A DNA stretch of 64,000 bases, taken from the IMG/VR virus record IMGVR_UViG_3300002835_000015, positions 1 through 64,000 of that record. One strand, given 5' to 3'. This document shows positions 1 to 64,000 of this stretch, in pieces. Numbering within the stretch: position 1 is the first letter of the stretch; each line of letters starts with the position of its first letter. A model generated the notes under the pieces. It was given only the letters and a program-made list of their open reading frames with translations, was not told the origin of the DNA and did not search any database. This stretch comes from a virus. The translations under genes and the position numbers were made by a program.

Positions 1-1508
1 TAGAGTTAAAAGATGGTAAGTTAGCACTGTTCATGGGTATCTCAAATTATACCTTGAGTGCTGGAACATTCTTAGATACTTTTCAGTCAGGCTCACTTCC
101 CAACGATGTTCTTGATAGCTTGCCAACTGATATTAAGAAGGCATTGCTAAACAAAGAAAAAAGAATCCCACTTGATTCAGAAAGACTTTGCGTTTTTCAC
201 TATAAGAAAGATGATTGGCAGATGTGGGCAAATCCCATGATCTATGCTATCTTAGATGATATTATTATGTTAGAAAAAATGAGATTAGCAGATATGTCCG
301 CTTTGGATGGTGCTATTTCTAATATTCGTTTATGGACACTTGGCAATCTTGAACATAAAATTTTACCAAACAAAACAGCTATTAACAAGTTGCGAGATAT
401 TCTAGCCAGTAATGTTGGTGGCGGCACGATGGAACTAGTTTGGGGGCCAGAACTATCCTTCAAAGAATCTAGCAGCGAAGTATACAAATTCCTTGGTTCT
501 GAAAAATATACTTCGGTACTCAATAGTATATATGCTGGGTTGGGTGTTCCTCCAACATTAACTGGTATGGCTACTGGCGGTGGCGGCTTTACTAATAACT
601 TCATTTCGCTCAAAACTCTAGTAGAAAGACTTCAGTATGGTAGAGATCAGTTAACTAGATTTTGGGAAAAAGAAATTGAAATGGTTAGACAGGCTATGGG
701 TTTTAGATACAAAGCCTATATTCAGTTTGATCAAATGACCTTATCTGATGAAGCCGCAGAGAAAGCTCTTCTATTACAACTTGTGGATAGAGATATTATA
801 AGTCAAGAAACTGTTCTTGAAAGATTTAAGGAGATTCCTCAGATCGAAAAGATTAGACTACAAAGAGAATTTGATGAGAGGCAGGGCGAAGATACTCCAG
901 ATAAAGCTGGACCATTCCATAACGCTAATCATAAAATGGATTTGGAAAAGATTGCCTTACAGTCAGGAAAAGTAAATCCACAAGACGTTGGTTTAAAAAC
1001 AAGTGTACCAAAAGATATATTGATGCCAAAACCACCAGCACCCGGTGGTGGTCTTCCAAATGCCCCTAAACCTAGTAATCCAAATGGGCGACCGCTTTTT
1101 AAGCAAGATACCGGACCAAGAAAACAAAGGGTGGCAACTCCAAAAAAGAAACCGGGAGTAGCTGAGTTTGTATATTGGGCAGAAGAAAGCTGGAAAGAAA
1201 TTTCAGACGTTCTTACTAATGCATATTTAAATTCTAAGTCTAAGAAGAACTTAAGGCAGCTAACAAAGTCAGAAGTAAAAGAACTTGAAAAATTTAAAGT
1301 AGATGTTCTTACTAATCTAGACATTATGTCTGAGGTAAATGCTACTTCAATAAGAGATATACTTAGTGAAAATAGAAAAACTCCTACAGCGTTTGCCAGC
1401 GTTCTACAAGAAGAAAGCATTAATCCAGAGTCAATGAATATAGACAAATACAGAATGCGCGTTATAAGTTTATATATCCAATCACAATTAGCAGAAATGG
1501 AAGAATAA
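1..1508 (+). CDS. Portal protein (5'-truncated)
   Basis: The frame is open from the first base of the window (codons in phase with position 3), so the true start lies upstream. About 500 C-terminal residues are visible. Portal proteins form the dodecameric DNA channel at the capsid vertex that docks the terminase and later the neck. The segment around 500-690, containing YAGLGVPPTLTG and then FISLKTLVERLQYGRDQL, is typical of the portal stem and wing region, followed by a helical segment WEKEIEMVRQAMGF. The C-terminal tail (about 900-1160) is proline- and lysine-rich and looks disordered, and is followed by a short charged helical region. The ATG at 33 is in frame but internal. The next gene starts one base after the stop. 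The portal identity rests on recalled family motifs and on the capsid genes downstream; it is unusual that about 10 kb of fibre genes separates it from the protease. Confidence 0.85.
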   Translation, partial: ELKDGKLALFMGISNYTLSAGTFLDTFQSGSLPNDVLDSLPTDIKKALLNKEKRIPLDSERLCVFHYKKDDWQMWANPMIYAILDDIIMLEKMRLADMSALDGAISNIRLWTLGNLEHKILPNKTAINKLRDILASNVGGGTMELVWGPELSFKESSSEVYKFLGSEKYTSVLNSIYAGLGVPPTLTGMATGGGGFTNNFISLKTLVERLQYGRDQLTRFWEKEIEMVRQAMGFRYKAYIQFDQMTLSDEAAEKALLLQLVDRDIISQETVLERFKEIPQIEKIRLQREFDERQGEDTPDKAGPFHNANHKMDLEKIALQSGKVNPQDVGLKTSVPKDILMPKPPAPGGGLPNAPKPSNPNGRPLFKQDTGPRKQRVATPKKKPGVAEFVYWAEESWKEISDVLTNAYLNSKSKKNLRQLTKSEVKELEKFKVDVLTNLDIMSEVNATSIRDILSENRKTPTAFASVLQEESINPESMNIDKYRMRVISLYIQSQLAEMEE

Positions 1509-1509
1509 A

Positions 1510-1905
1510 ATGGCAGCTGCAAAATATGATTTTGATGTTGAACAGGGTTCTTCTTATAACTTGACATTCATTTATAAAAATAATGCAGGCACAGCAATTA
1601 ATATTACTGATTGGTGCGCTAGGATTTTAATTACGACCAGTGATAATCAAACAATAACTTACACTTCTGGAAATTCTAATTCAGACTACCAAATGTCTAT
1701 AGATGGAGTCAATGGTAAGATAACTCTTATGTTACCAGCTTCTACTACTAATAACTTTGCATTCAAAACAGCAAAATATGATTTTGAGTTAGAATCAAAT
1801 GATATCTTCTATACTAACGGCGGTCGGTATACTACAAGAGTATTATTTGGCCTTATAACAATCATAAAAAGAAATAGCAAAAATTCTACCCAAATGGAGT
1901 GCTAA
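1510..1905 (+). CDS. Small beta-rich virion-associated protein
   Basis: This 131-residue protein starts one base after the portal stop and its own stop directly abuts the next ATG, so translation is probably coupled. The opening YDFDVEQGSSYNLTFIYKN followed by INITDWCARILI matches a small family of phage proteins usually found beside tail or fibre genes (pattern: D-x-x-x-EQG, then a D/N-L/I-T-G/D-aromatic-A-R strand). The members are predicted beta-sandwiches with no established enzymatic activity. No signal peptide or membrane segment is visible. A role as an adaptor or accessory component for the large fibre encoded next is an inference from position only. Confidence 0.6.
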   Translation: MAAAKYDFDVEQGSSYNLTFIYKNNAGTAINITDWCARILITTSDNQTITYTSGNSNSDYQMSIDGVNGKITLMLPASTTNNFAFKTAKYDFELESNDIFYTNGGRYTTRVLFGLITIIKRNSKNSTQMEC

Positions 1906-4900
1906 ATGAGCAACTACACTATAGAAGTTACTGAAAATGTAGTTAATCTTGATGTTCTCAAAGATCATGATATTATCATAGAGATAAAATCTTCTGATAA
2001 CTTTATTACATTTGACACTCCCAGTGGCTACCCTATATTATTTACTAGCGGAATTCTTCCCGTCAGTAGAGTTGGTAGTGGATACTTAATTGAAAATTTA
2101 ACTAGTGGCAACACTATAGTTAGAACATTTGGTAATCAATCAATAAGTGGAATCAAATTATTTAATGATAATGTTATAATATCTGGCTATTTAGCAACTA
2201 GATCTGAAGCCTCAAATATTGGAGCTTCTCATTTTCCGGTATTTATATCTGATCCATCTACATTTGCCCGTAATATTCATACTAGAACACCTTCACAATT
2301 CAAATCAGACCTTGCTATAAATAATGTTCAAAACATTGCGTTAACTGGCGTAAATTTTTCTGCTGGTAGCGGCTTAATTGGTGGCGGTAATTTATCAGCT
2401 AATAGAAGCTTTGACATTGGACAGGGCGACGGTTTAGTTGTAAGTGCTGATAATATTGCTGTTGATTCTACCGTTGTAAGAACAACTGGTGAACAAACTC
2501 TCTCTGGCGGTAAAACTTTCAGTGGAACTGGAATAAAAATAACAACTGGTGCAATAGGAATAAATCGTAAAGATATTATTTTAAAAGGTAATACAGGAAC
2601 ATTATTTAATAATACTATAACTATTACTCCAACAAATAATCTTTATACTGATAGAGTTTACTATCTTCCAGAGGCTGGTGTTGATGCAGACTTTGTTATG
2701 ACCGCTGGAAGTCAAATCATTACTGGACAAAAAACTTTTACTAGTACAGTTATATTTAATAGTGGCACTTTTCAATCTCTTAAACTTGGTGGTATTGATG
2801 TTTCTGTTAGCGGCCATACTCATACCTCCTCAAGCATAACTGATTTCAATAGTAGTGTTAGTGGATTATTACCAATAACATTATTAACCGCTGGTAGTGG
2901 TATTGGTATATCTGGCGTTGGTTCTAATTATACAATATCTACTACTGGAACATTTGGTTTAACTCAAACTCAAGTAGATTCTAGAGTAAATACTTTAACT
3001 AGTGGAATTTATGCTCCTCTCACTGGGGCTGTTTTTACTGGTATCATTAGTGGACCAAGTGGTAGTTTTACATCTTTAAAAGTATCTAATGTCGATGTTT
3101 CTGTTAGTGGACATACTCACAATATAGCTGATATTACGTCACTTCAAACAACTCTTGACAATAAACAACCTTCTGGAAATTACGCACTTAGTTCTCACAC
3201 TCATGCGTCTAGCAATATTACAGATTTCAATAGTAGTGTAAGTGGGCTAGTGAATGGCATATATGCCCCATTAAGTAGTCCATCGTTCAGCGGAGTTCCA
3301 TTAACTCCAACAGCAACTGCTGGAACTAATAGTACTCAAATTGCTAGTACAGCATTTGTTCGCACAGAAATAAGTAATTTAGTGGCTTCTGCTCCAACTG
3401 CACTAGATACTCTCAACGAATTAGCAACTGCTTTAGGTAATGATGCTAATTTCTCTACCACCGTCACAAATAATCTTGCTGGAAAAGCTAATCTAAGTGG
3501 TGCAACATTTACTGGAAGTATTAGTGGCCCCAGCGGAAACTTTACTTCACTAAAAGTTAACAATGTTGATGTTAGTGCTAATGGTCATACTCACACTATA
3601 TCTGATATTACTAACCTCCAAACCGCGCTTGATGGAAAGCAACCCTCTGGTAATTATGCAGCAAGTTCCCACACTCATACTAGCTCTAATATAACAGATT
3701 TTAATTCTTCCGTTAGTGGTTTATTACCAGTTAAAAATATTCTTGCTGGTTATGATATTAATATTACTAATAATAGCGGCGTTTATACCGTTGCTTCTAC
3801 AAACTTAGTTCACGTTGACAGTCAACAGCCTCAAGGATTTGTCAATAGAACTGATAGTAGAATTAGTGTTAGTGGTAACATATTTAGAATAGAACCCACA
3901 GGAAGTTCATATAGTTATTACAATAAAGGCATCAAAGTTGTTAAAACTAGTGGTGATAGTTTAACTATACCTAATCTTACTCAAATTAATTATATTCATT
4001 TTGATACTGTTAATAATCAAATATCAAATAAAACTACAAGCTTTGATTTTAGTAGTGATATTCCTATCGCATATGTAGCTTGGAACAGTGGAGTTGGTCC
4101 TAGTGGACAAATGACTTTTTTTGCTGAAGAACGTCACGGTATTGTGATGGATACTAGCACTCACAAGTGGATTCATAATACTTTTGGCTCACAATATGTT
4201 GGCGGTTTGAGCATTGGTAATTACTCTACTAGCGGAAATGGAAATAGCAATAGCGATGCTACAATAGCGATTGGTAATGGTACTCTTTATCAAGAAGATA
4301 TTGAGATAAATATTACTAATAGTCCTAGCACTGATCCGTTCTGTCAAGAGTTAAGTCCGATTGCTCAAATTCCAGTTTATTATCACCAAGGAAACACTGG
4401 TCAGTGGGTTAAGAATACCGCCACAAATTATCCAGTAAAGTATGGAGTTAATGGTCCACAGTATAACTTATTAAGCGGTGGAACTTGGACAACTCCAGAT
4501 GTTAGTCCCGGTGGAGCAACAAGATATTTCGCAGTATGGATTCTTGCAACTAATCAGATTGATGATCCTATAATTAGTATTATGGGTCAGAGAGTAGACA
4601 GCAATCCCGGCTCTGCTGAAAGTAATAACTCTTGGAGTGATGTTAATCTTACTAATCTTCCATTAAGCGAAGTTAAACCTCTTTATCGACTAATATTTGC
4701 TGGTGATAGTGATTTTACTAACACTCCAAAATGCTATTTATATAGTATTCTTGATATACGAGTATCTGTGATTAGTACTATTGCTGGAGTTTCTCAGAAT
4801 GATCACGGCAGCTTATTCGGATTAGGTGATGATGATCACTCTCAATATTTACATGTTGATAATGCACGAACGGTTAATGCAATTCATAACTTCGTTAATG

Positions 4901-6675
4901 GATTAACCGTTAATGGTACTAGTGTAAGCGTTAGCGGCCATACTCATACATCATCAAATATTACTGATTTCAATAGTAGCGTAAGTGGACTACTACCGGT
5001 AGGGACTGCTAATTATTTAAGCAAGTTTGGAACTGGTGGTAGCGGACTAGGTAATAGTTTAATTTATGATAATGGTACTAATGTTGGTATTGGAACAAGT
5101 GTACCACAAGCGGGATACAAATTAGATGTTAATGGATCAGCAGTAATAAGAGGTAGTATTCTCACTAATGCTACAATTACAGAGTTTGGAAATTCTAGGT
5201 ATCAGTTACATAGCGGAGCATCAACTAATCAAGTATCTTATGTTTGTAATGGAGGCGGAAGATTTGGTGTTGGTTTTACCGCACCTAGCGGTTTAGTAGC
5301 AATTAGTGGTGGAGTATCTATAGGATCAGCATATAATGTAACTTCTCCAACTAATGGTTTGATTGTAGAGGGAAACGTTGGTATTGGAACCACCACTCCA
5401 AGCGGAGCTTTGCATGTTGTTGGAGATACTTATATTGATAATAGTGCTAAACTCTATATTGTAGGAAGCGGAACATCAAAAACTAGAAATTTTATTTGGA
5501 GTGGTACTAACGGTAATCTAGAAATTAATGCTAATGGTCCTAGTGTAGTATTTTCTCCAGATGGTGGCTATGTTGATCTTGGAAGAACGGTATCTCAATA
5601 TATTAATATAGGACATGGATATCTTAATGCGGGAGCAAATAATCAGCATGTAAGATTCACTCCCGGCGGCGTTGAACTAATGAGGATGACTAATTCTGGT
5701 ACTATTGGTATTGGAACAACAAGCCCACTTGGCACATGCAGATTAACTATTGCTGGTTCTGGATCAACAAGTGCTAGTTCAGCACTTAATGTGGTCAATA
5801 GTGGAAACAGCCCATTATTATTTGTTAGAAACGATGGTAATGTTGGTATAGGTAATAATAATCCATCCTATCGCTTAGATGTTACTGGTAGCGGTAGATT
5901 TATAGGAACTGGATCTTCTTTAATTTTGAATGCCGATGGAAATGTCGCTGGATCTCCATCAATAGAAGCCACAAGCACATATTCAGATATAAACATTAAG
6001 GTTGGTGGTCAAAATATTTTTAGAGGTTTAGATGGCTGGACAGGAACATGGGCTGACTCTGTTGCAACCACATATTTTCAAGTTGGTCGAGCCGCTGGTA
6101 ATACAATATTTACATCTTTAGTGGGAAATAACTTTAATAGATTAGCATTTGCTTCATCAAAAACACTATTTACTAATTCTACATCTAGCATAGCAATACC
6201 ATCTGGCTACTTCAATATAGTTAGAAATTCTAATAGTTTGTTCAATGTGATGGATGATGGTAAAGTTGGCATTGGAACTCAAACTCCAAGTGCTCAACTA
6301 CACGTTATAGGTAGTGGAGTAATTAGTAGTGGATTAATTGTCAATGGTAATCTTACTTTTGATAGTTTCACAGAAAGCGTTGTGGCTATTGGAAATAGTA
6401 GCACATCTCAAACAATAAGCTTAACTAGTGGAACTGTTCAAACATGCACACTAACTGGTAATTGTACATTTACCATGCCAACAGCAACTGCTGGCAAGAG
6501 TTTTAGTTTGTTTCTTAATAGTGGCTCTGGAAATTATACTGCCACTTTTACTGGAGTAAGATGGGCCGATAGTGCCATTCCAACAGCAACAATTACCGCT
6601 AGTAAAGTTGATATATATAGTTTTATTAGTGATGGAACCTATTGGTACGGCAGCTTCTCTCAAAACTATGGGTGA
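1906..6675 (+). CDS. Long tail fibre / adhesin with SGHTH and GIGT repeats
   Basis: A 1589-residue modular fibre. GHTH/SHTH elements followed by SSNITDFNSSVSGL occur at about residues 303, 402, 429, 561, 589 and 1011. A tail-fibre repeat (PTATAGTNSTQIASTAFV) lies near 466, and a HGSLFGLGDDDHSQYLH element follows in the middle. Five GIGTxTP-x-LxVxG repeats lie near 1061, 1162, 1268, 1316 and 1455. The C-terminus (CTLTGNCTFTMPTATAGKS to SDGTYWYGSF) is a recurrent fibre-tip domain. H-x-H elements in T4 gp37 bind iron along the trimer axis, and a similar trimer-stabilising role is plausible here. No S74 auto-cleaving chaperone is seen after the GIGT repeats, although it often follows such repeats. 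It probably contacts the host surface. The start abuts the upstream stop (TAAATG). Confidence 0.85.
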   Translation: MSNYTIEVTENVVNLDVLKDHDIIIEIKSSDNFITFDTPSGYPILFTSGILPVSRVGSGYLIENLTSGNTIVRTFGNQSISGIKLFNDNVIISGYLATRSEASNIGASHFPVFISDPSTFARNIHTRTPSQFKSDLAINNVQNIALTGVNFSAGSGLIGGGNLSANRSFDIGQGDGLVVSADNIAVDSTVVRTTGEQTLSGGKTFSGTGIKITTGAIGINRKDIILKGNTGTLFNNTITITPTNNLYTDRVYYLPEAGVDADFVMTAGSQIITGQKTFTSTVIFNSGTFQSLKLGGIDVSVSGHTHTSSSITDFNSSVSGLLPITLLTAGSGIGISGVGSNYTISTTGTFGLTQTQVDSRVNTLTSGIYAPLTGAVFTGIISGPSGSFTSLKVSNVDVSVSGHTHNIADITSLQTTLDNKQPSGNYALSSHTHASSNITDFNSSVSGLVNGIYAPLSSPSFSGVPLTPTATAGTNSTQIASTAFVRTEISNLVASAPTALDTLNELATALGNDANFSTTVTNNLAGKANLSGATFTGSISGPSGNFTSLKVNNVDVSANGHTHTISDITNLQTALDGKQPSGNYAASSHTHTSSNITDFNSSVSGLLPVKNILAGYDINITNNSGVYTVASTNLVHVDSQQPQGFVNRTDSRISVSGNIFRIEPTGSSYSYYNKGIKVVKTSGDSLTIPNLTQINYIHFDTVNNQISNKTTSFDFSSDIPIAYVAWNSGVGPSGQMTFFAEERHGIVMDTSTHKWIHNTFGSQYVGGLSIGNYSTSGNGNSNSDATIAIGNGTLYQEDIEINITNSPSTDPFCQELSPIAQIPVYYHQGNTGQWVKNTATNYPVKYGVNGPQYNLLSGGTWTTPDVSPGGATRYFAVWILATNQIDDPIISIMGQRVDSNPGSAESNNSWSDVNLTNLPLSEVKPLYRLIFAGDSDFTNTPKCYLYSILDIRVSVISTIAGVSQNDHGSLFGLGDDDHSQYLHVDNARTVNAIHNFVNGLTVNGTSVSVSGHTHTSSNITDFNSSVSGLLPVGTANYLSKFGTGGSGLGNSLIYDNGTNVGIGTSVPQAGYKLDVNGSAVIRGSILTNATITEFGNSRYQLHSGASTNQVSYVCNGGGRFGVGFTAPSGLVAISGGVSIGSAYNVTSPTNGLIVEGNVGIGTTTPSGALHVVGDTYIDNSAKLYIVGSGTSKTRNFIWSGTNGNLEINANGPSVVFSPDGGYVDLGRTVSQYINIGHGYLNAGANNQHVRFTPGGVELMRMTNSGTIGIGTTSPLGTCRLTIAGSGSTSASSALNVVNSGNSPLLFVRNDGNVGIGNNNPSYRLDVTGSGRFIGTGSSLILNADGNVAGSPSIEATSTYSDINIKVGGQNIFRGLDGWTGTWADSVATTYFQVGRAAGNTIFTSLVGNNFNRLAFASSKTLFTNSTSSIAIPSGYFNIVRNSNSLFNVMDDGKVGIGTQTPSAQLHVIGSGVISSGLIVNGNLTFDSFTESVVAIGNSSTSQTISLTSGTVQTCTLTGNCTFTMPTATAGKSFSLFLNSGSGNYTATFTGVRWADSAIPTATITASKVDIYSFISDGTYWYGSFSQNYG

Positions 6676-6678
6676 TAA

Positions 6679-7755
6679 ATGTTTAGTATAAGACAAAATA
6701 CATTCCAAAGATCAACACGACTTCCTAAAAAAAGTCAATTATTGACTATGGATGTTATTTATAAAGGTCAGCCGTTTGTAGAAGTTGTTGCAACTAATAG
6801 TGATGCACTTAGTCTTGATATTATAAAGCAGGCCCAACCCTTCATTCCCGCATTCGATAATACCAAAAAATCATCTCAGTTAATATTAAGTGGTAATAAT
6901 CATCCAGATGTTCAGCTATGGCTAAATAATGTTCAAGCCAATGGTGGAAGTGCTAGTGCTGGAACAATTACGGCTTTAAACACTTTTTGCAATAGCATAG
7001 ATAGTGCTGGGTTGAGGAGCAAATTTTATAGACTTAATTTATTTTGTGGAGATAATTTAAATTCTGCACTAGTGCCAATATATTTATCTACAAATTGGTT
7101 ATCTCCATCCTATGGTTTTGGCAAAGACATTAACTACAATTTTGTTAGTGGAGATTATTCAGAAACTGGCAGTAATGCTGGATTAACTTCTAGTGGAGCT
7201 GATCCCACCCAGCAAAATGTTGGAACTAAGTATTTAGATACTGGATTTTCTCCTTCTATGGTTGGAGCTATTGGTTCACTAATAGATAATTTACATATAG
7301 CAGCTACTGTTTCCACAACAGCAATATCTGCGGCTGGACAAACTATAGTTTATTCTACATCTTCATATGTTGATGTATGGATATTATCAATTCAATTACT
7401 AAGCGGATATGCCAATGTAAGATCCACAATAACCCAGAATGGTATAAATGCTCAATTAAGTCCACTGTCAACAGGTCTAGTATCTCCAGCGACTCATTTA
7501 ATTAATTCTAGATTAACAACAACAGATTCTAGAGTCTATCAAGGTGGATCACAGATTGGAAGTACTAACACCACACCAGTTACTGCCACCTTAACGCGAT
7601 TTACTCCAACATTTTTGCTATTTAGACAAAGTGCTGGATATTATAGTAATCTACGATTAAGTGACTATTCATTGGGACAAGGATTGACAATATCAGAAGC
7701 TTCATCATACAACAGTATATTACAAACATTTAAAAATTCATTAAATAGGACTTGA
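6679..7755 (+). CDS. Tail protein with lectin-like receptor-binding domain
   Basis: The 358-residue product starts three bases after the preceding fibre gene. Residues about 75-130 (DVQLWLNNVQANGG, then ALNTFCNSIDSAGLRSKFYR) form a small helical module common in phage tail proteins. It is followed by the signature FVSGDYSETGSNAGL...GTKYLDTGFSP, which opens a concanavalin/LamG-like beta sandwich in many phage and prophage tail fibres. The remaining strands run to the C-terminus (YSNLRLSDYSLGQGL...ASSYNSILQTF). The likely role is receptor binding or fibre-tip decoration, in the same transcription unit as the long fibre and the beta-helix adhesin. The lectin-like fold is inferred from the recalled family pattern. 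Confidence 0.65.
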   Translation: MFSIRQNTFQRSTRLPKKSQLLTMDVIYKGQPFVEVVATNSDALSLDIIKQAQPFIPAFDNTKKSSQLILSGNNHPDVQLWLNNVQANGGSASAGTITALNTFCNSIDSAGLRSKFYRLNLFCGDNLNSALVPIYLSTNWLSPSYGFGKDINYNFVSGDYSETGSNAGLTSSGADPTQQNVGTKYLDTGFSPSMVGAIGSLIDNLHIAATVSTTAISAAGQTIVYSTSSYVDVWILSIQLLSGYANVRSTITQNGINAQLSPLSTGLVSPATHLINSRLTTTDSRVYQGGSQIGSTNTTPVTATLTRFTPTFLLFRQSAGYYSNLRLSDYSLGQGLTISEASSYNSILQTFKNSLNRT

Positions 7756-7756
7756 T

Positions 7757-10700
7757 ATGCCAACATTCTTTTTAGACAGTGAAAATGGTGATGATAACTT
7801 TAGTGGAACTAGCTTTGCTCTTTTGGCTAGTGGTACAGACGGAGCTTTAGCTGCTGGATCTAGTAACGTTTTTGGCATATTAACATCAGCAAGCGCAAAT
7901 TTTCCAAATAATAATACTATAGCTCCTACCAAAAATCTTGCTTGGTATAGTAATTGTTTGTATCTTAACGGCGGATTAACAGCAGCAAAAATTGGTAAAG
8001 AATCCATAGCTGGTCCAAGTGGAATTGATGCTACCGTTTATAAATTGTCAGAAGCCGCTCCACTCACAAATAATATGAGATTTTGGCAAGCAACAAGTTT
8101 GTATACTCCATGGAATACTGGAAGTCAGTATACTATCTCTGTTTATGTTAAAGCTGCGGAAAAAATTAAGGTATTATTGAGACTTGCTAGTGATTCTAAA
8201 ACCGCTAGATATAATCTTAGCACAGGAGTTGTTGAAGCCACAGGTGCTGATCCTTCTGTGTCTTCTAACATAGTAAATGCTGGCAATGGATGGTATAGAT
8301 TATTATTAACAGCAAATACTAGCGGAAGTATTGGTTCTTTGGCCGCAGATACTTTAGAAATAGCTCTACTTCCAAGTTCATCTACCGCTTTAAATTTGGC
8401 TGGCTATGAAGGAAATGATGTTGATGGTGTTTATATCTGTGGCCTTCAGATAGAAGCAGGATCATCTGCTACGTCATACGAAAAACCTCCAGAACAACTT
8501 TTAAATATATTCAATGGTACTAATTATACTCCACTTAATATAACACAAAGAATAGATTCTACTAATTTAAGAGTAGTAATAGTAAATGGTGCGGGTCTTA
8601 ACGTTTCTACTCAAACTAATAGACAATATTATATTGGAGGAAGATGCAAAACATTCACAACTGTTACTAATGCTAATGGTATTGCGCCAGCAAAATTAAT
8701 ACCCGGTGACACAGTTAGAATTATGGGAAGTCCAGCACCAACTATAGTTGGAAGTGGAACATGGTCAACCCTTAGCGGTAGAGTTGGAGCAGGAACTAGC
8801 AATGTGGTTACTGCCACAAATGCTAGCCCCATAAGAGTAACTTGTGCTAGCACAATGGCTTCTTTGGGTATAGGTGACGGAGATACAGTTTTAGTTAATC
8901 TCGTTACTTCAACTGGTGGAAATACTAATGCTAATGGAGTGTGGACAGTTTCAAATGTCAGTGGCAGCAGTTGCGATCTTGTGGGATCTAGTGGTAATTT
9001 TAATCAAACAGCTAGTAATGGTATCTTAAGAAAGATGACTCATAGGGTTGTTACATTAAATAGTGCTGTTACAGCAAATATAGCTAGTTGTGGCAATAGA
9101 GGAACAGCATCTAATCCAAGAACAGTATGGACAGCTGCTACTAATGTCACAACTTCGTTATCTACTATAGATGTTGCTGCTGGAGATTCTAAAGAAGGAG
9201 ACTGTTCTGATAGTATTGCTATTGGGGCAGCATTTGTCACCGGTAAGGCCGCATACAAATCAACGGGAACCCTTAATCTAAGCGGCTATCAACAGCTTAG
9301 TTTTTATATTAAACAAACTGCTGGTACTTCAACTGTAAATGGCGATATTAGTCTACGATTATGCTCTGATGCAACTGGAGATACTACAGTACATACATTT
9401 AATATTCCAGCAATAGTTGTTAACAATAACTGGATTCCTTTTACAATTGATCTTGGATCATCGATGAGTAGTACCATTAATAGTATTGCTTTATATGTTG
9501 ACACTGATCGTGGCGCACAGACATTTTTACTTAGTAATATAATTGCTTGCAAAGCTCCATCCTTACCAGATAGTTTAAATCTTCAATCTTTGATTAGCAA
9601 AAATACTACTGATGAGTTATGGTATCCTATTATGAGCATTAACGGAACTAGAGTAATGATTGGTCAAGGGGCCAATCTTGGTATCAATACTTCAAGTACC
9701 ACACATAGAGGAGGTTATTATGGAGTTACAGAAAATGTTACTACATATAAACGAGAAAGTATAAAAACTCCAATATTAAATACCGTTTCAACTGTTAATC
9801 AAAGTTTTGCCGAAGGTGGATTTGTCGGAAATTATATTAATTATGAATTTGGATGGGATAGAACCAACATGAGTGTTCAAAATCTTGATACATTCTATGA
9901 TGGTCTTAACGGTTTTGGATATTGTTTTGCTTCCAGTAATTTCAATTATATACGAATAAACAAATTAGGAATGGTAAGATATCAAAGACCACTGAGACTA
10001 GCCGGATGTGCTTTTGGCAATCATGGAACAATAGAATCCGTTGGTTCTTCTGAATATTCTTTTGATATTACTGGCGGTACTAGTGAAAATATATTTGACG
10101 TTTTAAAGAGTTCTAGCTCGTCTTCGCAGGGACTTGCATTGAGTTTTGGTTGTAATGGAAATATATTTAACAAATTTATAGGTACTAATCATGCTAATAA
10201 TTCAATATTTATGACTCAGGGTTGTGGATATAATAGATTTAATTATATATTGTCAGCACATAATAATTATAGTATTTTTATAGATGGTGGTTCTAATAAT
10301 ACTTTCATAAATGGTAACTTTATTCAAAATGCTGGTGACGCAGTAAGATACTATGTTGCAGATAATGAAAATTATGTTAACTGTACAACCACTAACAATG
10401 GAAGTACCTATGGAATGTATTTATTTAATGGCGAAATATTCTTAAAAAATTGCACTATAAATGACAGTTTAGAATTCGGTTGTTATACTTGGGGAAATAG
10501 TAGAATATATAGTTCTAATCATGATAATACTAGCGGCAATTATTTAATAACAACAGATGCCGGAATTATACGCGCACAAACAAATGTTAGAAAAACTAAT
10601 TCTGGATACTCATGGAGTTTGGCCCCAACAAGCACTACTTTTAGAGGATCTTTTTATCCATTAGATTTTAAGATAGCTACAGTAGCAGTTAATGCAAACG

Positions 10701-10954
10701 CTTTGGTTACAATAAAAGCATGGATGAGAAGAAATAATGATTTGCTAAACTTGGGACTAAGAATTAAGGGTGGACAAATAGCTGGCGTTCCTAATGATAT
10801 TACAAGTTATGTGACATCAACTTTGGACACTTGGCAGCAAGTTACTCTAACTTTTACTCCTACCGAAGTTGGAGTAGTAGACATATCAGCAGAATGTTGG
10901 GGTGGTTCATCTTATACTGGATACGTAGACGATCTCACTATAATACAAGCATAG
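7757..10954 (+). CDS. Large adhesin with carbohydrate-binding-like and right-handed beta-helix domains
   Basis: A 1065-residue protein. The N-terminus (FFLDSENGDDNFSGTSF) resembles the opening of phage pectate-lyase-like proteins. Residues about 85-230 form a CBM-like jelly roll (FWQATSLYTPWNTGSQYTISVYVKA, then NAGNGWYRLLLTANTSG). A second jelly-roll region lies near 480-600. Residues about 690-930 show short N-rich rungs (NIFNKFIGTNHANNSIFM, YNRFNYILSAHNNYSIFIDG) expected of a parallel right-handed beta-helix. A final beta-sandwich follows. No depolymerase active site can be assigned from sequence alone, so enzymatic cleavage of host polysaccharide is possible but unproven. It follows the lectin-like tail gene by one base and belongs to the first adhesin block. 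Confidence 0.75.
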   Translation: MPTFFLDSENGDDNFSGTSFALLASGTDGALAAGSSNVFGILTSASANFPNNNTIAPTKNLAWYSNCLYLNGGLTAAKIGKESIAGPSGIDATVYKLSEAAPLTNNMRFWQATSLYTPWNTGSQYTISVYVKAAEKIKVLLRLASDSKTARYNLSTGVVEATGADPSVSSNIVNAGNGWYRLLLTANTSGSIGSLAADTLEIALLPSSSTALNLAGYEGNDVDGVYICGLQIEAGSSATSYEKPPEQLLNIFNGTNYTPLNITQRIDSTNLRVVIVNGAGLNVSTQTNRQYYIGGRCKTFTTVTNANGIAPAKLIPGDTVRIMGSPAPTIVGSGTWSTLSGRVGAGTSNVVTATNASPIRVTCASTMASLGIGDGDTVLVNLVTSTGGNTNANGVWTVSNVSGSSCDLVGSSGNFNQTASNGILRKMTHRVVTLNSAVTANIASCGNRGTASNPRTVWTAATNVTTSLSTIDVAAGDSKEGDCSDSIAIGAAFVTGKAAYKSTGTLNLSGYQQLSFYIKQTAGTSTVNGDISLRLCSDATGDTTVHTFNIPAIVVNNNWIPFTIDLGSSMSSTINSIALYVDTDRGAQTFLLSNIIACKAPSLPDSLNLQSLISKNTTDELWYPIMSINGTRVMIGQGANLGINTSSTTHRGGYYGVTENVTTYKRESIKTPILNTVSTVNQSFAEGGFVGNYINYEFGWDRTNMSVQNLDTFYDGLNGFGYCFASSNFNYIRINKLGMVRYQRPLRLAGCAFGNHGTIESVGSSEYSFDITGGTSENIFDVLKSSSSSSQGLALSFGCNGNIFNKFIGTNHANNSIFMTQGCGYNRFNYILSAHNNYSIFIDGGSNNTFINGNFIQNAGDAVRYYVADNENYVNCTTTNNGSTYGMYLFNGEIFLKNCTINDSLEFGCYTWGNSRIYSSNHDNTSGNYLITTDAGIIRAQTNVRKTNSGYSWSLAPTSTTFRGSFYPLDFKIATVAVNANALVTIKAWMRRNNDLLNLGLRIKGGQIAGVPNDITSYVTSTLDTWQQVTLTFTPTEVGVVDISAECWGGSSYTGYVDDLTIIQA

Positions 10955-10961
10955 GTGAAAT

Positions 10962-11138
10962 ATGAATTATACTATTACCGAAGTCTTTCTTGATCCCGCG
11001 AATAAATATAGGGCGAGAGTTGCTATTGATGAAAATTCAACTCAATTTTTCAAATTTGATCATTATCCAACTCAAGAAGAAGTTAACGAAGTTGTTATAA
11101 ACTACATATCAAGCATAAATAATGGAGAAATAATATGA
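10962..11138 (+). CDS. Small 58-residue protein of unknown function
   Basis: A short ORF begins at the ATG at 10962, seven bases after the beta-helix adhesin stop, with a weak AGGTGAAA ribosome-binding region. It reads MNYTITEVFLDPANKYRA through to INNGEII and stops at TGA 11136-11138. The stop overlaps the next gene's start as ATGA, an arrangement that supports genuine coupled translation. The product is acidic, with a central FKFDHYPTQEEVNEVV segment and no cysteine or membrane segment. The family is not recognised. The tight packing on both sides is the main reason to accept it. Confidence 0.65.
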   Translation: MNYTITEVFLDPANKYRARVAIDENSTQFFKFDHYPTQEEVNEVVINYISSINNGEII

Positions 11139-11515
11139 GTATTTTAGATGGTAACGTTCAGCCAAACCTAGCAGAACAGTCCGCTAAACAAATCATTAAT
11201 CAAGCCCGTCAGACTTTTCATCAAATAACTGACTCTTTTAATGATGGTACGGTCTTATTTTGGAGCAATCCTTATGGATTAAAACCATCAGAAATTGCTG
11301 AAGCCCTTGGACCAAACGCCGTGGAAGTATTTAAATTACACTATGCTTTAGGCCAATTTATTGCTAGTATAAAGCCCGAAGCAATATATAATTCATTATC
11401 TTTAGTTGGTCAATTTACTATGAATGAAGATGGAACTGTAACAGTTATCGATAATGATAACCTCCCGCCGGTTACTCCTCAAGATTTTAATGCCTCACTA
11501 ACTGGTGATCGTTAA
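11135..11515 (+). CDS. Conserved hypothetical phage protein, fibre-block associated
   Basis: 126 residues, starting in a four-base ATGA overlap with the 58-residue gene. The central motif FWSNPYGLKPSEIAEALGPNAVEVF resembles a small family often encoded beside phage tail-fibre genes (pattern F/LW-x-NPxGLxPxE-x-x-xALGxxAxEVF). The N-terminus is helical, and the C-terminal third is a short acidic beta segment. The family has no established function. It is the last gene of the first adhesin block, and the gap after it contains a promoter-like element that starts the capsid unit. An assembly or accessory role is inference. Confidence 0.6.
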   Translation: MSILDGNVQPNLAEQSAKQIINQARQTFHQITDSFNDGTVLFWSNPYGLKPSEIAEALGPNAVEVFKLHYALGQFIASIKPEAIYNSLSLVGQFTMNEDGTVTVIDNDNLPPVTPQDFNASLTGDR

Positions 11516-11541
11516 GTAATCAATTTAATATGTTTATACGA

Positions 11542-11560
11542 TTTTTGTGTATATTATCTT
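11542..11560 (+). promoter_or_regulatory. Late-promoter-like element, copy 1 (capsid unit)
   Basis: The sequence TTTTTGTGTATATTATCTT lies in the gap before the protease/scaffold gene. The GTGTATA core starts at 11547, 35 bases before the start codon. It has a T-rich tract, the GTG and a TATATT -10-like box, but no recognisable TTGACA -35 box. Four other intergenic copies occur in the window, which is the main support for calling it a promoter. Confidence 0.65.
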
Positions 11561-11581
11561 GAGAGACACCAAGGAAAAAAT

Positions 11582-12997
11582 ATGAAGATATATGCACAAG
11601 AAATAGCTGACGGAGTATCAGAACGTATCAAAAGTGATACGACTGTAGCTTATTGTTCGCAAGCTGTGTTAACAACCGAAACAAATTCAATTAAGCGATT
11701 GATTGATAAAGTAAAGGCTTCTAGCAATCCTAATCAAATTGATCTTTACTATATCAAATCAATTCTTGTTTCTACTGGGTGGAATAAAAACGACGATGTT
11801 TTCGATCCGCAGCAAACTTGGGCGGCTCGTAGTACCCCAGAAGATAAACAATTCAACTTAATGCATAATGAAAATGACATCATAGGACATATCACTGGAA
11901 GTTATGTTGTTGATCAAGATGGCAATAAAATCGGCGCAACTGAAAATGATGACGCCCCATCTCAGTTCGATATCGTAACCGAAGCTGTAATTTATAACAG
12001 CTGGACTAATCCAGAGAACAGAGAGAGGATGAGTAAGATTATATCAGAGATAGAGCAAGGCAAGTGGTTCGTTTCGATGGAATGTTTATTCGCCGGTTTT
12101 GATTACTCCGTTAAAGACACCTCTGGTCAAACCAAGGTTATAGCACGAAGTGAAGACTCGGCATTTTTAACAAAACATCTTAGAGCATACGGTGGAACCG
12201 GAGAATACGAAGGCTATCAAATTGGTAGATTATTGAGAGATATTTCTTTTTCTGGTAAGGGTTTAGTATCCAGACCAGCAAATCCTAGAAGTATAATTCT
12301 TGATTCTAGCAAGGCTTTCTCTGTTAATGAAGAACAAACTATTTCCAATGTTTCAGAAGGAGAAGTTAATATGTCAGAAAACATCGAAGAGAAGCAGCTA
12401 GATACTGCCCCAGTGGTAGAAGAAGCTGTACAAGTTGTAGCTGTAGCCGAAGAAGTCAAGGTTGAAAATAATACTTCAGAATTAGAGGCCGCTTTAGCTG
12501 CTAAAGATACTGAAATTCAAGCTTATGCTTCAAAGGTAACAACATTAGAAGAGACTATTGCTAACTTACAAAAAGATTTAGCAGCAGTGAACAAGGATAT
12601 GGAAGAAATGAAGAAAAAGGAAAAAGATCGTAGCCGTAAAGAAAAATTAGTTATGGCCGGTTTTGAAGATGCAGAAGCCGACGAATCGCTCTCGCTATAT
12701 GACGCATTAAGTGACGAAGCTTTTGAAGCTGTTGTTGCTGCAATGAAGAAGAAGTGGGGAGCAATGAAGGACAAGATGATGAAAGAAGATAAAGAAGAAA
12801 AGAAGGAAATGGCTTCAGAAGTCGCTGCTACAGAAGAAAAGACTGAAGTAGCAGAAGAGTCAACTGCTCAACTTTTTGAAGAAGTTAAATCAACAGAAGC
12901 CACTCTCGTAGATGCTTCTGATGAAGGTGAAGAAATAGAGGCCACAAGAGCTAGTGTGGCAGAGTGGCTAACAAACAACGTTTTACGTAATAAGTGA
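11582..12997 (+). CDS. Capsid maturation protease fused to scaffold domain
   Basis: The 471-residue product has two parts. Residues 1 to about 245 resemble prohead proteases of the assemblin/U9/U35 type: a His in the element NLMHNENDIIGHI (H95) and a Ser in GKWFVSMECLF (S165) are the probable catalytic pair. The domain ends with the typical GLVSRPANPRSIIL segment. Residues about 264-471 form an acidic, Lys/Glu-rich coiled-coil scaffold (for example LEETIANLQKDLAAVNKDME). The expected role is to build the procapsid around the scaffold and then cleave scaffold and capsid proteins before DNA packaging. It is first in the unit protease, decoration, major capsid protein, behind a promoter-like element. 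The start is supported by AAGGA upstream. An internal start is annotated separately. Confidence 0.85.
   Translation: MKIYAQEIADGVSERIKSDTTVAYCSQAVLTTETNSIKRLIDKVKASSNPNQIDLYYIKSILVSTGWNKNDDVFDPQQTWAARSTPEDKQFNLMHNENDIIGHITGSYVVDQDGNKIGATENDDAPSQFDIVTEAVIYNSWTNPENRERMSKIISEIEQGKWFVSMECLFAGFDYSVKDTSGQTKVIARSEDSAFLTKHLRAYGGTGEYEGYQIGRLLRDISFSGKGLVSRPANPRSIILDSSKAFSVNEEQTISNVSEGEVNMSENIEEKQLDTAPVVEEAVQVVAVAEEVKVENNTSELEAALAAKDTEIQAYASKVTTLEETIANLQKDLAAVNKDMEEMKKKEKDRSRKEKLVMAGFEDAEADESLSLYDALSDEAFEAVVAAMKKKWGAMKDKMMKEDKEEKKEMASEVAATEEKTEVAEESTAQLFEEVKSTEATLVDASDEGEEIEATRASVAEWLTNNVLRNK
12355..12363 (+). promoter_or_regulatory. Internal Shine-Dalgarno for nested scaffold start
   Basis: AGAAGGAGA lies inside the protease/scaffold reading frame, seven bases before the in-frame ATG at 12371. 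It is one of the best Shine-Dalgarno matches in the window, and its position at the protease-scaffold boundary argues that it is used. Confidence 0.6.
12371..12997 (+). CDS. Nested scaffolding protein from internal in-frame start
   Basis: The ATG at 12371 is codon 264 of the protease gene, in the same frame, and follows a strong AGAAGGAGA site with suitable spacing. Translation from it would give a 208-residue protein beginning MSENIEEKQLDTAP and consisting only of the acidic coiled-coil scaffold. This matches the lambda C/Nu3 arrangement, in which a protease gene contains an internal start that makes the free scaffold in excess. Known: nested scaffold starts occur in several phage protease genes. 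Seen here: the site, the frame and the domain boundary. Inferred: that both products are made. Confidence 0.6.
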   Translation: MSENIEEKQLDTAPVVEEAVQVVAVAEEVKVENNTSELEAALAAKDTEIQAYASKVTTLEETIANLQKDLAAVNKDMEEMKKKEKDRSRKEKLVMAGFEDAEADESLSLYDALSDEAFEAVVAAMKKKWGAMKDKMMKEDKEEKKEMASEVAATEEKTEVAEESTAQLFEEVKSTEATLVDASDEGEEIEATRASVAEWLTNNVLRNK

Positions 12998-13013
12998 TAA
13001 AAGGAGAAAAACT

Positions 13014-13460
13014 ATGGCCCTAAAAGCAGATAGATATGAGCTTCAAACTGATATCAGTTTCTTCTACAATGCCGGGACAGCAACTCGCGGCGGTGTAGTA
13101 TGTCATGATACAGCTGGTTCGGGTGCAGCTATGGATCAAGGTGTTAACCTTGTTAAGTATGCTACATCAGGCGTTCCAGTTGGCGTTTTATTAAATGATG
13201 TAGTAAATAAGGATCTAACCCGTACTCATCTTAATCAGTATAAGGATGAAGTTCAGAAGGGTGGTAAGGTTACAGTACTCCGCAAGGGTTATGTTGTAAC
13301 TAACAGCGTCACTGGAACACCTAGTGCCGGTGCAACAGCTTATCGCTGCACAGTAACTGCTGGAAATTTCAGCACAGTTGCTAGCGGCAATGCTGTTGGT
13401 GGATTCATGACCAGCAAAGATGCTGACGGTTATGCCAAAGTCGAAGTAAACCTTCCCTGA
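13014..13460 (+). CDS. Putative head decoration protein
   Basis: A 148-residue protein between the protease/scaffold and the major capsid protein, preceded by AAGGAGAAAA. The sequence opens MALKADRYELQTDISFF, then contains GVVCHDTAGSG and a beta-rich core with PVGVLLNDVVN and KGGKVTVLRKGYVV, ending in a short Ala/Gly-rich tail. Size, position and the beta-rich GxVxVLRxGxV pattern fit capsid-stabilising decoration proteins that bind outside the expanded head. No membrane segment or signal peptide is visible. An alternative is a minor head fibre component. The assignment rests mainly on position. Confidence 0.6.
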   Translation: MALKADRYELQTDISFFYNAGTATRGGVVCHDTAGSGAAMDQGVNLVKYATSGVPVGVLLNDVVNKDLTRTHLNQYKDEVQKGGKVTVLRKGYVVTNSVTGTPSAGATAYRCTVTAGNFSTVASGNAVGGFMTSKDADGYAKVEVNLP

Positions 13461-13485
13461 CTAATATAAACAAGGAGAATTAAAC

Positions 13486-14496
13486 ATGCCAATAACAGAA
13501 AGACCCAGCGATGATTTTATCGCTCTCCTACGTAAGTCAGGGGATGCCGATATCAATGTGGCTATGGCCGCTCAACGTGAGTTTGCCAAAGCACTAGAAC
13601 TCCCACTCCGTAAGGGCGTTTTAGTCGGTAATGTACTCGGTAATATTTTCGAAACCATCAATGTAGAAGCCGGTTCAACAACCGAATTCCCTCTTGATCT
13701 TATCTCCCCCGGCCTTGAAGGTGAGCATGTTGCTTACACCAATCCCGGTCACGGTAGAATTCCAGAGCGTTCGGTCGAAGGCGACTACGTGATGATTCCC
13801 ACCTACACAATCGCTTCATCGGTTGACTATCTTCTTCGCTTTGCCCGCGAAGCCAGATGGGATATCGTTGGTCGTGCAATGCAGGTGATGGAAGCCGGTT
13901 TCACCAAGAAGATGAACGATGACGGCTGGCACACTCTTCTCGCCGCTGGCGTTGATCGTAACATCCTCGTCTATGATGCTGATGCAACAGCTGGTCTATT
14001 CTCAAAGAGATTAGTATCACTTATGCAGACAGTTATGCGTAGAAACTCGGGTGGTAACTCGGCATCAGTTGGTCGTGGCCGTCTAACCGATATGTATCTA
14101 TCGCCAGAAGCTTTAGAAGACATTCGTAACTGGGGTCTAGATCAAGTTGATGATGTTACTCGTCGTGAAATCTATAATGCTGATCCAGCTGCGGCTGTTA
14201 TCACCAGAATCTTTGGCGTTAACCTACATGACCTAGACGAACTAGGCGAAGGTCAACAGTACCAGAGCTTCTTTTCAACTGACCTCGGCGGTGCATTAGC
14301 AACAGGCGGTGACGTTGAACTCGTAGTTGGTCTTGATCAGTCGAGTAATGATAGCTTTGTAATGCCCGTTAAGCAGCAGCTACAGGTATTCGAAGATCCA
14401 ACCCTACATCGTCAGCAACGCGCTGGCTATTACGGCTGGGCTGAACTCGGCTTTGGTGTTCTAGATAATCGTAGAGTGATCCTTGGCTCATTCTAA
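13486..14496 (+). CDS. Major capsid protein (HK97-fold)
   Basis: 336 residues preceded by AAGGAGAA. It has a short N-terminal helical part, the segment LVGNVLGNIFETINVEAGSTTEFPLD, a helical domain RRNSGGNSASVGRGRLTDMYLSPEALEDIRNW, and a C-terminal LQVFEDPTLHRQQRAGYYGWAELGFGVLDNRRVILGSF. This order (E-loop-like segment, spine helix, P-domain, then a strand with a hydrophobic end) is typical of HK97-fold capsid proteins, and the neighbouring protease/scaffold and decoration-like genes agree. Compared with the fibre genes it uses noticeably more C-ending codons and CGT/CTC codons, as expected for the most highly expressed phage gene. A terminator follows directly. Confidence 0.88.
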   Translation: MPITERPSDDFIALLRKSGDADINVAMAAQREFAKALELPLRKGVLVGNVLGNIFETINVEAGSTTEFPLDLISPGLEGEHVAYTNPGHGRIPERSVEGDYVMIPTYTIASSVDYLLRFAREARWDIVGRAMQVMEAGFTKKMNDDGWHTLLAAGVDRNILVYDADATAGLFSKRLVSLMQTVMRRNSGGNSASVGRGRLTDMYLSPEALEDIRNWGLDQVDDVTRREIYNADPAAAVITRIFGVNLHDLDELGEGQQYQSFFSTDLGGALATGGDVELVVGLDQSSNDSFVMPVKQQLQVFEDPTLHRQQRAGYYGWAELGFGVLDNRRVILGSF

Positions 14497-14500
14497 TCTA

Positions 14501-14516
14501 GATATCTAAAGATATC
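14501..14516 (+). repeat. Short GATATC inverted repeat after the capsid gene
   Basis: GATATC, a TAAA loop and GATATC form a six-base-pair inverted repeat just past the major capsid stop codon and ahead of the terminator. It may add to transcript 3'-end structure, but it is short enough to arise by chance. Confidence 0.35.
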
Positions 14517-14526
14517 GGTCGCAATC

Positions 14527-14560
14527 AAGCCATCCTCAAGCGATTGGGGGTGGCTTTTTT
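14527..14560 (+). terminator. Rho-independent terminator of the capsid unit
   Basis: An 11-bp stem (AAGCCATCCTC with GGGGGTGGCTT, including two G-U pairs) with an eight-base loop is followed by a T tract. It lies 30 bases after the major capsid stop and directly abuts the next promoter-like element, so one transcript ends where the next begins. Confidence 0.8.
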
Positions 14561-14575
14561 GTGTATAATAACTTA
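14555..14575 (+). promoter_or_regulatory. Late-promoter-like element, copy 2
   Basis: TTTTTTGTGTATAATAACTT shares the GTGTATA core (from 14561) with the other copies and has a perfect TATAAT box at 14564-14569. Its T tract doubles as the U tract of the capsid terminator. The core is 51 bases before the next start codon. Confidence 0.65.
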
Positions 14576-14586
14576 GATAACGTTAT
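14575..14586 (+). promoter_or_regulatory. 12-bp perfect palindrome near the expected transcription start
   Basis: GATAACGTTATC begins six bases after the TATAAT box of promoter copy 2, so it covers the expected +1 region. It could be an operator or a 5' mRNA hairpin. The other promoter copies lack it, which weakens the case. Confidence 0.35.
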
Positions 14587-14611
14587 CCAAGGATATGAAT
14601 AGGAGAAAAAT

Positions 14612-15313
14612 ATGGCCGCACTATCGGATTATCTTGAGTCTGGATTATTGAGTCACATATTTAGAGATACAGCTTTCCCCAGACCTTCTACCATAGCAAT
14701 TGCCTTAACTAGCGGTGTTCCACTTGATTCCGACACTGGGTTAACAATCCCAGAACTACCGTCTGGAGTAAGGAGTGGCTTAAACTTTGTTCCAACAAAT
14801 TATAGTCGAATTGTTTTAGGCCCACCAGCTACTAGTGGTGATAGGGCATGGAATTCTGTTGGATTAGATACTCTAACTGCCTATACTGTCTCTGGAACCA
14901 GACATGACAATACACCGGGATATTTTTATCCACTATATTTAACATCTACTGCGGCAAATAGTAATAGTACAGCCGGTGGCGGTAATGGCAGTAGTCTGTC
15001 TATAATATTTAAAGAATTTCCATCTGTGATGTTCTTTGCTCCAGTTGGAGGAAACATATTTCAGTCTGGTGTTTCAGTGCAGTCAAGTTATCAGTCATAT
15101 GAAGGTAATGGATTTATTAAAAATAAAAATCAAATGATATTTAATACTGCTATCACTGAGTGGGGTTGGGTTTCTGGCATAGCTATTTTAGATCATGAGT
15201 CCGTTGGTTCTGGTAATCTTCTAATGTATGCTAAGTTAAATAATCCGCGATACGTTTACCTTGGAGATAATATAAGATTTGATGCTAATTCATTAGAAAT
15301 AAGCCTAAAATAG
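14612..15313 (+). CDS. Conserved phage tail/fibre-associated protein (split SDYLE...FDANSLEI family)
   Basis: A 233-residue protein, first gene after the capsid terminator, with an AGGAGAAAA ribosome-binding site. The N-terminus LSDYLESGLLSHIFRDTAFPRPSTIAIAL, a central NYSRIVL, and a C-terminal ITEWGWVSGIAILDHESVGSGNLLMYAKL...FDANSLEISL match a widespread phage family of small beta proteins near tail fibres (pattern: ALSDYLE-x-x-LL-x-H-x-F, NYAR, then a GNLL-x-Y strand and a final FxAGxL-like strand). This copy is longer than usual because about 60 Ser/Gly/Asn-rich residues lie between the NYSR strand and the C-terminal part. A virion role is likely, but its exact place is unknown. Confidence 0.65.
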   Translation: MAALSDYLESGLLSHIFRDTAFPRPSTIAIALTSGVPLDSDTGLTIPELPSGVRSGLNFVPTNYSRIVLGPPATSGDRAWNSVGLDTLTAYTVSGTRHDNTPGYFYPLYLTSTAANSNSTAGGGNGSSLSIIFKEFPSVMFFAPVGGNIFQSGVSVQSSYQSYEGNGFIKNKNQMIFNTAITEWGWVSGIAILDHESVGSGNLLMYAKLNNPRYVYLGDNIRFDANSLEISLK

Positions 15314-15328
15314 TAACTGGAGCTTAAT

Positions 15329-18300
15329 ATGATATTAAGCAAGTCTCAACTTGTAAATAATATTAATAGTGATATATCTGATCAATCATATGGTCAAATA
15401 TCGCCCTATGACATTAGACATAATTTATTAGATATAATAGATTCTGTACATAACCTTACCTTTTCTCAAGAATTAAAATCTCTTAATTTAGCTACATTTC
15501 CATCTGGAAATACAAAGCTTGGCCAGTTAACTCTAGAGAATATTAATTTAGATGGTTATAATAGTCAAGACAATACAGCAATTGGATATTCTGTATTAAA
15601 ATCTAACTATCAAGGCATTAGAAATACAGCCGTTGGCTCTTACTCTTTATCTTGCAATATATATGGAGAGGGTAATGTTGCTTTAGGTTATAATGCGTTA
15701 GCGGGCAATACTGTTGGTAATTTGAATATTGGGCTTGGTAGCTACACTCTTCATAACAATAAATCTGGAAATGGTAATGTAGCAATTGGGCATGGTGCTG
15801 GATACTACATTGGTAAAAATACTAGCAACAAATTATTTATTGCTCATCACGCTGTTGACGGAGATTATATCTGCAATAATCCCAATGGAACCGGCTTGAC
15901 ACCATTGTTACAAGGCGATTTTTCTAGTTTGCAATTAGGAGTTGGAGTAAAAACCCTTCACGCATTTGGCGCACTCCAAGTTGGTGGCGATTTAACGCCT
16001 TCTGGTAATAATGTATTAAACATTGGACACCAATTATATAATTGGAAGAGTTTATATCTTTCAAGCTCTTTAAATTTTGCTAATAATTCTTCAATAAGTG
16101 CATATAGTCCAACCGGAATTCTAGTTAGTGGATCATTATTTGTACCCATTAATAATCACTATGAGCTTGGATCTTCTACAAATAAATGGAAACGTGGTTA
16201 TTTTCAAAATCTTACAGTTGACGGTACGGCTAACATAGGAACTGTAACATACAATGATACTCAAGTGTATAATGGTATTAAAATCTATTTAGCAACAGAC
16301 TCTAATTTACAACCACAATATTCTGATGCAAACTTATTAGGTGGCGGATTATTTATAAAGTCTTCTGACAATAGAGAATATTCTTTAAGTTACTTTCCGC
16401 CAAGCTCTGGTATGCCATGCTTTACTGATAGTTATGATAAATCTACATTTAGAAGTAACATTAGCTTCCAAGTTCCAAGTTCATCTTACATAAAAACTAA
16501 TAGTATAATTTCGTATAGTTCAGATGCATTTAATGATAGTGACTGTTATGGCCTATTCTTCAATAGTGGTATAACATATATATCAAGAAAAAATGTTTTA
16601 AATGTTAATCCCGGCTTGCCAAATGGTCATATTGCTGGTATAGGAAATGTAAATTTTATATCCAACTCTGGGGAAGTACAAAACTATAGTGTTTCAATAT
16701 CTTCGTTAGAGTCTGGCGTGAGCGTTAGTCAAAGATTCTTATCTGGAACAAAGTCAAGACAAAAAGACGTTGTGACTAACAAAGATAAACTTTCTGGATT
16801 TGAGCTTAAATATATCAATGACACTAATAACAATGATCTTGATGATCGTTTAGTCATTGGTTCTTATAATAAAACCCCCAATTTTGTTAACGGTATGATT
16901 CTTATGAAAGAGTCTACCGGCGGGTCTGTTATGTCTATTACCAATATACCAGAAGTTACAGAAAATGTGTTACCAAACACTATTTTCAATGTCAGATCTA
17001 AGAATGATTGTATTGCTAGATTTACTTCTGAAAATAACGCATATTATAAATCAGCCATTCAGCTTCTTGGATCTGCTAACTGTGAGGCTAGCGGTTTAGA
17101 AATTTCTTATCTAAACAATAGCGGTGTTGCCGATGTAACAGTTTATAGGGACTCTAATCCTATCAACTTCATTAGAATGAAAGACACCAAAGAGATTGGA
17201 ATACTTTCTAGTGGAATTATCAATGCAACTATTACAATTGGAAACAGCGGAACAGCCAAGCTTCCGGTTATAAGCATAAAAGATAATCTATGGGTTGGAA
17301 ATTCTATAGTAGCTCCTTCAGTTGGGTATGGAAAATTATACAACTTTAGAGCTGAAAAAGGATTTGCTGATCAGTATAATTCACTATATTTTATGGATGG
17401 TTCTGGCAATTCTACTGATTTAGTAGTAAATAAACTTGATAACGTAGACGCTAGAGCTATTTATACAGATGGAAGTGGAAATACTTTTGCTGGATATTTA
17501 TCTCCATCTGGCAGAAAAACTATAACTGGGGCAGCTAAAAACAATATTTCCTATGGCTACAAAGCACTTTATAGTATTTCATCTGGCTCTGGCAACCTAG
17601 CAATAGGATACAGCCCCCTTTATGATTTAGTCTTAGGAAATAACAATATTGTAATTGGCGATTCATCTGCCAGTGGATTAGTTAATACATCCAGCAATAT
17701 CATAATTGGTAATCAATCATTCAACAAGACTTCTGATCTAGCCAACACTAGTGGTAATATAGTAATTGGTCATAATATTGGTGCTAGTAACAGTGGTTCA
17801 CACAACTTCTTGGTTGGGAATAATGGCTTAGTTCTATTAGATGGTAAGCTTGGCCCAACTAATTCTGATAAAAGATTAACTCTTCCTAGCGGCGGAAGAT
17901 TATACATTAATAATGCTAATGATACTGATAGTTTGTGCTTAAAATCTAATGTTATAGAAATTATTGATAGTGGCGGCAATAACTATCCAGATAATACTTT
18001 AACTTTTAGATTTATTGGAAATAATTCAGCAGACCTTTTAATTCTAAGTCACGACTCACTTGGACCATCAGATTATATTGCTACTTGGGGCTACCCAAAG
18101 ACATTCAATAATCTTAATTATTATAATGATGAATATTGGTTTCCAACCGTTGGTCTTTCTGGAGAAGTTACTCCTAATGCCATTAGCAATAAAGAGCCAA
18201 AACCTTATTCACAGCTAAATGGAAATTTTAAGCTAAAAGGCAATATACAATTTGGCGATGGCACATATCTTGGTAGCTCCAAGCCCATAATCAAAAATAC

Positions 18301-18625
18301 TTTACTTGCAAATAGCGGCATAGCACTTGGAAATAGTGGCATATCTCTTGCCAATAGCGGAATATCAAGAATAAATAGTGCTATTATTGAAGGATTCATG
18401 CCCGATGGCTTACAAGCTCCAGCCAATGCCTCTACTAAGACTAGCGGCATCTTAATACTAAAAGACAGTAATTGGGCAAATTCTGGAGACATTTTTGTTA
18501 TTAATAGAGACACTACATCAGTAATACATTCTGGAGCTTATGTGATAGCTGCTAGGATAAATAATGAATATAAACCCATTTGGATTAGTGCAAGTAGTAC
18601 GCCATGCACATGCTGTAACAATTAA
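15329..18625 (+). CDS. Tail fibre with YadA-like head repeats
   Basis: 1098 residues. The N-terminal 35 residues (LVNNINSDISDQSYGQISPYDIRHNLLDIIDSV) match those of the fibre at 26068 and probably dock the protein to the virion. Residues about 75-165 contain YadA-head-like left-handed beta-roll repeats (NTAIGYSVLKSN, NVALGYNALAGN, NVAIGHGAG), and a second set lies near residues 735-840 (NLAIGYSPL, NIVIGDSSAS, NIVIGHNIG). These repeats trimerise in YadA-type adhesins. Near residue 990-1010 is a short NSGIALGNSGISLANSGIS repeat. The C-terminus ends TPCTCCNN, an unusual cysteine cluster. No signal peptide or YadA membrane anchor is present, so this is a phage fibre and not a bacterial autotransporter. 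Confidence 0.8.
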   Translation: MILSKSQLVNNINSDISDQSYGQISPYDIRHNLLDIIDSVHNLTFSQELKSLNLATFPSGNTKLGQLTLENINLDGYNSQDNTAIGYSVLKSNYQGIRNTAVGSYSLSCNIYGEGNVALGYNALAGNTVGNLNIGLGSYTLHNNKSGNGNVAIGHGAGYYIGKNTSNKLFIAHHAVDGDYICNNPNGTGLTPLLQGDFSSLQLGVGVKTLHAFGALQVGGDLTPSGNNVLNIGHQLYNWKSLYLSSSLNFANNSSISAYSPTGILVSGSLFVPINNHYELGSSTNKWKRGYFQNLTVDGTANIGTVTYNDTQVYNGIKIYLATDSNLQPQYSDANLLGGGLFIKSSDNREYSLSYFPPSSGMPCFTDSYDKSTFRSNISFQVPSSSYIKTNSIISYSSDAFNDSDCYGLFFNSGITYISRKNVLNVNPGLPNGHIAGIGNVNFISNSGEVQNYSVSISSLESGVSVSQRFLSGTKSRQKDVVTNKDKLSGFELKYINDTNNNDLDDRLVIGSYNKTPNFVNGMILMKESTGGSVMSITNIPEVTENVLPNTIFNVRSKNDCIARFTSENNAYYKSAIQLLGSANCEASGLEISYLNNSGVADVTVYRDSNPINFIRMKDTKEIGILSSGIINATITIGNSGTAKLPVISIKDNLWVGNSIVAPSVGYGKLYNFRAEKGFADQYNSLYFMDGSGNSTDLVVNKLDNVDARAIYTDGSGNTFAGYLSPSGRKTITGAAKNNISYGYKALYSISSGSGNLAIGYSPLYDLVLGNNNIVIGDSSASGLVNTSSNIIIGNQSFNKTSDLANTSGNIVIGHNIGASNSGSHNFLVGNNGLVLLDGKLGPTNSDKRLTLPSGGRLYINNANDTDSLCLKSNVIEIIDSGGNNYPDNTLTFRFIGNNSADLLILSHDSLGPSDYIATWGYPKTFNNLNYYNDEYWFPTVGLSGEVTPNAISNKEPKPYSQLNGNFKLKGNIQFGDGTYLGSSKPIIKNTLLANSGIALGNSGISLANSGISRINSAIIEGFMPDGLQAPANASTKTSGILILKDSNWANSGDIFVINRDTTSVIHSGAYVIAARINNEYKPIWISASSTPCTCCNN

Positions 18626-18636
18626 AGGGCTTCCAT

Positions 18637-19194
18637 ATGGGAAAACCATTTAACCCATGCTTCAAGAATCCATCTCCATATATTGTATATACTCAGCCGG
18701 GATTAACAACTCTACCGCCACAAGCAGAAGATTTTTTTGCACTGTCAGATTCTTATCATGAATGTGTTCAAGTTTCAGACAGCAAAATTAGAAATTTTCA
18801 CGAAAAATCTGATACTTTAACTTCTACATCAATAAAAGTTTCTGATATAAGTATTAATGATTTTGGATGTGATGATTTCTATTTGTCTGTGTCTGGTGTA
18901 AATAATGACTTTTTCAAAATAAATAACAATAAGTTATATTTTGACTATCTTTATTCAACAAAAAATAAATATGAAGCTTATGTAAATACTGTCAATATAA
19001 ATGGAGAACTCTTAAATTCAACTTTATTTACTCTGAATGTAGAACCCCCCTGTTATTATTGTGTAGATTTATACGATGGTTATTATTGTGTTGATGTAGA
19101 TGGATACTACTGTGTAGAAATAGATGATGGTTATTACTGCGTAGAAACCCCCAACCCAGATCCTTACTACTGTGTAAGAATCAAAGATTCTTAA
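18637..19194 (+). CDS. Protein with C-terminal YYCV tandem repeats
   Basis: A 185-residue protein. Residues about 55-135 look like a cadherin-like beta-sandwich (SDISINDFGCDDFYLSVSG, then LYFDYLYSTKNKYEAYVNTVN), a fold often found in adhesins. From residue 139 onward there are five short repeats of the form (D/P)xYYCV(D/E/R), each with a cysteine. The N-terminus contains PFNPCFKNPSPY. There is no signal peptide. The family as a whole is not recognised. It lies between the YadA-like fibre and the cysteine-motif proteins, 11 bases after one gene and 9 bases before the next, suggesting that these proteins form one accessory tail structure. Cysteine ladders, metal binding or crosslinks are possible but not shown. 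Confidence 0.6.
   Translation: MGKPFNPCFKNPSPYIVYTQPGLTTLPPQAEDFFALSDSYHECVQVSDSKIRNFHEKSDTLTSTSIKVSDISINDFGCDDFYLSVSGVNNDFFKINNNKLYFDYLYSTKNKYEAYVNTVNINGELLNSTLFTLNVEPPCYYCVDLYDGYYCVDVDGYYCVEIDDGYYCVETPNPDPYYCVRIKDS
19051..19182 (+). repeat. YYCV-coding tandem repeat
   Basis: Five imperfect repeats with a TAYTAYTGYGTA core encode YYCV, separated by Asp/Gly/Tyr-rich spacers. The codons differ between copies (TATTAT, TACTAC and TATTAC for the two Tyr; TGT or TGC for Cys), so the repeat is conserved at the protein level more than at the DNA level. Confidence 0.7.
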
Positions 19195-19203
19195 GGAGAA
19201 AAC

Positions 19204-20034
19204 ATGAGAACTTGCATACATAGTTCAGCATATAATCCATCTGTACACACTATACTTGGTGGTCCATATTCATCCACAAGTCAGTGTGAATCTGTGTGTA
19301 GTTCACCGTCTACTACATTACCCCCTATTACAACAACACCCAATCCAAACTTTACATTATTACCTCCAATAGTTCCTTTTATGAATGGAAGTAATTTATT
19401 TAACATTAACAATGTTCCAGTTAGGGTATTTACACAATATGCTCCAGATAATCAAACTTTAGGTTCATATACTGATTTTCCAAGCTTTACGATGGATGCT
19501 AAAAGTAATTATGATTTAATGTCTTTGTTTGCAGATACTGACCCAACTCTACTAACCCCATCTCAAATAAAGCCTTTTAGTGTGAATTCACAAACTTTTG
19601 TGATTGACCGGGGTGGAATAATTAAAGCTAGATTTATTTATGTTGGGTCTAATTCTAGTCAAATCAGTGCTTATTCTCTTACTTCTTACGCTGGTACTAT
19701 TACTAATACTCCTGTATATCCAACTTACTCAAATACTGATAATATACTATCCCCTATTTTTAGCAATAAAAAGATATATAATCCAAATTACTTTACTGTT
19801 ATTGCTCTTATTGAATATGCGTATTATTATTCAACTCCTAATTTATTGACACAGGAAAGAAATTGGACAAATTATCGTTTGTCTCCAGTAGTTATTGGGG
19901 CAAATTCATTTTCAAATGACATAACTACACTCAGTAATAATGTCAGTATAGTTTCCAAACCATTACGTGCCAGATTTGTGAGAAATGACCTTACTAATAC
20001 GTCTGTGAGTAGCTACGGTAACAATTATGCCTAG
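19204..20034 (+). CDS. Cysteine-motif virion-associated protein
   Basis: A 276-residue protein with the start AAGGAGAAAACATG. The N-terminal ~35 residues hold a Cys motif, C-x(n)-VHTILGGPYSSTSQCESVC, which recurs in the next gene (C-x(n)-LHEIVSGPYDEPPCGGLC). A Thr/Pro linker (STTLPPITTTPNP) follows, then about 225 residues of beta-rich sequence with no recognised family. Small C...GPYSS...C...C modules of this kind occur in metagenomic phage proteins, and their role is not established. The last codons overlap the next start by eight bases, indicating coupled translation. It is likely an accessory tail or adhesin subunit, inferred from neighbours and architecture. Confidence 0.6.
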   Translation: MRTCIHSSAYNPSVHTILGGPYSSTSQCESVCSSPSTTLPPITTTPNPNFTLLPPIVPFMNGSNLFNINNVPVRVFTQYAPDNQTLGSYTDFPSFTMDAKSNYDLMSLFADTDPTLLTPSQIKPFSVNSQTFVIDRGGIIKARFIYVGSNSSQISAYSLTSYAGTITNTPVYPTYSNTDNILSPIFSNKKIYNPNYFTVIALIEYAYYYSTPNLLTQERNWTNYRLSPVVIGANSFSNDITTLSNNVSIVSKPLRARFVRNDLTNTSVSSYGNNYA

Positions 20035-21235
20035 TTATGTTTGTTTAAAATCTTCTCAGATTAACCTATCTTTACATGAGATAGTGAGCGGGCCATATGA
20101 TGAGCCACCTTGTGGTGGTTTGTGCTATGAGCCTCCCACAACCACTAACACCACTATACCGCCAACCACAACTGTAGCACCAACTACCACCACGGTAGCA
20201 CCAACTACCACCACGGTAGCACCAACTACCACTACTGTAGCACCAACTACCACTACTGTAGCACCAACTACCACAACTGTAGCACCAACTACCACCACGG
20301 TAGCACCAACTACCACTACTGTAGCACCAACTACCACTACTGTAGCACCAACTACCACAACTGTAGCACCAACTACCACCACGGTAGCACCAACTACCAC
20401 CACGGTAGCACCAACTACCACTACTGTAGCACCAACTACCACTACTGTAGCACCAACTACCACTACTGTAGCACCAACTACCACCACGGTAGCACCAACT
20501 ACCACTACTCCCAATATTACAACTACCCCTCAAGCTACCACAACTCCAGTTGCTACTACTACTGAGCCACCAATTGATCCGTGCGCAATAGCCAAAATGG
20601 CGCAGGTTGGAGTTACGCCAGACGGCAAACCCATATGCTGTGCAATAGGATGGAGTTACGACCCACAAAATGGTTGTTGCCCATCCGAAGGACTATGTGA
20701 GCCTCCATATATTATTTCTAATTTTGCATCTGTAACTTTGCCACAAAATGAACTATTCGGTGCTACCCAAGAGATAACTACAAAAAAAATAATAGAAGAA
20801 ATGATTAATAGCGGTGTTAACATGGTATTAGTTGGTGGATATGCACTGAAGATGTATCATATAAATGATAATCCTAGAGATTTAGATTTTGTTTATGAAG
20901 CATCTGATGAAAACATAAGTAAAATAATAGACATTCTTGTTAACTTTGGATACGAAGAAGAAAATCTTCAAAAGATGTACAAATATAAAGATTCAAGCTT
21001 TAGACTGAAAGTTATTGTGGGCAATGATATGAGTATTGACTTTATATCTAACATTCTTAACGAAATTGATTATTATTCATTAATAAACGGGACAGTCAAG
21101 TGCAATATATTAGATGATATTAATGTAAATCTTATAAGCAAAAATGACTTGTTGAATGCATTTGAAGTTGCCTCCAAGTATAGACCACATAAGTATCAAA
21201 AATTAATTACAATCTTGAAAGATTTGTTAAAATGA
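20027..21235 (+). CDS. Cysteine-motif / TVAPTTT-stalk protein fused to a nucleotidyltransferase
   Basis: A 402-residue mosaic. Residues 1-35 repeat the Cys motif of the preceding gene. Residues about 45-180 are a Thr/Pro stalk with 16 TVAPTTT units. Residues about 185-235 are Cys-rich (VTPDGKPICCAIGW, PQNGCCPSEGLC). Residues about 250-402 look like a nucleotidyltransferase: LVGGYALKMYHI near 270, NPRDLDFVYE near 282-290, and a third acidic strand SIDFISN near 340. This is the hGG, DxD, D pattern of MNT/AbiEii-type enzymes, with all three carboxylates present, so catalytic activity is plausible. The substrate is unknown. A catalytic domain at the end of a structural stalk would be carried by or delivered from the virion if it is assembled. 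The stop overlaps the next start (ATGA). Confidence 0.7.
   Translation: MPSYVCLKSSQINLSLHEIVSGPYDEPPCGGLCYEPPTTTNTTIPPTTTVAPTTTTVAPTTTTVAPTTTTVAPTTTTVAPTTTTVAPTTTTVAPTTTTVAPTTTTVAPTTTTVAPTTTTVAPTTTTVAPTTTTVAPTTTTVAPTTTTVAPTTTTVAPTTTTPNITTTPQATTTPVATTTEPPIDPCAIAKMAQVGVTPDGKPICCAIGWSYDPQNGCCPSEGLCEPPYIISNFASVTLPQNELFGATQEITTKKIIEEMINSGVNMVLVGGYALKMYHINDNPRDLDFVYEASDENISKIIDILVNFGYEEENLQKMYKYKDSSFRLKVIVGNDMSIDFISNILNEIDYYSLINGTVKCNILDDINVNLISKNDLLNAFEVASKYRPHKYQKLITILKDLLK
20174..20509 (+). repeat. 16 copies of a 21-bp tandem repeat (TVAPTTT)
   Basis: Sixteen exact-length units of GTAGCACCAACTACC plus a six-base variable end (ACCACG, ACTACT or ACAACT) fill 336 bp. The ends run CG, CG, CT, CT, AA, CG, CT, CT, AA, CG, CG, CT, CT, CT, CG, CT, so units 2-5 and 6-9 form an 84-bp higher-order duplication. 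Because units are multiples of three, copy-number change would lengthen or shorten the stalk without frameshift. Confidence 0.95.
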
Positions 21236-24200
21236 GCTGTATATGCGGATCAATATCTATTCCGGTTGGAACCAAATACAATAAAAATGGATTTGGACTA
21301 AGAGCTTTGCATAACAGCGGCTTTACGGACTTAGAGTTAGTTCATAGTATTGATTGTGTAGTAAATAATGGAAAGAGATTTGTAACCACCTCTAAAAAGC
21401 AAAACTTTAGTAACAATATTATTGGATTTGAGATATATTGGGGTGATGGATCATTACCACTCATTCAAGATAATGTACAACTTTCTATATATGATTATAT
21501 TACAAATGAAAATTTTGGATTTATAAATATTGCATCATTAAATGAAAATGTTATATTCATACCAGTATTAATTACATCTGGATCTGATAAAAAGTTTGCA
21601 GTATCTGTTAAAAGTTTGTGCAACATTGAAACTCCAGAATGTTGTTCAAATCCAATAATAACTTTAAATCCATCAATTAACACTATTACTGTTCCATGTA
21701 TAACTGAGCGAGGACTTGTATTTCCTACTCCAGTACCAACTACTACTAGCACCAGCACATCCACTAGCACCAGTACATCCACTAGCACCAGTACCTCGAC
21801 TAGCACCAGTACCTCGACTAGCACCAGTACCTCGACTAGCACTTCTACTTCTACTAGTACTAGCACCTCGACTAGCACCACTGCTGTACCCAATTTAAAT
21901 TCTGCAAATTTTAATAGTTGTGCTGATTGGAATATTCTTAATGGTAATGTTACTACTGTTGGAAGTAATGGTCGTTCTAGTTATTATGGTACATTCGACC
22001 AAGGTGGTAATGTGTGGCAGTGGACCGATACACTTGGTAATACGACAGGTCGTTACGGAAATATTAATATTTATCTTCGCGGCGGCAGCTGGAATCTTAA
22101 TGCGTTCTACTTGACATCATCCAGTAGGAACGTGGACGATCCTTATTTCAAGCAAAGCGACATCGGTTTTCGCATTGCAAGCTCCTTCTCTACTCCTAAC
22201 CCTTTAAATTTACCTAATTTTGTTACTATAGCAAATACTGATAATAATAATGATATTACAGGTTATGGAGCTGTAAACTATATTTATAGTATAGGAAAAT
22301 ATACTGTAACCAATTGTGAATATGTTGAGTTTTTGAATGCTGTAGGCACTAATGATACTTATGATATCTACAACTCAGATATGTCAGATGATCCTAGAGG
22401 TGGTATATATAGAAATGGTATTGCTGGTAGTTGGAGGTATAGTTTTAAAACTGATATGGGCAATAAGCCTGCTGTTCATGTTACATGGTTTAATTGTGCA
22501 AGATATTGCAATTGGCTTCATAATGGTAAGTTATCTGGACCTCAAGATAGTACCACAACAGAAAATGGAGCATATCCCCTTAACGGGAGAGTTAACGGAG
22601 ATTCTGTAGCAAAAAATATAAACGCCAAATACCATATTCCCACAGAAAATGAATGGTATAAGGCGGCATACTACAGCCCGATAAAAGGAGGAGTTAATTC
22701 CCCCGGATATTATTCTTACGCCACTCAGAGCGATATTGCTCCAACTTGTGTAACAGCAAATTCTACTGGAGATGGGAGTGCTAGAACTAGCGACTATGTA
22801 TGTCCCACTACAACCACAACTAGCACTTCGACTTCAACTTCTACCAGTACAAGTACCTCTACTAGTACTTCAACCTCAACTAGCACTACTACTACCGTAG
22901 ATCCATCTACATGCACAGATAACTATTTAGTTGGAAAGTATCCATTTACCAACGCCGTAGAGTTTACTACTTCAAGTGGAGCATTATTATTTGATATATA
23001 TCTTGGTGGAACAAACTATCTTGATAATATAAACTATGTAAATAGTACAATATTGCAGCCGTGCAGTAATGTAGGAAATAGATATTATGATACAACTACT
23101 GGTAAGTGGCAAGTTAGTTTAAGACCAATATTAAGAGGCGATACAAACCATCCCCTACATATCACTATGTTTAGCTCCCCTCAAGTATTAACACTACCAG
23201 TGGGTCAAGAACAAGTTAATTATCAATATTTAATCAAAGTTTCTGGAGGCATATTTGAAATTCCAAACAATTTTATCGCACCCCAAATAAATAGTCAAAA
23301 TTATGATATATCTCTGTTCAAACCCACTGATAGTATCGCGGCAGCATTATTATTAAAGACGCAAAGCGATGTTTATGGTTTAAAATTACCACCAAGTGAT
23401 GGCTATTTTGGAAATATTACTAAACCAAATTACTATACAATATCCAAAGTGGTTGGGAATGTGCTTCCCGGTATAAGCGAAAGCACACTGTCTTCATGGA
23501 CAAATAAATTATCTACTGACAATACTAATTCTGGAGTACTTTATTTAAAGTGTTCTTCTCAAGATCCATTTCTATGCTGTTGGGACAATCCTAGTAATAA
23601 TTATTTTTCAAACTCAAGTAGTGATTGCGGTAAAACTTATTATCCACCATACAATCTTTCAAGAACAAATTCTGTTGATGTTCCTCATAATCCATATATA
23701 TATCCAAATGTAATCAATTATGCACCCCCATCAGCATCTGGAAAAATATGCCCTTACGATAGTGACTATCAGCCCGTCAATCTTTCCAATAGAATAAAAA
23801 TTACAATACCTAACGACCCAGTATTTAGCGGTGTATACGTATTTGATAAATTTGGTAGTAATCTAGATTGGAGATTAAATACTACGGATAGTACTACAAA
23901 TCCATATACTATAAGTTTTCAAGAATTTACGCTTGGTGATAGTAAATATAGAGAATACTTCTATGCTGATGGATCAAATCTTTCTTCGACATATGCTTTT
24001 CCCGCCAAATTTCTTATGACACTTCACCTATCTCCAGTAAATGATAGCGTAGTTGGAACTGGACATAGGGCTGCTGTTGGATTCACACTACCCATACGCT
24101 ATAGAAAACCATATCAAGATTGGGTTGTTGTAGATAGAGTATCACATGGAATTTATGGAAATGATAAAAATTATGGCTATATAAATACTGCCGGAAATGA

Positions 24201-24861
24201 TATAGAACTTATTGGTGATGAAGTCTGTAGTGGCATACCAGAGTTTGGTTTTGGTTATAGGGTTTCTGCTCTAGGGTTGGGATGGAATAATGTATCTAGA
24301 TTTATCGGTCCTGACATATTTATAGGATATGAAGGATACTATACAGATCCAACATATCCAGAAGCTCCGTTTTATGAACCAAAGATACCAATGCTAGCAG
24401 ATGTAGAGTTTGTATATTCTTGCCGACCCAATAATTGTTCAAGTTATGTAAGTCTTCCAGATGCTACATACTCTTCAGCAGTATTTAGTGATAACCCATT
24501 ATGCGGGTGTACAATTAGTAACTTTGTTGATTGCAACGGTAATGTTGATAGCGACACTATTTATGACAATATCAATGTATATGCAATATTTAATTCTAAT
24601 GCTGGCTATCAATACTATCGATTTTCTTTAAATAGAATATCTATTCCACCAATATCAGAAACATCTAAAGTTTTAGTATATAGTGTTAATTCTTCTAATA
24701 GTAGTACAGATAATAGAGTCATAAATGCAATATCTCAAACAATACAAAATAATTTTCAATATGGCTCTACTTACCCAGATCCCATAAATATAGATATATA
24801 TTTACAAGCAAATGGTAATAACTTAGATGTATTTATTTATCCCTCAGATGAAGATCAATAA
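21232..24861 (+). CDS. Large tail adhesin with circularly permuted FGE/C-type-lectin domain
   Basis: 1209 residues in a four-base overlap with the upstream gene. Residues 1-170 are a beta-rich N-terminal domain with CIC and ECC motifs. Residues 172-218 are a Thr/Ser linker. Residues about 226-315 match the C-terminal half of formylglycine-generating-enzyme-type domains (YYGTFDQGGNVWQW, then LRGGSW and DIGFRIAS). Residues about 329-522 match the N-terminal half (FVTIAN, GYGAVNYIYSIGKYTVTN, NKPAVHVTWFNCARYCNWLH, IPTENEWYKAAYYSP). The usual order is therefore reversed. A second Thr/Ser linker lies at about 525-556, then about 650 residues of unrecognised, Cys-containing beta-rich sequence. This fold presents variable ligand-binding surfaces in phage adhesins, so receptor binding is more likely than sulfatase modification. 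Confidence 0.75.
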   Translation: MSCICGSISIPVGTKYNKNGFGLRALHNSGFTDLELVHSIDCVVNNGKRFVTTSKKQNFSNNIIGFEIYWGDGSLPLIQDNVQLSIYDYITNENFGFINIASLNENVIFIPVLITSGSDKKFAVSVKSLCNIETPECCSNPIITLNPSINTITVPCITERGLVFPTPVPTTTSTSTSTSTSTSTSTSTSTSTSTSTSTSTSTSTSTSTSTSTSTSTTAVPNLNSANFNSCADWNILNGNVTTVGSNGRSSYYGTFDQGGNVWQWTDTLGNTTGRYGNINIYLRGGSWNLNAFYLTSSSRNVDDPYFKQSDIGFRIASSFSTPNPLNLPNFVTIANTDNNNDITGYGAVNYIYSIGKYTVTNCEYVEFLNAVGTNDTYDIYNSDMSDDPRGGIYRNGIAGSWRYSFKTDMGNKPAVHVTWFNCARYCNWLHNGKLSGPQDSTTTENGAYPLNGRVNGDSVAKNINAKYHIPTENEWYKAAYYSPIKGGVNSPGYYSYATQSDIAPTCVTANSTGDGSARTSDYVCPTTTTTSTSTSTSTSTSTSTSTSTSTSTTTTVDPSTCTDNYLVGKYPFTNAVEFTTSSGALLFDIYLGGTNYLDNINYVNSTILQPCSNVGNRYYDTTTGKWQVSLRPILRGDTNHPLHITMFSSPQVLTLPVGQEQVNYQYLIKVSGGIFEIPNNFIAPQINSQNYDISLFKPTDSIAAALLLKTQSDVYGLKLPPSDGYFGNITKPNYYTISKVVGNVLPGISESTLSSWTNKLSTDNTNSGVLYLKCSSQDPFLCCWDNPSNNYFSNSSSDCGKTYYPPYNLSRTNSVDVPHNPYIYPNVINYAPPSASGKICPYDSDYQPVNLSNRIKITIPNDPVFSGVYVFDKFGSNLDWRLNTTDSTTNPYTISFQEFTLGDSKYREYFYADGSNLSSTYAFPAKFLMTLHLSPVNDSVVGTGHRAAVGFTLPIRYRKPYQDWVVVDRVSHGIYGNDKNYGYINTAGNDIELIGDEVCSGIPEFGFGYRVSALGLGWNNVSRFIGPDIFIGYEGYYTDPTYPEAPFYEPKIPMLADVEFVYSCRPNNCSSYVSLPDATYSSAVFSDNPLCGCTISNFVDCNGNVDSDTIYDNINVYAIFNSNAGYQYYRFSLNRISIPPISETSKVLVYSVNSSNSSTDNRVINAISQTIQNNFQYGSTYPDPINIDIYLQANGNNLDVFIYPSDEDQ
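21745..21834 (+). repeat. Five copies of an 18-bp Thr/Ser-coding repeat
   Basis: Five consecutive 18-bp units (ACTAGCACCAGYACMTCS) encode TSTSTS. The last three are identical. The low-complexity Thr/Ser tract extends to about 21880 and forms the linker before the permuted lectin-like domain. Confidence 0.9.
22020..22195 (+). other. Variable-region-like segment of the lectin-type domain, locally G+C-rich
   Basis: This stretch encodes the C-terminal core of the FGE-type fold, from the end of NVWQWTD through RGGSW to IGFRIASS. By hand count the part from about 22077 is close to half G+C, while the flanks are strongly A+T-rich. It uses codons rare around it (CGC, GGC, GCG, AGC, GAC). In diversity-generating retroelements the variable region sits in this part of the fold. 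No template repeat or reverse transcriptase is visible in the window. Confidence 0.4.
22806..22897 (+). repeat. Second Thr/Ser-coding linker repeat
   Basis: A low-complexity ACN/AGY/TCN tract encodes a TTTTTSTSTST-type linker directly after the permuted domain. Together with the tract at 21745 it brackets that domain on both sides. Confidence 0.85.
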
Positions 24862-24882
24862 TAAATTAGGAAAGGACTAAAC

Positions 24883-25482
24883 ATGATACTACCAAATACA
24901 ATTACTATACAACCACCCCCATACTCAGACAATTCTGGCAGGGTGATTCATCCCCCAGAAGTTCATTTAAATGAACTAAATTTTGTTTTTACTGATAATC
25001 CACTTTATAAAAGAATTTCTGCACAAATCATATCTCTACCGGTAAATATAACTATATGGAGCGGTTCAGATTATGACTTAATAGGCGATTGGACTAAATC
25101 TCAAGCGGAGCAAAAAATATTGACTTTGCTTGGAGATAACCCGGCTTCATACATACGATCTTTGTACGCAAAAACTCTGGAAGAGTACCCCAATCACCCC
25201 GGCACTATTTTGTCTAAAATGATTAAAAGTGTTGGAATTCAGATGACTGATAGTTGTTCATGTAAGGCCCATGCCCTAGAAATGAATGAAAAGAACAATG
25301 ATTGGTGTGAGCAAAATATAGACACTATTGTTGGATGGCTTCGTGAAGAAGCTAGTAGAAGGGGTCTTCCATTTATGGATGCTTTAGGTAAGTTATTAGT
25401 GGGTCGAGCCATTAAAAAGTCTCGCAAATTACTAGCAAATGAGCCGGTCCCAGATAATGACGAAGATCTAGATACTATCTAG
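24883..25482 (+). CDS. Conserved phage protein with CxC...C motif
   Basis: A 199-residue protein with AGGAAAGG upstream. The N-terminal half has the strand-rich segment FVFTDNPLYKRISAQIISLP and NITIWSGSDYD. The C-terminal half is helical, with a cysteine-containing motif SCSCKAHALEMNEKNNDWC followed by WLREEASRRGLPFMDALGKLLV and a basic region. C-x-C-K-x-x-A...WC motifs with a following I-x-x-W/I-L-x-x-EA helix recur in phage and phage-like proteins and may bind zinc, but no function is established. It is the last gene before promoter copy 3, so it closes the second adhesin unit. A host-interaction or structural role is uncertain. Confidence 0.55.
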   Translation: MILPNTITIQPPPYSDNSGRVIHPPEVHLNELNFVFTDNPLYKRISAQIISLPVNITIWSGSDYDLIGDWTKSQAEQKILTLLGDNPASYIRSLYAKTLEEYPNHPGTILSKMIKSVGIQMTDSCSCKAHALEMNEKNNDWCEQNIDTIVGWLREEASRRGLPFMDALGKLLVGRAIKKSRKLLANEPVPDNDEDLDTI

Positions 25483-25502
25483 TTTTAGTGTATATTACAT
25501 AG
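25483..25502 (+). promoter_or_regulatory. Late-promoter-like element, copy 3 (connector/neck unit)
   Basis: TTTTAGTGTATATTACATAG begins at the stop of the preceding gene. The GTGTATA core starts at 25488, 46 bases before the next ATG. It is nearly identical to the copy near 63463 (AGTGTATATTAC) and matches the other copies. Confidence 0.65.
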
Positions 25503-25533
25503 AGAAGCCTAAAAACAAAAACGGGGACTTTTT

Positions 25534-26055
25534 ATGTCTTGGAGAAGCCAGATACCGTTAATGGTCAGGCATTTAATCAATGACCTAGAACCATCTAATT
25601 ACAAATATTCTGATGACAGGATAGAAACATCCGTTCTTGTTAGCGCACAAATGCTAACTATAGAAACAGATTTTCCTAATTCCTATTCTATAGACATTGC
25701 TAATGGTCAACTATCTCCAGATCCCACTATTGGTGATATAAAAGATAACGCATTTATTAATTTAACTGCTTTAAAAACAGCCTGTATTATAGTCGGAAGT
25801 GAGTTAAAGACCGAAGCTTCAAATGCAATCTCTATCAAAGACGGACCCTCTGCTATAGACTTAAGGGGAGTAGCCTCTACCCTGTCAGTTCTATACAGAG
25901 ATCTCTCTGATAAATATGCTAAACTACTACTAGATTACCGTGCTGGTGGTAGCATAGTTGGACATGCTATTCTTGGTCCCTATAGTCCAGCTAGTGACTA
26001 CGTTGTTAGAACCCACGGTGATTATGACTCTAGAGGCGGCTATTTTAGATATTAA
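25534..26055 (+). CDS. Head-tail connector (head completion) protein
   Basis: A 173-residue, mostly helical protein. The N-terminus MSWRSQIPLMVRHLINDLEPSNYKYSDDRIETSVLVSAQML, then YSIDIANGQLSPDPTIGDIKDNAFINLTALKTACIIVGSELKTEA and AIDLRG, matches the pattern of adaptor proteins that bind under the portal (SPP1 gp15/HK97 gp6-like and related T4-like neck proteins). The C-terminus GGSIVGHAILGPYSPASDY is also typical of this group. It is the first gene of the unit that leads to the neck genes, behind promoter copy 3, although three fibre-related genes intervene before the next neck gene. Assembly would add it to the filled head before tail joining. Confidence 0.7.
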   Translation: MSWRSQIPLMVRHLINDLEPSNYKYSDDRIETSVLVSAQMLTIETDFPNSYSIDIANGQLSPDPTIGDIKDNAFINLTALKTACIIVGSELKTEASNAISIKDGPSAIDLRGVASTLSVLYRDLSDKYAKLLLDYRAGGSIVGHAILGPYSPASDYVVRTHGDYDSRGGYFRY

Positions 26056-26067
26056 TGGAGGATTACA

Positions 26068-26994
26068 ATGCCAGTTAGAAATAGTGGTGAATTAGTTAGT
26101 CGTATAAATCTCGCAATTCCAGACAACAATGCTGGACAAATATCTGCCGCCGATGTGAGAAACAGTATTATTGACACAGTTGATTCTATTGTTTCTATAG
26201 TAGCAAGTGGAGATTTGACTCAAACTCCATTTGTAAAGAACGTAACAATAAAGAAAACAGACGGTAATGATAATACCGGACAATTAATTGTTGAGTCTGG
26301 TGTTAAATTTCCGGGTGGTTTACAACTTGTTCCATATCCCGGCCCTCAGTCCATAAGCCACAATGATTTAATTGGTAGAGACATTGGAGATCCACATTTT
26401 CAATATATTCCAGTTAGTGGCATAAGAGCATTGAGAGGCAATCTAGGAATTGGAAATAATTGGATAAATTCTAGCGGTAATTCTATTATTCAATCTACTA
26501 ATGGTAAAGGCTTACAGTTTGCCTATTCTACAGATCCCACTAAAGAAACAATTAATGTTGGAAGTGGCACACAATTTACTTTCCTAAAAGATAAATCAGT
26601 TCTTAATTCTGCTAGAGGTGTTGCCAAAGCTTGGATAAATTTTGATGCAAGCGGAGCAATACCAGTTGTTAATGATGCTTATAATGTTTCTGGATTAATA
26701 AAAGAGAGTGCTGGACACTTTCTTGTTATTATTCACTCTGGTGTTTTAAAGGATAATAATTATGTTGCTGTCGGTAACAGCAATGCCAGTAGTACTAATG
26801 ATAATGCATTCTTCCAGAAAAATACTGTAGGCTTATCTAAGAGACTAACTAGAGCAGATGGAACTCAGTCAATTACATTTTATGTTATGGATGATGGTGG
26901 TCAGTTCTGCAATGCCAAGGTAAATGACTTAGTTATCTATGGTACAGAGCCGCTTGGTTCCGGCAATCCGCCAGTTACAGTAACAGTACTATAA
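26068..26994 (+). CDS. Short tail fibre with shared docking domain
   Basis: A 308-residue fibre protein preceded by GGAGG. Residues about 8-42 (ELVSRINLAIPDNNAGQISAADVRNSIIDTVDSI) match the N-terminus of the 1098-residue fibre at 15329 and probably attach both to the same virion site. The centre has a short beta-spiral region with LIGRDIGDPHFQYIPVSGIRALRGN. The C-terminal ~125 residues (GVAKAWINFDASGAIPVV, DAYNVSGLIKESAGHFLV, QSITFYVMDDGGQFCNAKVNDLVIYG) are a widespread phage fibre-tip domain. It lies between connector and neck genes, and its stop overlaps the next start (TAATG). Confidence 0.75.
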   Translation: MPVRNSGELVSRINLAIPDNNAGQISAADVRNSIIDTVDSIVSIVASGDLTQTPFVKNVTIKKTDGNDNTGQLIVESGVKFPGGLQLVPYPGPQSISHNDLIGRDIGDPHFQYIPVSGIRALRGNLGIGNNWINSSGNSIIQSTNGKGLQFAYSTDPTKETINVGSGTQFTFLKDKSVLNSARGVAKAWINFDASGAIPVVNDAYNVSGLIKESAGHFLVIIHSGVLKDNNYVAVGNSNASSTNDNAFFQKNTVGLSKRLTRADGTQSITFYVMDDGGQFCNAKVNDLVIYGTEPLGSGNPPVTVTVL

Positions 26995-28682
26995 TGATAA
27001 ATATATACGATAGAATAAAAGAAATATCCTACACTATAGGTACTAACAACATCGCTCTTGGCGGTGCTGTTAAGGGTTTTTCTACATTCTCATCTGTATA
27101 TTCTAACAATGATGAATTATTTTATGCTATAACTGACGGTACTAATTATGAAATAGGCTCTGGGCTTTACATATCTTCTAGCAATCAAATTAAAAGATTT
27201 CCTGTCAAAAGTACAAATAGTAATAACTTAGTAAATTTTCCAGAAGGATTAAAAGAAATTTATGTAAATTATCCAGCTACCAATGCTGTATTTAATACAT
27301 CCGGTTTGTCTGCGGTTCCTCAAAATAGCGGATTACCATTTTGGACTTCTTCTAATTCTCTATCTTACAGCAATAAGTTTGTAGTAGATTCTGGCAATGG
27401 GCGTATCGGTATAAATAAAAATAATCCTACAGCATCAATTGATATTGGTGGTTCAAGTTCCGCTTCAAACATAAAAGCATCTGGCTTTATTGTTGGTAAT
27501 TCTGGCATATACTTTCCATCTGGTAATAATGGATTGTCATCTTATTCTGGTGGTTTACAACTTACTCATTTTGAAATGAACCAAACAGATACTTACTCTG
27601 CCTCTGTAATACAGTTGAGTGGTATTGTTAATCAAAATATATTGTTAAAAAAACAAAATGCTGGCACTTTTTTTGCTGGCCCTCCTAGCGGTTGTTCTCC
27701 ACCCTGTGATCCAGCCTATCCAAATTTTAGACCACTAACAGTAGAAGATATACCAGATTTATCTAGTCTGTATGGTGATTATAATACAATAAATTTTACT
27801 CTATTATCTCAGTTTAGAATATCAACATCCACAACTGACCCACTCGCTGAAGGAGTTTCTACAACTATATATTTACATCCATATCTTGGCAATATAATCT
27901 CTCTTTTCAATGGATCTACTTGGGAAGAAAAACAATTCTCTAGTACATTGGCGTTGAATGCGACCTCTGTTAATGCTAACACAAACTATGATATTTTTGC
28001 TTATCTAAATGGAAGCACACTTTCATTTGAAAGCATTGCGTGGAGTAACAATACATCTAGAGGTACTGAAATATCATTACAAGATGGGGTTTATTGTAAA
28101 ATCAATGATAAAACTAGAAGATATCTAGGAAGTGTACGAAAGATTAGTTCCAACTTTTATAATGATTATAGTCGTAGATTAGTATTTAATGCTTATAATA
28201 GAGTTAAAAGATTAAGTATGACAGTAACACATGGTCATAACTGGTCACTCACCCCTTCATACGACTATACCATTGTTAACACCGGCCTAGTGCCTACTAT
28301 AAGATTTTTACATGGATTGCCAGAAATGATCGATGCTAATATTAATTTACTTGTTGAATTGCCGGGAGCTAGATCATCATATCAATTAATTTTATTAGAC
28401 CAGCCTTATTCTGAATATACTATAGGAAACAACAATATTTTTGATGGTGCAGAAATATTTTATGATTCTAATTCTAAAATTAATGCCATTGGTCAAGGCT
28501 TTTATATAGACGGTGACTATACTGATTTTATTAAGACTGTAGCTCATGCTGGCATGACAACGGAATTAACTGGCTATTTAGAATTATTAGCGGTAGAGCG
28601 AGTTACAATCGGAGTTTCTCCAACAATAGGCACTAATGCGTATGTCGGAGCAGTTGGATACAATGCCACTTCATATCAATAG
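26994..28682 (+). CDS. Tail fibre / baseplate-attached fibre protein
   Basis: 562 residues. The N-terminus IYDRIKEISYTIGTNNIALGGAVKGFSTFSSVYSNNDELFYAITDGTNYEIG, then IKRFPVKST and EIYVNYPATNAV, is a very common phage tail-protein attachment domain. A GRIGINKNNPTASIDIGG element resembles the GIGT repeats of the long fibre. The second half contains FRISTSTTDPLAEGVSTTIYLHPYLGNIISLFNGSTWEE, NTNYDIFAYLNGSTLSFESIAW, and RRYLGSVRKISSNFYNDYSRRLVFNAYNRV, a domain frequent in phage and prophage tail proteins. The C-terminal part is beta-rich. It begins inside the stop codon of the preceding fibre gene, so the two are translationally coupled and probably form one fibre. Confidence 0.75.
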   Translation: MINIYDRIKEISYTIGTNNIALGGAVKGFSTFSSVYSNNDELFYAITDGTNYEIGSGLYISSSNQIKRFPVKSTNSNNLVNFPEGLKEIYVNYPATNAVFNTSGLSAVPQNSGLPFWTSSNSLSYSNKFVVDSGNGRIGINKNNPTASIDIGGSSSASNIKASGFIVGNSGIYFPSGNNGLSSYSGGLQLTHFEMNQTDTYSASVIQLSGIVNQNILLKKQNAGTFFAGPPSGCSPPCDPAYPNFRPLTVEDIPDLSSLYGDYNTINFTLLSQFRISTSTTDPLAEGVSTTIYLHPYLGNIISLFNGSTWEEKQFSSTLALNATSVNANTNYDIFAYLNGSTLSFESIAWSNNTSRGTEISLQDGVYCKINDKTRRYLGSVRKISSNFYNDYSRRLVFNAYNRVKRLSMTVTHGHNWSLTPSYDYTIVNTGLVPTIRFLHGLPEMIDANINLLVELPGARSSYQLILLDQPYSEYTIGNNNIFDGAEIFYDSNSKINAIGQGFYIDGDYTDFIKTVAHAGMTTELTGYLELLAVERVTIGVSPTIGTNAYVGAVGYNATSYQ

Positions 28683-28691
28683 GTTATAAAC

Positions 28692-29198
28692 ATGTTATAT
28701 AAATTAGTTCAAGAGATAAATAACGTGCTTCCAATAGCTGGGGTATCAGAATCAAATGGTTCTACCTCCGTCATGTATGTTGATCAGCCAACAGAATTGC
28801 AACTGGAAGCAATAAATGAAATACTAAACAATTGGCCTTTAAAAAAACTTAAATCAGAAAAACTTAAACAATTAGATATAGTTTGGGCCGAAACTGTCAA
28901 AGCTGGCTGGACAACCCAAGCTGGATATAAACTTGGAATAGATATTCAAGATATTACATTATTAACCGGTGCATTCACATTAGCTAAAGAAGCCAACAAT
29001 ATTGGGCTTACTGATCCATCATATATAGTTGATACCGAAGGTAATTCTCATGGATTATCATTACCAGAATTTACTCAATTAATGTTACAATATGGTCAAG
29101 CCAGAGCAACCTTAAGCAATTCATACGCTACACTAAAACAATCTATTAATGAGTCTACGACACCAGAAGAACTAAACGCTATCAATTTAACAATATAG
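28692..29198 (+). CDS. DUF4376-like tail-fibre-associated protein
   Basis: A 168-residue helical protein ten bases after the fibre gene. The central segment LDIVWAETVKAGWTTQAGYKLGIDIQDITLLTGAFTLAKEAN, followed by SYIVDTEGNSHGLSLPEFTQLML, fits the DUF4376-type pattern found at the ends of phage tail-fibre proteins or as separate small proteins next to them. The N-terminus is short and beta-like. A role in fibre assembly or at the fibre tip is suggested by family context and position, but is not established. No membrane segment is seen. Confidence 0.6.
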   Translation: MLYKLVQEINNVLPIAGVSESNGSTSVMYVDQPTELQLEAINEILNNWPLKKLKSEKLKQLDIVWAETVKAGWTTQAGYKLGIDIQDITLLTGAFTLAKEANNIGLTDPSYIVDTEGNSHGLSLPEFTQLMLQYGQARATLSNSYATLKQSINESTTPEELNAINLTI

Positions 29199-29205
29199 GT
29201 GACTT

Positions 29206-29688
29206 ATGCCAGTAAATGTGCCAGAGAGCGTTTTTGCCAAATATTATGACGTAATAGATTCTACCTTCGATATTTTTGGCGTAATGTGCAAACTTGTGTC
29301 TACTAATAGAATAGAAGAAACTGTATATAATCCAAACAATAATATTCCAGAAAAAAATTCTATAAATGTTCATCGTCTGAATAATCCAGATTATGAGCGA
29401 GGCAATAAAATTATAAGAGAAGTAGAAGTACTTACAGAAATCAAATTAAAAGTTTATTGGAATCCAAAAGAGTGGATTAACGTTGCTGGTGATATACAAG
29501 TTCCAAATAATGTTATACAGACTATTGGTTTTATGAAAGACTTACCACAAATACTAAAAGCCAAAGCACTCATAGTTCACAAGGATATACAGGACTATAA
29601 AGAAATGAGATTTGAGAGAATGGGGGAGCATATACCAATGGGACTTAGGCAAAATAGGTATTTTTCTTGCCTTTGGAATAGAGTATGA
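29206..29688 (+). CDS. Putative head-closure / neck protein
   Basis: A 160-residue protein that overlaps the next gene by four bases. It shows a helical start (VPESVFAKYYDVIDSTFDIFGVMCKLV) and a beta-barrel-like centre (VEVLTEIKLKVYWNPKEWINVAGDIQVP, then VIQTIGFMKDLPQILKAKALIV), ending with the basic helical segment YKEMRFERMGEHIPMGLRQNRYFSCLWNRV. The IKLKVYWNPKEW strand and the position between connector and tail-tube genes fit a head-closure or stopper protein. Clear sequence motifs for this fold are few, so the call rests on order and size. Confidence 0.5.
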   Translation: MPVNVPESVFAKYYDVIDSTFDIFGVMCKLVSTNRIEETVYNPNNNIPEKNSINVHRLNNPDYERGNKIIREVEVLTEIKLKVYWNPKEWINVAGDIQVPNNVIQTIGFMKDLPQILKAKALIVHKDIQDYKEMRFERMGEHIPMGLRQNRYFSCLWNRV

Positions 29689-30323
29689 CGATAACATTGA
29701 AATTACTTGAGCCAGTTGATCAGATAGAAAATAATATACTATCTGCTTTGGCTACTCAATTTAATTCTTCAATGAAATCAAATGCTTCAAAAATTCTAAA
29801 TAGTATTAAACTACTAATTCCATCTTGGATATCAAATCAACCCGAAATGCAATCCTTATTGTCTGGTAATACTCAGTCATTAGTAGGCCAGTTTGGTATA
29901 ACAATCTCACCATCTACTATAGTTAATACTATAATAACATCTATTGTAAATTCATGCTCCGTATCAATAGTTCCATATAATAACAAACTCAAAAATGGCG
30001 GTATTGAAATAAATATTCAGCCCGATGATTTCTCTAATTTATTGAGTTTGCCACAAGGTCATTCCGTATATAGAGATGGAGATTTACATTGGCTAGATTG
30101 GTTACTCAACAAAGGTGATCAAGTTATAATAGTTGGATATGAATACAATCCCCAAACTGGTTTAGGCAGATCAAAACTTGGCAACATGAAATCTGGAGGA
30201 TCATTCAGAGTTCCACCTGAGTTTTCTGGAACTTCAGATAATAATTTTGTTACTCGCTCTTTAGTTGGCTCATCTCAAGAAAAAGAAATAGCTAACATTC
30301 TTCAAAAAATATTAGGTACATAA
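29685..30323 (+). CDS. Neck / tail-completion-like protein
   Basis: 212 residues, starting in a four-base overlap and ending in the start codon of the next gene. The C-terminal region GDLHWLDWLLNKGDQVIIVGYEYN, then GRSKLGNMKSGGSFRVPPEFSGTSDNNFVTRSL, matches a conserved phage pattern (LPWLEWLL-x-x-GD, SRTG-x-x-x-M, GxxRVPPxFAGT-x-x-NFIT) seen in proteins near the neck and tail-completion genes. The N-terminal half is helical (LATQFNSSMKSNASKILNSIK). No enzymatic residues are apparent. A role in joining head and tail is inferred from location between head-closure-like and tail-tube-like genes. Confidence 0.55.
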   Translation: MTITLKLLEPVDQIENNILSALATQFNSSMKSNASKILNSIKLLIPSWISNQPEMQSLLSGNTQSLVGQFGITISPSTIVNTIITSIVNSCSVSIVPYNNKLKNGGIEINIQPDDFSNLLSLPQGHSVYRDGDLHWLDWLLNKGDQVIIVGYEYNPQTGLGRSKLGNMKSGGSFRVPPEFSGTSDNNFVTRSLVGSSQEKEIANILQKILGT

Positions 30324-31294
30324 TGAACTATTTAAACCTAAAAGGATTTGATAGCGTATTTGATACTACGCTAAATAATGAATTACAAGACAACATAGTT
30401 GAATTCTTGGAGTGGTCGCTTTTAGAAAAAGGCAACTACATGAATGTCTCTTTAGGAGAATTATCTCCAGAGGGTATAGACTATAGTAAATTAAGATTAT
30501 CTTCCAACCCGTCTTTTCCAAGTGGCAAAGCTTGGGAGGGATTTAGGAAAAACTGGATTTGGCAAAGCGGAGTTTCATATTCACCACCGCCAATTATTGG
30601 TACTAATAATGCTAAACCGGGAATTTCTGGAGTATACGTAAATAATACTTTTTATCCATCCAGTACTAGTGGAACATATGCTCATAAGGTTGATTATTTC
30701 AATGGGCGTATTATATTTAATAATTCTATTCCTACAAATAGCATAGTAAAAGCGGAATATAGTTATAGATATATCAATGTGGTATATGCTAATAGTTTAC
30801 CTTGGTTGGCAGAAATTCAGTATTCATCCCTAAACTTGGGCGAAGACTTCAATAATCTCAATAAGGGTAAATATGATCTACCAACAGAAGCTAGAATCCA
30901 ATTACCATCCATAGCTATTGAAATTGTTCCAAGACGCACAATGAAGGGTTATCAATTAGGAGGCGGTCAATGGGTAGATACTGACGTTTTATTCCACTGT
31001 TTAGCTGAAGATGAATATACTCGTAATAAATTAGTAGATATTATCTCATTACAAAACGATAAAACCATATATATGTTTGATAGTAACTCTATTGCCAGAA
31101 GTGGAGCATTTCCCCTAGATTATAACGGTTTTCCAGTGTCTGGAGCTTTACGATATCCAGATTTAATAGAAAACTACTATCGTGGAAACTTAAGATTGAA
31201 AAATTCTAACGTTCAGAACATGAAGTTAATAAATAGTAATTTTTACGCTGGCATTGTTAGGATGACCCTTGAAACAATCGAAACATCAGTATAA
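30323..31294 (+). CDS. Virion structural protein, neck/tail-terminator region
   Basis: A 323-residue protein that begins at the last base of the preceding stop. Visible elements are DNIVEFLEWSLLEKGNYMNVSLGE, a beta insert with SGVYVNNTFYPSSTSGTYAHKVDYFNGRIIF, and a C-terminal ARIQLPSIAIEIVPRRTMKGYQLGGGQWVDTDVLFHCLAEDEYTRNKLVDIISLQNDKTIYMFD. The last segment is found in other metagenomic phage structural proteins and has the helix-strand layout of tail-terminator proteins, but with an added domain. The exact role is uncertain. It is last in the promoter-3 unit, just before promoter copy 4. Confidence 0.5.
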   Translation: MNYLNLKGFDSVFDTTLNNELQDNIVEFLEWSLLEKGNYMNVSLGELSPEGIDYSKLRLSSNPSFPSGKAWEGFRKNWIWQSGVSYSPPPIIGTNNAKPGISGVYVNNTFYPSSTSGTYAHKVDYFNGRIIFNNSIPTNSIVKAEYSYRYINVVYANSLPWLAEIQYSSLNLGEDFNNLNKGKYDLPTEARIQLPSIAIEIVPRRTMKGYQLGGGQWVDTDVLFHCLAEDEYTRNKLVDIISLQNDKTIYMFDSNSIARSGAFPLDYNGFPVSGALRYPDLIENYYRGNLRLKNSNVQNMKLINSNFYAGIVRMTLETIETSV

Positions 31295-31315
31295 TTTTAG
31301 TGTATAACTAACTAG
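31295..31315 (+). promoter_or_regulatory. Late-promoter-like element, copy 4 (tail-tube unit)
   Basis: TTTTAGTGTATAACTAACTA lies immediately after the preceding stop codon. The GTGTATA core starts at 31300, 45 bases before the tail-tube-like ATG. The -10-like box is TATAAC. A dedicated promoter fits a gene needed in high copy number. Confidence 0.65.
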
Positions 31316-31344
31316 AGCTTACCATCTTAAAATAGGAGAGAATT

Positions 31345-32628
31345 ATGCCACTTTCAAATAATGCTAGAATTTTCTACGCTTGTCAGGCTGTAGCACTTGA
31401 GCCACTAAATTCTGTCACTGCTACTGGCGTGACAACACTTTCAACTGTAAATCCAACTAATTCGAATGCAAAACATAGTCAAGGTGTACAGATATTACAC
31501 GGCGTTCAGAGCGTTGGCATCAACACAACATTCAATCTAGAACAAGTCTTTGAACTCGGTCAAATCCACATTTATGAAAATATTGAAGGCGTACCCGATA
31601 TTGAAGTCACCTTAGAAAAGGTTCTTGATGGTTACCCCTTAATGTATCATGTGGCATCTACTGCTGTTCAAGCTGACAACTCGTTAACAACTCCAGCCGC
31701 TAAAGCAGCTCTTGTAGCAAGAACCAAACAGCGTTGCAATGCTATTTTAGGTATTTATTCTGATACAGTTTCTCATATTGGGGATGGTAATACAGCCACT
31801 AATGACACAGTAGAAGTTTTGATGAGTGGTATGTATATTAGTAGTATTGGATATACAATCCCTGTAGATGGCAATGCGACCGAATCTCTCACACTTGTTG
31901 GTAATCACAAGCAGTGGAATTTGACTCCAAGTAAGTTTAATCCAACTTTAGCTCGACAGTTAACTTCTGGCAATGCTCCTGCGGCTCCGTTTGAAGATGG
32001 GCCGGGTAATTTTAATAGTACAGCTTTTAGAGGCGGTGTACAAAGAAGAGAAAACGTTGCGTTAAATAAGTCTATTCTACCACAGTCAATCAACGGTGTT
32101 AGGCAGAATACTAGTCCCGGTAACGCTTGGTCAACTACACTAAATGTCACAGGCGTACCACTTGTGCATCTTCAGAATGTTAATATCAGTTGCTCTCTTA
32201 ATAGAGAAAGTGTTCAAGAACTTGGAAGAAAAGCTCCATATACTCGTTATGCCAACTTCCCAGTAGAAGTTACTTGTGAAATTGAAGCAATAACAACTTC
32301 TGGAGACTTTGTTCAAGCTTTAGAAGAAGGTCTAAAGGCCAATCCGCCGGGAGATCCTAATGGTCAATTTAATGTTGGTCAAGCAAATTATGGCAACAAT
32401 ACTAAGAATGAAAGAATTAGAATTGTTTTACATGATGGAACCATAATAGACCTTGGTAGTAAAAATAGACTATCATCTATTAATTATACTGGCGGTGACG
32501 CTGGCGGTGGTAATGCTACTGTAACTTATAGTTATAGTACATATAACTCCCTAAGTGTTCTTCATCCAAATGATCCAGCAAATGTTGCAGCAACTGATTT
32601 TGGTGGATTTTTCTATAATGGTCAATAA
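31345..32628 (+). CDS. Putative major tail tube protein
   Basis: A 427-residue protein with GGAGAGAA upstream and its own promoter-like element and downstream hairpin, as expected for an abundant structural protein. The N-terminal segment GVQSVGINTTFNLEQVFELGQIHIYENIEGVPDIEVTLEKVLDGYPLMYH and the repeated beta-strand pattern to the end (IRIVLHDGTIIDLGSKNRLSSINYTGGDAGGGNATVTYSYSTYNSLSV) are seen in tube proteins of large tailed phages. It is larger than classical tubes (about 150-250 residues), so one or two extra domains are likely. It is followed directly by chaperone-like genes and the tape measure, the usual order. No sheath-like gene accompanies it. Confidence 0.65.
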   Translation: MPLSNNARIFYACQAVALEPLNSVTATGVTTLSTVNPTNSNAKHSQGVQILHGVQSVGINTTFNLEQVFELGQIHIYENIEGVPDIEVTLEKVLDGYPLMYHVASTAVQADNSLTTPAAKAALVARTKQRCNAILGIYSDTVSHIGDGNTATNDTVEVLMSGMYISSIGYTIPVDGNATESLTLVGNHKQWNLTPSKFNPTLARQLTSGNAPAAPFEDGPGNFNSTAFRGGVQRRENVALNKSILPQSINGVRQNTSPGNAWSTTLNVTGVPLVHLQNVNISCSLNRESVQELGRKAPYTRYANFPVEVTCEIEAITTSGDFVQALEEGLKANPPGDPNGQFNVGQANYGNNTKNERIRIVLHDGTIIDLGSKNRLSSINYTGGDAGGGNATVTYSYSTYNSLSVLHPNDPANVAATDFGGFFYNGQ

Positions 32629-32666
32629 TCAATAGTATTTATTTTTAGGATTTTTAAGGAAACAAA

Positions 32667-32708
32667 ATGAAACTCCCGCTTGTGAGAAAGCTGTATGAAG
32701 CATCATGA
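32667..32708 (+). CDS. 13-codon leader ORF overlapping the chaperone-like gene
   Basis: The ATG at 32667 follows AAGGA with good spacing and encodes MKLPLVRKLYEAS before a TGA at 32706-32708. The ORF overlaps the first codons of the next gene in another frame and lies inside a strong hairpin. Three explanations fit: a regulatory leader peptide coupling translation to the next start, the true start of the next gene followed by a frameshift, or a chance ORF. Confidence 0.35.
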   Translation: MKLPLVRKLYEAS

Positions 32709-32720
32709 GCGGGAGTTTTT
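32670..32720 (+). terminator. Hairpin with T tract enclosing a start codon
   Basis: AAACTCCCGCT (32670-32680) and AGCGGGAGTTT (32708-32718) form a perfect 11-bp stem, followed by TTTTT-CG-TTT. The 27-base loop contains GAGAAAG and the ATG at 32695 of the next gene. It looks like a terminator for the tail-tube transcript, but with an unusually long loop. It could also regulate translation of the downstream gene, or act as a partial terminator that sets the ratio of tube to chaperone-like mRNA. Confidence 0.65.
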
Positions 32721-33726
32721 CGTTTCTATGATAAGGTCTGGCAAAGTATTCATAAGTCATAAGGATATAGATTTAGAAATATACCCACTAACACTTGATC
32801 AATCTTTCAAATCTTGCCAAGTATATCAGAAAGCCTACGATAAAGCATATTCTGAAGAAATAATGACAGAAGAGGATATGGATCAATGGATGATGGAAAA
32901 TGAACTTTGGACACTGCACGATGATAAGAAGGAGGAAGGACTCAAAAAAGACATTGAAAGACTAAAAGTAGAAATCTACAACGCTAGAGATAATGCTATG
33001 CTAGCTAGTAATTTAAGAAAATATATACGGGCGGGCGAAGCTCAAATAACATCTCACCTAAATAAAAAGTATATATATCATCAAAATACTTGCGAAGGCA
33101 TTGCTTCTTCTGAAAGGTTAGCTTGGATAATAAAAAATACGACATACTTCAATGGTAAGCTCTATAATTTTGAAGAATTGTCGTTGCAATACGTTGTAGA
33201 TGAATGGCAGTCGCACTTTATTTCAGAAAGTAAATCTAGAGAATTAGCTAGAAATGACCCTTGGAAATCGTTATGGGTCACTAGAGAAAGTTCTGGCTTT
33301 ACACTTTTTGCAAATCCGCCAAATACCGAATTAACTTATAACCAAAAGAATATTTTAATTTGGTCACAAATGTATGATAATATTCAAGAGTCTATGGAAT
33401 GTCCAAACAAAGAAGTTATAGAAGATGACGATATGCTAGACGGTTGGTTTATTATTCAGCATAAGAAGAGAGAGAAGGACAGGGTAGAAAAAGAATTCGA
33501 AAATAGCACTAAAAACGAAAAAATTAAGAATGCACCAGAGGTATTTGTTGTTGCCAGCAAAGAAAAAGCAGAAAAAATTAATGATATGAATGACATGAAT
33601 GCTAAGATGATAAAGCACCAAAGAAAACTCGCCCTTGATCGTTATGGATCTTTAGACGAGCAAAATCTACCGGATCAAAGAAGAAACATACAGGCCATGG
33701 CTAATAATCAAAACAGAGGAAAATAG
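32695..33726 (+). CDS. Tail assembly chaperone-like protein A
   Basis: A 343-residue, highly charged helical protein. The centre (IMTEEDMDQWMMENELW, then a long Lys/Glu helix DDKKEEGLKKDIERLKVEIYNARDN) aligns with the 292-residue gene at 34085 (IMTKKELEKFMKEQGIW, then a similar helix), so the two are paralogues. The position between tube-like and tape-measure genes is that of tail assembly chaperones, which bind the tape measure during tail building. The start is uncertain: ATG 32695 has only GAGAAAG in front and sits in a hairpin loop, and ATG 32728 is an alternative. The C-terminus is Lys/Gln/Asn-rich. The usual -1 slippery heptamer is not seen at its end. The chaperone role is inference. 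Confidence 0.5.
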   Translation: MKHHEREFFVSMIRSGKVFISHKDIDLEIYPLTLDQSFKSCQVYQKAYDKAYSEEIMTEEDMDQWMMENELWTLHDDKKEEGLKKDIERLKVEIYNARDNAMLASNLRKYIRAGEAQITSHLNKKYIYHQNTCEGIASSERLAWIIKNTTYFNGKLYNFEELSLQYVVDEWQSHFISESKSRELARNDPWKSLWVTRESSGFTLFANPPNTELTYNQKNILIWSQMYDNIQESMECPNKEVIEDDDMLDGWFIIQHKKREKDRVEKEFENSTKNEKIKNAPEVFVVASKEKAEKINDMNDMNAKMIKHQRKLALDRYGSLDEQNLPDQRRNIQAMANNQNRGK

Positions 33727-33736
33727 GAGGATAAAT

Positions 33737-34069
33737 ATGGAACCAGACTATAAAAAGGTTAGAGAATCAAAATACAAAGCCGACTCAAAAGATAGGTTGT
33801 CCAAAATTCTTAAAAAGAAAATACAGACTACTATGATTGGTGCTTTGAGTACTTTAGAAGAAAATTTTAGTTTTTTGTGGACTAATGAATCTGGAGAACC
33901 CTTATCAAAAGATCAAGAAGTCATGAAGAGCTTATACAATAAAGTAAGGTCAGAAATACTTGACCGAGGAAATAATCAAGCAAGAAATATTGACGCAGAA
34001 TTGGCTCAATATGAAGTTGAGTGGACAAGATATCAAATGAAAATACCCGTAATCAATCCTAATAACTAA
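33737..34069 (+). CDS. Conserved small phage protein in the tape-measure region
   Basis: A 110-residue helical protein with an excellent AGGAGG ribosome-binding site right after the preceding stop. The segment KKKIQTTMIGALSTLEENFSFLW, followed by VRSEILDRGNNQARNIDAELAQYEVEWTRYQMKIPV, matches a small conserved phage family (pattern TTMIGALxxxExxxGxLW ... VRxEILDxGNxQxRNxxxELxxYxV). Family members lack a proven function. Here it sits between the two chaperone-like paralogues and probably belongs to the same tail-assembly group. The family recognition is from memory. Confidence 0.6.
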   Translation: MEPDYKKVRESKYKADSKDRLSKILKKKIQTTMIGALSTLEENFSFLWTNESGEPLSKDQEVMKSLYNKVRSEILDRGNNQARNIDAELAQYEVEWTRYQMKIPVINPNN

Positions 34070-34084
34070 TAACTGGAGGAAACC

Positions 34085-34963
34085 ATGTCGCAGGATAAGG
34101 AAAAGATCGTTGATGTTAAAACTACAAGAGATGGTAAAGAAGAAACAACTAAAATAGTTGTAAAACGCCCAAGTAGTTCAGTAATTTCTCAGGCGCAAAG
34201 AGTCGGAGCCAAAGCTTGGACTGATTGCGTTCGTGATGGGATTATGACTAAAAAGGAACTAGAAAAGTTTATGAAAGAACAAGGTATTTGGGACGAAGGC
34301 AAAGACGAAGAACAAAAGAAGGTAATTCAAGAGATTGCAAATCTTGAAAGAAGTCTATATGTGAGTGGAAATGCAGGGAAAAAGCTTAAGGCTTCTGAAG
34401 GCAAAAACATTGCTATTCAGATGAGAATTAAGAGAAATGAGCTTAGAGACTTAATTGCTGAGAAAATGAGCCTTGAGCAAAATACCGCAGAATCCATTTC
34501 TGATAACGTAAGATTTGACTACCTTGTTGCTAGTTGCACTTATTATGAAAATGGTCAGAAAGTGTATAATGATCTAGATGACTATAAGGAAAGATCTGAT
34601 GATCAGATCGCTTTTAGCGCAGCTTCTAGTCTAGCATCCATGATGTATTCTGTAGATAAGGATTTTGAGGCCAAACTGCCAGAAAACAAATTCCTTAAAA
34701 TGTTCCATTTTGTGGATGATAATCTAAGCTTGGTAAATGATAAGGGCGAAACAGTAGATACAGACGGTAAGAGAATAGATAAGCAAGGATATTGGCTTAA
34801 TGATGAAGGCAAGAGAGTAGATAAAGATGGCAATGTTCTTGATGAAAATGGCAATTATGTCCCTACCGTAACATATGTAGACGACGAGGATAAAGAAGTA
34901 AAAGTAGAAGAAACAGAAAAACCCGCTAAGAAAAAGAAGTCAACAGCAACGGATAGTGAATGA
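34085..34963 (+). CDS. Tail assembly chaperone-like protein B
   Basis: A 292-residue helical protein with CTGGAGGAAACC upstream. Residues about 35-170 share with the gene at 32695 the helix, IMT(K/E)(K/E)-x-x-x-x-(F/W)M-x-E-x-x-(I/L)W and charged-helix pattern, so it is a paralogue. The C-terminal part has short acidic repeats with alternating VD/ID and DG/EG (TVDTDGKRIDKQGYWLNDEG, then KRVDKDGNVLDENGNYV) and ends in a Lys-rich tail. It lies 33 bases before the tape measure. Repeated D-G turns are common in phage tail chaperones of large myo- and siphoviruses, but the function here is inferred. There is no catalytic motif or membrane segment. Confidence 0.5.
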   Translation: MSQDKEKIVDVKTTRDGKEETTKIVVKRPSSSVISQAQRVGAKAWTDCVRDGIMTKKELEKFMKEQGIWDEGKDEEQKKVIQEIANLERSLYVSGNAGKKLKASEGKNIAIQMRIKRNELRDLIAEKMSLEQNTAESISDNVRFDYLVASCTYYENGQKVYNDLDDYKERSDDQIAFSAASSLASMMYSVDKDFEAKLPENKFLKMFHFVDDNLSLVNDKGETVDTDGKRIDKQGYWLNDEGKRVDKDGNVLDENGNYVPTVTYVDDEDKEVKVEETEKPAKKKKSTATDSE

Positions 34964-34996
34964 GATAGAGTTGTGTGGCATCAGTAAAGGAGAATT

Positions 34997-37900
34997 ATGT
35001 CCAAATTCGTACTGACCGCACAATTACAGCTACAAGCCCCGAATAATGTTAAGCAAGTTGTACAACAAATACAAACCCAGTTAAATGGCGTTAGTGTTAA
35101 CATACAAGTCCAGAATGCTGGACAAGCTCAAAAACAAATTCAGCAAGTAGCTCAAGCAACTAATCAAGCAACAACAGCAGCAGAACGCATGGGTAAAGCA
35201 TTTGCTCTATCTATTAGGCGTTTTGCTGCCTTTTCTATTGCCACGCGGGCGGTTGGCTTATTCACCAGTACTCTTGGTGATGCTGTTCAAGCATCCATTG
35301 ACTTTGAGAGGCAATTGATTAAAGTCTCTCAGGTCACTGGAAAAAGCATAGGTCAGCTTCGTGGACTAACTAAGCAAATTACTGATTTGTCTACTGGATT
35401 TGGTGTTGCATCTTCTGATTTACTTAATGTTTCTACAATTTTAGCACAAGCCGGTTTAAGTGCTGAAGACACATCGGCAGCATTAAGAACGTTAGCAAAA
35501 GCTGCTCTTGCCCCTAACTTTGATAGCATAACAGAAACGGCAGAAGGTGCTATTGCTATCTTAGCACAATTTGGTCAAGGCGTTGGAGCATTAGAAAAGC
35601 AGCTTGGTTCTATTAACGCTGTAGCCGGTGCATTCGCCGTAGAAGCCAGTGACTTAATTGACGTTGTTCGTAGAACGGGTGGTGTATTCAAATCTTCTGG
35701 TGGTAATCTTAATGAACTTTTAGCACTATTTACTAGCGTAAGAGCCACAACCCGAGAGAGTGCTGAAAGTATTGGTACTGGCTTACGTACAATCTTCACA
35801 CGTATCCAGCGACCAAAGACCATTGAATACTTAAAACAGTTTGGTGTTGAACTAACAGACTTAGATGGTAAGTTTGTTGGCCCATACGAAGCCATTAAAA
35901 GGCTAAGTGAGGCATTAGCTGGACTTGGCGATGGTGATGTTACATTTATTAGAATTGCTGAAGAGCTTGGTGGATTCCGACAAATTGGTAAAGTTCTTCC
36001 ACTATTACAGCAATTCTCTACTGCTCAGTCTGCGCTTAATGTCGCAATGAAAGCGGGCGATTCTTTAACTCAAGATGCTGCATCGGCACAGGCGGCACTT
36101 GCTGTTAGAATTATGAAAGTCAAAGAAGAATTTTTGGCATTAATTCGTAGTATTACTGAAACTTCTACTTTTCAGATAATGGCAAATACTGCGCTATCAT
36201 TAGCTTCAGCTTTAATCAAAATTGGAGATTCTATTAAACCACTACTACCAATGCTTGCTGCTTTAGCAACTTTTAGATTAGCTAAAGGATTGGGTGGTTT
36301 TTTTGGTGGCATGATGAGTGGTGCTGCTTCTGGACGAACTTATAATAAAGGTGGTAAAGTTCTTGGGTTTGCTAGAGGTGGTTTAGTTCCCGGTACTGGG
36401 AACGGAGATACTGTTCCTGCGATGTTAGCTCCCGGTGAATTTGTTATACGCAAAAGTAGCGTCAACAAGATGGGTGCTGGAAGACTAGCAGCGATGAATG
36501 AAAATCGATATGCGGCTGGTGGAATCACAAAAGCAAAACAAATGGGCATGTCTACGGCTGATGTTTTATCATCCTCTCGCGCTTCCATTAAATCTCCTAG
36601 ATTTTCAAGAGAATCTTCTGTTGGTATAGCCACTACTTCTTATCTACCGCAACCTGCTTCTTCTAATATTTCTATCGATAGAGATTCTGATGTTATTAAT
36701 CAAGTTATAGGAGGCGTTGGATATAGTTTATCTTCTAAATTTGGTCCAAAAAATTCTTTAGAGGCAATACAAAGTTTATTCAAGGGTAAGAAAAATTTTG
36801 CATTTGGAGCTACCATAGAGGGTGTTGGCAGAGATGAAGAATCTCAATTTGCTAATATAATTAATCAATCTATTTCAACAGCTATTGACACATCTGCAAA
36901 TAGATTCGCTACAGAGGTAATGAAAACATCACCACCCGGATCGGTGAAAAAATTATCATCTTTTTATAATACTTTAGACCAAGGTTTTCGTGGTCAATTA
37001 TTTGAAAATACTATTTCAGCATTAGCTGGCAAACCCCTATCTGGACAAGATTCAAGAAGACCATTTGACTTCACAAGAGGTATTGGCAAGTTTAGAAGTA
37101 TCTATGGTAATCTTGGCATGGATTATATAGATGCTAAAATTACAAAATCATCAGCTGGTTTAGGAACAACAGGTTTATTGACTAGTCCCGGTGAGGACGC
37201 TTTAAAATCTAAAGTCTCTGGTCAACTTGCCCTAGAAAGTTTGCCATTCATTCAATCTATTATTGGATCTGCTAAAAAAAGATATTTTGGTGGACTTATC
37301 CAAAAGTTTGCAGAAGGTGGTGAAGTATTAGAAAGAGGAACACAAAAATATTTAATCTCCGACGTTGTTAAGGGGATGAGAGAATTACAGGGCAATTCAG
37401 CATTAAGCGAGAAAGACGCTATTGCTTTATTTAACTCCAAAGATGCCCGTGGAGATTTTATTTATACTAACTTTGGTGGACCGGGAAGTGTAAAACTACC
37501 AAAGTGGATGGGAACTTATAGGCCACAATCGGCAGCTTATGGGGCATTTCAGAAAGCCCAAGCCGATAAACAAAATAGAATATCTGATGCAATGAGAAGG
37601 CAGGGCAAATCTATGCGAGATTATGAAACTCGCCGTGAATTTGCTACCGGCGGTGGAGTTGGTACTGATACCGTTCCCGCCCTATTAACTCCCGGTGAGT
37701 TTGTTGTTAATCGTAAGTCTGCACAGCGTATTGGTTATGGTTCGTTAAATAGGATGAACAAGGTTGGAAAATATGCGAATGGTGGAGTTGTTCAACACTT
37801 TGCGGCTGGATCTTCTGGTTCTGGAGTTAAAGCCCCCGGCGACTTAGCCGCTAGTGGAGCAAGAGTTACAGATGCAATAATGGGCAAATTAAGTCCTAAA

Positions 37901-40900
37901 GATGCAGCTTTAGTCAAAGATTCGATGAAAAAGAATTCTGACACATTTGATAAACTTACTAAAGAGATGCAGGACTTACTCTTTATGGAAGAAGAAGTAA
38001 CAGCTGCATATAAAGCATTAGCTAGAGCTTTAAAATCTGGAGTATCAGCAGAAGAAGCTCATCGTCAAGCATTAGCTGCCGCTGATGCGCAATTAAATGC
38101 TGGCAAAGGTGGAACAGGAATACCAGCTAGTAGTAGCGGCGTTTTAAGAGAAGCATCAATGACGGCAGAAGCAGAGGATGCAAAGGCAAGAACAAAGGTT
38201 GGACAATATAAAAGCGAAACAGGACCGTTAGGTAGAACTTTTGCTACTGAACAGGAAAAAAATGTAGCACTTCTTGAAAATAAAGCTAAAAAAGGACAAG
38301 TAACGGCAGAAGACCTTGGCAAAGGTCTAGGTGATGGTTTAAGTCAATCTCAAGCAAAAGCAATTGCCGCAACAAATGCCCAAGCAATAGCATCTCAAAA
38401 AGCTGCTCAGTCTAATATGACAGAAGCTGCCGCTTCAGATAAAGCAGCAAAAGCTGATGCAGCAGAAGCTGTAAGTAGTTCTAAAGCTTCTGGTATGGAT
38501 TTTGGCAATGTAGCAATGGGACTTTCTATGGTTAGTGGAACAATTCAGTCTATGCTGCCACCATTAGATGAAAATGCTAGCTTACTTACACAAATGTCTC
38601 ATGGTGTTCTTGGAGTTATAACAACTATAACTGGTTTAGCTTTTGCTGCATCTGCATTTGGTATTACTTTGAATGCTTCTACAGTTGCTTCTATGGCATC
38701 CACAGCGGCTAGTTTTTTGATGGGTACTGCCGGTGCCGCTGCTAGCACAGCAACATTAACATTAGCTGGTTCTGCTACATTAGCTGCTGCTGGAACTACT
38801 GGATTTGCTGCGGCAGCATTTACGGCTGCGGCAGGATTATTGACGGCGATGGCACCATTTATAGCTGCCGCCGTTGCTGTTGCTGGACCATTATTGTTAA
38901 TAGTTGGCATTGCATACGCTGTAACTAAAGCGTTTAATTTTATGATTGGTGCTTTTTATGATAAGTCTAAAGAATTAAAGAAAGCGACAGAAGAAGGTAA
39001 AGTACAAGAAGCTTCTAAATTAGCTGGACAACAATATGATTTAGAAGCTGCTAATAGCACTAGAGCTTTATATGGTACAATGGGTGCTGGTATTGGTGCA
39101 TTTTTTGGTGGTCCATTTGGAGCATTAATTGGTGCAGCTATAGGAAATCTTGGAGGAACGTTACTGGCTTATATTGCACCCGATTTTACAGAAGGTATCA
39201 ATGTTTTATTTGGTGGAAATACTAGAGCTAGTGCTGTTGCATTAGCCGCAGCCCAAGCTGGAGCAGTTAAGACTCAAAAATCCTTAGATGAAGCTCAAAA
39301 AATAGCTGCTAAAGCTATGGATGATTTTAAAAATGGAACCATATCTGCTTCTGATGCTCTAGCAAAGATTAGAGCTAAAAGTGGTGAAGCGGCATCTCAA
39401 GTGGGAAGAGCAGCTTCACTTGCAAAAGAAAATAGTAAAAATAGATCTACTGGGGCATTGAGCTATGGTCGAGAAACTATGGCCTATTTAAGTTTAGGTT
39501 ATGTTGACTCGGCAAAAGAAAGAAATGATAAGTTAAGCACTCAAAATGTAGAACAAATTAATAATGCATCCAAACAACAACAAGAAGCTTTTAATGTTGA
39601 AAGTCCTGCTAGGCAAGCTGCTATTAGATCTGGCTTAGCGAGGGGTGGCAATGCAAAAGATATCAGAACACAAGCGATGGGTAGTCTTCGAAGTCAGCGA
39701 GAAGAAGCTTTAAAAACCGCTCAATCTGCTGCAAAATCTGGAGATGATACAACTTATGATGCTGCTATAGCTCAAGCCAAGCAAATAGCTGATCAAATGG
39801 AGCAAGTAGATAAAGAAATAGAGAATATTGAGAAAGAGGTTAAGCGTCAAAAAGAATTGTATAATGCTATGAATCTTGGTTTGCGTTCTGCGGTTGCGAC
39901 TGCTACCGCATTATCAGCTAACATGAATAATTTTTCTGCCGGTCTAGAGGTTGGTGGATCAGCATTCGTAAATGATGTTGAATTTTTACAGCAAGCTATG
40001 AGTAGTTCTGCTCAAGCTATGGACCCCGCAGAAATTCAGAATGCTGTTAAGGGTGTATCAGATAATCTTAGACAGTTTGGATCTTCTGAGCAGTATATTA
40101 AGAAATTTGAAGGTAATGTTGCCGCATTTACTCAAGCTCAAGCCGGTTATAACACAGCTTTCAATAATATTAAGAAGTCAATGTCTGATGCCGATTTTAA
40201 GAATTTAAGTCCAGACGATCTAAAAAAGAAATTTGCAGAAGAATTAACTAAGGGTATGGGTCCAGATGTTTCCGAAGATGCCAAAAAGAATCTAAAATCA
40301 GTTATTGAAGGAATGGAATTAGATACCGGAGAAGTAGATAAAATACTTGCTGGAGATTTAAGCGTATTTGGAGATAAACTATCTGAATCTCAAAAGAAAA
40401 TGCTTGAAGATGTTCAGAAAATTGCTGCCGAAAGAGCAAAAGCTGAACAAGTATTAATTGACTTTACTAAGAAGAGAATTGATGCTGAAAGAAATCTAGT
40501 TCAAGCACAGCAAGAAGCTCTTGACTTGACTATGGAGGGTCGTGAAATTCAAGGTAAATATGGTGGCAAAGCCGTTACCGGACAAGAAAGAAGAAACAAC
40601 TTATTAGCCAAGTCTAATGCCGAAAGCGGTAGGCTAGGTCTAACAAATATGAGAACTGGCAGCATAGGAGAGTTAAGACAAAGAAATACTGAAATTAAGA
40701 ATAGTTTTGCCGCTATAGAAGCCAAAAGAAGTCAAAAGGGTGGAATGTCAGGAAAATCTGGCGTAGAAGCTGATGAAACTCAAAAAGACTTACAGAAAGC
40801 CTATAAGACACAAATTGATACAATAAGAGGATTAATCAAACTAGAAGAAGAGCAGCTTAAAATTACTCAAGAGAAAAACAAGCTTGAAAAAGATTCTATG

Positions 40901-41920
40901 GAGTCTTTAATCAAGGGAGATGTTGAAGATTTCTTTAAGAAACAATCTGCTGTTGGTGCTACTGCCGCTATAGCAAGCGGAGATAGTAGATTACAAAACT
41001 TTTATGGTGCTGATGCTCTTGGGATGGCATATCAAGATATTCAACGTCAACAAGATGCTGGCGTCCAAGAATTATATGGTCAACAACTCGCTGGCCCCGG
41101 CGGTTTAACAGAAGCTGCCGCTGGTTCTGCTCTATCAGCAAGAGGTGTAACTGATATGAGAGCAGCACAAGTAATGGCTGGAACAACAGCCGAAGAAGAA
41201 GCTAGTAAATCAAGGCTTCGTGAGCTAGGCGGAATGTTAGGAGAAACTGGACAAGTTGGAACAGAAATAGCAGAAATGCAAGTAAAAACATCCGTTGTTA
41301 ATTTAACAGCAGCACAAGTTACATTTGACAAAACTATGGAAAGGGGCAATGAAAAAGCTAAAGAAGCTCAAGCAATAGAAAATCAACGAGCAATGTCTAG
41401 GGGTGGCGTTGTATATGCAAGTCGTGGTATATTTGTACCCAGAGGGACTGACACTGTTCCAGCCATGTTAACACCGGGTGAATTTGTAGTTAATAGAGGC
41501 GCAGTCCAACGTGGTAATAATTTACAACTGCTACACGCAATGAATAACAATAACAGCGTAGGGGCTGTTAGCTCAGATGGTAGTGCCGTTGGTATGGCAA
41601 GAGGTGGTAGGGTTCAATACTTTTCTGAAGGTGGACAAGCTGGCGGTGGCGGATTCTTCTCTGGAATGTTTGATGGATTATCAAAGTTCGCTACCACGTT
41701 TGGTGCTGAAATATCTTCAGCCGTAGAAAAACTTAAAGGAATTAATATAAGTATTAAATTAGACTCTACAAATGTCAATGTTAACTTAAATGATGGAGGG
41801 TTATTAAAAGCCCTTACTGGCGAAGTTCAAACAAAGATATTTGAGTCTATAGAGTCACAGTTTAGAGTAGTAGAGGGTGGAAAACTAAAAAGAGATAGTA
41901 AGGTCTTAGGAAATAGATAA
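34997..41920 (+). CDS. Tape measure protein
   Basis: 2307 residues with AAAGGAGAA upstream. Residues about 95-310 match the TP901-type tape measure core (FERQLIKVSQVTGKSIGQL, then SASTGF-like segments and LNELLALFTSVRATTRESAE). Residues about 1200-1320 are a long hydrophobic, Ala/Gly-rich stretch with several possible membrane helices (GVITTITGLAFAASAFGIT, PFIAAAVAVAGPLLLIVGIAY). Three copies of a (G)xDTVPAMLxPGEFV(I/V)(R/N) motif sit near residues 465, 889 and 2149. Residues about 660-720 hold FEN, then DF, then DAK, suggestive of a PD-(D/E)XK nuclease fold. Coiled-coil Lys/Glu/Gln regions fill the rest. By the usual rule of about 1.5 angstroms per residue, the tail would be about 340 nm long. 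Confidence 0.9.
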   Translation: MSKFVLTAQLQLQAPNNVKQVVQQIQTQLNGVSVNIQVQNAGQAQKQIQQVAQATNQATTAAERMGKAFALSIRRFAAFSIATRAVGLFTSTLGDAVQASIDFERQLIKVSQVTGKSIGQLRGLTKQITDLSTGFGVASSDLLNVSTILAQAGLSAEDTSAALRTLAKAALAPNFDSITETAEGAIAILAQFGQGVGALEKQLGSINAVAGAFAVEASDLIDVVRRTGGVFKSSGGNLNELLALFTSVRATTRESAESIGTGLRTIFTRIQRPKTIEYLKQFGVELTDLDGKFVGPYEAIKRLSEALAGLGDGDVTFIRIAEELGGFRQIGKVLPLLQQFSTAQSALNVAMKAGDSLTQDAASAQAALAVRIMKVKEEFLALIRSITETSTFQIMANTALSLASALIKIGDSIKPLLPMLAALATFRLAKGLGGFFGGMMSGAASGRTYNKGGKVLGFARGGLVPGTGNGDTVPAMLAPGEFVIRKSSVNKMGAGRLAAMNENRYAAGGITKAKQMGMSTADVLSSSRASIKSPRFSRESSVGIATTSYLPQPASSNISIDRDSDVINQVIGGVGYSLSSKFGPKNSLEAIQSLFKGKKNFAFGATIEGVGRDEESQFANIINQSISTAIDTSANRFATEVMKTSPPGSVKKLSSFYNTLDQGFRGQLFENTISALAGKPLSGQDSRRPFDFTRGIGKFRSIYGNLGMDYIDAKITKSSAGLGTTGLLTSPGEDALKSKVSGQLALESLPFIQSIIGSAKKRYFGGLIQKFAEGGEVLERGTQKYLISDVVKGMRELQGNSALSEKDAIALFNSKDARGDFIYTNFGGPGSVKLPKWMGTYRPQSAAYGAFQKAQADKQNRISDAMRRQGKSMRDYETRREFATGGGVGTDTVPALLTPGEFVVNRKSAQRIGYGSLNRMNKVGKYANGGVVQHFAAGSSGSGVKAPGDLAASGARVTDAIMGKLSPKDAALVKDSMKKNSDTFDKLTKEMQDLLFMEEEVTAAYKALARALKSGVSAEEAHRQALAAADAQLNAGKGGTGIPASSSGVLREASMTAEAEDAKARTKVGQYKSETGPLGRTFATEQEKNVALLENKAKKGQVTAEDLGKGLGDGLSQSQAKAIAATNAQAIASQKAAQSNMTEAAASDKAAKADAAEAVSSSKASGMDFGNVAMGLSMVSGTIQSMLPPLDENASLLTQMSHGVLGVITTITGLAFAASAFGITLNASTVASMASTAASFLMGTAGAAASTATLTLAGSATLAAAGTTGFAAAAFTAAAGLLTAMAPFIAAAVAVAGPLLLIVGIAYAVTKAFNFMIGAFYDKSKELKKATEEGKVQEASKLAGQQYDLEAANSTRALYGTMGAGIGAFFGGPFGALIGAAIGNLGGTLLAYIAPDFTEGINVLFGGNTRASAVALAAAQAGAVKTQKSLDEAQKIAAKAMDDFKNGTISASDALAKIRAKSGEAASQVGRAASLAKENSKNRSTGALSYGRETMAYLSLGYVDSAKERNDKLSTQNVEQINNASKQQQEAFNVESPARQAAIRSGLARGGNAKDIRTQAMGSLRSQREEALKTAQSAAKSGDDTTYDAAIAQAKQIADQMEQVDKEIENIEKEVKRQKELYNAMNLGLRSAVATATALSANMNNFSAGLEVGGSAFVNDVEFLQQAMSSSAQAMDPAEIQNAVKGVSDNLRQFGSSEQYIKKFEGNVAAFTQAQAGYNTAFNNIKKSMSDADFKNLSPDDLKKKFAEELTKGMGPDVSEDAKKNLKSVIEGMELDTGEVDKILAGDLSVFGDKLSESQKKMLEDVQKIAAERAKAEQVLIDFTKKRIDAERNLVQAQQEALDLTMEGREIQGKYGGKAVTGQERRNNLLAKSNAESGRLGLTNMRTGSIGELRQRNTEIKNSFAAIEAKRSQKGGMSGKSGVEADETQKDLQKAYKTQIDTIRGLIKLEEEQLKITQEKNKLEKDSMESLIKGDVEDFFKKQSAVGATAAIASGDSRLQNFYGADALGMAYQDIQRQQDAGVQELYGQQLAGPGGLTEAAAGSALSARGVTDMRAAQVMAGTTAEEEASKSRLRELGGMLGETGQVGTEIAEMQVKTSVVNLTAAQVTFDKTMERGNEKAKEAQAIENQRAMSRGGVVYASRGIFVPRGTDTVPAMLTPGEFVVNRGAVQRGNNLQLLHAMNNNNSVGAVSSDGSAVGMARGGRVQYFSEGGQAGGGGFFSGMFDGLSKFATTFGAEISSAVEKLKGINISIKLDSTNVNVNLNDGGLLKALTGEVQTKIFESIESQFRVVEGGKLKRDSKVLGNR

Positions 41921-44900
41921 TGACTTGTTCTTCATGCGTTATAAATACTAATACTGTATTGCTTTCAGATAGTAAATTATCTGCTAAGATTTCCTCTGTT
42001 AGCAATGGTGCGTCATCAAGAATTTCATCCACATCTGCATTAAGAGAAAATGTTAGTGTATACCGAAATTTTTCAGCGAGACTATCATCTGTATGTTCTA
42101 TCGCTCCGAAAGAAAATGTAGATTTTTCTCTAAAAAAAGATCTATCTCAATCAGCTGTTGGAAATATATCATCTTACACTTCAGCACTTCTAGCTATTAA
42201 TCAAAAACTATTTGGATCTGGAAGTCTTAAGACAAAGAAACCAGACAAGTTCGCTGGATATAAACCCAGCTTTAGGGCTTCTGAAAAACTATATCCAATT
42301 CAAGATATATCTTTCAAAAGCAAACCATCAAATCAAAATATAACTGTATATAAAATTGAGAATAATATTATAAGATCTACTGCGATTTACTCTAGTATAG
42401 ATGACGGGGTTTTCACTCAAGACTATGTGGACAATGGAAAAGTTGGCTCTATTATATCAGATGATTCACAATCTTTTGGCTTTACTTATAGAGTTTTTGC
42501 TAGCGGGGATATAGAATATAAATTTGCTGTTACAACACCTCTTTCTGTCGCAAAGTTAAGTTATTTAGCAGTTAGGGCTTCAGCACCTTTCAGTAGCTAT
42601 ATCAACAAAAAGCCAGAACAGTATAGGCTATATGATATAAAGTTTGAAGACCCAAATGGAAAATTGATAATTCAATATGAAGACATTCTTATTCGCGGAG
42701 AGGGTGAGTCACAATTTACCACTTATATATCTAAACCTCTAATAAATAATTTGTTATTACCAACTTGGGACGCAAATTATCCATCAATGGATATTTCTGG
42801 ACCATATACACTAAGAACTAGTTTTGCATATGATTGTAGTTCTTCTCCATTTAATGTCAATTTTGATTCTGGATATGAACAAACATGTATAATTAATTCA
42901 AATGTTTTAAATCCAAATCCATTTATTGGTTTAAATATCTCTGCCTTAGAAATTGGCAATAGTGGCGGGGTTGGTATACAGAAAGATAATTATCTAAACT
43001 TTTTCACCCAAGTAAGATCAAAGTCTGAGCGTACTAAAAAAATAGTATTGCCTAACCAATTATTACTTACTGACTTCAATAATAAGATATATCCAGAAGC
43101 CAGCAGCGTGTGGAGAACCCCAGATGGCATTTATACAAATACCACCGATTTACAATCTAATGCATTGCTTCAAAAAGTACAAAGCACTAATGTAGATTAT
43201 GGAGATTATATTAATCTTATTTATTCTACCCCTAGTATCGATAGTGGAAGACTAGTTTTGAGATTTGGAACCAATCGGGATAGGATGAATACCTATACTG
43301 ATGGAGCATTCAACTTTGGCGGGAATAAAAGTTTTAATGATGCTATACTTTCAGAATATCAATATGAAGATTATTTTGATGTAGACTACGTTGAACTTAA
43401 AGTAATAGCTAAGAAAAATGCAAATAGTCCCGATTACCCAATAGACGTTGTAGGCTATAGTGATGATAAATTATTGTATGGCACTTCCCCAATTGGTGGA
43501 TTTTTACAGAATGGTGGTACACTAGGATTTAATGAAAACAATGTGCCAAATGTATCTGGATATAATACCTTTAACTTTGGTATGTCTAATAGCTCCCTAT
43601 CTGATCAATCCGAATACTTTAGCAATGACATATCCCCACTTGGTGATCACTATATAATTAACAACTCGGTTGTTGTAAACAGCACAAGCTTTAAAGAGTA
43701 TATAGTACCACTAGAGATTTATTCTGATCCAAGAAAGCTAGGAAATACCAGATATTCTCTTAGTCCATATTTTGAAAATTTATATGTAGACATTTGCCCA
43801 ATACCAAGCGGGGCTTCCATTGCGCATGTTAGTTTGATTTTGTACTATAAGCCCGCCAATGCTCTTTCAATGCATACTCTTGGTAGTCCATCTGATAAAA
43901 ATGCTACTAGAAAAAATATAACACTATTACCATCTTTAAGTGGAACTATTAGTAATCCTAATCTTTCTGGTGGTTCTATAGTTGGATTTACTAATCCATC
44001 TAATTTAAACACAAATTATTCAAGAAGATGGAGGGGAAACACTGGAGAAATAATAATAGGTGGTGATTTTAAGAAGATGGAATTTGATTTCTCGTTTAAT
44101 CATAAGCAAGCAAATAGTCCCTTCTTGAACACTTATATTGATTTTAATAACAAGGTTACCGATAGTAATATATACTCTGACGATGGTGCTTTGGTAGCTC
44201 AACTATCTAATGGCAATGTATCAAGCCATTTACTGTCTAATGTTGGCTGGAGATATTCTTCAGAGCAGCTATTTGGTAGCGTAAGTACTCCATATAAATC
44301 AATCAAATGGGCTAACAATATCGATGACACCTTTGATAAAGCCTTAAGATTATCTGGATCTTCAAGATATTTAAAAGTTTTTTCTACTCCATCCAACAAT
44401 TCATTTTGTATCTTTTTAAGATTTACTCCAGATTATGCAACAAGTTTTCAAACAAAGAACTTACTAGAAGTAGTTTCTCCATCAAATTTAGCCTCCCCCA
44501 AGCTAGTACTATCATATAATAGTGGATCTGATTTGAGACTTGCTACTAATAGTGCTATTATAAATGCAACATCATTTTTTAATCAAAAGTTTCCATTGTC
44601 TTTATTAATTACATATAATGACGATGGAACAAATAGATTAAAGATGTATATTAATAATTCATCAGATGTATATATATCGACACAAGTAAATAACCTTTTT
44701 GCTGGCGATGAAATAATTACTGTAGGAAATTCTATGCCTAGTACCTTCCTTGATCTTCCTATTTTCTTGCATGAATTTGGAATTTCAAAAGATAGTTGCA
44801 ATATAGTAGAGTCTAATCCAGATAGATCTAAAAATCAAATTTCTGTATCTGAATTTTTTGATTCATATAATGTTCCCGCCTCCTATATTGATGATGATAT

Positions 44901-46410
44901 ATCTCAGTGGAAATTAGGAGCTTTTAAGGTTTGTCAATTCTCACCAGATTTCGATTTTTTTACTAAAAGAATTGGTAAGGACTTTATAACATTCAACTTG
45001 AGTCATAACGGATCTGGATATTATCAAACAACAAATCTTACTTTACCAAACAATATAAATCTATCCGGGGTAGCTTATCACACTCAAATTGAAAATGACT
45101 TTTTGAGATTTGATCTATCAGATATACCACAAGTTGATCAAGATAGATTCTTTGCTATTTCTCCTAGAATATCTAAAAATTTGCCCAAGGGATATAATTT
45201 TTATGATCAAGCACTATGTGTTGATACTATCTTAGAGCATGATACATACAATAATATCATGTGGTCAAATGGAAAAGTTGGCCCCAAATTCATCGTCAGT
45301 TTATATGCTAAAACTCAAGACTCACTTGAAAGACCAAGTAAACAATTTGGACTAGTAAATAGATCAATACATCACTTAGAACCTTCTGGGTGTGTAAGGA
45401 AAATTACTAGTAAATTTACATTCGATGACATTTTAGATACGTCTGAACCTTGGGCTTCTTTTGATGTTGAGTCTTATTCAAAAGAATTTAAAGAAAAATA
45501 TTTTCTTAATGATATAAATCAGATGTTTTTACAATATGATTTGGTTTATCCTTCTGGTGAACAATTCTCATCTAAAATTAAAATTCATAGTTCTAACATA
45601 AGATCAGATAATGCAATATATTTAAGCGCAACAAAAGATGACACAATGCCTTTATATGTAAGTGGATCACCATACCAGTTTGCATTTTTAAACCTTTTTG
45701 CCCCAGAAAATGGTACATCTATTAATGGTGGATATTTTAATTTGTATGCCAATTCAAACCCACCAGTACAAATACATGAGAGCGGACTAAAACTTTTTGT
45801 TGATAGTAGTGGATATTTTGTTAATCCAGAAATCTGCAACTTGTATACTATAGCAAATGGATCTCTTGATACATCCCAACAAACATTTTCTAGCATGTTT
45901 GGATCAAGTCCAATTAATGGCTTAAATTTATTTGTTAGTGGAAAATTCATTAGAGAAGATGTGATGCCGCTTCATGCAATAGGAAGCGGCTATTATGCAG
46001 ACAATTCATTAAATTGTATGACATTTGGACCGGTGGGATCAGAATTTATAAATGAACAACTACCAATGAGGGTGCGTGGAATAAGTCAGTCTTTTAATGC
46101 CTACCCCTCTTCAGTAATGTCACTCCATACATTTAATGATCAACAGATTATTAATAATTCTAGTTCATCTTTTAATCTGTTTTTATCAGCTTTTAATGCT
46201 ACAATATTTGATACTTCCGGCAATTTACCGCTAATTACTCTAAATTATCCAATATCGGACTCATTAGCATCTAAAAGTGCCACAATCACATGGGACAGTA
46301 ATAATGTCGGTCAGGGTATAACATCTGTAGATAATGTCTATGCTTATGTTGATGCGGATGATAACATAAGAGGAGTCAATTTGGCCTGTTACGGAGACTG
46401 CAACACATGA
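41920..46410 (+). CDS. Large distal tail protein with LamG-like domain and PLYVSG repeats
   Basis: A 1496-residue protein starting in the stop codon of the tape measure (TAATG). The N-terminus opens MTCSSCVINTNTVLL. The first ~800 residues are beta-rich without clear families. Residues about 800-965 form a LamG/concanavalin-like domain (DKALRLSGSSRYLKVFSTPSNNSFCIFLRF, then RLKMYINNSSDVYISTQ). The C-terminal ~300 residues contain repeats built on (M/L)PLxVSG or LNLFVSG (for example TMPLYVSGSPYQFAF, GLNLFVSGKFIRED, QLPMRVRGISQSF). The stop overlaps the next start. It is likely part of the tail tip or baseplate, where carbohydrate-binding domains are common. The role is inferred from position and domains. 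Confidence 0.65.
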   Translation: MTCSSCVINTNTVLLSDSKLSAKISSVSNGASSRISSTSALRENVSVYRNFSARLSSVCSIAPKENVDFSLKKDLSQSAVGNISSYTSALLAINQKLFGSGSLKTKKPDKFAGYKPSFRASEKLYPIQDISFKSKPSNQNITVYKIENNIIRSTAIYSSIDDGVFTQDYVDNGKVGSIISDDSQSFGFTYRVFASGDIEYKFAVTTPLSVAKLSYLAVRASAPFSSYINKKPEQYRLYDIKFEDPNGKLIIQYEDILIRGEGESQFTTYISKPLINNLLLPTWDANYPSMDISGPYTLRTSFAYDCSSSPFNVNFDSGYEQTCIINSNVLNPNPFIGLNISALEIGNSGGVGIQKDNYLNFFTQVRSKSERTKKIVLPNQLLLTDFNNKIYPEASSVWRTPDGIYTNTTDLQSNALLQKVQSTNVDYGDYINLIYSTPSIDSGRLVLRFGTNRDRMNTYTDGAFNFGGNKSFNDAILSEYQYEDYFDVDYVELKVIAKKNANSPDYPIDVVGYSDDKLLYGTSPIGGFLQNGGTLGFNENNVPNVSGYNTFNFGMSNSSLSDQSEYFSNDISPLGDHYIINNSVVVNSTSFKEYIVPLEIYSDPRKLGNTRYSLSPYFENLYVDICPIPSGASIAHVSLILYYKPANALSMHTLGSPSDKNATRKNITLLPSLSGTISNPNLSGGSIVGFTNPSNLNTNYSRRWRGNTGEIIIGGDFKKMEFDFSFNHKQANSPFLNTYIDFNNKVTDSNIYSDDGALVAQLSNGNVSSHLLSNVGWRYSSEQLFGSVSTPYKSIKWANNIDDTFDKALRLSGSSRYLKVFSTPSNNSFCIFLRFTPDYATSFQTKNLLEVVSPSNLASPKLVLSYNSGSDLRLATNSAIINATSFFNQKFPLSLLITYNDDGTNRLKMYINNSSDVYISTQVNNLFAGDEIITVGNSMPSTFLDLPIFLHEFGISKDSCNIVESNPDRSKNQISVSEFFDSYNVPASYIDDDISQWKLGAFKVCQFSPDFDFFTKRIGKDFITFNLSHNGSGYYQTTNLTLPNNINLSGVAYHTQIENDFLRFDLSDIPQVDQDRFFAISPRISKNLPKGYNFYDQALCVDTILEHDTYNNIMWSNGKVGPKFIVSLYAKTQDSLERPSKQFGLVNRSIHHLEPSGCVRKITSKFTFDDILDTSEPWASFDVESYSKEFKEKYFLNDINQMFLQYDLVYPSGEQFSSKIKIHSSNIRSDNAIYLSATKDDTMPLYVSGSPYQFAFLNLFAPENGTSINGGYFNLYANSNPPVQIHESGLKLFVDSSGYFVNPEICNLYTIANGSLDTSQQTFSSMFGSSPINGLNLFVSGKFIREDVMPLHAIGSGYYADNSLNCMTFGPVGSEFINEQLPMRVRGISQSFNAYPSSVMSLHTFNDQQIINNSSSSFNLFLSAFNATIFDTSGNLPLITLNYPISDSLASKSATITWDSNNVGQGITSVDNVYAYVDADDNIRGVNLACYGDCNT

Positions 46411-49400
46411 ATCGTTGTACAGAAGCTATAGTGGATATTCACGGCATTAGGTGGTATTATCCAGAAATTTGTGTAGACGGTGGCGTATTTAGAGCTAAAA
46501 ATACATATACCAACTTGACATTTCCAAGCGGTTCATTTAAGCATACTCTCACTTCTGTCAATTATATAAGTACAGAAGATGGATTATCTGTTTCTACAGA
46601 AGATAACAATCCTATTCGTACTGAATTACTTGATGTAAGTTACAACCCCATGCCATATAGTGGTCATTTCTATGGGATTAGAAAATATACAGGACTAGCC
46701 CCAAATTTGCCATATACAATTAACATAACGGGCAAGTCTGGATCATCTAGCGCAATAAATATTCCAACAGAAATTATAGAGATGGAATATAACAAAAATG
46801 AAAATTATGGAATTACTAATGACTATGCCGGTTTTAGATTAGCTGATAATATTGAGAGTAGTGGACAGTTTGGTAAATCAATAGCTTCTAAAAGTGATTT
46901 ACTAGCCATTGGGTGTCCCAAGTTATCTATAACATCGCAAAATATAACTTACAAAGACGCTGGTTCTGTTTTCTTATATAGAAGAAATCCTAGACCTTTT
47001 ACTATTGATTGGCCAATAAACAATTATAAATCTGATTGGGTTTTAGAAACACAGCTTACTCTTCCGTCTGGATTCATTGGAGATTATTACAAAAAAGAAG
47101 AAGTGGGGATTGGTGGATTATCATCAGATTTTAAAGGTATCAGAACTTCATGGTTTGTTGGACAAAACGGAAGGCAATTCGGACATTCTTTAGATCTATC
47201 AGTAAATAATAGCAGAAAATCACTTGGCGAAAATAAGCAAGAAATTCTTGTTGTTGGCGGCGTTGGTGCTAAATGGGATAGAACCTTTGAGGAAATACCA
47301 ATATCTGGAGTGTCCGTTGGATTATTTATTTTTACTGATGAATTTGAAAGTGTTATTCCAGCACCAGTGCCTGATAATCCATTAAGAAAAATAACATATC
47401 AAGATATACTATTACATATATATGGTAAAGATGAGGTATTTTATTATTTTTCTGACCCAAGGGTGAAATTTGATGTTAAAATAATGATTTGTGTGCCAAC
47501 GCTAGGATTAGATGCAGACGATCCAGTATTCCCCGACAAACCAGATTTCATAACTTTAAAACGTATAAGTAAAAACTATGGTTATCCGGTATCAGAAGAA
47601 TCTATTTCTGGTACTTTAGATGGTATAAGATCAGCTTTTTTAGAGGCTTTTCCATATTCGAACAATTTGAACAGTGGTATTCCTCCGATGATAGGAATGT
47701 GTATTGATGGCAGTCTTTCCATGGGCGGTAGAGAAGCTTTAGAGCCAGCGATTGATAGATTTATTGATTTTTACAAAAGTTATAGTTTTGCCAGTGGCCT
47801 TAAGGATTTTTATAATGTTCCATCATCTGGCTTTGTTTATGAAATAATATCCGAAAACTCTGATAGCAACTGGATTAATATGTCTAAGTCTATCTTAAAT
47901 GAGGTATTAGATACTGGCAATTTATTCAAAAATGATCAAGTAAGATTTTTTTCCAACAGTGTTGGAACATTCAATGGAAATGATAAAGATTTCAACATTC
48001 CTCCAGATAGTGGCGGTAAAGTATTCATCTTTGAAAAAGAGAGTGGATGCTGGAATTTAATACAAGCCATAAATTCACCAAATGTAACCCGTGAATATAA
48101 TGATAGATTTGGTCATGATGTTGCAATTAGTGATAATGGCGAAGTTATTGTTATAGGATCACCTTATATCAATCAAGCTGTTATGGCCTATGAAAGAAAT
48201 TATGCGGCTAGAGATATGTTCTATTATGGGCTTCCAGCGTGGATACAATCCAATCGTTCAGAAAAATATGCAATACCATTAGAAAAATATTACAAATCAC
48301 CTTCCAGATTAGATGATATAAAAGCTCTTTATTTATCTATAGATCAAGATGATAAATTTCAATCTAGACTAGATATGGGGATAGAAGAATATCAAAATAT
48401 ATATACATATGAACATAGCTCAATGCAACCGGTAGGATCATGGTCATTCATAGCCGCTGAACATGCTCCAACACCCAGACTTGGTTATAGTGTGGCTACT
48501 AATGAGGATGGTAGTGTTATTGTAGCTGGTGCGCCAACCGATAGTTTAAATTTTTACAACGATGCAGATGTATATTATGCATATAACTCTAGCTTCAAAG
48601 GTAAATATTATGGAACTGGATATGTTGATCCAAGTGGACTTATAACTGGTCCAGTAAACTCATCGTGGTCTTCTAGTTTATATGCTGGATCTGCTCATGT
48701 ATTTGAATCTAGAAAATATTATCCACATAATCGCGCTATTGAGTACGGTAGATTTGGAAACCTACATGAAAATATTAGCAATAACACAGCCGACTCTGGA
48801 CATTTTCATTATATATCACAAATTTTTTCTGATAAAAACTTTACTAAGACTGATTTTGATAACTCTGAAATTCCGAATGATGCGGGTTTAGTTTTTATTA
48901 TTACCCCAGCAGTAAATGCGTTGAGTGATGAAGTTGTAAATAATATCAAGAATTGGTTAGCACTTGGTGATAGAAATTTAGTTCTTGTGGCAAATGATCC
49001 TATATGGGAAGCAAGTGGGATTTACGGTAAGTCTAATGAAATTTTAAATAATTTGTTGGACAGGCTTCAGTCTAGGATGAGGATAGTTCCAGCAAGAAAT
49101 CACTATGAATCGCTGCCAAGTGGATATACATCATTCAACAATATTGTTCCATCAGTTATTCCACAGGGATCTACATATACTTATGTTAATAGATCACCAG
49201 CAAGGGCGAGCGGCGTTGCAGATATAAAAGTATTTTTTAGTTATGATGAGCAAATGTCTTGCAAACCAGTTCCGGGTTGTAGTTTAGAATTGGAGTCGCA
49301 GCAAATTCAAACACGATGCGAAATGCCACTAAGAAATTATGGAGATTTAAGAGCATCTTGGAATGAGTTGTGCTGTAAATCAACACCAAATGGTACATTG

Positions 49401-52400
49401 GTTCCAGTTATATATTCTCATAATTGGCCTCTTATTTTTGGTTCTTATACGCCAGACTGTGATGACGTAGCTTTTGAATCTAAACCAACAAAAAATCAAG
49501 AGCCAATTCCAATACTAGTCGCCGCAGAAAAAGTAAGACAAGAAATTATATATCCAGCAGTACCGGCATCTTCGGGATATGAAATTATATATGAAGATAT
49601 TTCTTCTAACTCTATCATACATGAATTTGGTAGTCCAGATGATGGTGCTGAAACTAGTTTTTCTTATGGTCTAAATAGTCAAGAAGGGATTGACTATAAT
49701 TCTATAGAGTACAATATAACTAATAGGCAAAATACTGAATTATTCTATAAACCATTAGATGATCTTGGTGGATTATTGCAAGCTAAAGGTATTGCAAAGA
49801 TAGATGTAGTTCCATATTTATACAAAGAGCAAATCTCAGATAGGGGCTATTTTGCTGTAGAATATTCTTACAAGAAACAAACATCTTCTAAGATAGATAT
49901 TATAGCAAATTTTGAAATTGAATCTAAGTTTGCAGAGGGTGCTGGAGATGCCAATATTTTGTTTTATCAAAATTTAGCATCATCTTCTGAGACTAGGTTC
50001 AAAGAATCTAAGATAGCTCAATTGAATTGGAATGGTAGGCAATTTTTCTCTGATGCATACCCATATTCTCAGGCAAAAGGTGCTTTACAAATTGGAAATA
50101 ATCTTGAACAAAATGTATCTGTATTAAATAGCACATACAATGTAGCTTTTCTTCCGGGCATCAATGGGCAACCATCAAGTGACAATATGCAAAATTTAAC
50201 TGAATGGTTATCATTTGGGAATAAACGCTTGATTATAACGTGTGAAAATACTCTGTCTAGCATAAAAGAAGCCCAAAAGCTATGTGAAACTTTAGAAATA
50301 AATTTAGAGTTACTTACCAATTATTACAACGATAATATTTCTGTCGGTTTTGGATCTTTAACCATAAATCAAAATCACAGAATTGGTGGTAATAATTTTA
50401 CAAATGTAAGAACGATTTTTAGAAATATCGAAGATCCAAACCCCAAATTAATTACGAGTTTATCATCATTTAATTGTGGCGGTCTTTCGTTTTATGCATT
50501 TAAGCTTAATGAAAATGCTATCCCTTTAGCATATCTTGACAGTCCAATTTATGATTACATTCCTAAAGAATATAACAATAATAATTGGGATGTTAATGCC
50601 GGTATAGTAAAATTAAATGTTCCAGTTTTACCGGGATCGGGATATAGATTATTTATCAACTCTGAAGCTCTAGATACTTCAGAAACAGTAAATTTAACAA
50701 TAGATGTAGAAAATGCTTCTTTGTTCCCAAAGATGCCGTATCCAGATTTATCATCCGCATTTATACCAGAGCTAGATAGTAATAGAGAAACATTCGACTC
50801 CAAAAATATTACTACCTCATTTTATAGTTTGAAATGTAACTCTCCAATTTTTAAAGATATTCAAGTTGGTGATACTAATAATATTAACATTTATATTTCA
50901 TGTGTGTCACCTAGACTGAAAAGTGATTATGTTCCAAAGAGCGTAAGATTATTAGGTATATCTGGCGTACCAATTCCAGTATATGAAAAAATTACTACAT
51001 CCACTGTTCAAATACCAGTTGGAGGATTTCTTTATAGAATATCTGACCCAATAGATGAAAGTAGAGAGATAATAGATGTTGTTAGAACAATAAGTACAGA
51101 TAATACAAAATACTGTAAATCTGGATGTGAGTTTTTAGGTAATCAATTAATAGAAGATGGTCCAGTAGTAGCGGCCCAAGAGCTAGAAATATTTTCATCT
51201 TTTGAAGCCGGATTTGCAAGATCAAGAGTCACTGTAATAACAGATTCTAGTATTGTGCAGGGTAGATATTTAATTGATGAAAATGAAACAATAGTAAAGA
51301 GTACTTACGATTTTATTAGAAGTTTGTATCCAGAGACTTATTTTTTCTCAGAAAGATCTGGAAGACAAGTTGATGTCTATAATAAACTTATATCTCCAGA
51401 ACGCGGAAGCCCAACTAAATATCATTCCCGAGCAACAAATCTTGGATTAAATAAGAATTTTGGTAATTTTATTAATGCTCCTTCTGCGCCTATAAATGGT
51501 AATGAATCAAAATATATTCCTAAATATGTTACTAGACCCAAACTTCCTTGGGAAGATGAAATAGATCCTAAGAAAGTAGAAGAAATTAAAAATCAATTTA
51601 TAAGTGGATTTTTACCACAACAATTTCAACACTCTGCTGTATCAAGAATAAGTGGTATTATAGATGGGGTTTCTTACTCTGATGCTACTGTAATAGGTGG
51701 AGTTCCTCAAATCTTGAAAGACAAAGGTTATGATTATCTTGATCTTGATAAATTTCCATCTGGATACCCCGGAGATTTATTTGGATATTCCATTGCCGTA
51801 AAAGGAAAAAAGATTTTAGTTGGCTCCCCATTTTCTGCATTTAATTCAGAAACAATAACACCGTGGAGTAATAATGTTTCATTACGTTTAGGATCAGATG
51901 GTGGTGCTGGTGCTGTTTATATGTTTGAAAAGTCTTCTGATAGTAAATGGGTTAATTCTAATAAATTTAGACCACAATCACTCATGGGACAGTTAAGTGG
52001 AGTAGGAATTTATTCTGACCAGTTTGGCCATTCGGTAGATATACAGAATGATGTTATAGTGGTTGGCTCACCTAATCACAGTTATGGAAATTACTATGAT
52101 TTTATTTATAACAATGGATCATTTTCTAGAAAGAACTTTAATCCACAATTTGATATTCCAGACTTGAAAGTTTATGATCTTGGATATTCTGGAGTTAGAA
52201 ATAGCTTGAATGTAAATAATGCTTATAATAAAAACGCTGGAGCAGTTTACGTTTATGAGAATAAGATTACAGATTGGGAAAATAAAAAACAATCTTGGAC
52301 TCTTGTAGAAAAACTTGTATCTAATCCATCTAATCCAAACGTAGCAAAATACTTTAATGGAAGTGGAGAGAGATTTGGAAATAATGTATATATTACTAGG

Positions 52401-53048
52401 CCATACAGAACTGATGCTGATTATTGTATATTTGCTGGATGTGGATTTGCATCTGGAGTTTCCAAAATTAATGTAGGGGCATCGTATGCAAAAGATATCA
52501 TGCTTAGATCACAAAAGCCTTCTATACCAAGTAGTTCTGCTTGGATATCTGCCAAAGTGTTTGGTAATAGGGATGCTAATGGAGATCCAACAGTCACATT
52601 AGATTTTAATAATATTGGAGATAGTAAAAAATATTATGCAAGTGGCATTGTTATTGCAAATGAAAATGGAACTTTATTTATAGAAGTTTCTGGTCAAGAC
52701 CCGTCAACAAAAGGCTTCATATCTCATAGACCATATATTGAATCTGTTTATGGGTATTACCAATACGGCAAGCTTATGGAGGTTGCTACACCTCTGTATG
52801 TTAGCGGCGGATATATATCCCCAAGCTCTCAAATGCCATTAACTATAAATGTGGAAAATTCTGCATATGTGTATAATACTGTAGGATTGTATAGTGAGGT
52901 AAAATCTGGTGATATTTCTACATATCCATCTGGATTGCCTCTATTTATAGAACCCCCATCCGGGGTATCTCTTGAGTACTTGAATTTGTATTCTAGCGGG
53001 ACAGGAAGTCAAAACGACAATCTTAACTTAAGTATAAGAGGTAAATAA
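46407..53048 (+). CDS. Giant tail protein with FG-GAP propeller repeats and VWA-like insertion
   Basis: 2213 residues. FG-GAP-type repeats occur near residues 153 (QFGKSIAS...LLAIGCP), 256 (QFGHSLDL...ILVVGG), 566 (RFGHDVAI...VIVIGSP), 690 (RLGYSVAT...VIVAGAP), 1789 (LFGYSIAV...KILVGSP), 1871 (QFGHSVDI...VIVVGSP) and 1987 (RFGNNVYI). Seven such repeats would form one seven-bladed propeller. Between repeats 2 and 3 lies a VWA-like domain with a MIDAS DGSLS (D434, S436, S438). Between repeats 4 and 5 are about 1070 residues with Rossmann/GATase-like segments (LVFIITPAVNAL near 828, VAFLPGINGQPS near 1245, RVTVITDSS near 1607). The C-terminus has PLYVSG-type repeats. It is probably a tail-tip adhesin or baseplate component. 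Confidence 0.7.
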   Translation: MNRCTEAIVDIHGIRWYYPEICVDGGVFRAKNTYTNLTFPSGSFKHTLTSVNYISTEDGLSVSTEDNNPIRTELLDVSYNPMPYSGHFYGIRKYTGLAPNLPYTINITGKSGSSSAINIPTEIIEMEYNKNENYGITNDYAGFRLADNIESSGQFGKSIASKSDLLAIGCPKLSITSQNITYKDAGSVFLYRRNPRPFTIDWPINNYKSDWVLETQLTLPSGFIGDYYKKEEVGIGGLSSDFKGIRTSWFVGQNGRQFGHSLDLSVNNSRKSLGENKQEILVVGGVGAKWDRTFEEIPISGVSVGLFIFTDEFESVIPAPVPDNPLRKITYQDILLHIYGKDEVFYYFSDPRVKFDVKIMICVPTLGLDADDPVFPDKPDFITLKRISKNYGYPVSEESISGTLDGIRSAFLEAFPYSNNLNSGIPPMIGMCIDGSLSMGGREALEPAIDRFIDFYKSYSFASGLKDFYNVPSSGFVYEIISENSDSNWINMSKSILNEVLDTGNLFKNDQVRFFSNSVGTFNGNDKDFNIPPDSGGKVFIFEKESGCWNLIQAINSPNVTREYNDRFGHDVAISDNGEVIVIGSPYINQAVMAYERNYAARDMFYYGLPAWIQSNRSEKYAIPLEKYYKSPSRLDDIKALYLSIDQDDKFQSRLDMGIEEYQNIYTYEHSSMQPVGSWSFIAAEHAPTPRLGYSVATNEDGSVIVAGAPTDSLNFYNDADVYYAYNSSFKGKYYGTGYVDPSGLITGPVNSSWSSSLYAGSAHVFESRKYYPHNRAIEYGRFGNLHENISNNTADSGHFHYISQIFSDKNFTKTDFDNSEIPNDAGLVFIITPAVNALSDEVVNNIKNWLALGDRNLVLVANDPIWEASGIYGKSNEILNNLLDRLQSRMRIVPARNHYESLPSGYTSFNNIVPSVIPQGSTYTYVNRSPARASGVADIKVFFSYDEQMSCKPVPGCSLELESQQIQTRCEMPLRNYGDLRASWNELCCKSTPNGTLVPVIYSHNWPLIFGSYTPDCDDVAFESKPTKNQEPIPILVAAEKVRQEIIYPAVPASSGYEIIYEDISSNSIIHEFGSPDDGAETSFSYGLNSQEGIDYNSIEYNITNRQNTELFYKPLDDLGGLLQAKGIAKIDVVPYLYKEQISDRGYFAVEYSYKKQTSSKIDIIANFEIESKFAEGAGDANILFYQNLASSSETRFKESKIAQLNWNGRQFFSDAYPYSQAKGALQIGNNLEQNVSVLNSTYNVAFLPGINGQPSSDNMQNLTEWLSFGNKRLIITCENTLSSIKEAQKLCETLEINLELLTNYYNDNISVGFGSLTINQNHRIGGNNFTNVRTIFRNIEDPNPKLITSLSSFNCGGLSFYAFKLNENAIPLAYLDSPIYDYIPKEYNNNNWDVNAGIVKLNVPVLPGSGYRLFINSEALDTSETVNLTIDVENASLFPKMPYPDLSSAFIPELDSNRETFDSKNITTSFYSLKCNSPIFKDIQVGDTNNINIYISCVSPRLKSDYVPKSVRLLGISGVPIPVYEKITTSTVQIPVGGFLYRISDPIDESREIIDVVRTISTDNTKYCKSGCEFLGNQLIEDGPVVAAQELEIFSSFEAGFARSRVTVITDSSIVQGRYLIDENETIVKSTYDFIRSLYPETYFFSERSGRQVDVYNKLISPERGSPTKYHSRATNLGLNKNFGNFINAPSAPINGNESKYIPKYVTRPKLPWEDEIDPKKVEEIKNQFISGFLPQQFQHSAVSRISGIIDGVSYSDATVIGGVPQILKDKGYDYLDLDKFPSGYPGDLFGYSIAVKGKKILVGSPFSAFNSETITPWSNNVSLRLGSDGGAGAVYMFEKSSDSKWVNSNKFRPQSLMGQLSGVGIYSDQFGHSVDIQNDVIVVGSPNHSYGNYYDFIYNNGSFSRKNFNPQFDIPDLKVYDLGYSGVRNSLNVNNAYNKNAGAVYVYENKITDWENKKQSWTLVEKLVSNPSNPNVAKYFNGSGERFGNNVYITRPYRTDADYCIFAGCGFASGVSKINVGASYAKDIMLRSQKPSIPSSSAWISAKVFGNRDANGDPTVTLDFNNIGDSKKYYASGIVIANENGTLFIEVSGQDPSTKGFISHRPYIESVYGYYQYGKLMEVATPLYVSGGYISPSSQMPLTINVENSAYVYNTVGLYSEVKSGDISTYPSGLPLFIEPPSGVSLEYLNLYSSGTGSQNDNLNLSIRGK

Positions 53049-54898
53049 TGCTAGCTATTTATTATGATGAAGCTACAGCCTGCATTCTTAGGCCCACTCC
53101 GCTTATTTCTATAACTCAAAATGTTATTAGGAATAAGGCTGGTATGCTTGGTAGTTATTACGATATCACTTTAAATGGCACTATTCTCCCAGACGAAGGT
53201 TCCCCGTTTTATGTAACTGGCGGCGGTTCTGCAAACCACAACTCTCCAGCTACAGTACAGTCGGCGTTTTCTTCACTCTACTCAACGCCGCCAAAAGAAG
53301 CAGTACATTTTGATAATTATATGAGTTCTATTATTCATAAGCAGAATTTACTTAGAGAGTTGTTTAAGCGTGACGGTCAACTTGTTGAATTATTACCAGT
53401 TAGTGTAAGAACCGAATCAGACAGTGCAATGACGGATAATCCCGTTTTGAAGTTTCACCCCACAGTACAGTCTATTTCTTTTGAAGAAGGTATTTATGTT
53501 ACCAATTGCAAATATACTATTAATTTACGTGCAGAAGTATTATTAGACAACTCTAACAATATAATATCAGACGGTATTACCAATTCTACAATATGGCCAA
53601 CGGGTTCGGATAGAATTCCAATAAGAGCCAATGATAGAAATTTGAAAATTGTAAATGCGTTAAATGCCAGCGGTTTTGTTGAAGACTATAGCGAAAGTTG
53701 GTCTATAGAAGTAGAGGAAGGCAACGGAACAACTAATACCGCCGCCCCAATTACGACAGCTTTACCAACTAATCATATAGGATCACTCAGAACATATAGA
53801 GTGACTCGTAATATAACCGCAACTGGCCGCACAATGTATTATTCAGAAAATGGTTCAAAGGTAATTAAAAGAAGAGAGGCTTGGGAGCAAGCAAAGCAAT
53901 ACATATATAATACAGTTTTAAAAGATCAAGATAATATTTCAACAAACAACTCTACTGGATATGAACAATTTCCAGAATATACTTTAGGCCCATATTTTGG
54001 AAGTGGATATCTTAATATTGCTAAAGATATTTGGGGAGGATATAATCATTTAAGAACTGAATCTATAGATACCACGGCTGGAACTGTTACCATAAATGAT
54101 ACTTGGTTAATGTCAAGTGGCAATGCTTATGAAAACTATAATCTATCAGTATCAAAAAGTTATGATAACGCATTACATAAAGTTAGCATAGACGGAAAAA
54201 TAAAGGGCTTGTCTAGCGTACATGCTGGATCAACACAATACGGCGGCTCTAATACAAGCACAGCAACTCAATATGGAAACGCTCCACTAAACACCGCTCA
54301 CGAAAATGCAAGATACAAATGGAATCAAGTGAGTAATACTGGAGTTTATGGGCCAAACTGTTATTTATTTAGACGCGCACAAGCCTTAATGCACTTGCCG
54401 CTGAATTATATACCTTTATCAATATCATTATCTTCTAATGAATTCACGGGTGAAATAGATTACAATGTTGAATATGACACAAGACTTCAAAATGTAGTAA
54501 GTGGCACTTTATCAGAAAGTATAACTTGCAGCGACACATATCCGGGTGATGTTTTTGCTGTTATACCAGTTATTGGAAGACAACACGGGCCAGTATTACA
54601 ATATGTCGGCGGAAGAACAGAGTATCAAAGAAATTTAAGTATAGAATTGGTGATGGACAAATATTATACTTCTGGAAATGGCTCTTTAGTTAATAGGATA
54701 AGACAACAATCCGTTTTATCAAAACCAAGTTTAAACGAACCTTTTAAGGGTCAAATTAATTCTATCATTCATGCGTATAGTCCAGTACAAGAAGCTAATA
54801 TAAGAAAATATTTCGTTAGCCCGCCATCAGAAACTTGGGATCCAAGCACCGGAAGATATTCATTACAAATCAATTGGACTTATGAGGTAGGTAGGTAA
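53048..54898 (+). CDS. Distal tail structural protein
   Basis: 616 residues, starting inside the stop codon of the preceding gene (TAATG). Recognisable patterns are beta-rich: ISFEEGIYVTNCKYTINLRAEVLL, ESWSIEVEEG, LHKVSIDGKIKGLSSV, SLSSNEFTGEIDYNVEYDTRL and, at the end, RYSLQINWTYEV. A Thr/Ala-rich stretch near residue 235 (TTNTAAPITTALPTN) looks like a linker. The alternating tagged-strand layout resembles large phage distal-tail proteins, but no firm family can be named. It lies between the FG-GAP protein and two small or large tail genes in one run, so a baseplate or tail-tip location is likely. Confidence 0.5.
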   Translation: MLAIYYDEATACILRPTPLISITQNVIRNKAGMLGSYYDITLNGTILPDEGSPFYVTGGGSANHNSPATVQSAFSSLYSTPPKEAVHFDNYMSSIIHKQNLLRELFKRDGQLVELLPVSVRTESDSAMTDNPVLKFHPTVQSISFEEGIYVTNCKYTINLRAEVLLDNSNNIISDGITNSTIWPTGSDRIPIRANDRNLKIVNALNASGFVEDYSESWSIEVEEGNGTTNTAAPITTALPTNHIGSLRTYRVTRNITATGRTMYYSENGSKVIKRREAWEQAKQYIYNTVLKDQDNISTNNSTGYEQFPEYTLGPYFGSGYLNIAKDIWGGYNHLRTESIDTTAGTVTINDTWLMSSGNAYENYNLSVSKSYDNALHKVSIDGKIKGLSSVHAGSTQYGGSNTSTATQYGNAPLNTAHENARYKWNQVSNTGVYGPNCYLFRRAQALMHLPLNYIPLSISLSSNEFTGEIDYNVEYDTRLQNVVSGTLSESITCSDTYPGDVFAVIPVIGRQHGPVLQYVGGRTEYQRNLSIELVMDKYYTSGNGSLVNRIRQQSVLSKPSLNEPFKGQINSIIHAYSPVQEANIRKYFVSPPSETWDPSTGRYSLQINWTYEVGR

Positions 54899-54902
54899 TA
54901 AA

Positions 54903-55316
54903 ATGCCAACAAGATCTGAAAATACTAATATAAATCCATCTGAACTTGTACCCGCAGGAGATAGAAAAATATCTCGGCAATTGATGGATAATATATCTGG
55001 TGTGACTCATGGATATACATATGATAGTGTATCAGTAACTAGACCTCCAAGCCCTCTAACTCCAAACGGATTAATTTTTGCTACTACTGGAGTATCAAAT
55101 GGCTATGCTTCTACTGTTAGCGGTATAACTAATTTTACTGCTTACAATGACTATATACATTATGCTCCTGTTGGTGCTGGTGGTAGCCTTGGTGGAGCTT
55201 TAACTGGGGCGGGTATAACTAATGTTGTATCACCACCAGCTAGATTTAATGTATTTAACAATTTAGTCAAAGCAAATTTTAGATTTGAAATTTATACTAG
55301 GCAATATAGAACATGA
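54903..55316 (+). CDS. Small structural protein of the tail-tip cluster
   Basis: A 137-residue protein four bases after the previous gene and overlapping the next by four bases (ATGA). The sequence begins MPTRSENTNINPSELVPAGD and then is mostly Ser/Thr/Gly-rich beta strands, ending VFNNLVKANFRFEIYTRQYRT. The N-terminal (M)xTRSE is shared with the next gene (MTTRSELTSG), suggesting either a common short anchoring element or chance. No known family is recognised. The tight overlaps make it a real gene, and its role is likely structural. Confidence 0.5.
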   Translation: MPTRSENTNINPSELVPAGDRKISRQLMDNISGVTHGYTYDSVSVTRPPSPLTPNGLIFATTGVSNGYASTVSGITNFTAYNDYIHYAPVGAGGSLGGALTGAGITNVVSPPARFNVFNNLVKANFRFEIYTRQYRT

Positions 55317-58300
55317 CTACTAGATCAGAATTAACATCGGGGATTTACGGGAATCCAAATCCAGTGCCAAGGGTACAGGCTGGAATTTTAAATCCTACTG
55401 ACACTTCTAAAGTTTCTTCTATCATTCCATCTAGTGGATGGTACGGAGTTAATTGGCCCCGATATAGTGGTAGTGTTATACCACAAGGTATTTCAACTGG
55501 AGGTTGGGTTTTAGACCCTACGACTAAGGATACATATGATAGGGGATATCCTCAACAAACATTTCTTGGAGCTTCTATATGTAATTTTAGTATGAATGGT
55601 GGCTTTGGTGATAGTAGCTCAACATTGTCGTTAGATCTAGTTGCTGATGAATATAATAACTCTGATAATACCGCGCAGGGGGCGGGAGATGATGTTTATC
55701 ATAGTGGACTTGGTGATAGATTTGTACCACCTATGGCTGGCAGTCCAGTATTTTTTAAATTTGGGCAAAACTTTGCTACGGTAGAAGAAGCTTATAGATA
55801 TACCTTTGATACTATATACAGAACTAACACCATTCAACCAGCATCTATAACTCAGGGCGGAACTTTCAACAAAGATAACTTTACATCTTTGGGAGCAAAT
55901 CAATATGTTAATTTGTCTAATAATGGTATCTATAATTTTACTCAGGCTGTTACTAATCAATATGTAAGAGGATCTGGCCACATAGTATTTGGTGGTATCC
56001 TGCAATCCTATATACAAAACCGTGGCCCCGGTGGGAGTCCAACATATTCTGTGCAAGTCACAGACCCAAGAGAGATACTATCAAATGTAACAGTAATTTT
56101 GAACAACTATGCCGGAAGTACATTCAATACAAAAAATATCTTTAATGTCTATGGATTTTTAGAACATAATGTTTCGACTACACTTTCTGGACAATTAATG
56201 GGATATTTTGGTGGATTTAATCTGTTAAAAAAGTTTGTAAATCCGACAAATGGATTTGTTAGTTATAGTGGCGAACAATATCCAAAAGATTTTGTTGATT
56301 GTTGGGTTGGTAATGCACCATTCCCAGCCTTTGGTGCTACCAAGTCAGCATTTCCTTTTACTGGCACTGGCATGTCTAGAAGAGGATCTCAGGGTATTCC
56401 ATATTATCGCCTTGCTCAAGCGATGAATGCATTAATGTCTATTCAATATCCTTTACCGCAAGAATATATTAAAAAAGGATTTGGTGGTACTATAAATTTT
56501 CGTGGATATAATTATGTTGTTGATTTTAGTGGACTCCCTAATTTACCACCTTTATACTATTTAGATTTTGATCAAATAAATCTACTAGACTTAGCACTTG
56601 AGGTTTGTGAGGTCGCTAGCAGAGACTTGTTTGTTTCTTTGCTGCCAGTAATAAATCATCCTGCGTGTCAACATTTATATAATAGCCAACAAGGTGGTTC
56701 ATTTACTGGTCTAAATGCTATACCCAGTGGTTTAATAGCTGGAATTATAAGACTAGATAGTATTGATAGATCCTCGCCCCCAAATTATGGTGCAATTAAA
56801 CGATACATAGATAACTTATCTAATGCTGGAATATATGTAGAAAATCAAGATATTGGTTATGAGCTTTCTAACGTTACAACTGATAAGTTTGTTACTGGCG
56901 CACAAGAAGTTGATATGTATTGTTTTTCTACTAATTCTGATAGAGGAATAGTGAACGCTAGGAGTAGACGTAGCGGTGGTGAGGGTAACGATGCTGATTG
57001 GCAACAATGGACACTTGAAAAACAAGTTGAACAACAGATTTTACCCTATTATGGAACTTTAGGTCAAAGTGCTGTGACTATTCCCAAAGGTTGGGGTGCT
57101 TATCAACAAGTATTATTAGATGCTACAACATTAAATGCTAAAGGTGTTGGAGCATACTATGTAACAACAGAAATGGAGCTACGATGTGCTTCAGTATCGT
57201 ATGAATGCTGGAAGAATTTTTTACAACAATATAATGATACATATTTAGAATCTATAGAAGACGATGATACATTTGAGGGAGCCGCCCTTAATCAGACCCC
57301 TAATTTTGGTGGAGTTCCAGCGCGCTCAATAGCTACAAATTATGCCGTTACAGTTCCACGTTCCGTATTTGATACTTACACTGCTTCTGGCTCACGGTTT
57401 GGTCAAGATAATTTGCCTGCTAGTCCATGCAATCCTCCATATGGATATCCACTATATTATAAAAGAATGACTAAGTTAGGAATACCAGAAGGAGGATTAA
57501 CAAAATTACAATCCCGGTTAACTGGATTTATTACTGCCGCCGCGACTATTAGAGGTGCAGATGCAGATAGTTGGGAAGATATTAGAAATTCTGTATTAGC
57601 AGAATTAGAACAGATTAATTATGGTGAGTTGACTCAGCAAGAACAAACTTTTTATACTACCATTAAAAACGAGTTACAAAAAAATCCTCCAAATTTAGAA
57701 ATGTTGAATGGCATAGATGAAGGATTGCATAAAATTGGCGCGGTTTTACCAAGATTAGCAAAGAAGGGGACAGAAAATGCATTAAAAGTATATGAGTTTT
57801 TGAAAAAAATAGCTGATGAAAATTTAGGTAAAAAATTCTTAATAAAAATTCCTAGCAAGGTTAACTTTTTTTATGATGAAAATATAACTTGGAATAGTAG
57901 TTCAAATGGCGGTGAATATTTGACCGGCCCATTTGGTTTCAAGCCTAGGCCGGTTACATCTGGAATATATGAAGAGTTCTCCGCAGATTTTAAAAATGGA
58001 TATATTGCAAAAAGAGATAATTCAAAAAATTCTATTAATTCATTTTTGACCAGCGGCATCGATACAAAACAAGATGATTATGTAGGGGCTTTGAAAGTCA
58101 ATTTTAATCCCATAGCTGATAAATATGAATTCAATTATTCTCCTAGTAATTTAGGTGGATACTTTCCATTTGATTTATATACTAATACTTTAAGCTATAA
58201 AGATATACAGAAATTACCACCGAGTGTTCAACCAAAGGCTGTTTTTCAACAATTGATTCCACAGGATGCTAGTAATTTCATAGATGAAAATGGTAGGCTT

Positions 58301-60067
58301 TCAGCATATGTAAGGTTTGATCACAGTCAACATTTGACACTCAATTCTATGAACGCAGAAGATTTTACTCAACAGCTTATTACTGCTAGAGGTATGATTC
58401 CAGATCTATGTGAATTTTTAGATAATGTTGGCGAAGATGTATGGACATCTTTTAACGACGCAGATGCTAGCCGCAGAGACAATAACCCATCAGCTTCAAA
58501 GCAGTGCTTGTTTGTAAAGTGCAATGTTGATGAAAAGTTTTATTTAGCACCAAAGTTAGGATTTCGCCCAATACAAATATTCGGAGGTAGCACAACACAA
58601 AAATCAAAAGTATCTCGTCCAAGAAAAATTTTCATACCATGCTCTGGCTGGAAGGCTGGATCTTCGCCACAAACTAGAACTCGCTCAGATTTAATTCCCG
58701 GTACTGGATGTTATATAGACAGTTACAATTTTATTGAATATAATTATTCTCCAACAATTGCCGGTGGAGATACTATTAATAGATTGGATTATGATAGGCC
58801 ATATTCAACAGAATTAAATAGTCATATAGTAAATACTTCTCTAGAATCATTAGACACTAGATTTGTTTATGCTCTGATTACATTACCAAATAAAGTGTTA
58901 CCTACAAAAGATTCAAGATATAGGGATGCTGTGGGTCAAGAGGGTGATACTAAAAGCGTCAAACATTATTTAACTATGGACGTTGTTAAAGGTTTGCCAG
59001 AATTCGGTGATATAGCATATGCCAACGAAGCAACGCAGGGTGCAAACAATATCACAGCATTCCCATCTGAAATTGCTAGCAGGGCGTGGTTAGCTGCTAA
59101 AAAAGCAAAGTATGCTATGCAATTTGGTTTTCCATATCAAATCCAAATGTCAGCACCGTCGCCAGTTTATCCAGATTTAGTTGTTTTGCCGCTAATGTCT
59201 CATGAAAGATGTTATGGTCCTTGGATTTCATCTCAAGTAGATCCACAGTCAAATGCATATGTAAATGTTGGTGGTAGAGTAGAGTTCATTAAAGATGAAA
59301 ATTTAGCACCTTGGAATTACTCTGGATACGAATTGATGAATGGTGCAGGAATATTACAAGCTCAATTTGCTAATAGCTTATTATTATTTTCAGAACGTGG
59401 AGGATTTACTTTTCCCGGCATTCCAAATAGATCACTTTGTCAAGCACTGGAAAATGGTGGACCATTAGTTACAAATATATCTGTTGATGTATCTAGTGCT
59501 GGATTAAAAACAACTTATAAATTAGATCTTTACACATCTAGTTTTGGTAAATTACAAAAACAAAAACAAGATATGATTTCTAAAATTAGTAGAGAACGCC
59601 AAAAGCTTAGAGATGAGAGAAATGCATTAATTAGAAAAGGAATCGGAAAATCACAATCTAGCATTAATACTGTCGGAGCTGCAAATTTATTTGGTAATAA
59701 TGGAACCCCAATGAGAACTCCCCAAATGAATAATTACATAGTAGCATCTGTAAATGAATATGAGAGTCAAGTATATGCTCCACTATTACAAAACTATAGC
59801 AATTTTGGTGATGGCCCTTCATCTCAAGGCGAGGGGGTTGTAGATCATGGATTTGCAGTTGGAAATACATCCGAAACAGACTTATTAGATTCAATGAATT
59901 ATTTTGCTGGAGAAAAAGGGAATTTATTATATAACAATCGCTCTTACAAAACCGGCGGGGCTTCTTACGATCAAATATTTAGTCCATATTCTGAAGAATA
60001 CAATCCAAACATGCCAAACTTTTTAAATATTAATCCAAATACAAGAAGAGGATTTTACGAGAGTTGA
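55313..60067 (+). CDS. Large tail hub / baseplate-like protein
   Basis: 1584 residues. The region near residues 215-290 (SGHIVFGGILQSYIQNRGPG, then SVQVTDPREILSNVTVILNNYAG and NVYGFLEHN) follows the pattern of tail-hub proteins (GxIxxxxx-SVxVxDP-x-x-x-LxxV-x-VILNxY). A later helical region (LNAEDFTQQLITARGMIPDLCEFLDN) and a Lys/Arg-rich coiled coil near 1415-1450 (KLQKQKQDMISKISRERQKL) are visible. It overlaps the small upstream gene by four bases and is followed 16 bases later by the next gene. The likely place is the ring or hub that joins the tape measure to the tip. This is inference, with the hub pattern as the main support. Confidence 0.55.
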   Translation: MTTRSELTSGIYGNPNPVPRVQAGILNPTDTSKVSSIIPSSGWYGVNWPRYSGSVIPQGISTGGWVLDPTTKDTYDRGYPQQTFLGASICNFSMNGGFGDSSSTLSLDLVADEYNNSDNTAQGAGDDVYHSGLGDRFVPPMAGSPVFFKFGQNFATVEEAYRYTFDTIYRTNTIQPASITQGGTFNKDNFTSLGANQYVNLSNNGIYNFTQAVTNQYVRGSGHIVFGGILQSYIQNRGPGGSPTYSVQVTDPREILSNVTVILNNYAGSTFNTKNIFNVYGFLEHNVSTTLSGQLMGYFGGFNLLKKFVNPTNGFVSYSGEQYPKDFVDCWVGNAPFPAFGATKSAFPFTGTGMSRRGSQGIPYYRLAQAMNALMSIQYPLPQEYIKKGFGGTINFRGYNYVVDFSGLPNLPPLYYLDFDQINLLDLALEVCEVASRDLFVSLLPVINHPACQHLYNSQQGGSFTGLNAIPSGLIAGIIRLDSIDRSSPPNYGAIKRYIDNLSNAGIYVENQDIGYELSNVTTDKFVTGAQEVDMYCFSTNSDRGIVNARSRRSGGEGNDADWQQWTLEKQVEQQILPYYGTLGQSAVTIPKGWGAYQQVLLDATTLNAKGVGAYYVTTEMELRCASVSYECWKNFLQQYNDTYLESIEDDDTFEGAALNQTPNFGGVPARSIATNYAVTVPRSVFDTYTASGSRFGQDNLPASPCNPPYGYPLYYKRMTKLGIPEGGLTKLQSRLTGFITAAATIRGADADSWEDIRNSVLAELEQINYGELTQQEQTFYTTIKNELQKNPPNLEMLNGIDEGLHKIGAVLPRLAKKGTENALKVYEFLKKIADENLGKKFLIKIPSKVNFFYDENITWNSSSNGGEYLTGPFGFKPRPVTSGIYEEFSADFKNGYIAKRDNSKNSINSFLTSGIDTKQDDYVGALKVNFNPIADKYEFNYSPSNLGGYFPFDLYTNTLSYKDIQKLPPSVQPKAVFQQLIPQDASNFIDENGRLSAYVRFDHSQHLTLNSMNAEDFTQQLITARGMIPDLCEFLDNVGEDVWTSFNDADASRRDNNPSASKQCLFVKCNVDEKFYLAPKLGFRPIQIFGGSTTQKSKVSRPRKIFIPCSGWKAGSSPQTRTRSDLIPGTGCYIDSYNFIEYNYSPTIAGGDTINRLDYDRPYSTELNSHIVNTSLESLDTRFVYALITLPNKVLPTKDSRYRDAVGQEGDTKSVKHYLTMDVVKGLPEFGDIAYANEATQGANNITAFPSEIASRAWLAAKKAKYAMQFGFPYQIQMSAPSPVYPDLVVLPLMSHERCYGPWISSQVDPQSNAYVNVGGRVEFIKDENLAPWNYSGYELMNGAGILQAQFANSLLLFSERGGFTFPGIPNRSLCQALENGGPLVTNISVDVSSAGLKTTYKLDLYTSSFGKLQKQKQDMISKISRERQKLRDERNALIRKGIGKSQSSINTVGAANLFGNNGTPMRTPQMNNYIVASVNEYESQVYAPLLQNYSNFGDGPSSQGEGVVDHGFAVGNTSETDLLDSMNYFAGEKGNLLYNNRSYKTGGASYDQIFSPYSEEYNPNMPNFLNINPNTRRGFYES

Positions 60068-60082
60068 AACAAAGGAAAATAT

Positions 60083-63000
60083 ATGACTAATTTTTTTAAT
60101 TCAAGATCTGGATCTATTGTAAAGACTTATCACTATTATGTTACTTCTGATAAAAAGTTGCATGATATAGGATTAGCATCTTATACTAGAAATAGTTTAG
60201 AAAAGTTTGGTAAAAGGAAAAAAAACGGAGTAGAACAAAATGATCCAGATATTAGTGAATATTTAACCGGCGGTGTTGATAGCATCAAGCCAATACTTCG
60301 CGGTGATGGTAGAACACTAATTGTTTATAGATTTGACAAAGATACAAAAAGATATTTGTATACAACCAATAGTGCTACTGGTGAAGACAATATTTTTTGG
60401 ACCCCTAGTGGAGATATAGTATATACAAACCTAAAAACATTTCAAGAAAAATTTGATTTATATCAAAAGGGTTGGATCACAAATGATACAGAAGCTTTTA
60501 ATATTTCATATATTTGGTCAAAAATAAATACAAGCTTGTCTGGATGCATTAGTTTTCAAGCAAATGGATATAGTATTTTATCCCAAGCATCTAGCGGTAT
60601 TGTAAATATGTTTCTACAGTCTAAGGGAGATGGAAGTAACAGAGGGGTAGCTTTTCAAACACCAGTTATTGCTGGAGTTGCATCAACGGCTGGTGGTATA
60701 CAACACGCTTTTGGTATAAGCGAAACATTACCGCCGGGAGCTTTTTCTGCCCCAGATGTTGGCGGTGCTAAAAATCCAAATAATACAGTTGCTGGCCCGT
60801 TAAATTTACATCTTAATCGTGGAACCGGCAAGTGGGAATCTGGAACTACCCAAACATATTGTCAGATATTAGATGATGTGCCGGGAGTTCCATTGTCAGA
60901 CTTGCCTAGTAATGTAGATAATATAGACAATGAAACTTTAAAGTTACCATTTACAAGTGGTATTGCTATGGTAATGGAAACAGAAAAGGGCAATCCTCAT
61001 CTTTGTGTGCCATGTTCTATGGGGTGTAGCGTATCTGAAAAACACAAAATAACTGTAGTGAACAGAACCCCCAGAGCTTTTGTGAAAGGCGAAGTTATAT
61101 TAGCTAGTCAAATTAATGGAGATTGGGTTCCAGTACCATTGACTAATGGTGTATCGGTAGCGAAAAAATTAGTTTTTGAATGGTCACAAATACAAAAATA
61201 TATAGTAAATGCAAAAGGATTTTTTAGGAATATTAATGATGCCGGCCAGTTTATGGACAGAGAAGTATATACCGATACTATGAGAGCAAGATTTTATAAT
61301 ACTCTTCCAAGTACATCTTTTACCGATAATGCCCAATATAATAATTTGAGTAATTTAAGACTTCTTAACCTTGCTAAAGCAGAATCTGATAAATATGAAA
61401 TAACAAGTGGTGGCAGTATAAATATGAATGGAATAGATGACGCATCTTTGAACTCTCTTGGATTACAAACCTTACTAAATAACAGAGTTAGTTATAATTA
61501 CATGCAATTTTTTGATGCTGATATTATTGGTAAAGACTTGGGTGGAAACAATCTTGGAACTAAATTAAAGAATACGGTGATAGCAAAAACAGAACCAACT
61601 AGCTCAGATGGAGTTTCATCTGCAAGTGTGCCGACTAGTTGGGGCTTGTATTTTCCAGATGGATACTCAACAGCTAGTGTGGGAAGAACAATAACTAATA
61701 CCACTAGCGTTTCTCATTATAGCAGCTTAAACATTTATACTTCCTCAAGTCTTAATTTTGCAAAATATAGAAATACTGTACAAACAGATCAATTCAATCT
61801 AAAAGATATGTATTTTTATCATATGCCAGCACAAATGGCACTGAATGGTTCTGGAAATCAAAGTATAGATTACCAATTTTTTCCAATGACCTCTTCTTTT
61901 ACAAATGATGGTTTTTGTGATAAGATGATAAGATATATACAAAATCCAGTTAAGGGAGATTGGTTAAAAACTTCAACTGGTAAAAATTTATATGGATTGA
62001 CCCCCATAAATTCTACATCTGTTCAATTTACACCGCTATCATTAGAATTAGCATTATCTTCTACCAAAATCTTGGATAACGGACTTGGTGCTGTAATATA
62101 TCCAAATAATGGAGGATATAAAAAATTAAAAACTAATTTAAACAATATTAAAGCATATGGAATATATGCTACAGATGATTCATTTTTTGGTAAAGCTTGG
62201 GATCGTCTTCAAATTTCTGATGTTAATCTAGAATCAGACGGTTCAGTACTTGCAAAAATATCATTTGGAGACAGGTTAACAAATTTGGGATGGGGAAAAG
62301 AGAACTACGGTAAACTTGAGAATATAGGTAAGCCATTCCGTGGAGATAGACCAGACGGTGGACCAGATCTAATACCAACACAGGGAAACAGCATGGAAAG
62401 TTCTAATGTAGTAGGAATTATTGCTGCCAAAGCTACATTTTCACTTACTGCCGGTGGAGCAATAGAGTTAAAGACTAATAATAAATTCGGAATGCTTGCA
62501 TATAAACAGTCCACTATGGCAAATAGTAGTTTTTCAACTGTGTTCGGTGGTATAGCTGGTCTTTTTATTCAAGATAATAGTGGTCTTTCTAAAACATCTG
62601 ATAATGTTCAGTGGGGAGGAAGTCTTGGGGATGAAAAAGTACAAGATTTAGGAACAACTGCACTCTGGTGTGCCGTATATGATCACTGTCCAAATACCAT
62701 ATATGATGGAAGATATTTTGCACCACTTCAATTTAATCCTTCTGGCGCATCTGTAGACTTTGATGAAGTTAATCTTTCTGTTGGTCAAATTGTTGGTTTA
62801 GCTAATAAAACTATTCCAACAATTAAAAATAAAATTAGAAGAAACATGTTATTATCAAACGGTGGATTTGCATATGTTAAGAAAGTCATATCGGCTAATC
62901 CAGCTTCAATAAATATTAAAAAGGCTGGACGGGGTTACAGTGAAGGGGATAAAGTAGTTTTTAAAATTGGTGGTAAAGAAGCAGTATTTTTGGTATCACA

Positions 63001-63460
63001 AACTTCTGGTGGTGGTGGCATAGGAGGTTTAATTCCAGATCCAGACCTTGGAGTTGACGCATATGGCGAAACCGCTGATGGAGGAACTAGTAATCCATTT
63101 AAATCTGGAGTCATAAACGGAGTTATAACATCAAATAATGTTGATCCCGACCCCGACGCAAAAGCTGTAATAGAATTAAGTTCTGGTAAAGTCATAGAAA
63201 AACTATTAGTTGATAAGTTACAGTTTCATGGCTACAAAAAAGTTACCCCGTCTGATGCAAATGGAAAGGGTGATTCTGGAGGATTTGTTTATGGTAATAA
63301 AACTACAACTTTTTCATTACCAAAAAATAGTACTGGAAAATACGATTTATTCTTTTTCTTTGTAAGCGATATTGCTAATTATCCAGAAGGAGGAGTCCTT
63401 TGGGAAGGTGCTAGCGAACCGCAGGGAAGATATGTCAATCTAGAAATAACAACTATATAA
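60083..63460 (+). CDS. Large tail structural protein, baseplate/tip region
   Basis: 1125 residues with AAAGGAAAA upstream. The N-terminus is TNFFNSRSGSIVKTYHYYVTSDKKLHDIGLASYTRNSL. The centre contains LHLNRGTGKWESGTTQTYCQILDDVPG and CVPCSMGCSVSEKHKITVVNRTPRAFVKGEVILASQINGDWVPV, typical of virion proteins with a beta-barrel. The C-terminal third has SINIKKAGRGYSEGDKVVFKIGG, an RGYxxGDxV-type fold found in several phage structural proteins, and a Gly-rich turn (VSQTSGGGGIGGL). No enzymatic motif stands out. It is the last gene before promoter copy 5, so it closes the long tail-tip unit. Its precise role is unknown. Confidence 0.55.
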   Translation: MTNFFNSRSGSIVKTYHYYVTSDKKLHDIGLASYTRNSLEKFGKRKKNGVEQNDPDISEYLTGGVDSIKPILRGDGRTLIVYRFDKDTKRYLYTTNSATGEDNIFWTPSGDIVYTNLKTFQEKFDLYQKGWITNDTEAFNISYIWSKINTSLSGCISFQANGYSILSQASSGIVNMFLQSKGDGSNRGVAFQTPVIAGVASTAGGIQHAFGISETLPPGAFSAPDVGGAKNPNNTVAGPLNLHLNRGTGKWESGTTQTYCQILDDVPGVPLSDLPSNVDNIDNETLKLPFTSGIAMVMETEKGNPHLCVPCSMGCSVSEKHKITVVNRTPRAFVKGEVILASQINGDWVPVPLTNGVSVAKKLVFEWSQIQKYIVNAKGFFRNINDAGQFMDREVYTDTMRARFYNTLPSTSFTDNAQYNNLSNLRLLNLAKAESDKYEITSGGSINMNGIDDASLNSLGLQTLLNNRVSYNYMQFFDADIIGKDLGGNNLGTKLKNTVIAKTEPTSSDGVSSASVPTSWGLYFPDGYSTASVGRTITNTTSVSHYSSLNIYTSSSLNFAKYRNTVQTDQFNLKDMYFYHMPAQMALNGSGNQSIDYQFFPMTSSFTNDGFCDKMIRYIQNPVKGDWLKTSTGKNLYGLTPINSTSVQFTPLSLELALSSTKILDNGLGAVIYPNNGGYKKLKTNLNNIKAYGIYATDDSFFGKAWDRLQISDVNLESDGSVLAKISFGDRLTNLGWGKENYGKLENIGKPFRGDRPDGGPDLIPTQGNSMESSNVVGIIAAKATFSLTAGGAIELKTNNKFGMLAYKQSTMANSSFSTVFGGIAGLFIQDNSGLSKTSDNVQWGGSLGDEKVQDLGTTALWCAVYDHCPNTIYDGRYFAPLQFNPSGASVDFDEVNLSVGQIVGLANKTIPTIKNKIRRNMLLSNGGFAYVKKVISANPASINIKKAGRGYSEGDKVVFKIGGKEAVFLVSQTSGGGGIGGLIPDPDLGVDAYGETADGGTSNPFKSGVINGVITSNNVDPDPDAKAVIELSSGKVIEKLLVDKLQFHGYKKVTPSDANGKGDSGGFVYGNKTTTFSLPKNSTGKYDLFFFFVSDIANYPEGGVLWEGASEPQGRYVNLEITTI

Positions 63461-63462
63461 TA

Positions 63463-63483
63463 AAAGTGTATATTACTGTATAA
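63463..63483 (+). promoter_or_regulatory. Late-promoter-like element, copy 5
   Basis: AAAAGTGTATATTACTGTAT follows the stop of the preceding gene. The GTGTATA core starts at 63466, 41 bases before the next ATG. AGTGTATATTAC is identical to copy 3. The upstream tract is A-rich and not T-rich, the weakest match among the five. Confidence 0.6.
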
Positions 63484-63506
63484 CCCACGAAAATAGGGAG
63501 AATTCT

Positions 63507-64000
63507 ATGGCTGAAATCAAATTTTATGGTAATTATGTAGCTTCATTGGATGAGAATCTAATAAGGCACGATTTAGGGTCTGGAATAGGATTTTATGGTC
63601 TAGACTTTGGAATTTCTGTTCCAATCGGCTCACAGCAAACATCAACTTGGATCACCAACTCTGATGGGACTGTTCCCGGCCCAAGATTGAACAATACAGC
63701 CAAAGTAGCCAGTGGTATTGGCAGCAGTAAAGGTACTGTCAGCATTAATGGTACTAATGCTATTGATTTAGATTTACTACCAAATTATTTATGCCCATTA
63801 AATATTAGATTCACTCATTCAACCCCAGTAAAAGTTCAAAATGGAAAATTAAGAATATTTGCTAGAAATGATGGAATTAGTAAGCCAGCCAGCGGAGTTA
63901 CAACTTGGGTTTATGAAGCTAGAAGACCAACATCTTCAACTAATCCAGCGTTAGGGAGTTTAAATCTCAGGGGGGTTTCAGATTTCGTGTGGGCAGAATT
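63507..64000 (+). CDS. Structural protein, 3'-truncated by the window end
   Basis: The ATG at 63507 follows AATAGGGAGAATTCT and the frame is open to the last base, giving 164 visible residues. The sequence begins MAEIKFYGNYVASLDENLI, then GLDFGISVPIGSQQTSTWI and PLNIRFTHSTPVKVQNGKLRIFARNDGI. The beta-rich pattern and a dedicated promoter copy suggest a virion protein, perhaps another tail or head component. No firm family can be named from the part present. Confidence 0.6.
   Translation, partial: MAEIKFYGNYVASLDENLIRHDLGSGIGFYGLDFGISVPIGSQQTSTWITNSDGTVPGPRLNNTAKVASGIGSSKGTVSINGTNAIDLDLLPNYLCPLNIRFTHSTPVKVQNGKLRIFARNDGISKPASGVTTWVYEARRPTSSTNPALGSLNLRGVSDFVWAE

Follow-up and report, generated by a model that had tools for sequence, protein, structure and literature searches.

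How can a gene be expressed when its start codon is enclosed in the loop of a stable hairpin? The question is raised by a locus in the window, the 64,000-nucleotide stretch of viral DNA that we analysed, which is part of a 158,798-base virus record. The initial annotation had described, behind a tail-tube-like gene, a perfect 11-bp stem with a T tract, the left arm of which lies inside a 13-codon open reading frame (ORF) with a ribosome-binding site, and the loop of which holds the start codon of a gene of 343 residues. Each of these features was recovered (Table 1); the leader ORF and the main gene overlap by 14 nt in the window. The 121-nt region folds at −38.7 kcal/mol (z = −4.75; none of 200 shuffles reached so low a value), and the 62-nt element, at −28.3 kcal/mol, is within the lowest 0.05% of the 62-nt segments of the 64 kb. 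Among 29 gene starts it is by far the most structured, the next lowest of the other 28 being −18.5 kcal/mol.

Table 1. Features of the hairpin locus, with examples of the second structured RNA of marine relatives (positions are those of the window unless a locus is named)
Feature	Position	Strand	Basis or detail
Tail-tube protein by predicted fold, 427 aa, upstream gene	31345-32628	+	AlphaFold model against solved tail tubes
Leader Shine-Dalgarno site, AAGGA	32656-32660	+	Sequence; matching place in hairpin-bearing relatives
Leader ORF, 13 codons, MKLPLVRKLYEAS	32667-32708	+	ATG 32667, stop TGA 32706-32708
Left arm of perfect 11-bp stem, AAACTCCCGCT	32670-32680	+	Pairs with AGCGGGAGTTT
Right arm of perfect 11-bp stem, AGCGGGAGTTT	32708-32718	+	Pairs with AAACTCCCGCT
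Outer helix P1, left arm, AACTCCCGC	32671-32679	+	Pairs with 32709-32717
Inner helix P2, left arm, TTGTG	32680-32684	+	Pairs with 32704-32708
P2 and P1 right arms, CATGA GCGGGAGTT	32704-32717	+	Codons His4-Glu5-Arg6-Glu7-Phe8
Weak Shine-Dalgarno-like GTGAG of the main gene, within the hairpin	32682-32686	+	Alignment A3; GAGG in most relatives
Start codon ATG of the 343-residue gene, apical loop	32695-32697	+	Sequence; folds of relatives
T tract behind the GC-rich stem	32716-32720	+	Sequence
343-residue gene, between tube and tape-measure genes	32695-33726	+	Sequence, protein searches
Second structured RNA, examples	L054:4889-4946, L067:4893-4949, L115:936-986		Alignment A5; 24 other loci

The assignment of the upstream gene to a tail tube is borne out by its predicted fold. 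The AlphaFold model of the 427-aa protein, of moderate confidence, matches the tubes of SH-Ab15497 (E 4.8e-9), P74-26 (E 3.1e-7) and T5 (E 3.7e-7), and a homologue of the tube gene is found upstream in 23 relatives aligned. Downstream of the 343-residue gene come ORFs of 110 and 292 residues, and then a tape-measure-like protein of 2307 residues. The 343-residue protein itself has no PHROG or Pfam match, and its fold has no counterpart in PDB or BFVD at E ≤ 0.001, which leaves the chaperone-like function that had been given to it unconfirmed; to call it a chaperone is a guess resting on gene order.

Protein searches returned 78 viral loci, most of them 35-100% identical, and four loci in metagenome-assembled genomes (MAGs). 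At least 57 distinct phage loci have the hairpin element ahead of this gene. A covariance model found a single place per record in 23 hairpin-bearing records, always at this gene start, and the five further loci obtained with it, which had not been fetched via the protein, all have a leader and all encode the N-terminus of this gene. Further copies were sought in the phage's own record and none was found; comparison with Rfam yielded nothing credible for the window region (best E 3.8, under the gathering score) and no match at E ≤ 1 in five relatives. The hairpin is absent from about nine distant relatives, of which four or five have an ordinary terminator there. Relatives with a simple start and no hairpin, which the initial annotation had named as evidence against its reading, thus exist, but only at 37% identity or less. 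Isolated phages yielded no relative of the 343-residue or the tube protein by tblastn. The four matches from genome collections carry the MAG labels SAR202, Micavibrio and Verrucomicrobiales; they may result from wrong binning, and no host assignment was obtained from them. One locus, L079 (3600-3680), lacks the left arm and the loop with the start codon, in comparison with the near-identical L077 and L080; this gap may be a real deletion or may have arisen by an assembly slip at the hairpin.

We analysed selection on the hairpin in alignment A3, whose 52 sequences are the basis of the pair and codon counts. Firstly, the two arms change together. Standard pairs fill 90% of the 884 pair cells, 9 of the 17 pairs show changes on both sides, and double changes fill 49 cells, compared with 23 in shuffles and no more than 17 when the partner is slid. 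RNAalifold, an independent prediction, gives 14 pairs, 8 of them with compensatory changes. The outer helix P1 is 97% paired over the 52 sequences, with both-side changes in four of its nine pairs, and the inner helix P2 has covarying and G-U pairs at columns 28-57, 29-56 and 31-54. The C-G pair at columns 17-65 becomes A-U in L074 and U-A in L081; it is also U-A in L187, a locus found via an unrelated DNA pattern, in which Glu7 is GAA. Secondly, the codons that form the right arm are constrained beyond the amino acids that they encode. Arg6 is CGG in 51 of 52 loci where 1.0 is expected (CGG makes up 1.9% of the Arg codons in these genes), and Glu7 is GAG in 50 of 51 where 14.6 are expected (GAG usage, 29%). 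Codon bias is absent at Lys2 and Gln3, and the hairpin-less loci L092 and L155, which have no left arm but keep Arg6, use AGA. Judged by this codon choice, the right arm, inside the gene at codons 4-7 and most strongly at Arg6, is held at the RNA level. Thirdly, of the pairs that are retained, many are G-U, and this on the + strand only; the score of the covariance model is 63.9 bits for the + strand and 24.4 bits for the − strand. The object of selection is therefore the + strand RNA.

The alignment with relatives, which had been proposed as a check, finds the stem conserved with covariation and the leader likewise kept, with its frame and its peptide varying. A leader that enters the left arm from an ATG or GTG just upstream, preceded by a Shine-Dalgarno site, is present in 49 of 57 loci (44 of 52, and five of the five further loci; the script counted 43 of 52 because the left arm of L069 was mis-set). 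After shuffling of the spacers, such a leader occurs in a mean of 7.5 and a maximum of 16 of the 52, numbers to be read with the reservation that comparisons across loci are not phylogenetically independent. An inverted repeat that arose by chance or acts at the DNA level, with the leader a by-product of the AT-rich spacer, in which short ORFs are common, is very improbable: leaders are far more frequent than in the shuffles, and the G-U pairs and the model score favour one strand.

The leaders have 4-17 codons, encode unrelated peptides and are found in all three frames (0, 1 and 2) relative to the main gene. Their frame switches repeatedly on the protein tree, also between close lineages, as in L057/L060, in L070/L074 and in L066/L071 versus L090, and parsimony counts 20 changes over all leader states, with absence of the hairpin counted as a state. 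These observations bear on whether the leader and the main ORF form one protein, through frameshifting, bypassing or a sequencing error. The leader of the window is indeed one frame off the main ORF. Programmed frameshifting or bypassing entails a fixed frame relation; the relatives have leaders in every frame, many of which end before the main start. A missing base fusing the two frames, the other finding that had been named as fatal to the initial reading, is very unlikely, since the sequence around the main start is identical to the window in three assemblies from other samples (L001, L002 and L008). We therefore rejected fusion, bypass and sequencing error, given the varied frames, the early stops, the unrelated peptides and the three identical assemblies, and regard a single recoded protein as hardly credible.

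The position of the leader stop is, in contrast to its frame, confined. Across the 52 loci, every leader that reaches into the arm has its stop at −18 to +11 nt of the main start, near or overlapping it, and none stops in the right arm; 9 end in an AUGA overlap, 4 in UAAUG and 20, the window included, in a TGA at +11. AUGA and UAAUG overlaps are the commonest spacings of coupled genes (PMC12548453). Frames that would read through the right arm are available: 19 of 57 loci have no stop in the main frame between the left arm and the gene, and L088 and L115 each have a different frame that passes the right arm. None of these 21 locus-frame cases is used by a leader. Frame and peptide thus vary while the leader and its stop before the right arm persist, which argues that what is kept is the act of translating the left arm.

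An upstream ORF is not found in every member. Eight of the 57 loci, forming one freshwater group, have no working ATG leader: the hairpin is kept, with a mean opening cost of 21 kcal/mol at the main start, and the position of the leader start reads ATA or ATT or, in L044, ATG-TAA. ATA or ATT at this position, with the Shine-Dalgarno site and the hairpin retained, was seen in L009, L014, L043, L045, L046, L047, L049, L050 and L051. Near-cognate initiation at these codons would fit by spacing, but the frames of L043, L045 and L047 would enter the main gene, and they were therefore not scored as leaders. The existence of this nearer clade, with a hairpin but without a leader start codon, indicates that the leader is not indispensable everywhere. 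It also fits a translational operator, in which a phage or host protein would bind the hairpin and repress the downstream gene, perhaps autogenously, the leader being secondary. The core CUCCCG/CGGGAG is near-fixed beyond what pairing requires, and the AUGAGG segment is also conserved beyond pairing, so that sequence-specific recognition, by a protein, is possible. An operator predicts neither a kept leader of varying frame and peptide nor the placement of its stops, and we consider it quite unlikely as the main function.

The predicted accessibility of the main start bears on the role of the leader. In naked-RNA predictions, opening a 30S footprint at the main start costs 16.2 kcal/mol in the window and a mean of 15.2 kcal/mol over the leader-bearing loci, while 28 other gene starts average 7.8 and reach 13.2 kcal/mol at most; if the left arm is taken up, as it would be by a ribosome on the leader, the predicted cost in the window drops to 4.8 kcal/mol. 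The predicted hairpin covers the ribosome-binding site of the downstream gene, and its left arm is read by the leader. We consider it probable that the element is a cis-acting device of translational coupling, in which the start is silenced by the hairpin until ribosomes on the leader open the stem. The unfolding of RNA is an established route of coupling, akin to attenuation (review PMC12548453). From the comparison, the element is real and conserved, and it is, as we interpret it, a new form of translational coupling.

The hairpin, its covariation, the constraint at the RNA level, the conservation of the leader without that of its peptide and the placement of its stop are read directly from the sequences, and they suggest the following order of events. 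The hairpin would fold over the main start and silence the 343-residue gene. The leader, with its strong and exposed ribosome-binding site, begins just upstream of the stem and would be translated through the left arm, and its ribosome would open the stem and terminate within about 20 nt of the enclosed start. Either the same ribosome would then reinitiate, or a new 30S subunit would load while the stem is open. For fresh loading, the internal GAGG of most loci can serve; the clade of the window has the weaker GAGA instead (A3) and would therefore depend more on the leader ribosome. After the leader ribosome has passed, the hairpin would re-form, since translation of the leader never extends into the right arm. 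The 343-residue protein would in this way be made at a low, set level relative to the tube protein. Besides the clade without a leader start and the near-fixed core, a further feature speaks against coupling: in the window and many relatives the leader ends 11 nt beyond the main start, and such an overlap is less usual. The idea that leader ribosomes melt the stem and thereby control the next gene, put forward in the initial annotation, has nevertheless gained good comparative support from the covariation, the kept leader and the stop placement.

The same annotation had linked leader translation to transcription termination. The stem and its T tract would then be a partial intrinsic terminator behind the tube gene, and ribosomes on the leader would set the read-through. 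The stem is GC-rich, as that of an intrinsic terminator, and at least five T in 8 nt follow it in 52 of 52 loci. The mean in these 8 nt is 6.1 T, slightly above the 5.7 obtained by synonymous shuffling with each gene's codon usage (0 of 2000 runs reach the observed mean) and against 2.0 in the rest of the genes. The T tract is thus conserved, but its richness comes mostly from the Glu-Phe/Tyr-Phe codons: the hairpin-less loci L092 and L096 also have six T in eight. The tails of the marine members, TATTTTGT or TACTTTAT, likewise count against a terminator. Separate terminator-like hairpins between the two genes were found in four of eight hairpin-less loci scanned (L099, L100, L102 and L103), versus 1 of 61 hairpin loci. 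The scan extends stems greedily and misses a further terminator, in L155, seen by eye. Another terminator scan, limited to loops of 8 nt, does not list the hairpin of the window, owing to that limit. As terminators occur mainly in hairpin-less loci, the two devices look like substitutes; this pattern and the T excess make an added attenuator role plausible. Termination leaves unexplained why the start codon lies in the loop and why the leader stops beside it, and attenuation as the main function is, in our judgement, fairly unlikely.

Marine members with a gap of 93-158 nt have another structured RNA between the tube gene and the leader. It consists of a freely covarying stem around invariant GCGAUAGC and GCRAGU, with GGA between. 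In alignment A5 (27 sequences) it has 66 double-change cells against 26 in shuffles, and it is 87% paired, against at most 44% when slid. This second RNA is absent from the window, and a search of five relatives against Rfam gave no match for it at E ≤ 1. It also precedes the simple start of L097 and, weakly scored, that of L155. In the latter, hairpin-less locus (1717-1996), a terminator-like stem GGGGCTGG/CCAGCCCC TTTT is followed by the second motif and by a simple start in which Arg-Glu is AGA GAA. It is possible, and we propose it tentatively, that the hairpin and leader represent a phage regulatory RNA of a new class. A compact, sequence-specific hairpin around the start codon would be gated by a leader whose peptide does not matter; the hairpin would replace the terminator of some relatives, set the ratios of tail proteins at initiation and, in marine members, work with this second, also undescribed, structured RNA just upstream.

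Several known systems resemble the element in part. In the coat-lysis pair of MS2 and the VII-IX pair of f1, the next start is likewise silenced by an RNA structure, which ribosomes of an upstream frame open (PMC12548453). There, however, the upstream frame is a real gene, whereas here it is a short leader without a conserved peptide; in addition, the start here lies in the apical loop of one compact hairpin conserved in sequence. In tap-repA1 of IncFII plasmids, translation of a short leader, and not its peptide, opens the stem over the next start. The likeness lies in this use of a short ORF; tap-repA1 serves plasmid copy control with an antisense RNA, whereas the target here is a phage tail gene. 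In attenuation of the trp type, leader translation controls transcription, and the hairpin with its T tract and the leader overlapping one arm recall the present arrangement. In contrast to the trp type, we saw no regulatory codons, no conserved stall peptide and no alternative antiterminator hairpin at this element, and the start codon is enclosed. Tailed phages need many tube subunits and few helper proteins from adjacent genes, and in systems of the lambda G/GT type a programmed frameshift of the tail assembly chaperones sets the protein ratio. Here, too, a ratio would be set between the tube and the tape-measure genes, but the element would do so where translation of a separate gene is initiated, and its leader may be in any of three frames. 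It would thus be a third way of setting such ratios, in addition to terminators and programmed frameshifts. It also offers a clean natural example of selection to translate a short ORF irrespective of the peptide, through many frame changes, and so bears on uORF-type control in bacteria. Its conservation makes the left arm, the leader start, the leader stop and the enclosed start separately testable, and the element gives access to a large group of uncultured phages that match almost nothing among isolates.

Three other proteins of the window deserve mention. In one genome, the 292-residue protein resembles, at 34199-34570, residues 42-158 of the 343-residue protein (27% identity, E 1.9e-7), a weak similarity that perhaps reflects an old duplication. 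The capsid-like protein of 336 residues (13486-14496) shows a distant similarity (23%, E 6e-6) to the Bacillus phage G major head protein, the sole match in a search of isolated phages. Finally, a protein of 1209 residues (21232-24861) has, by eye, long (ST)n tracts between domains that look like the formylglycine-generating-enzyme type.
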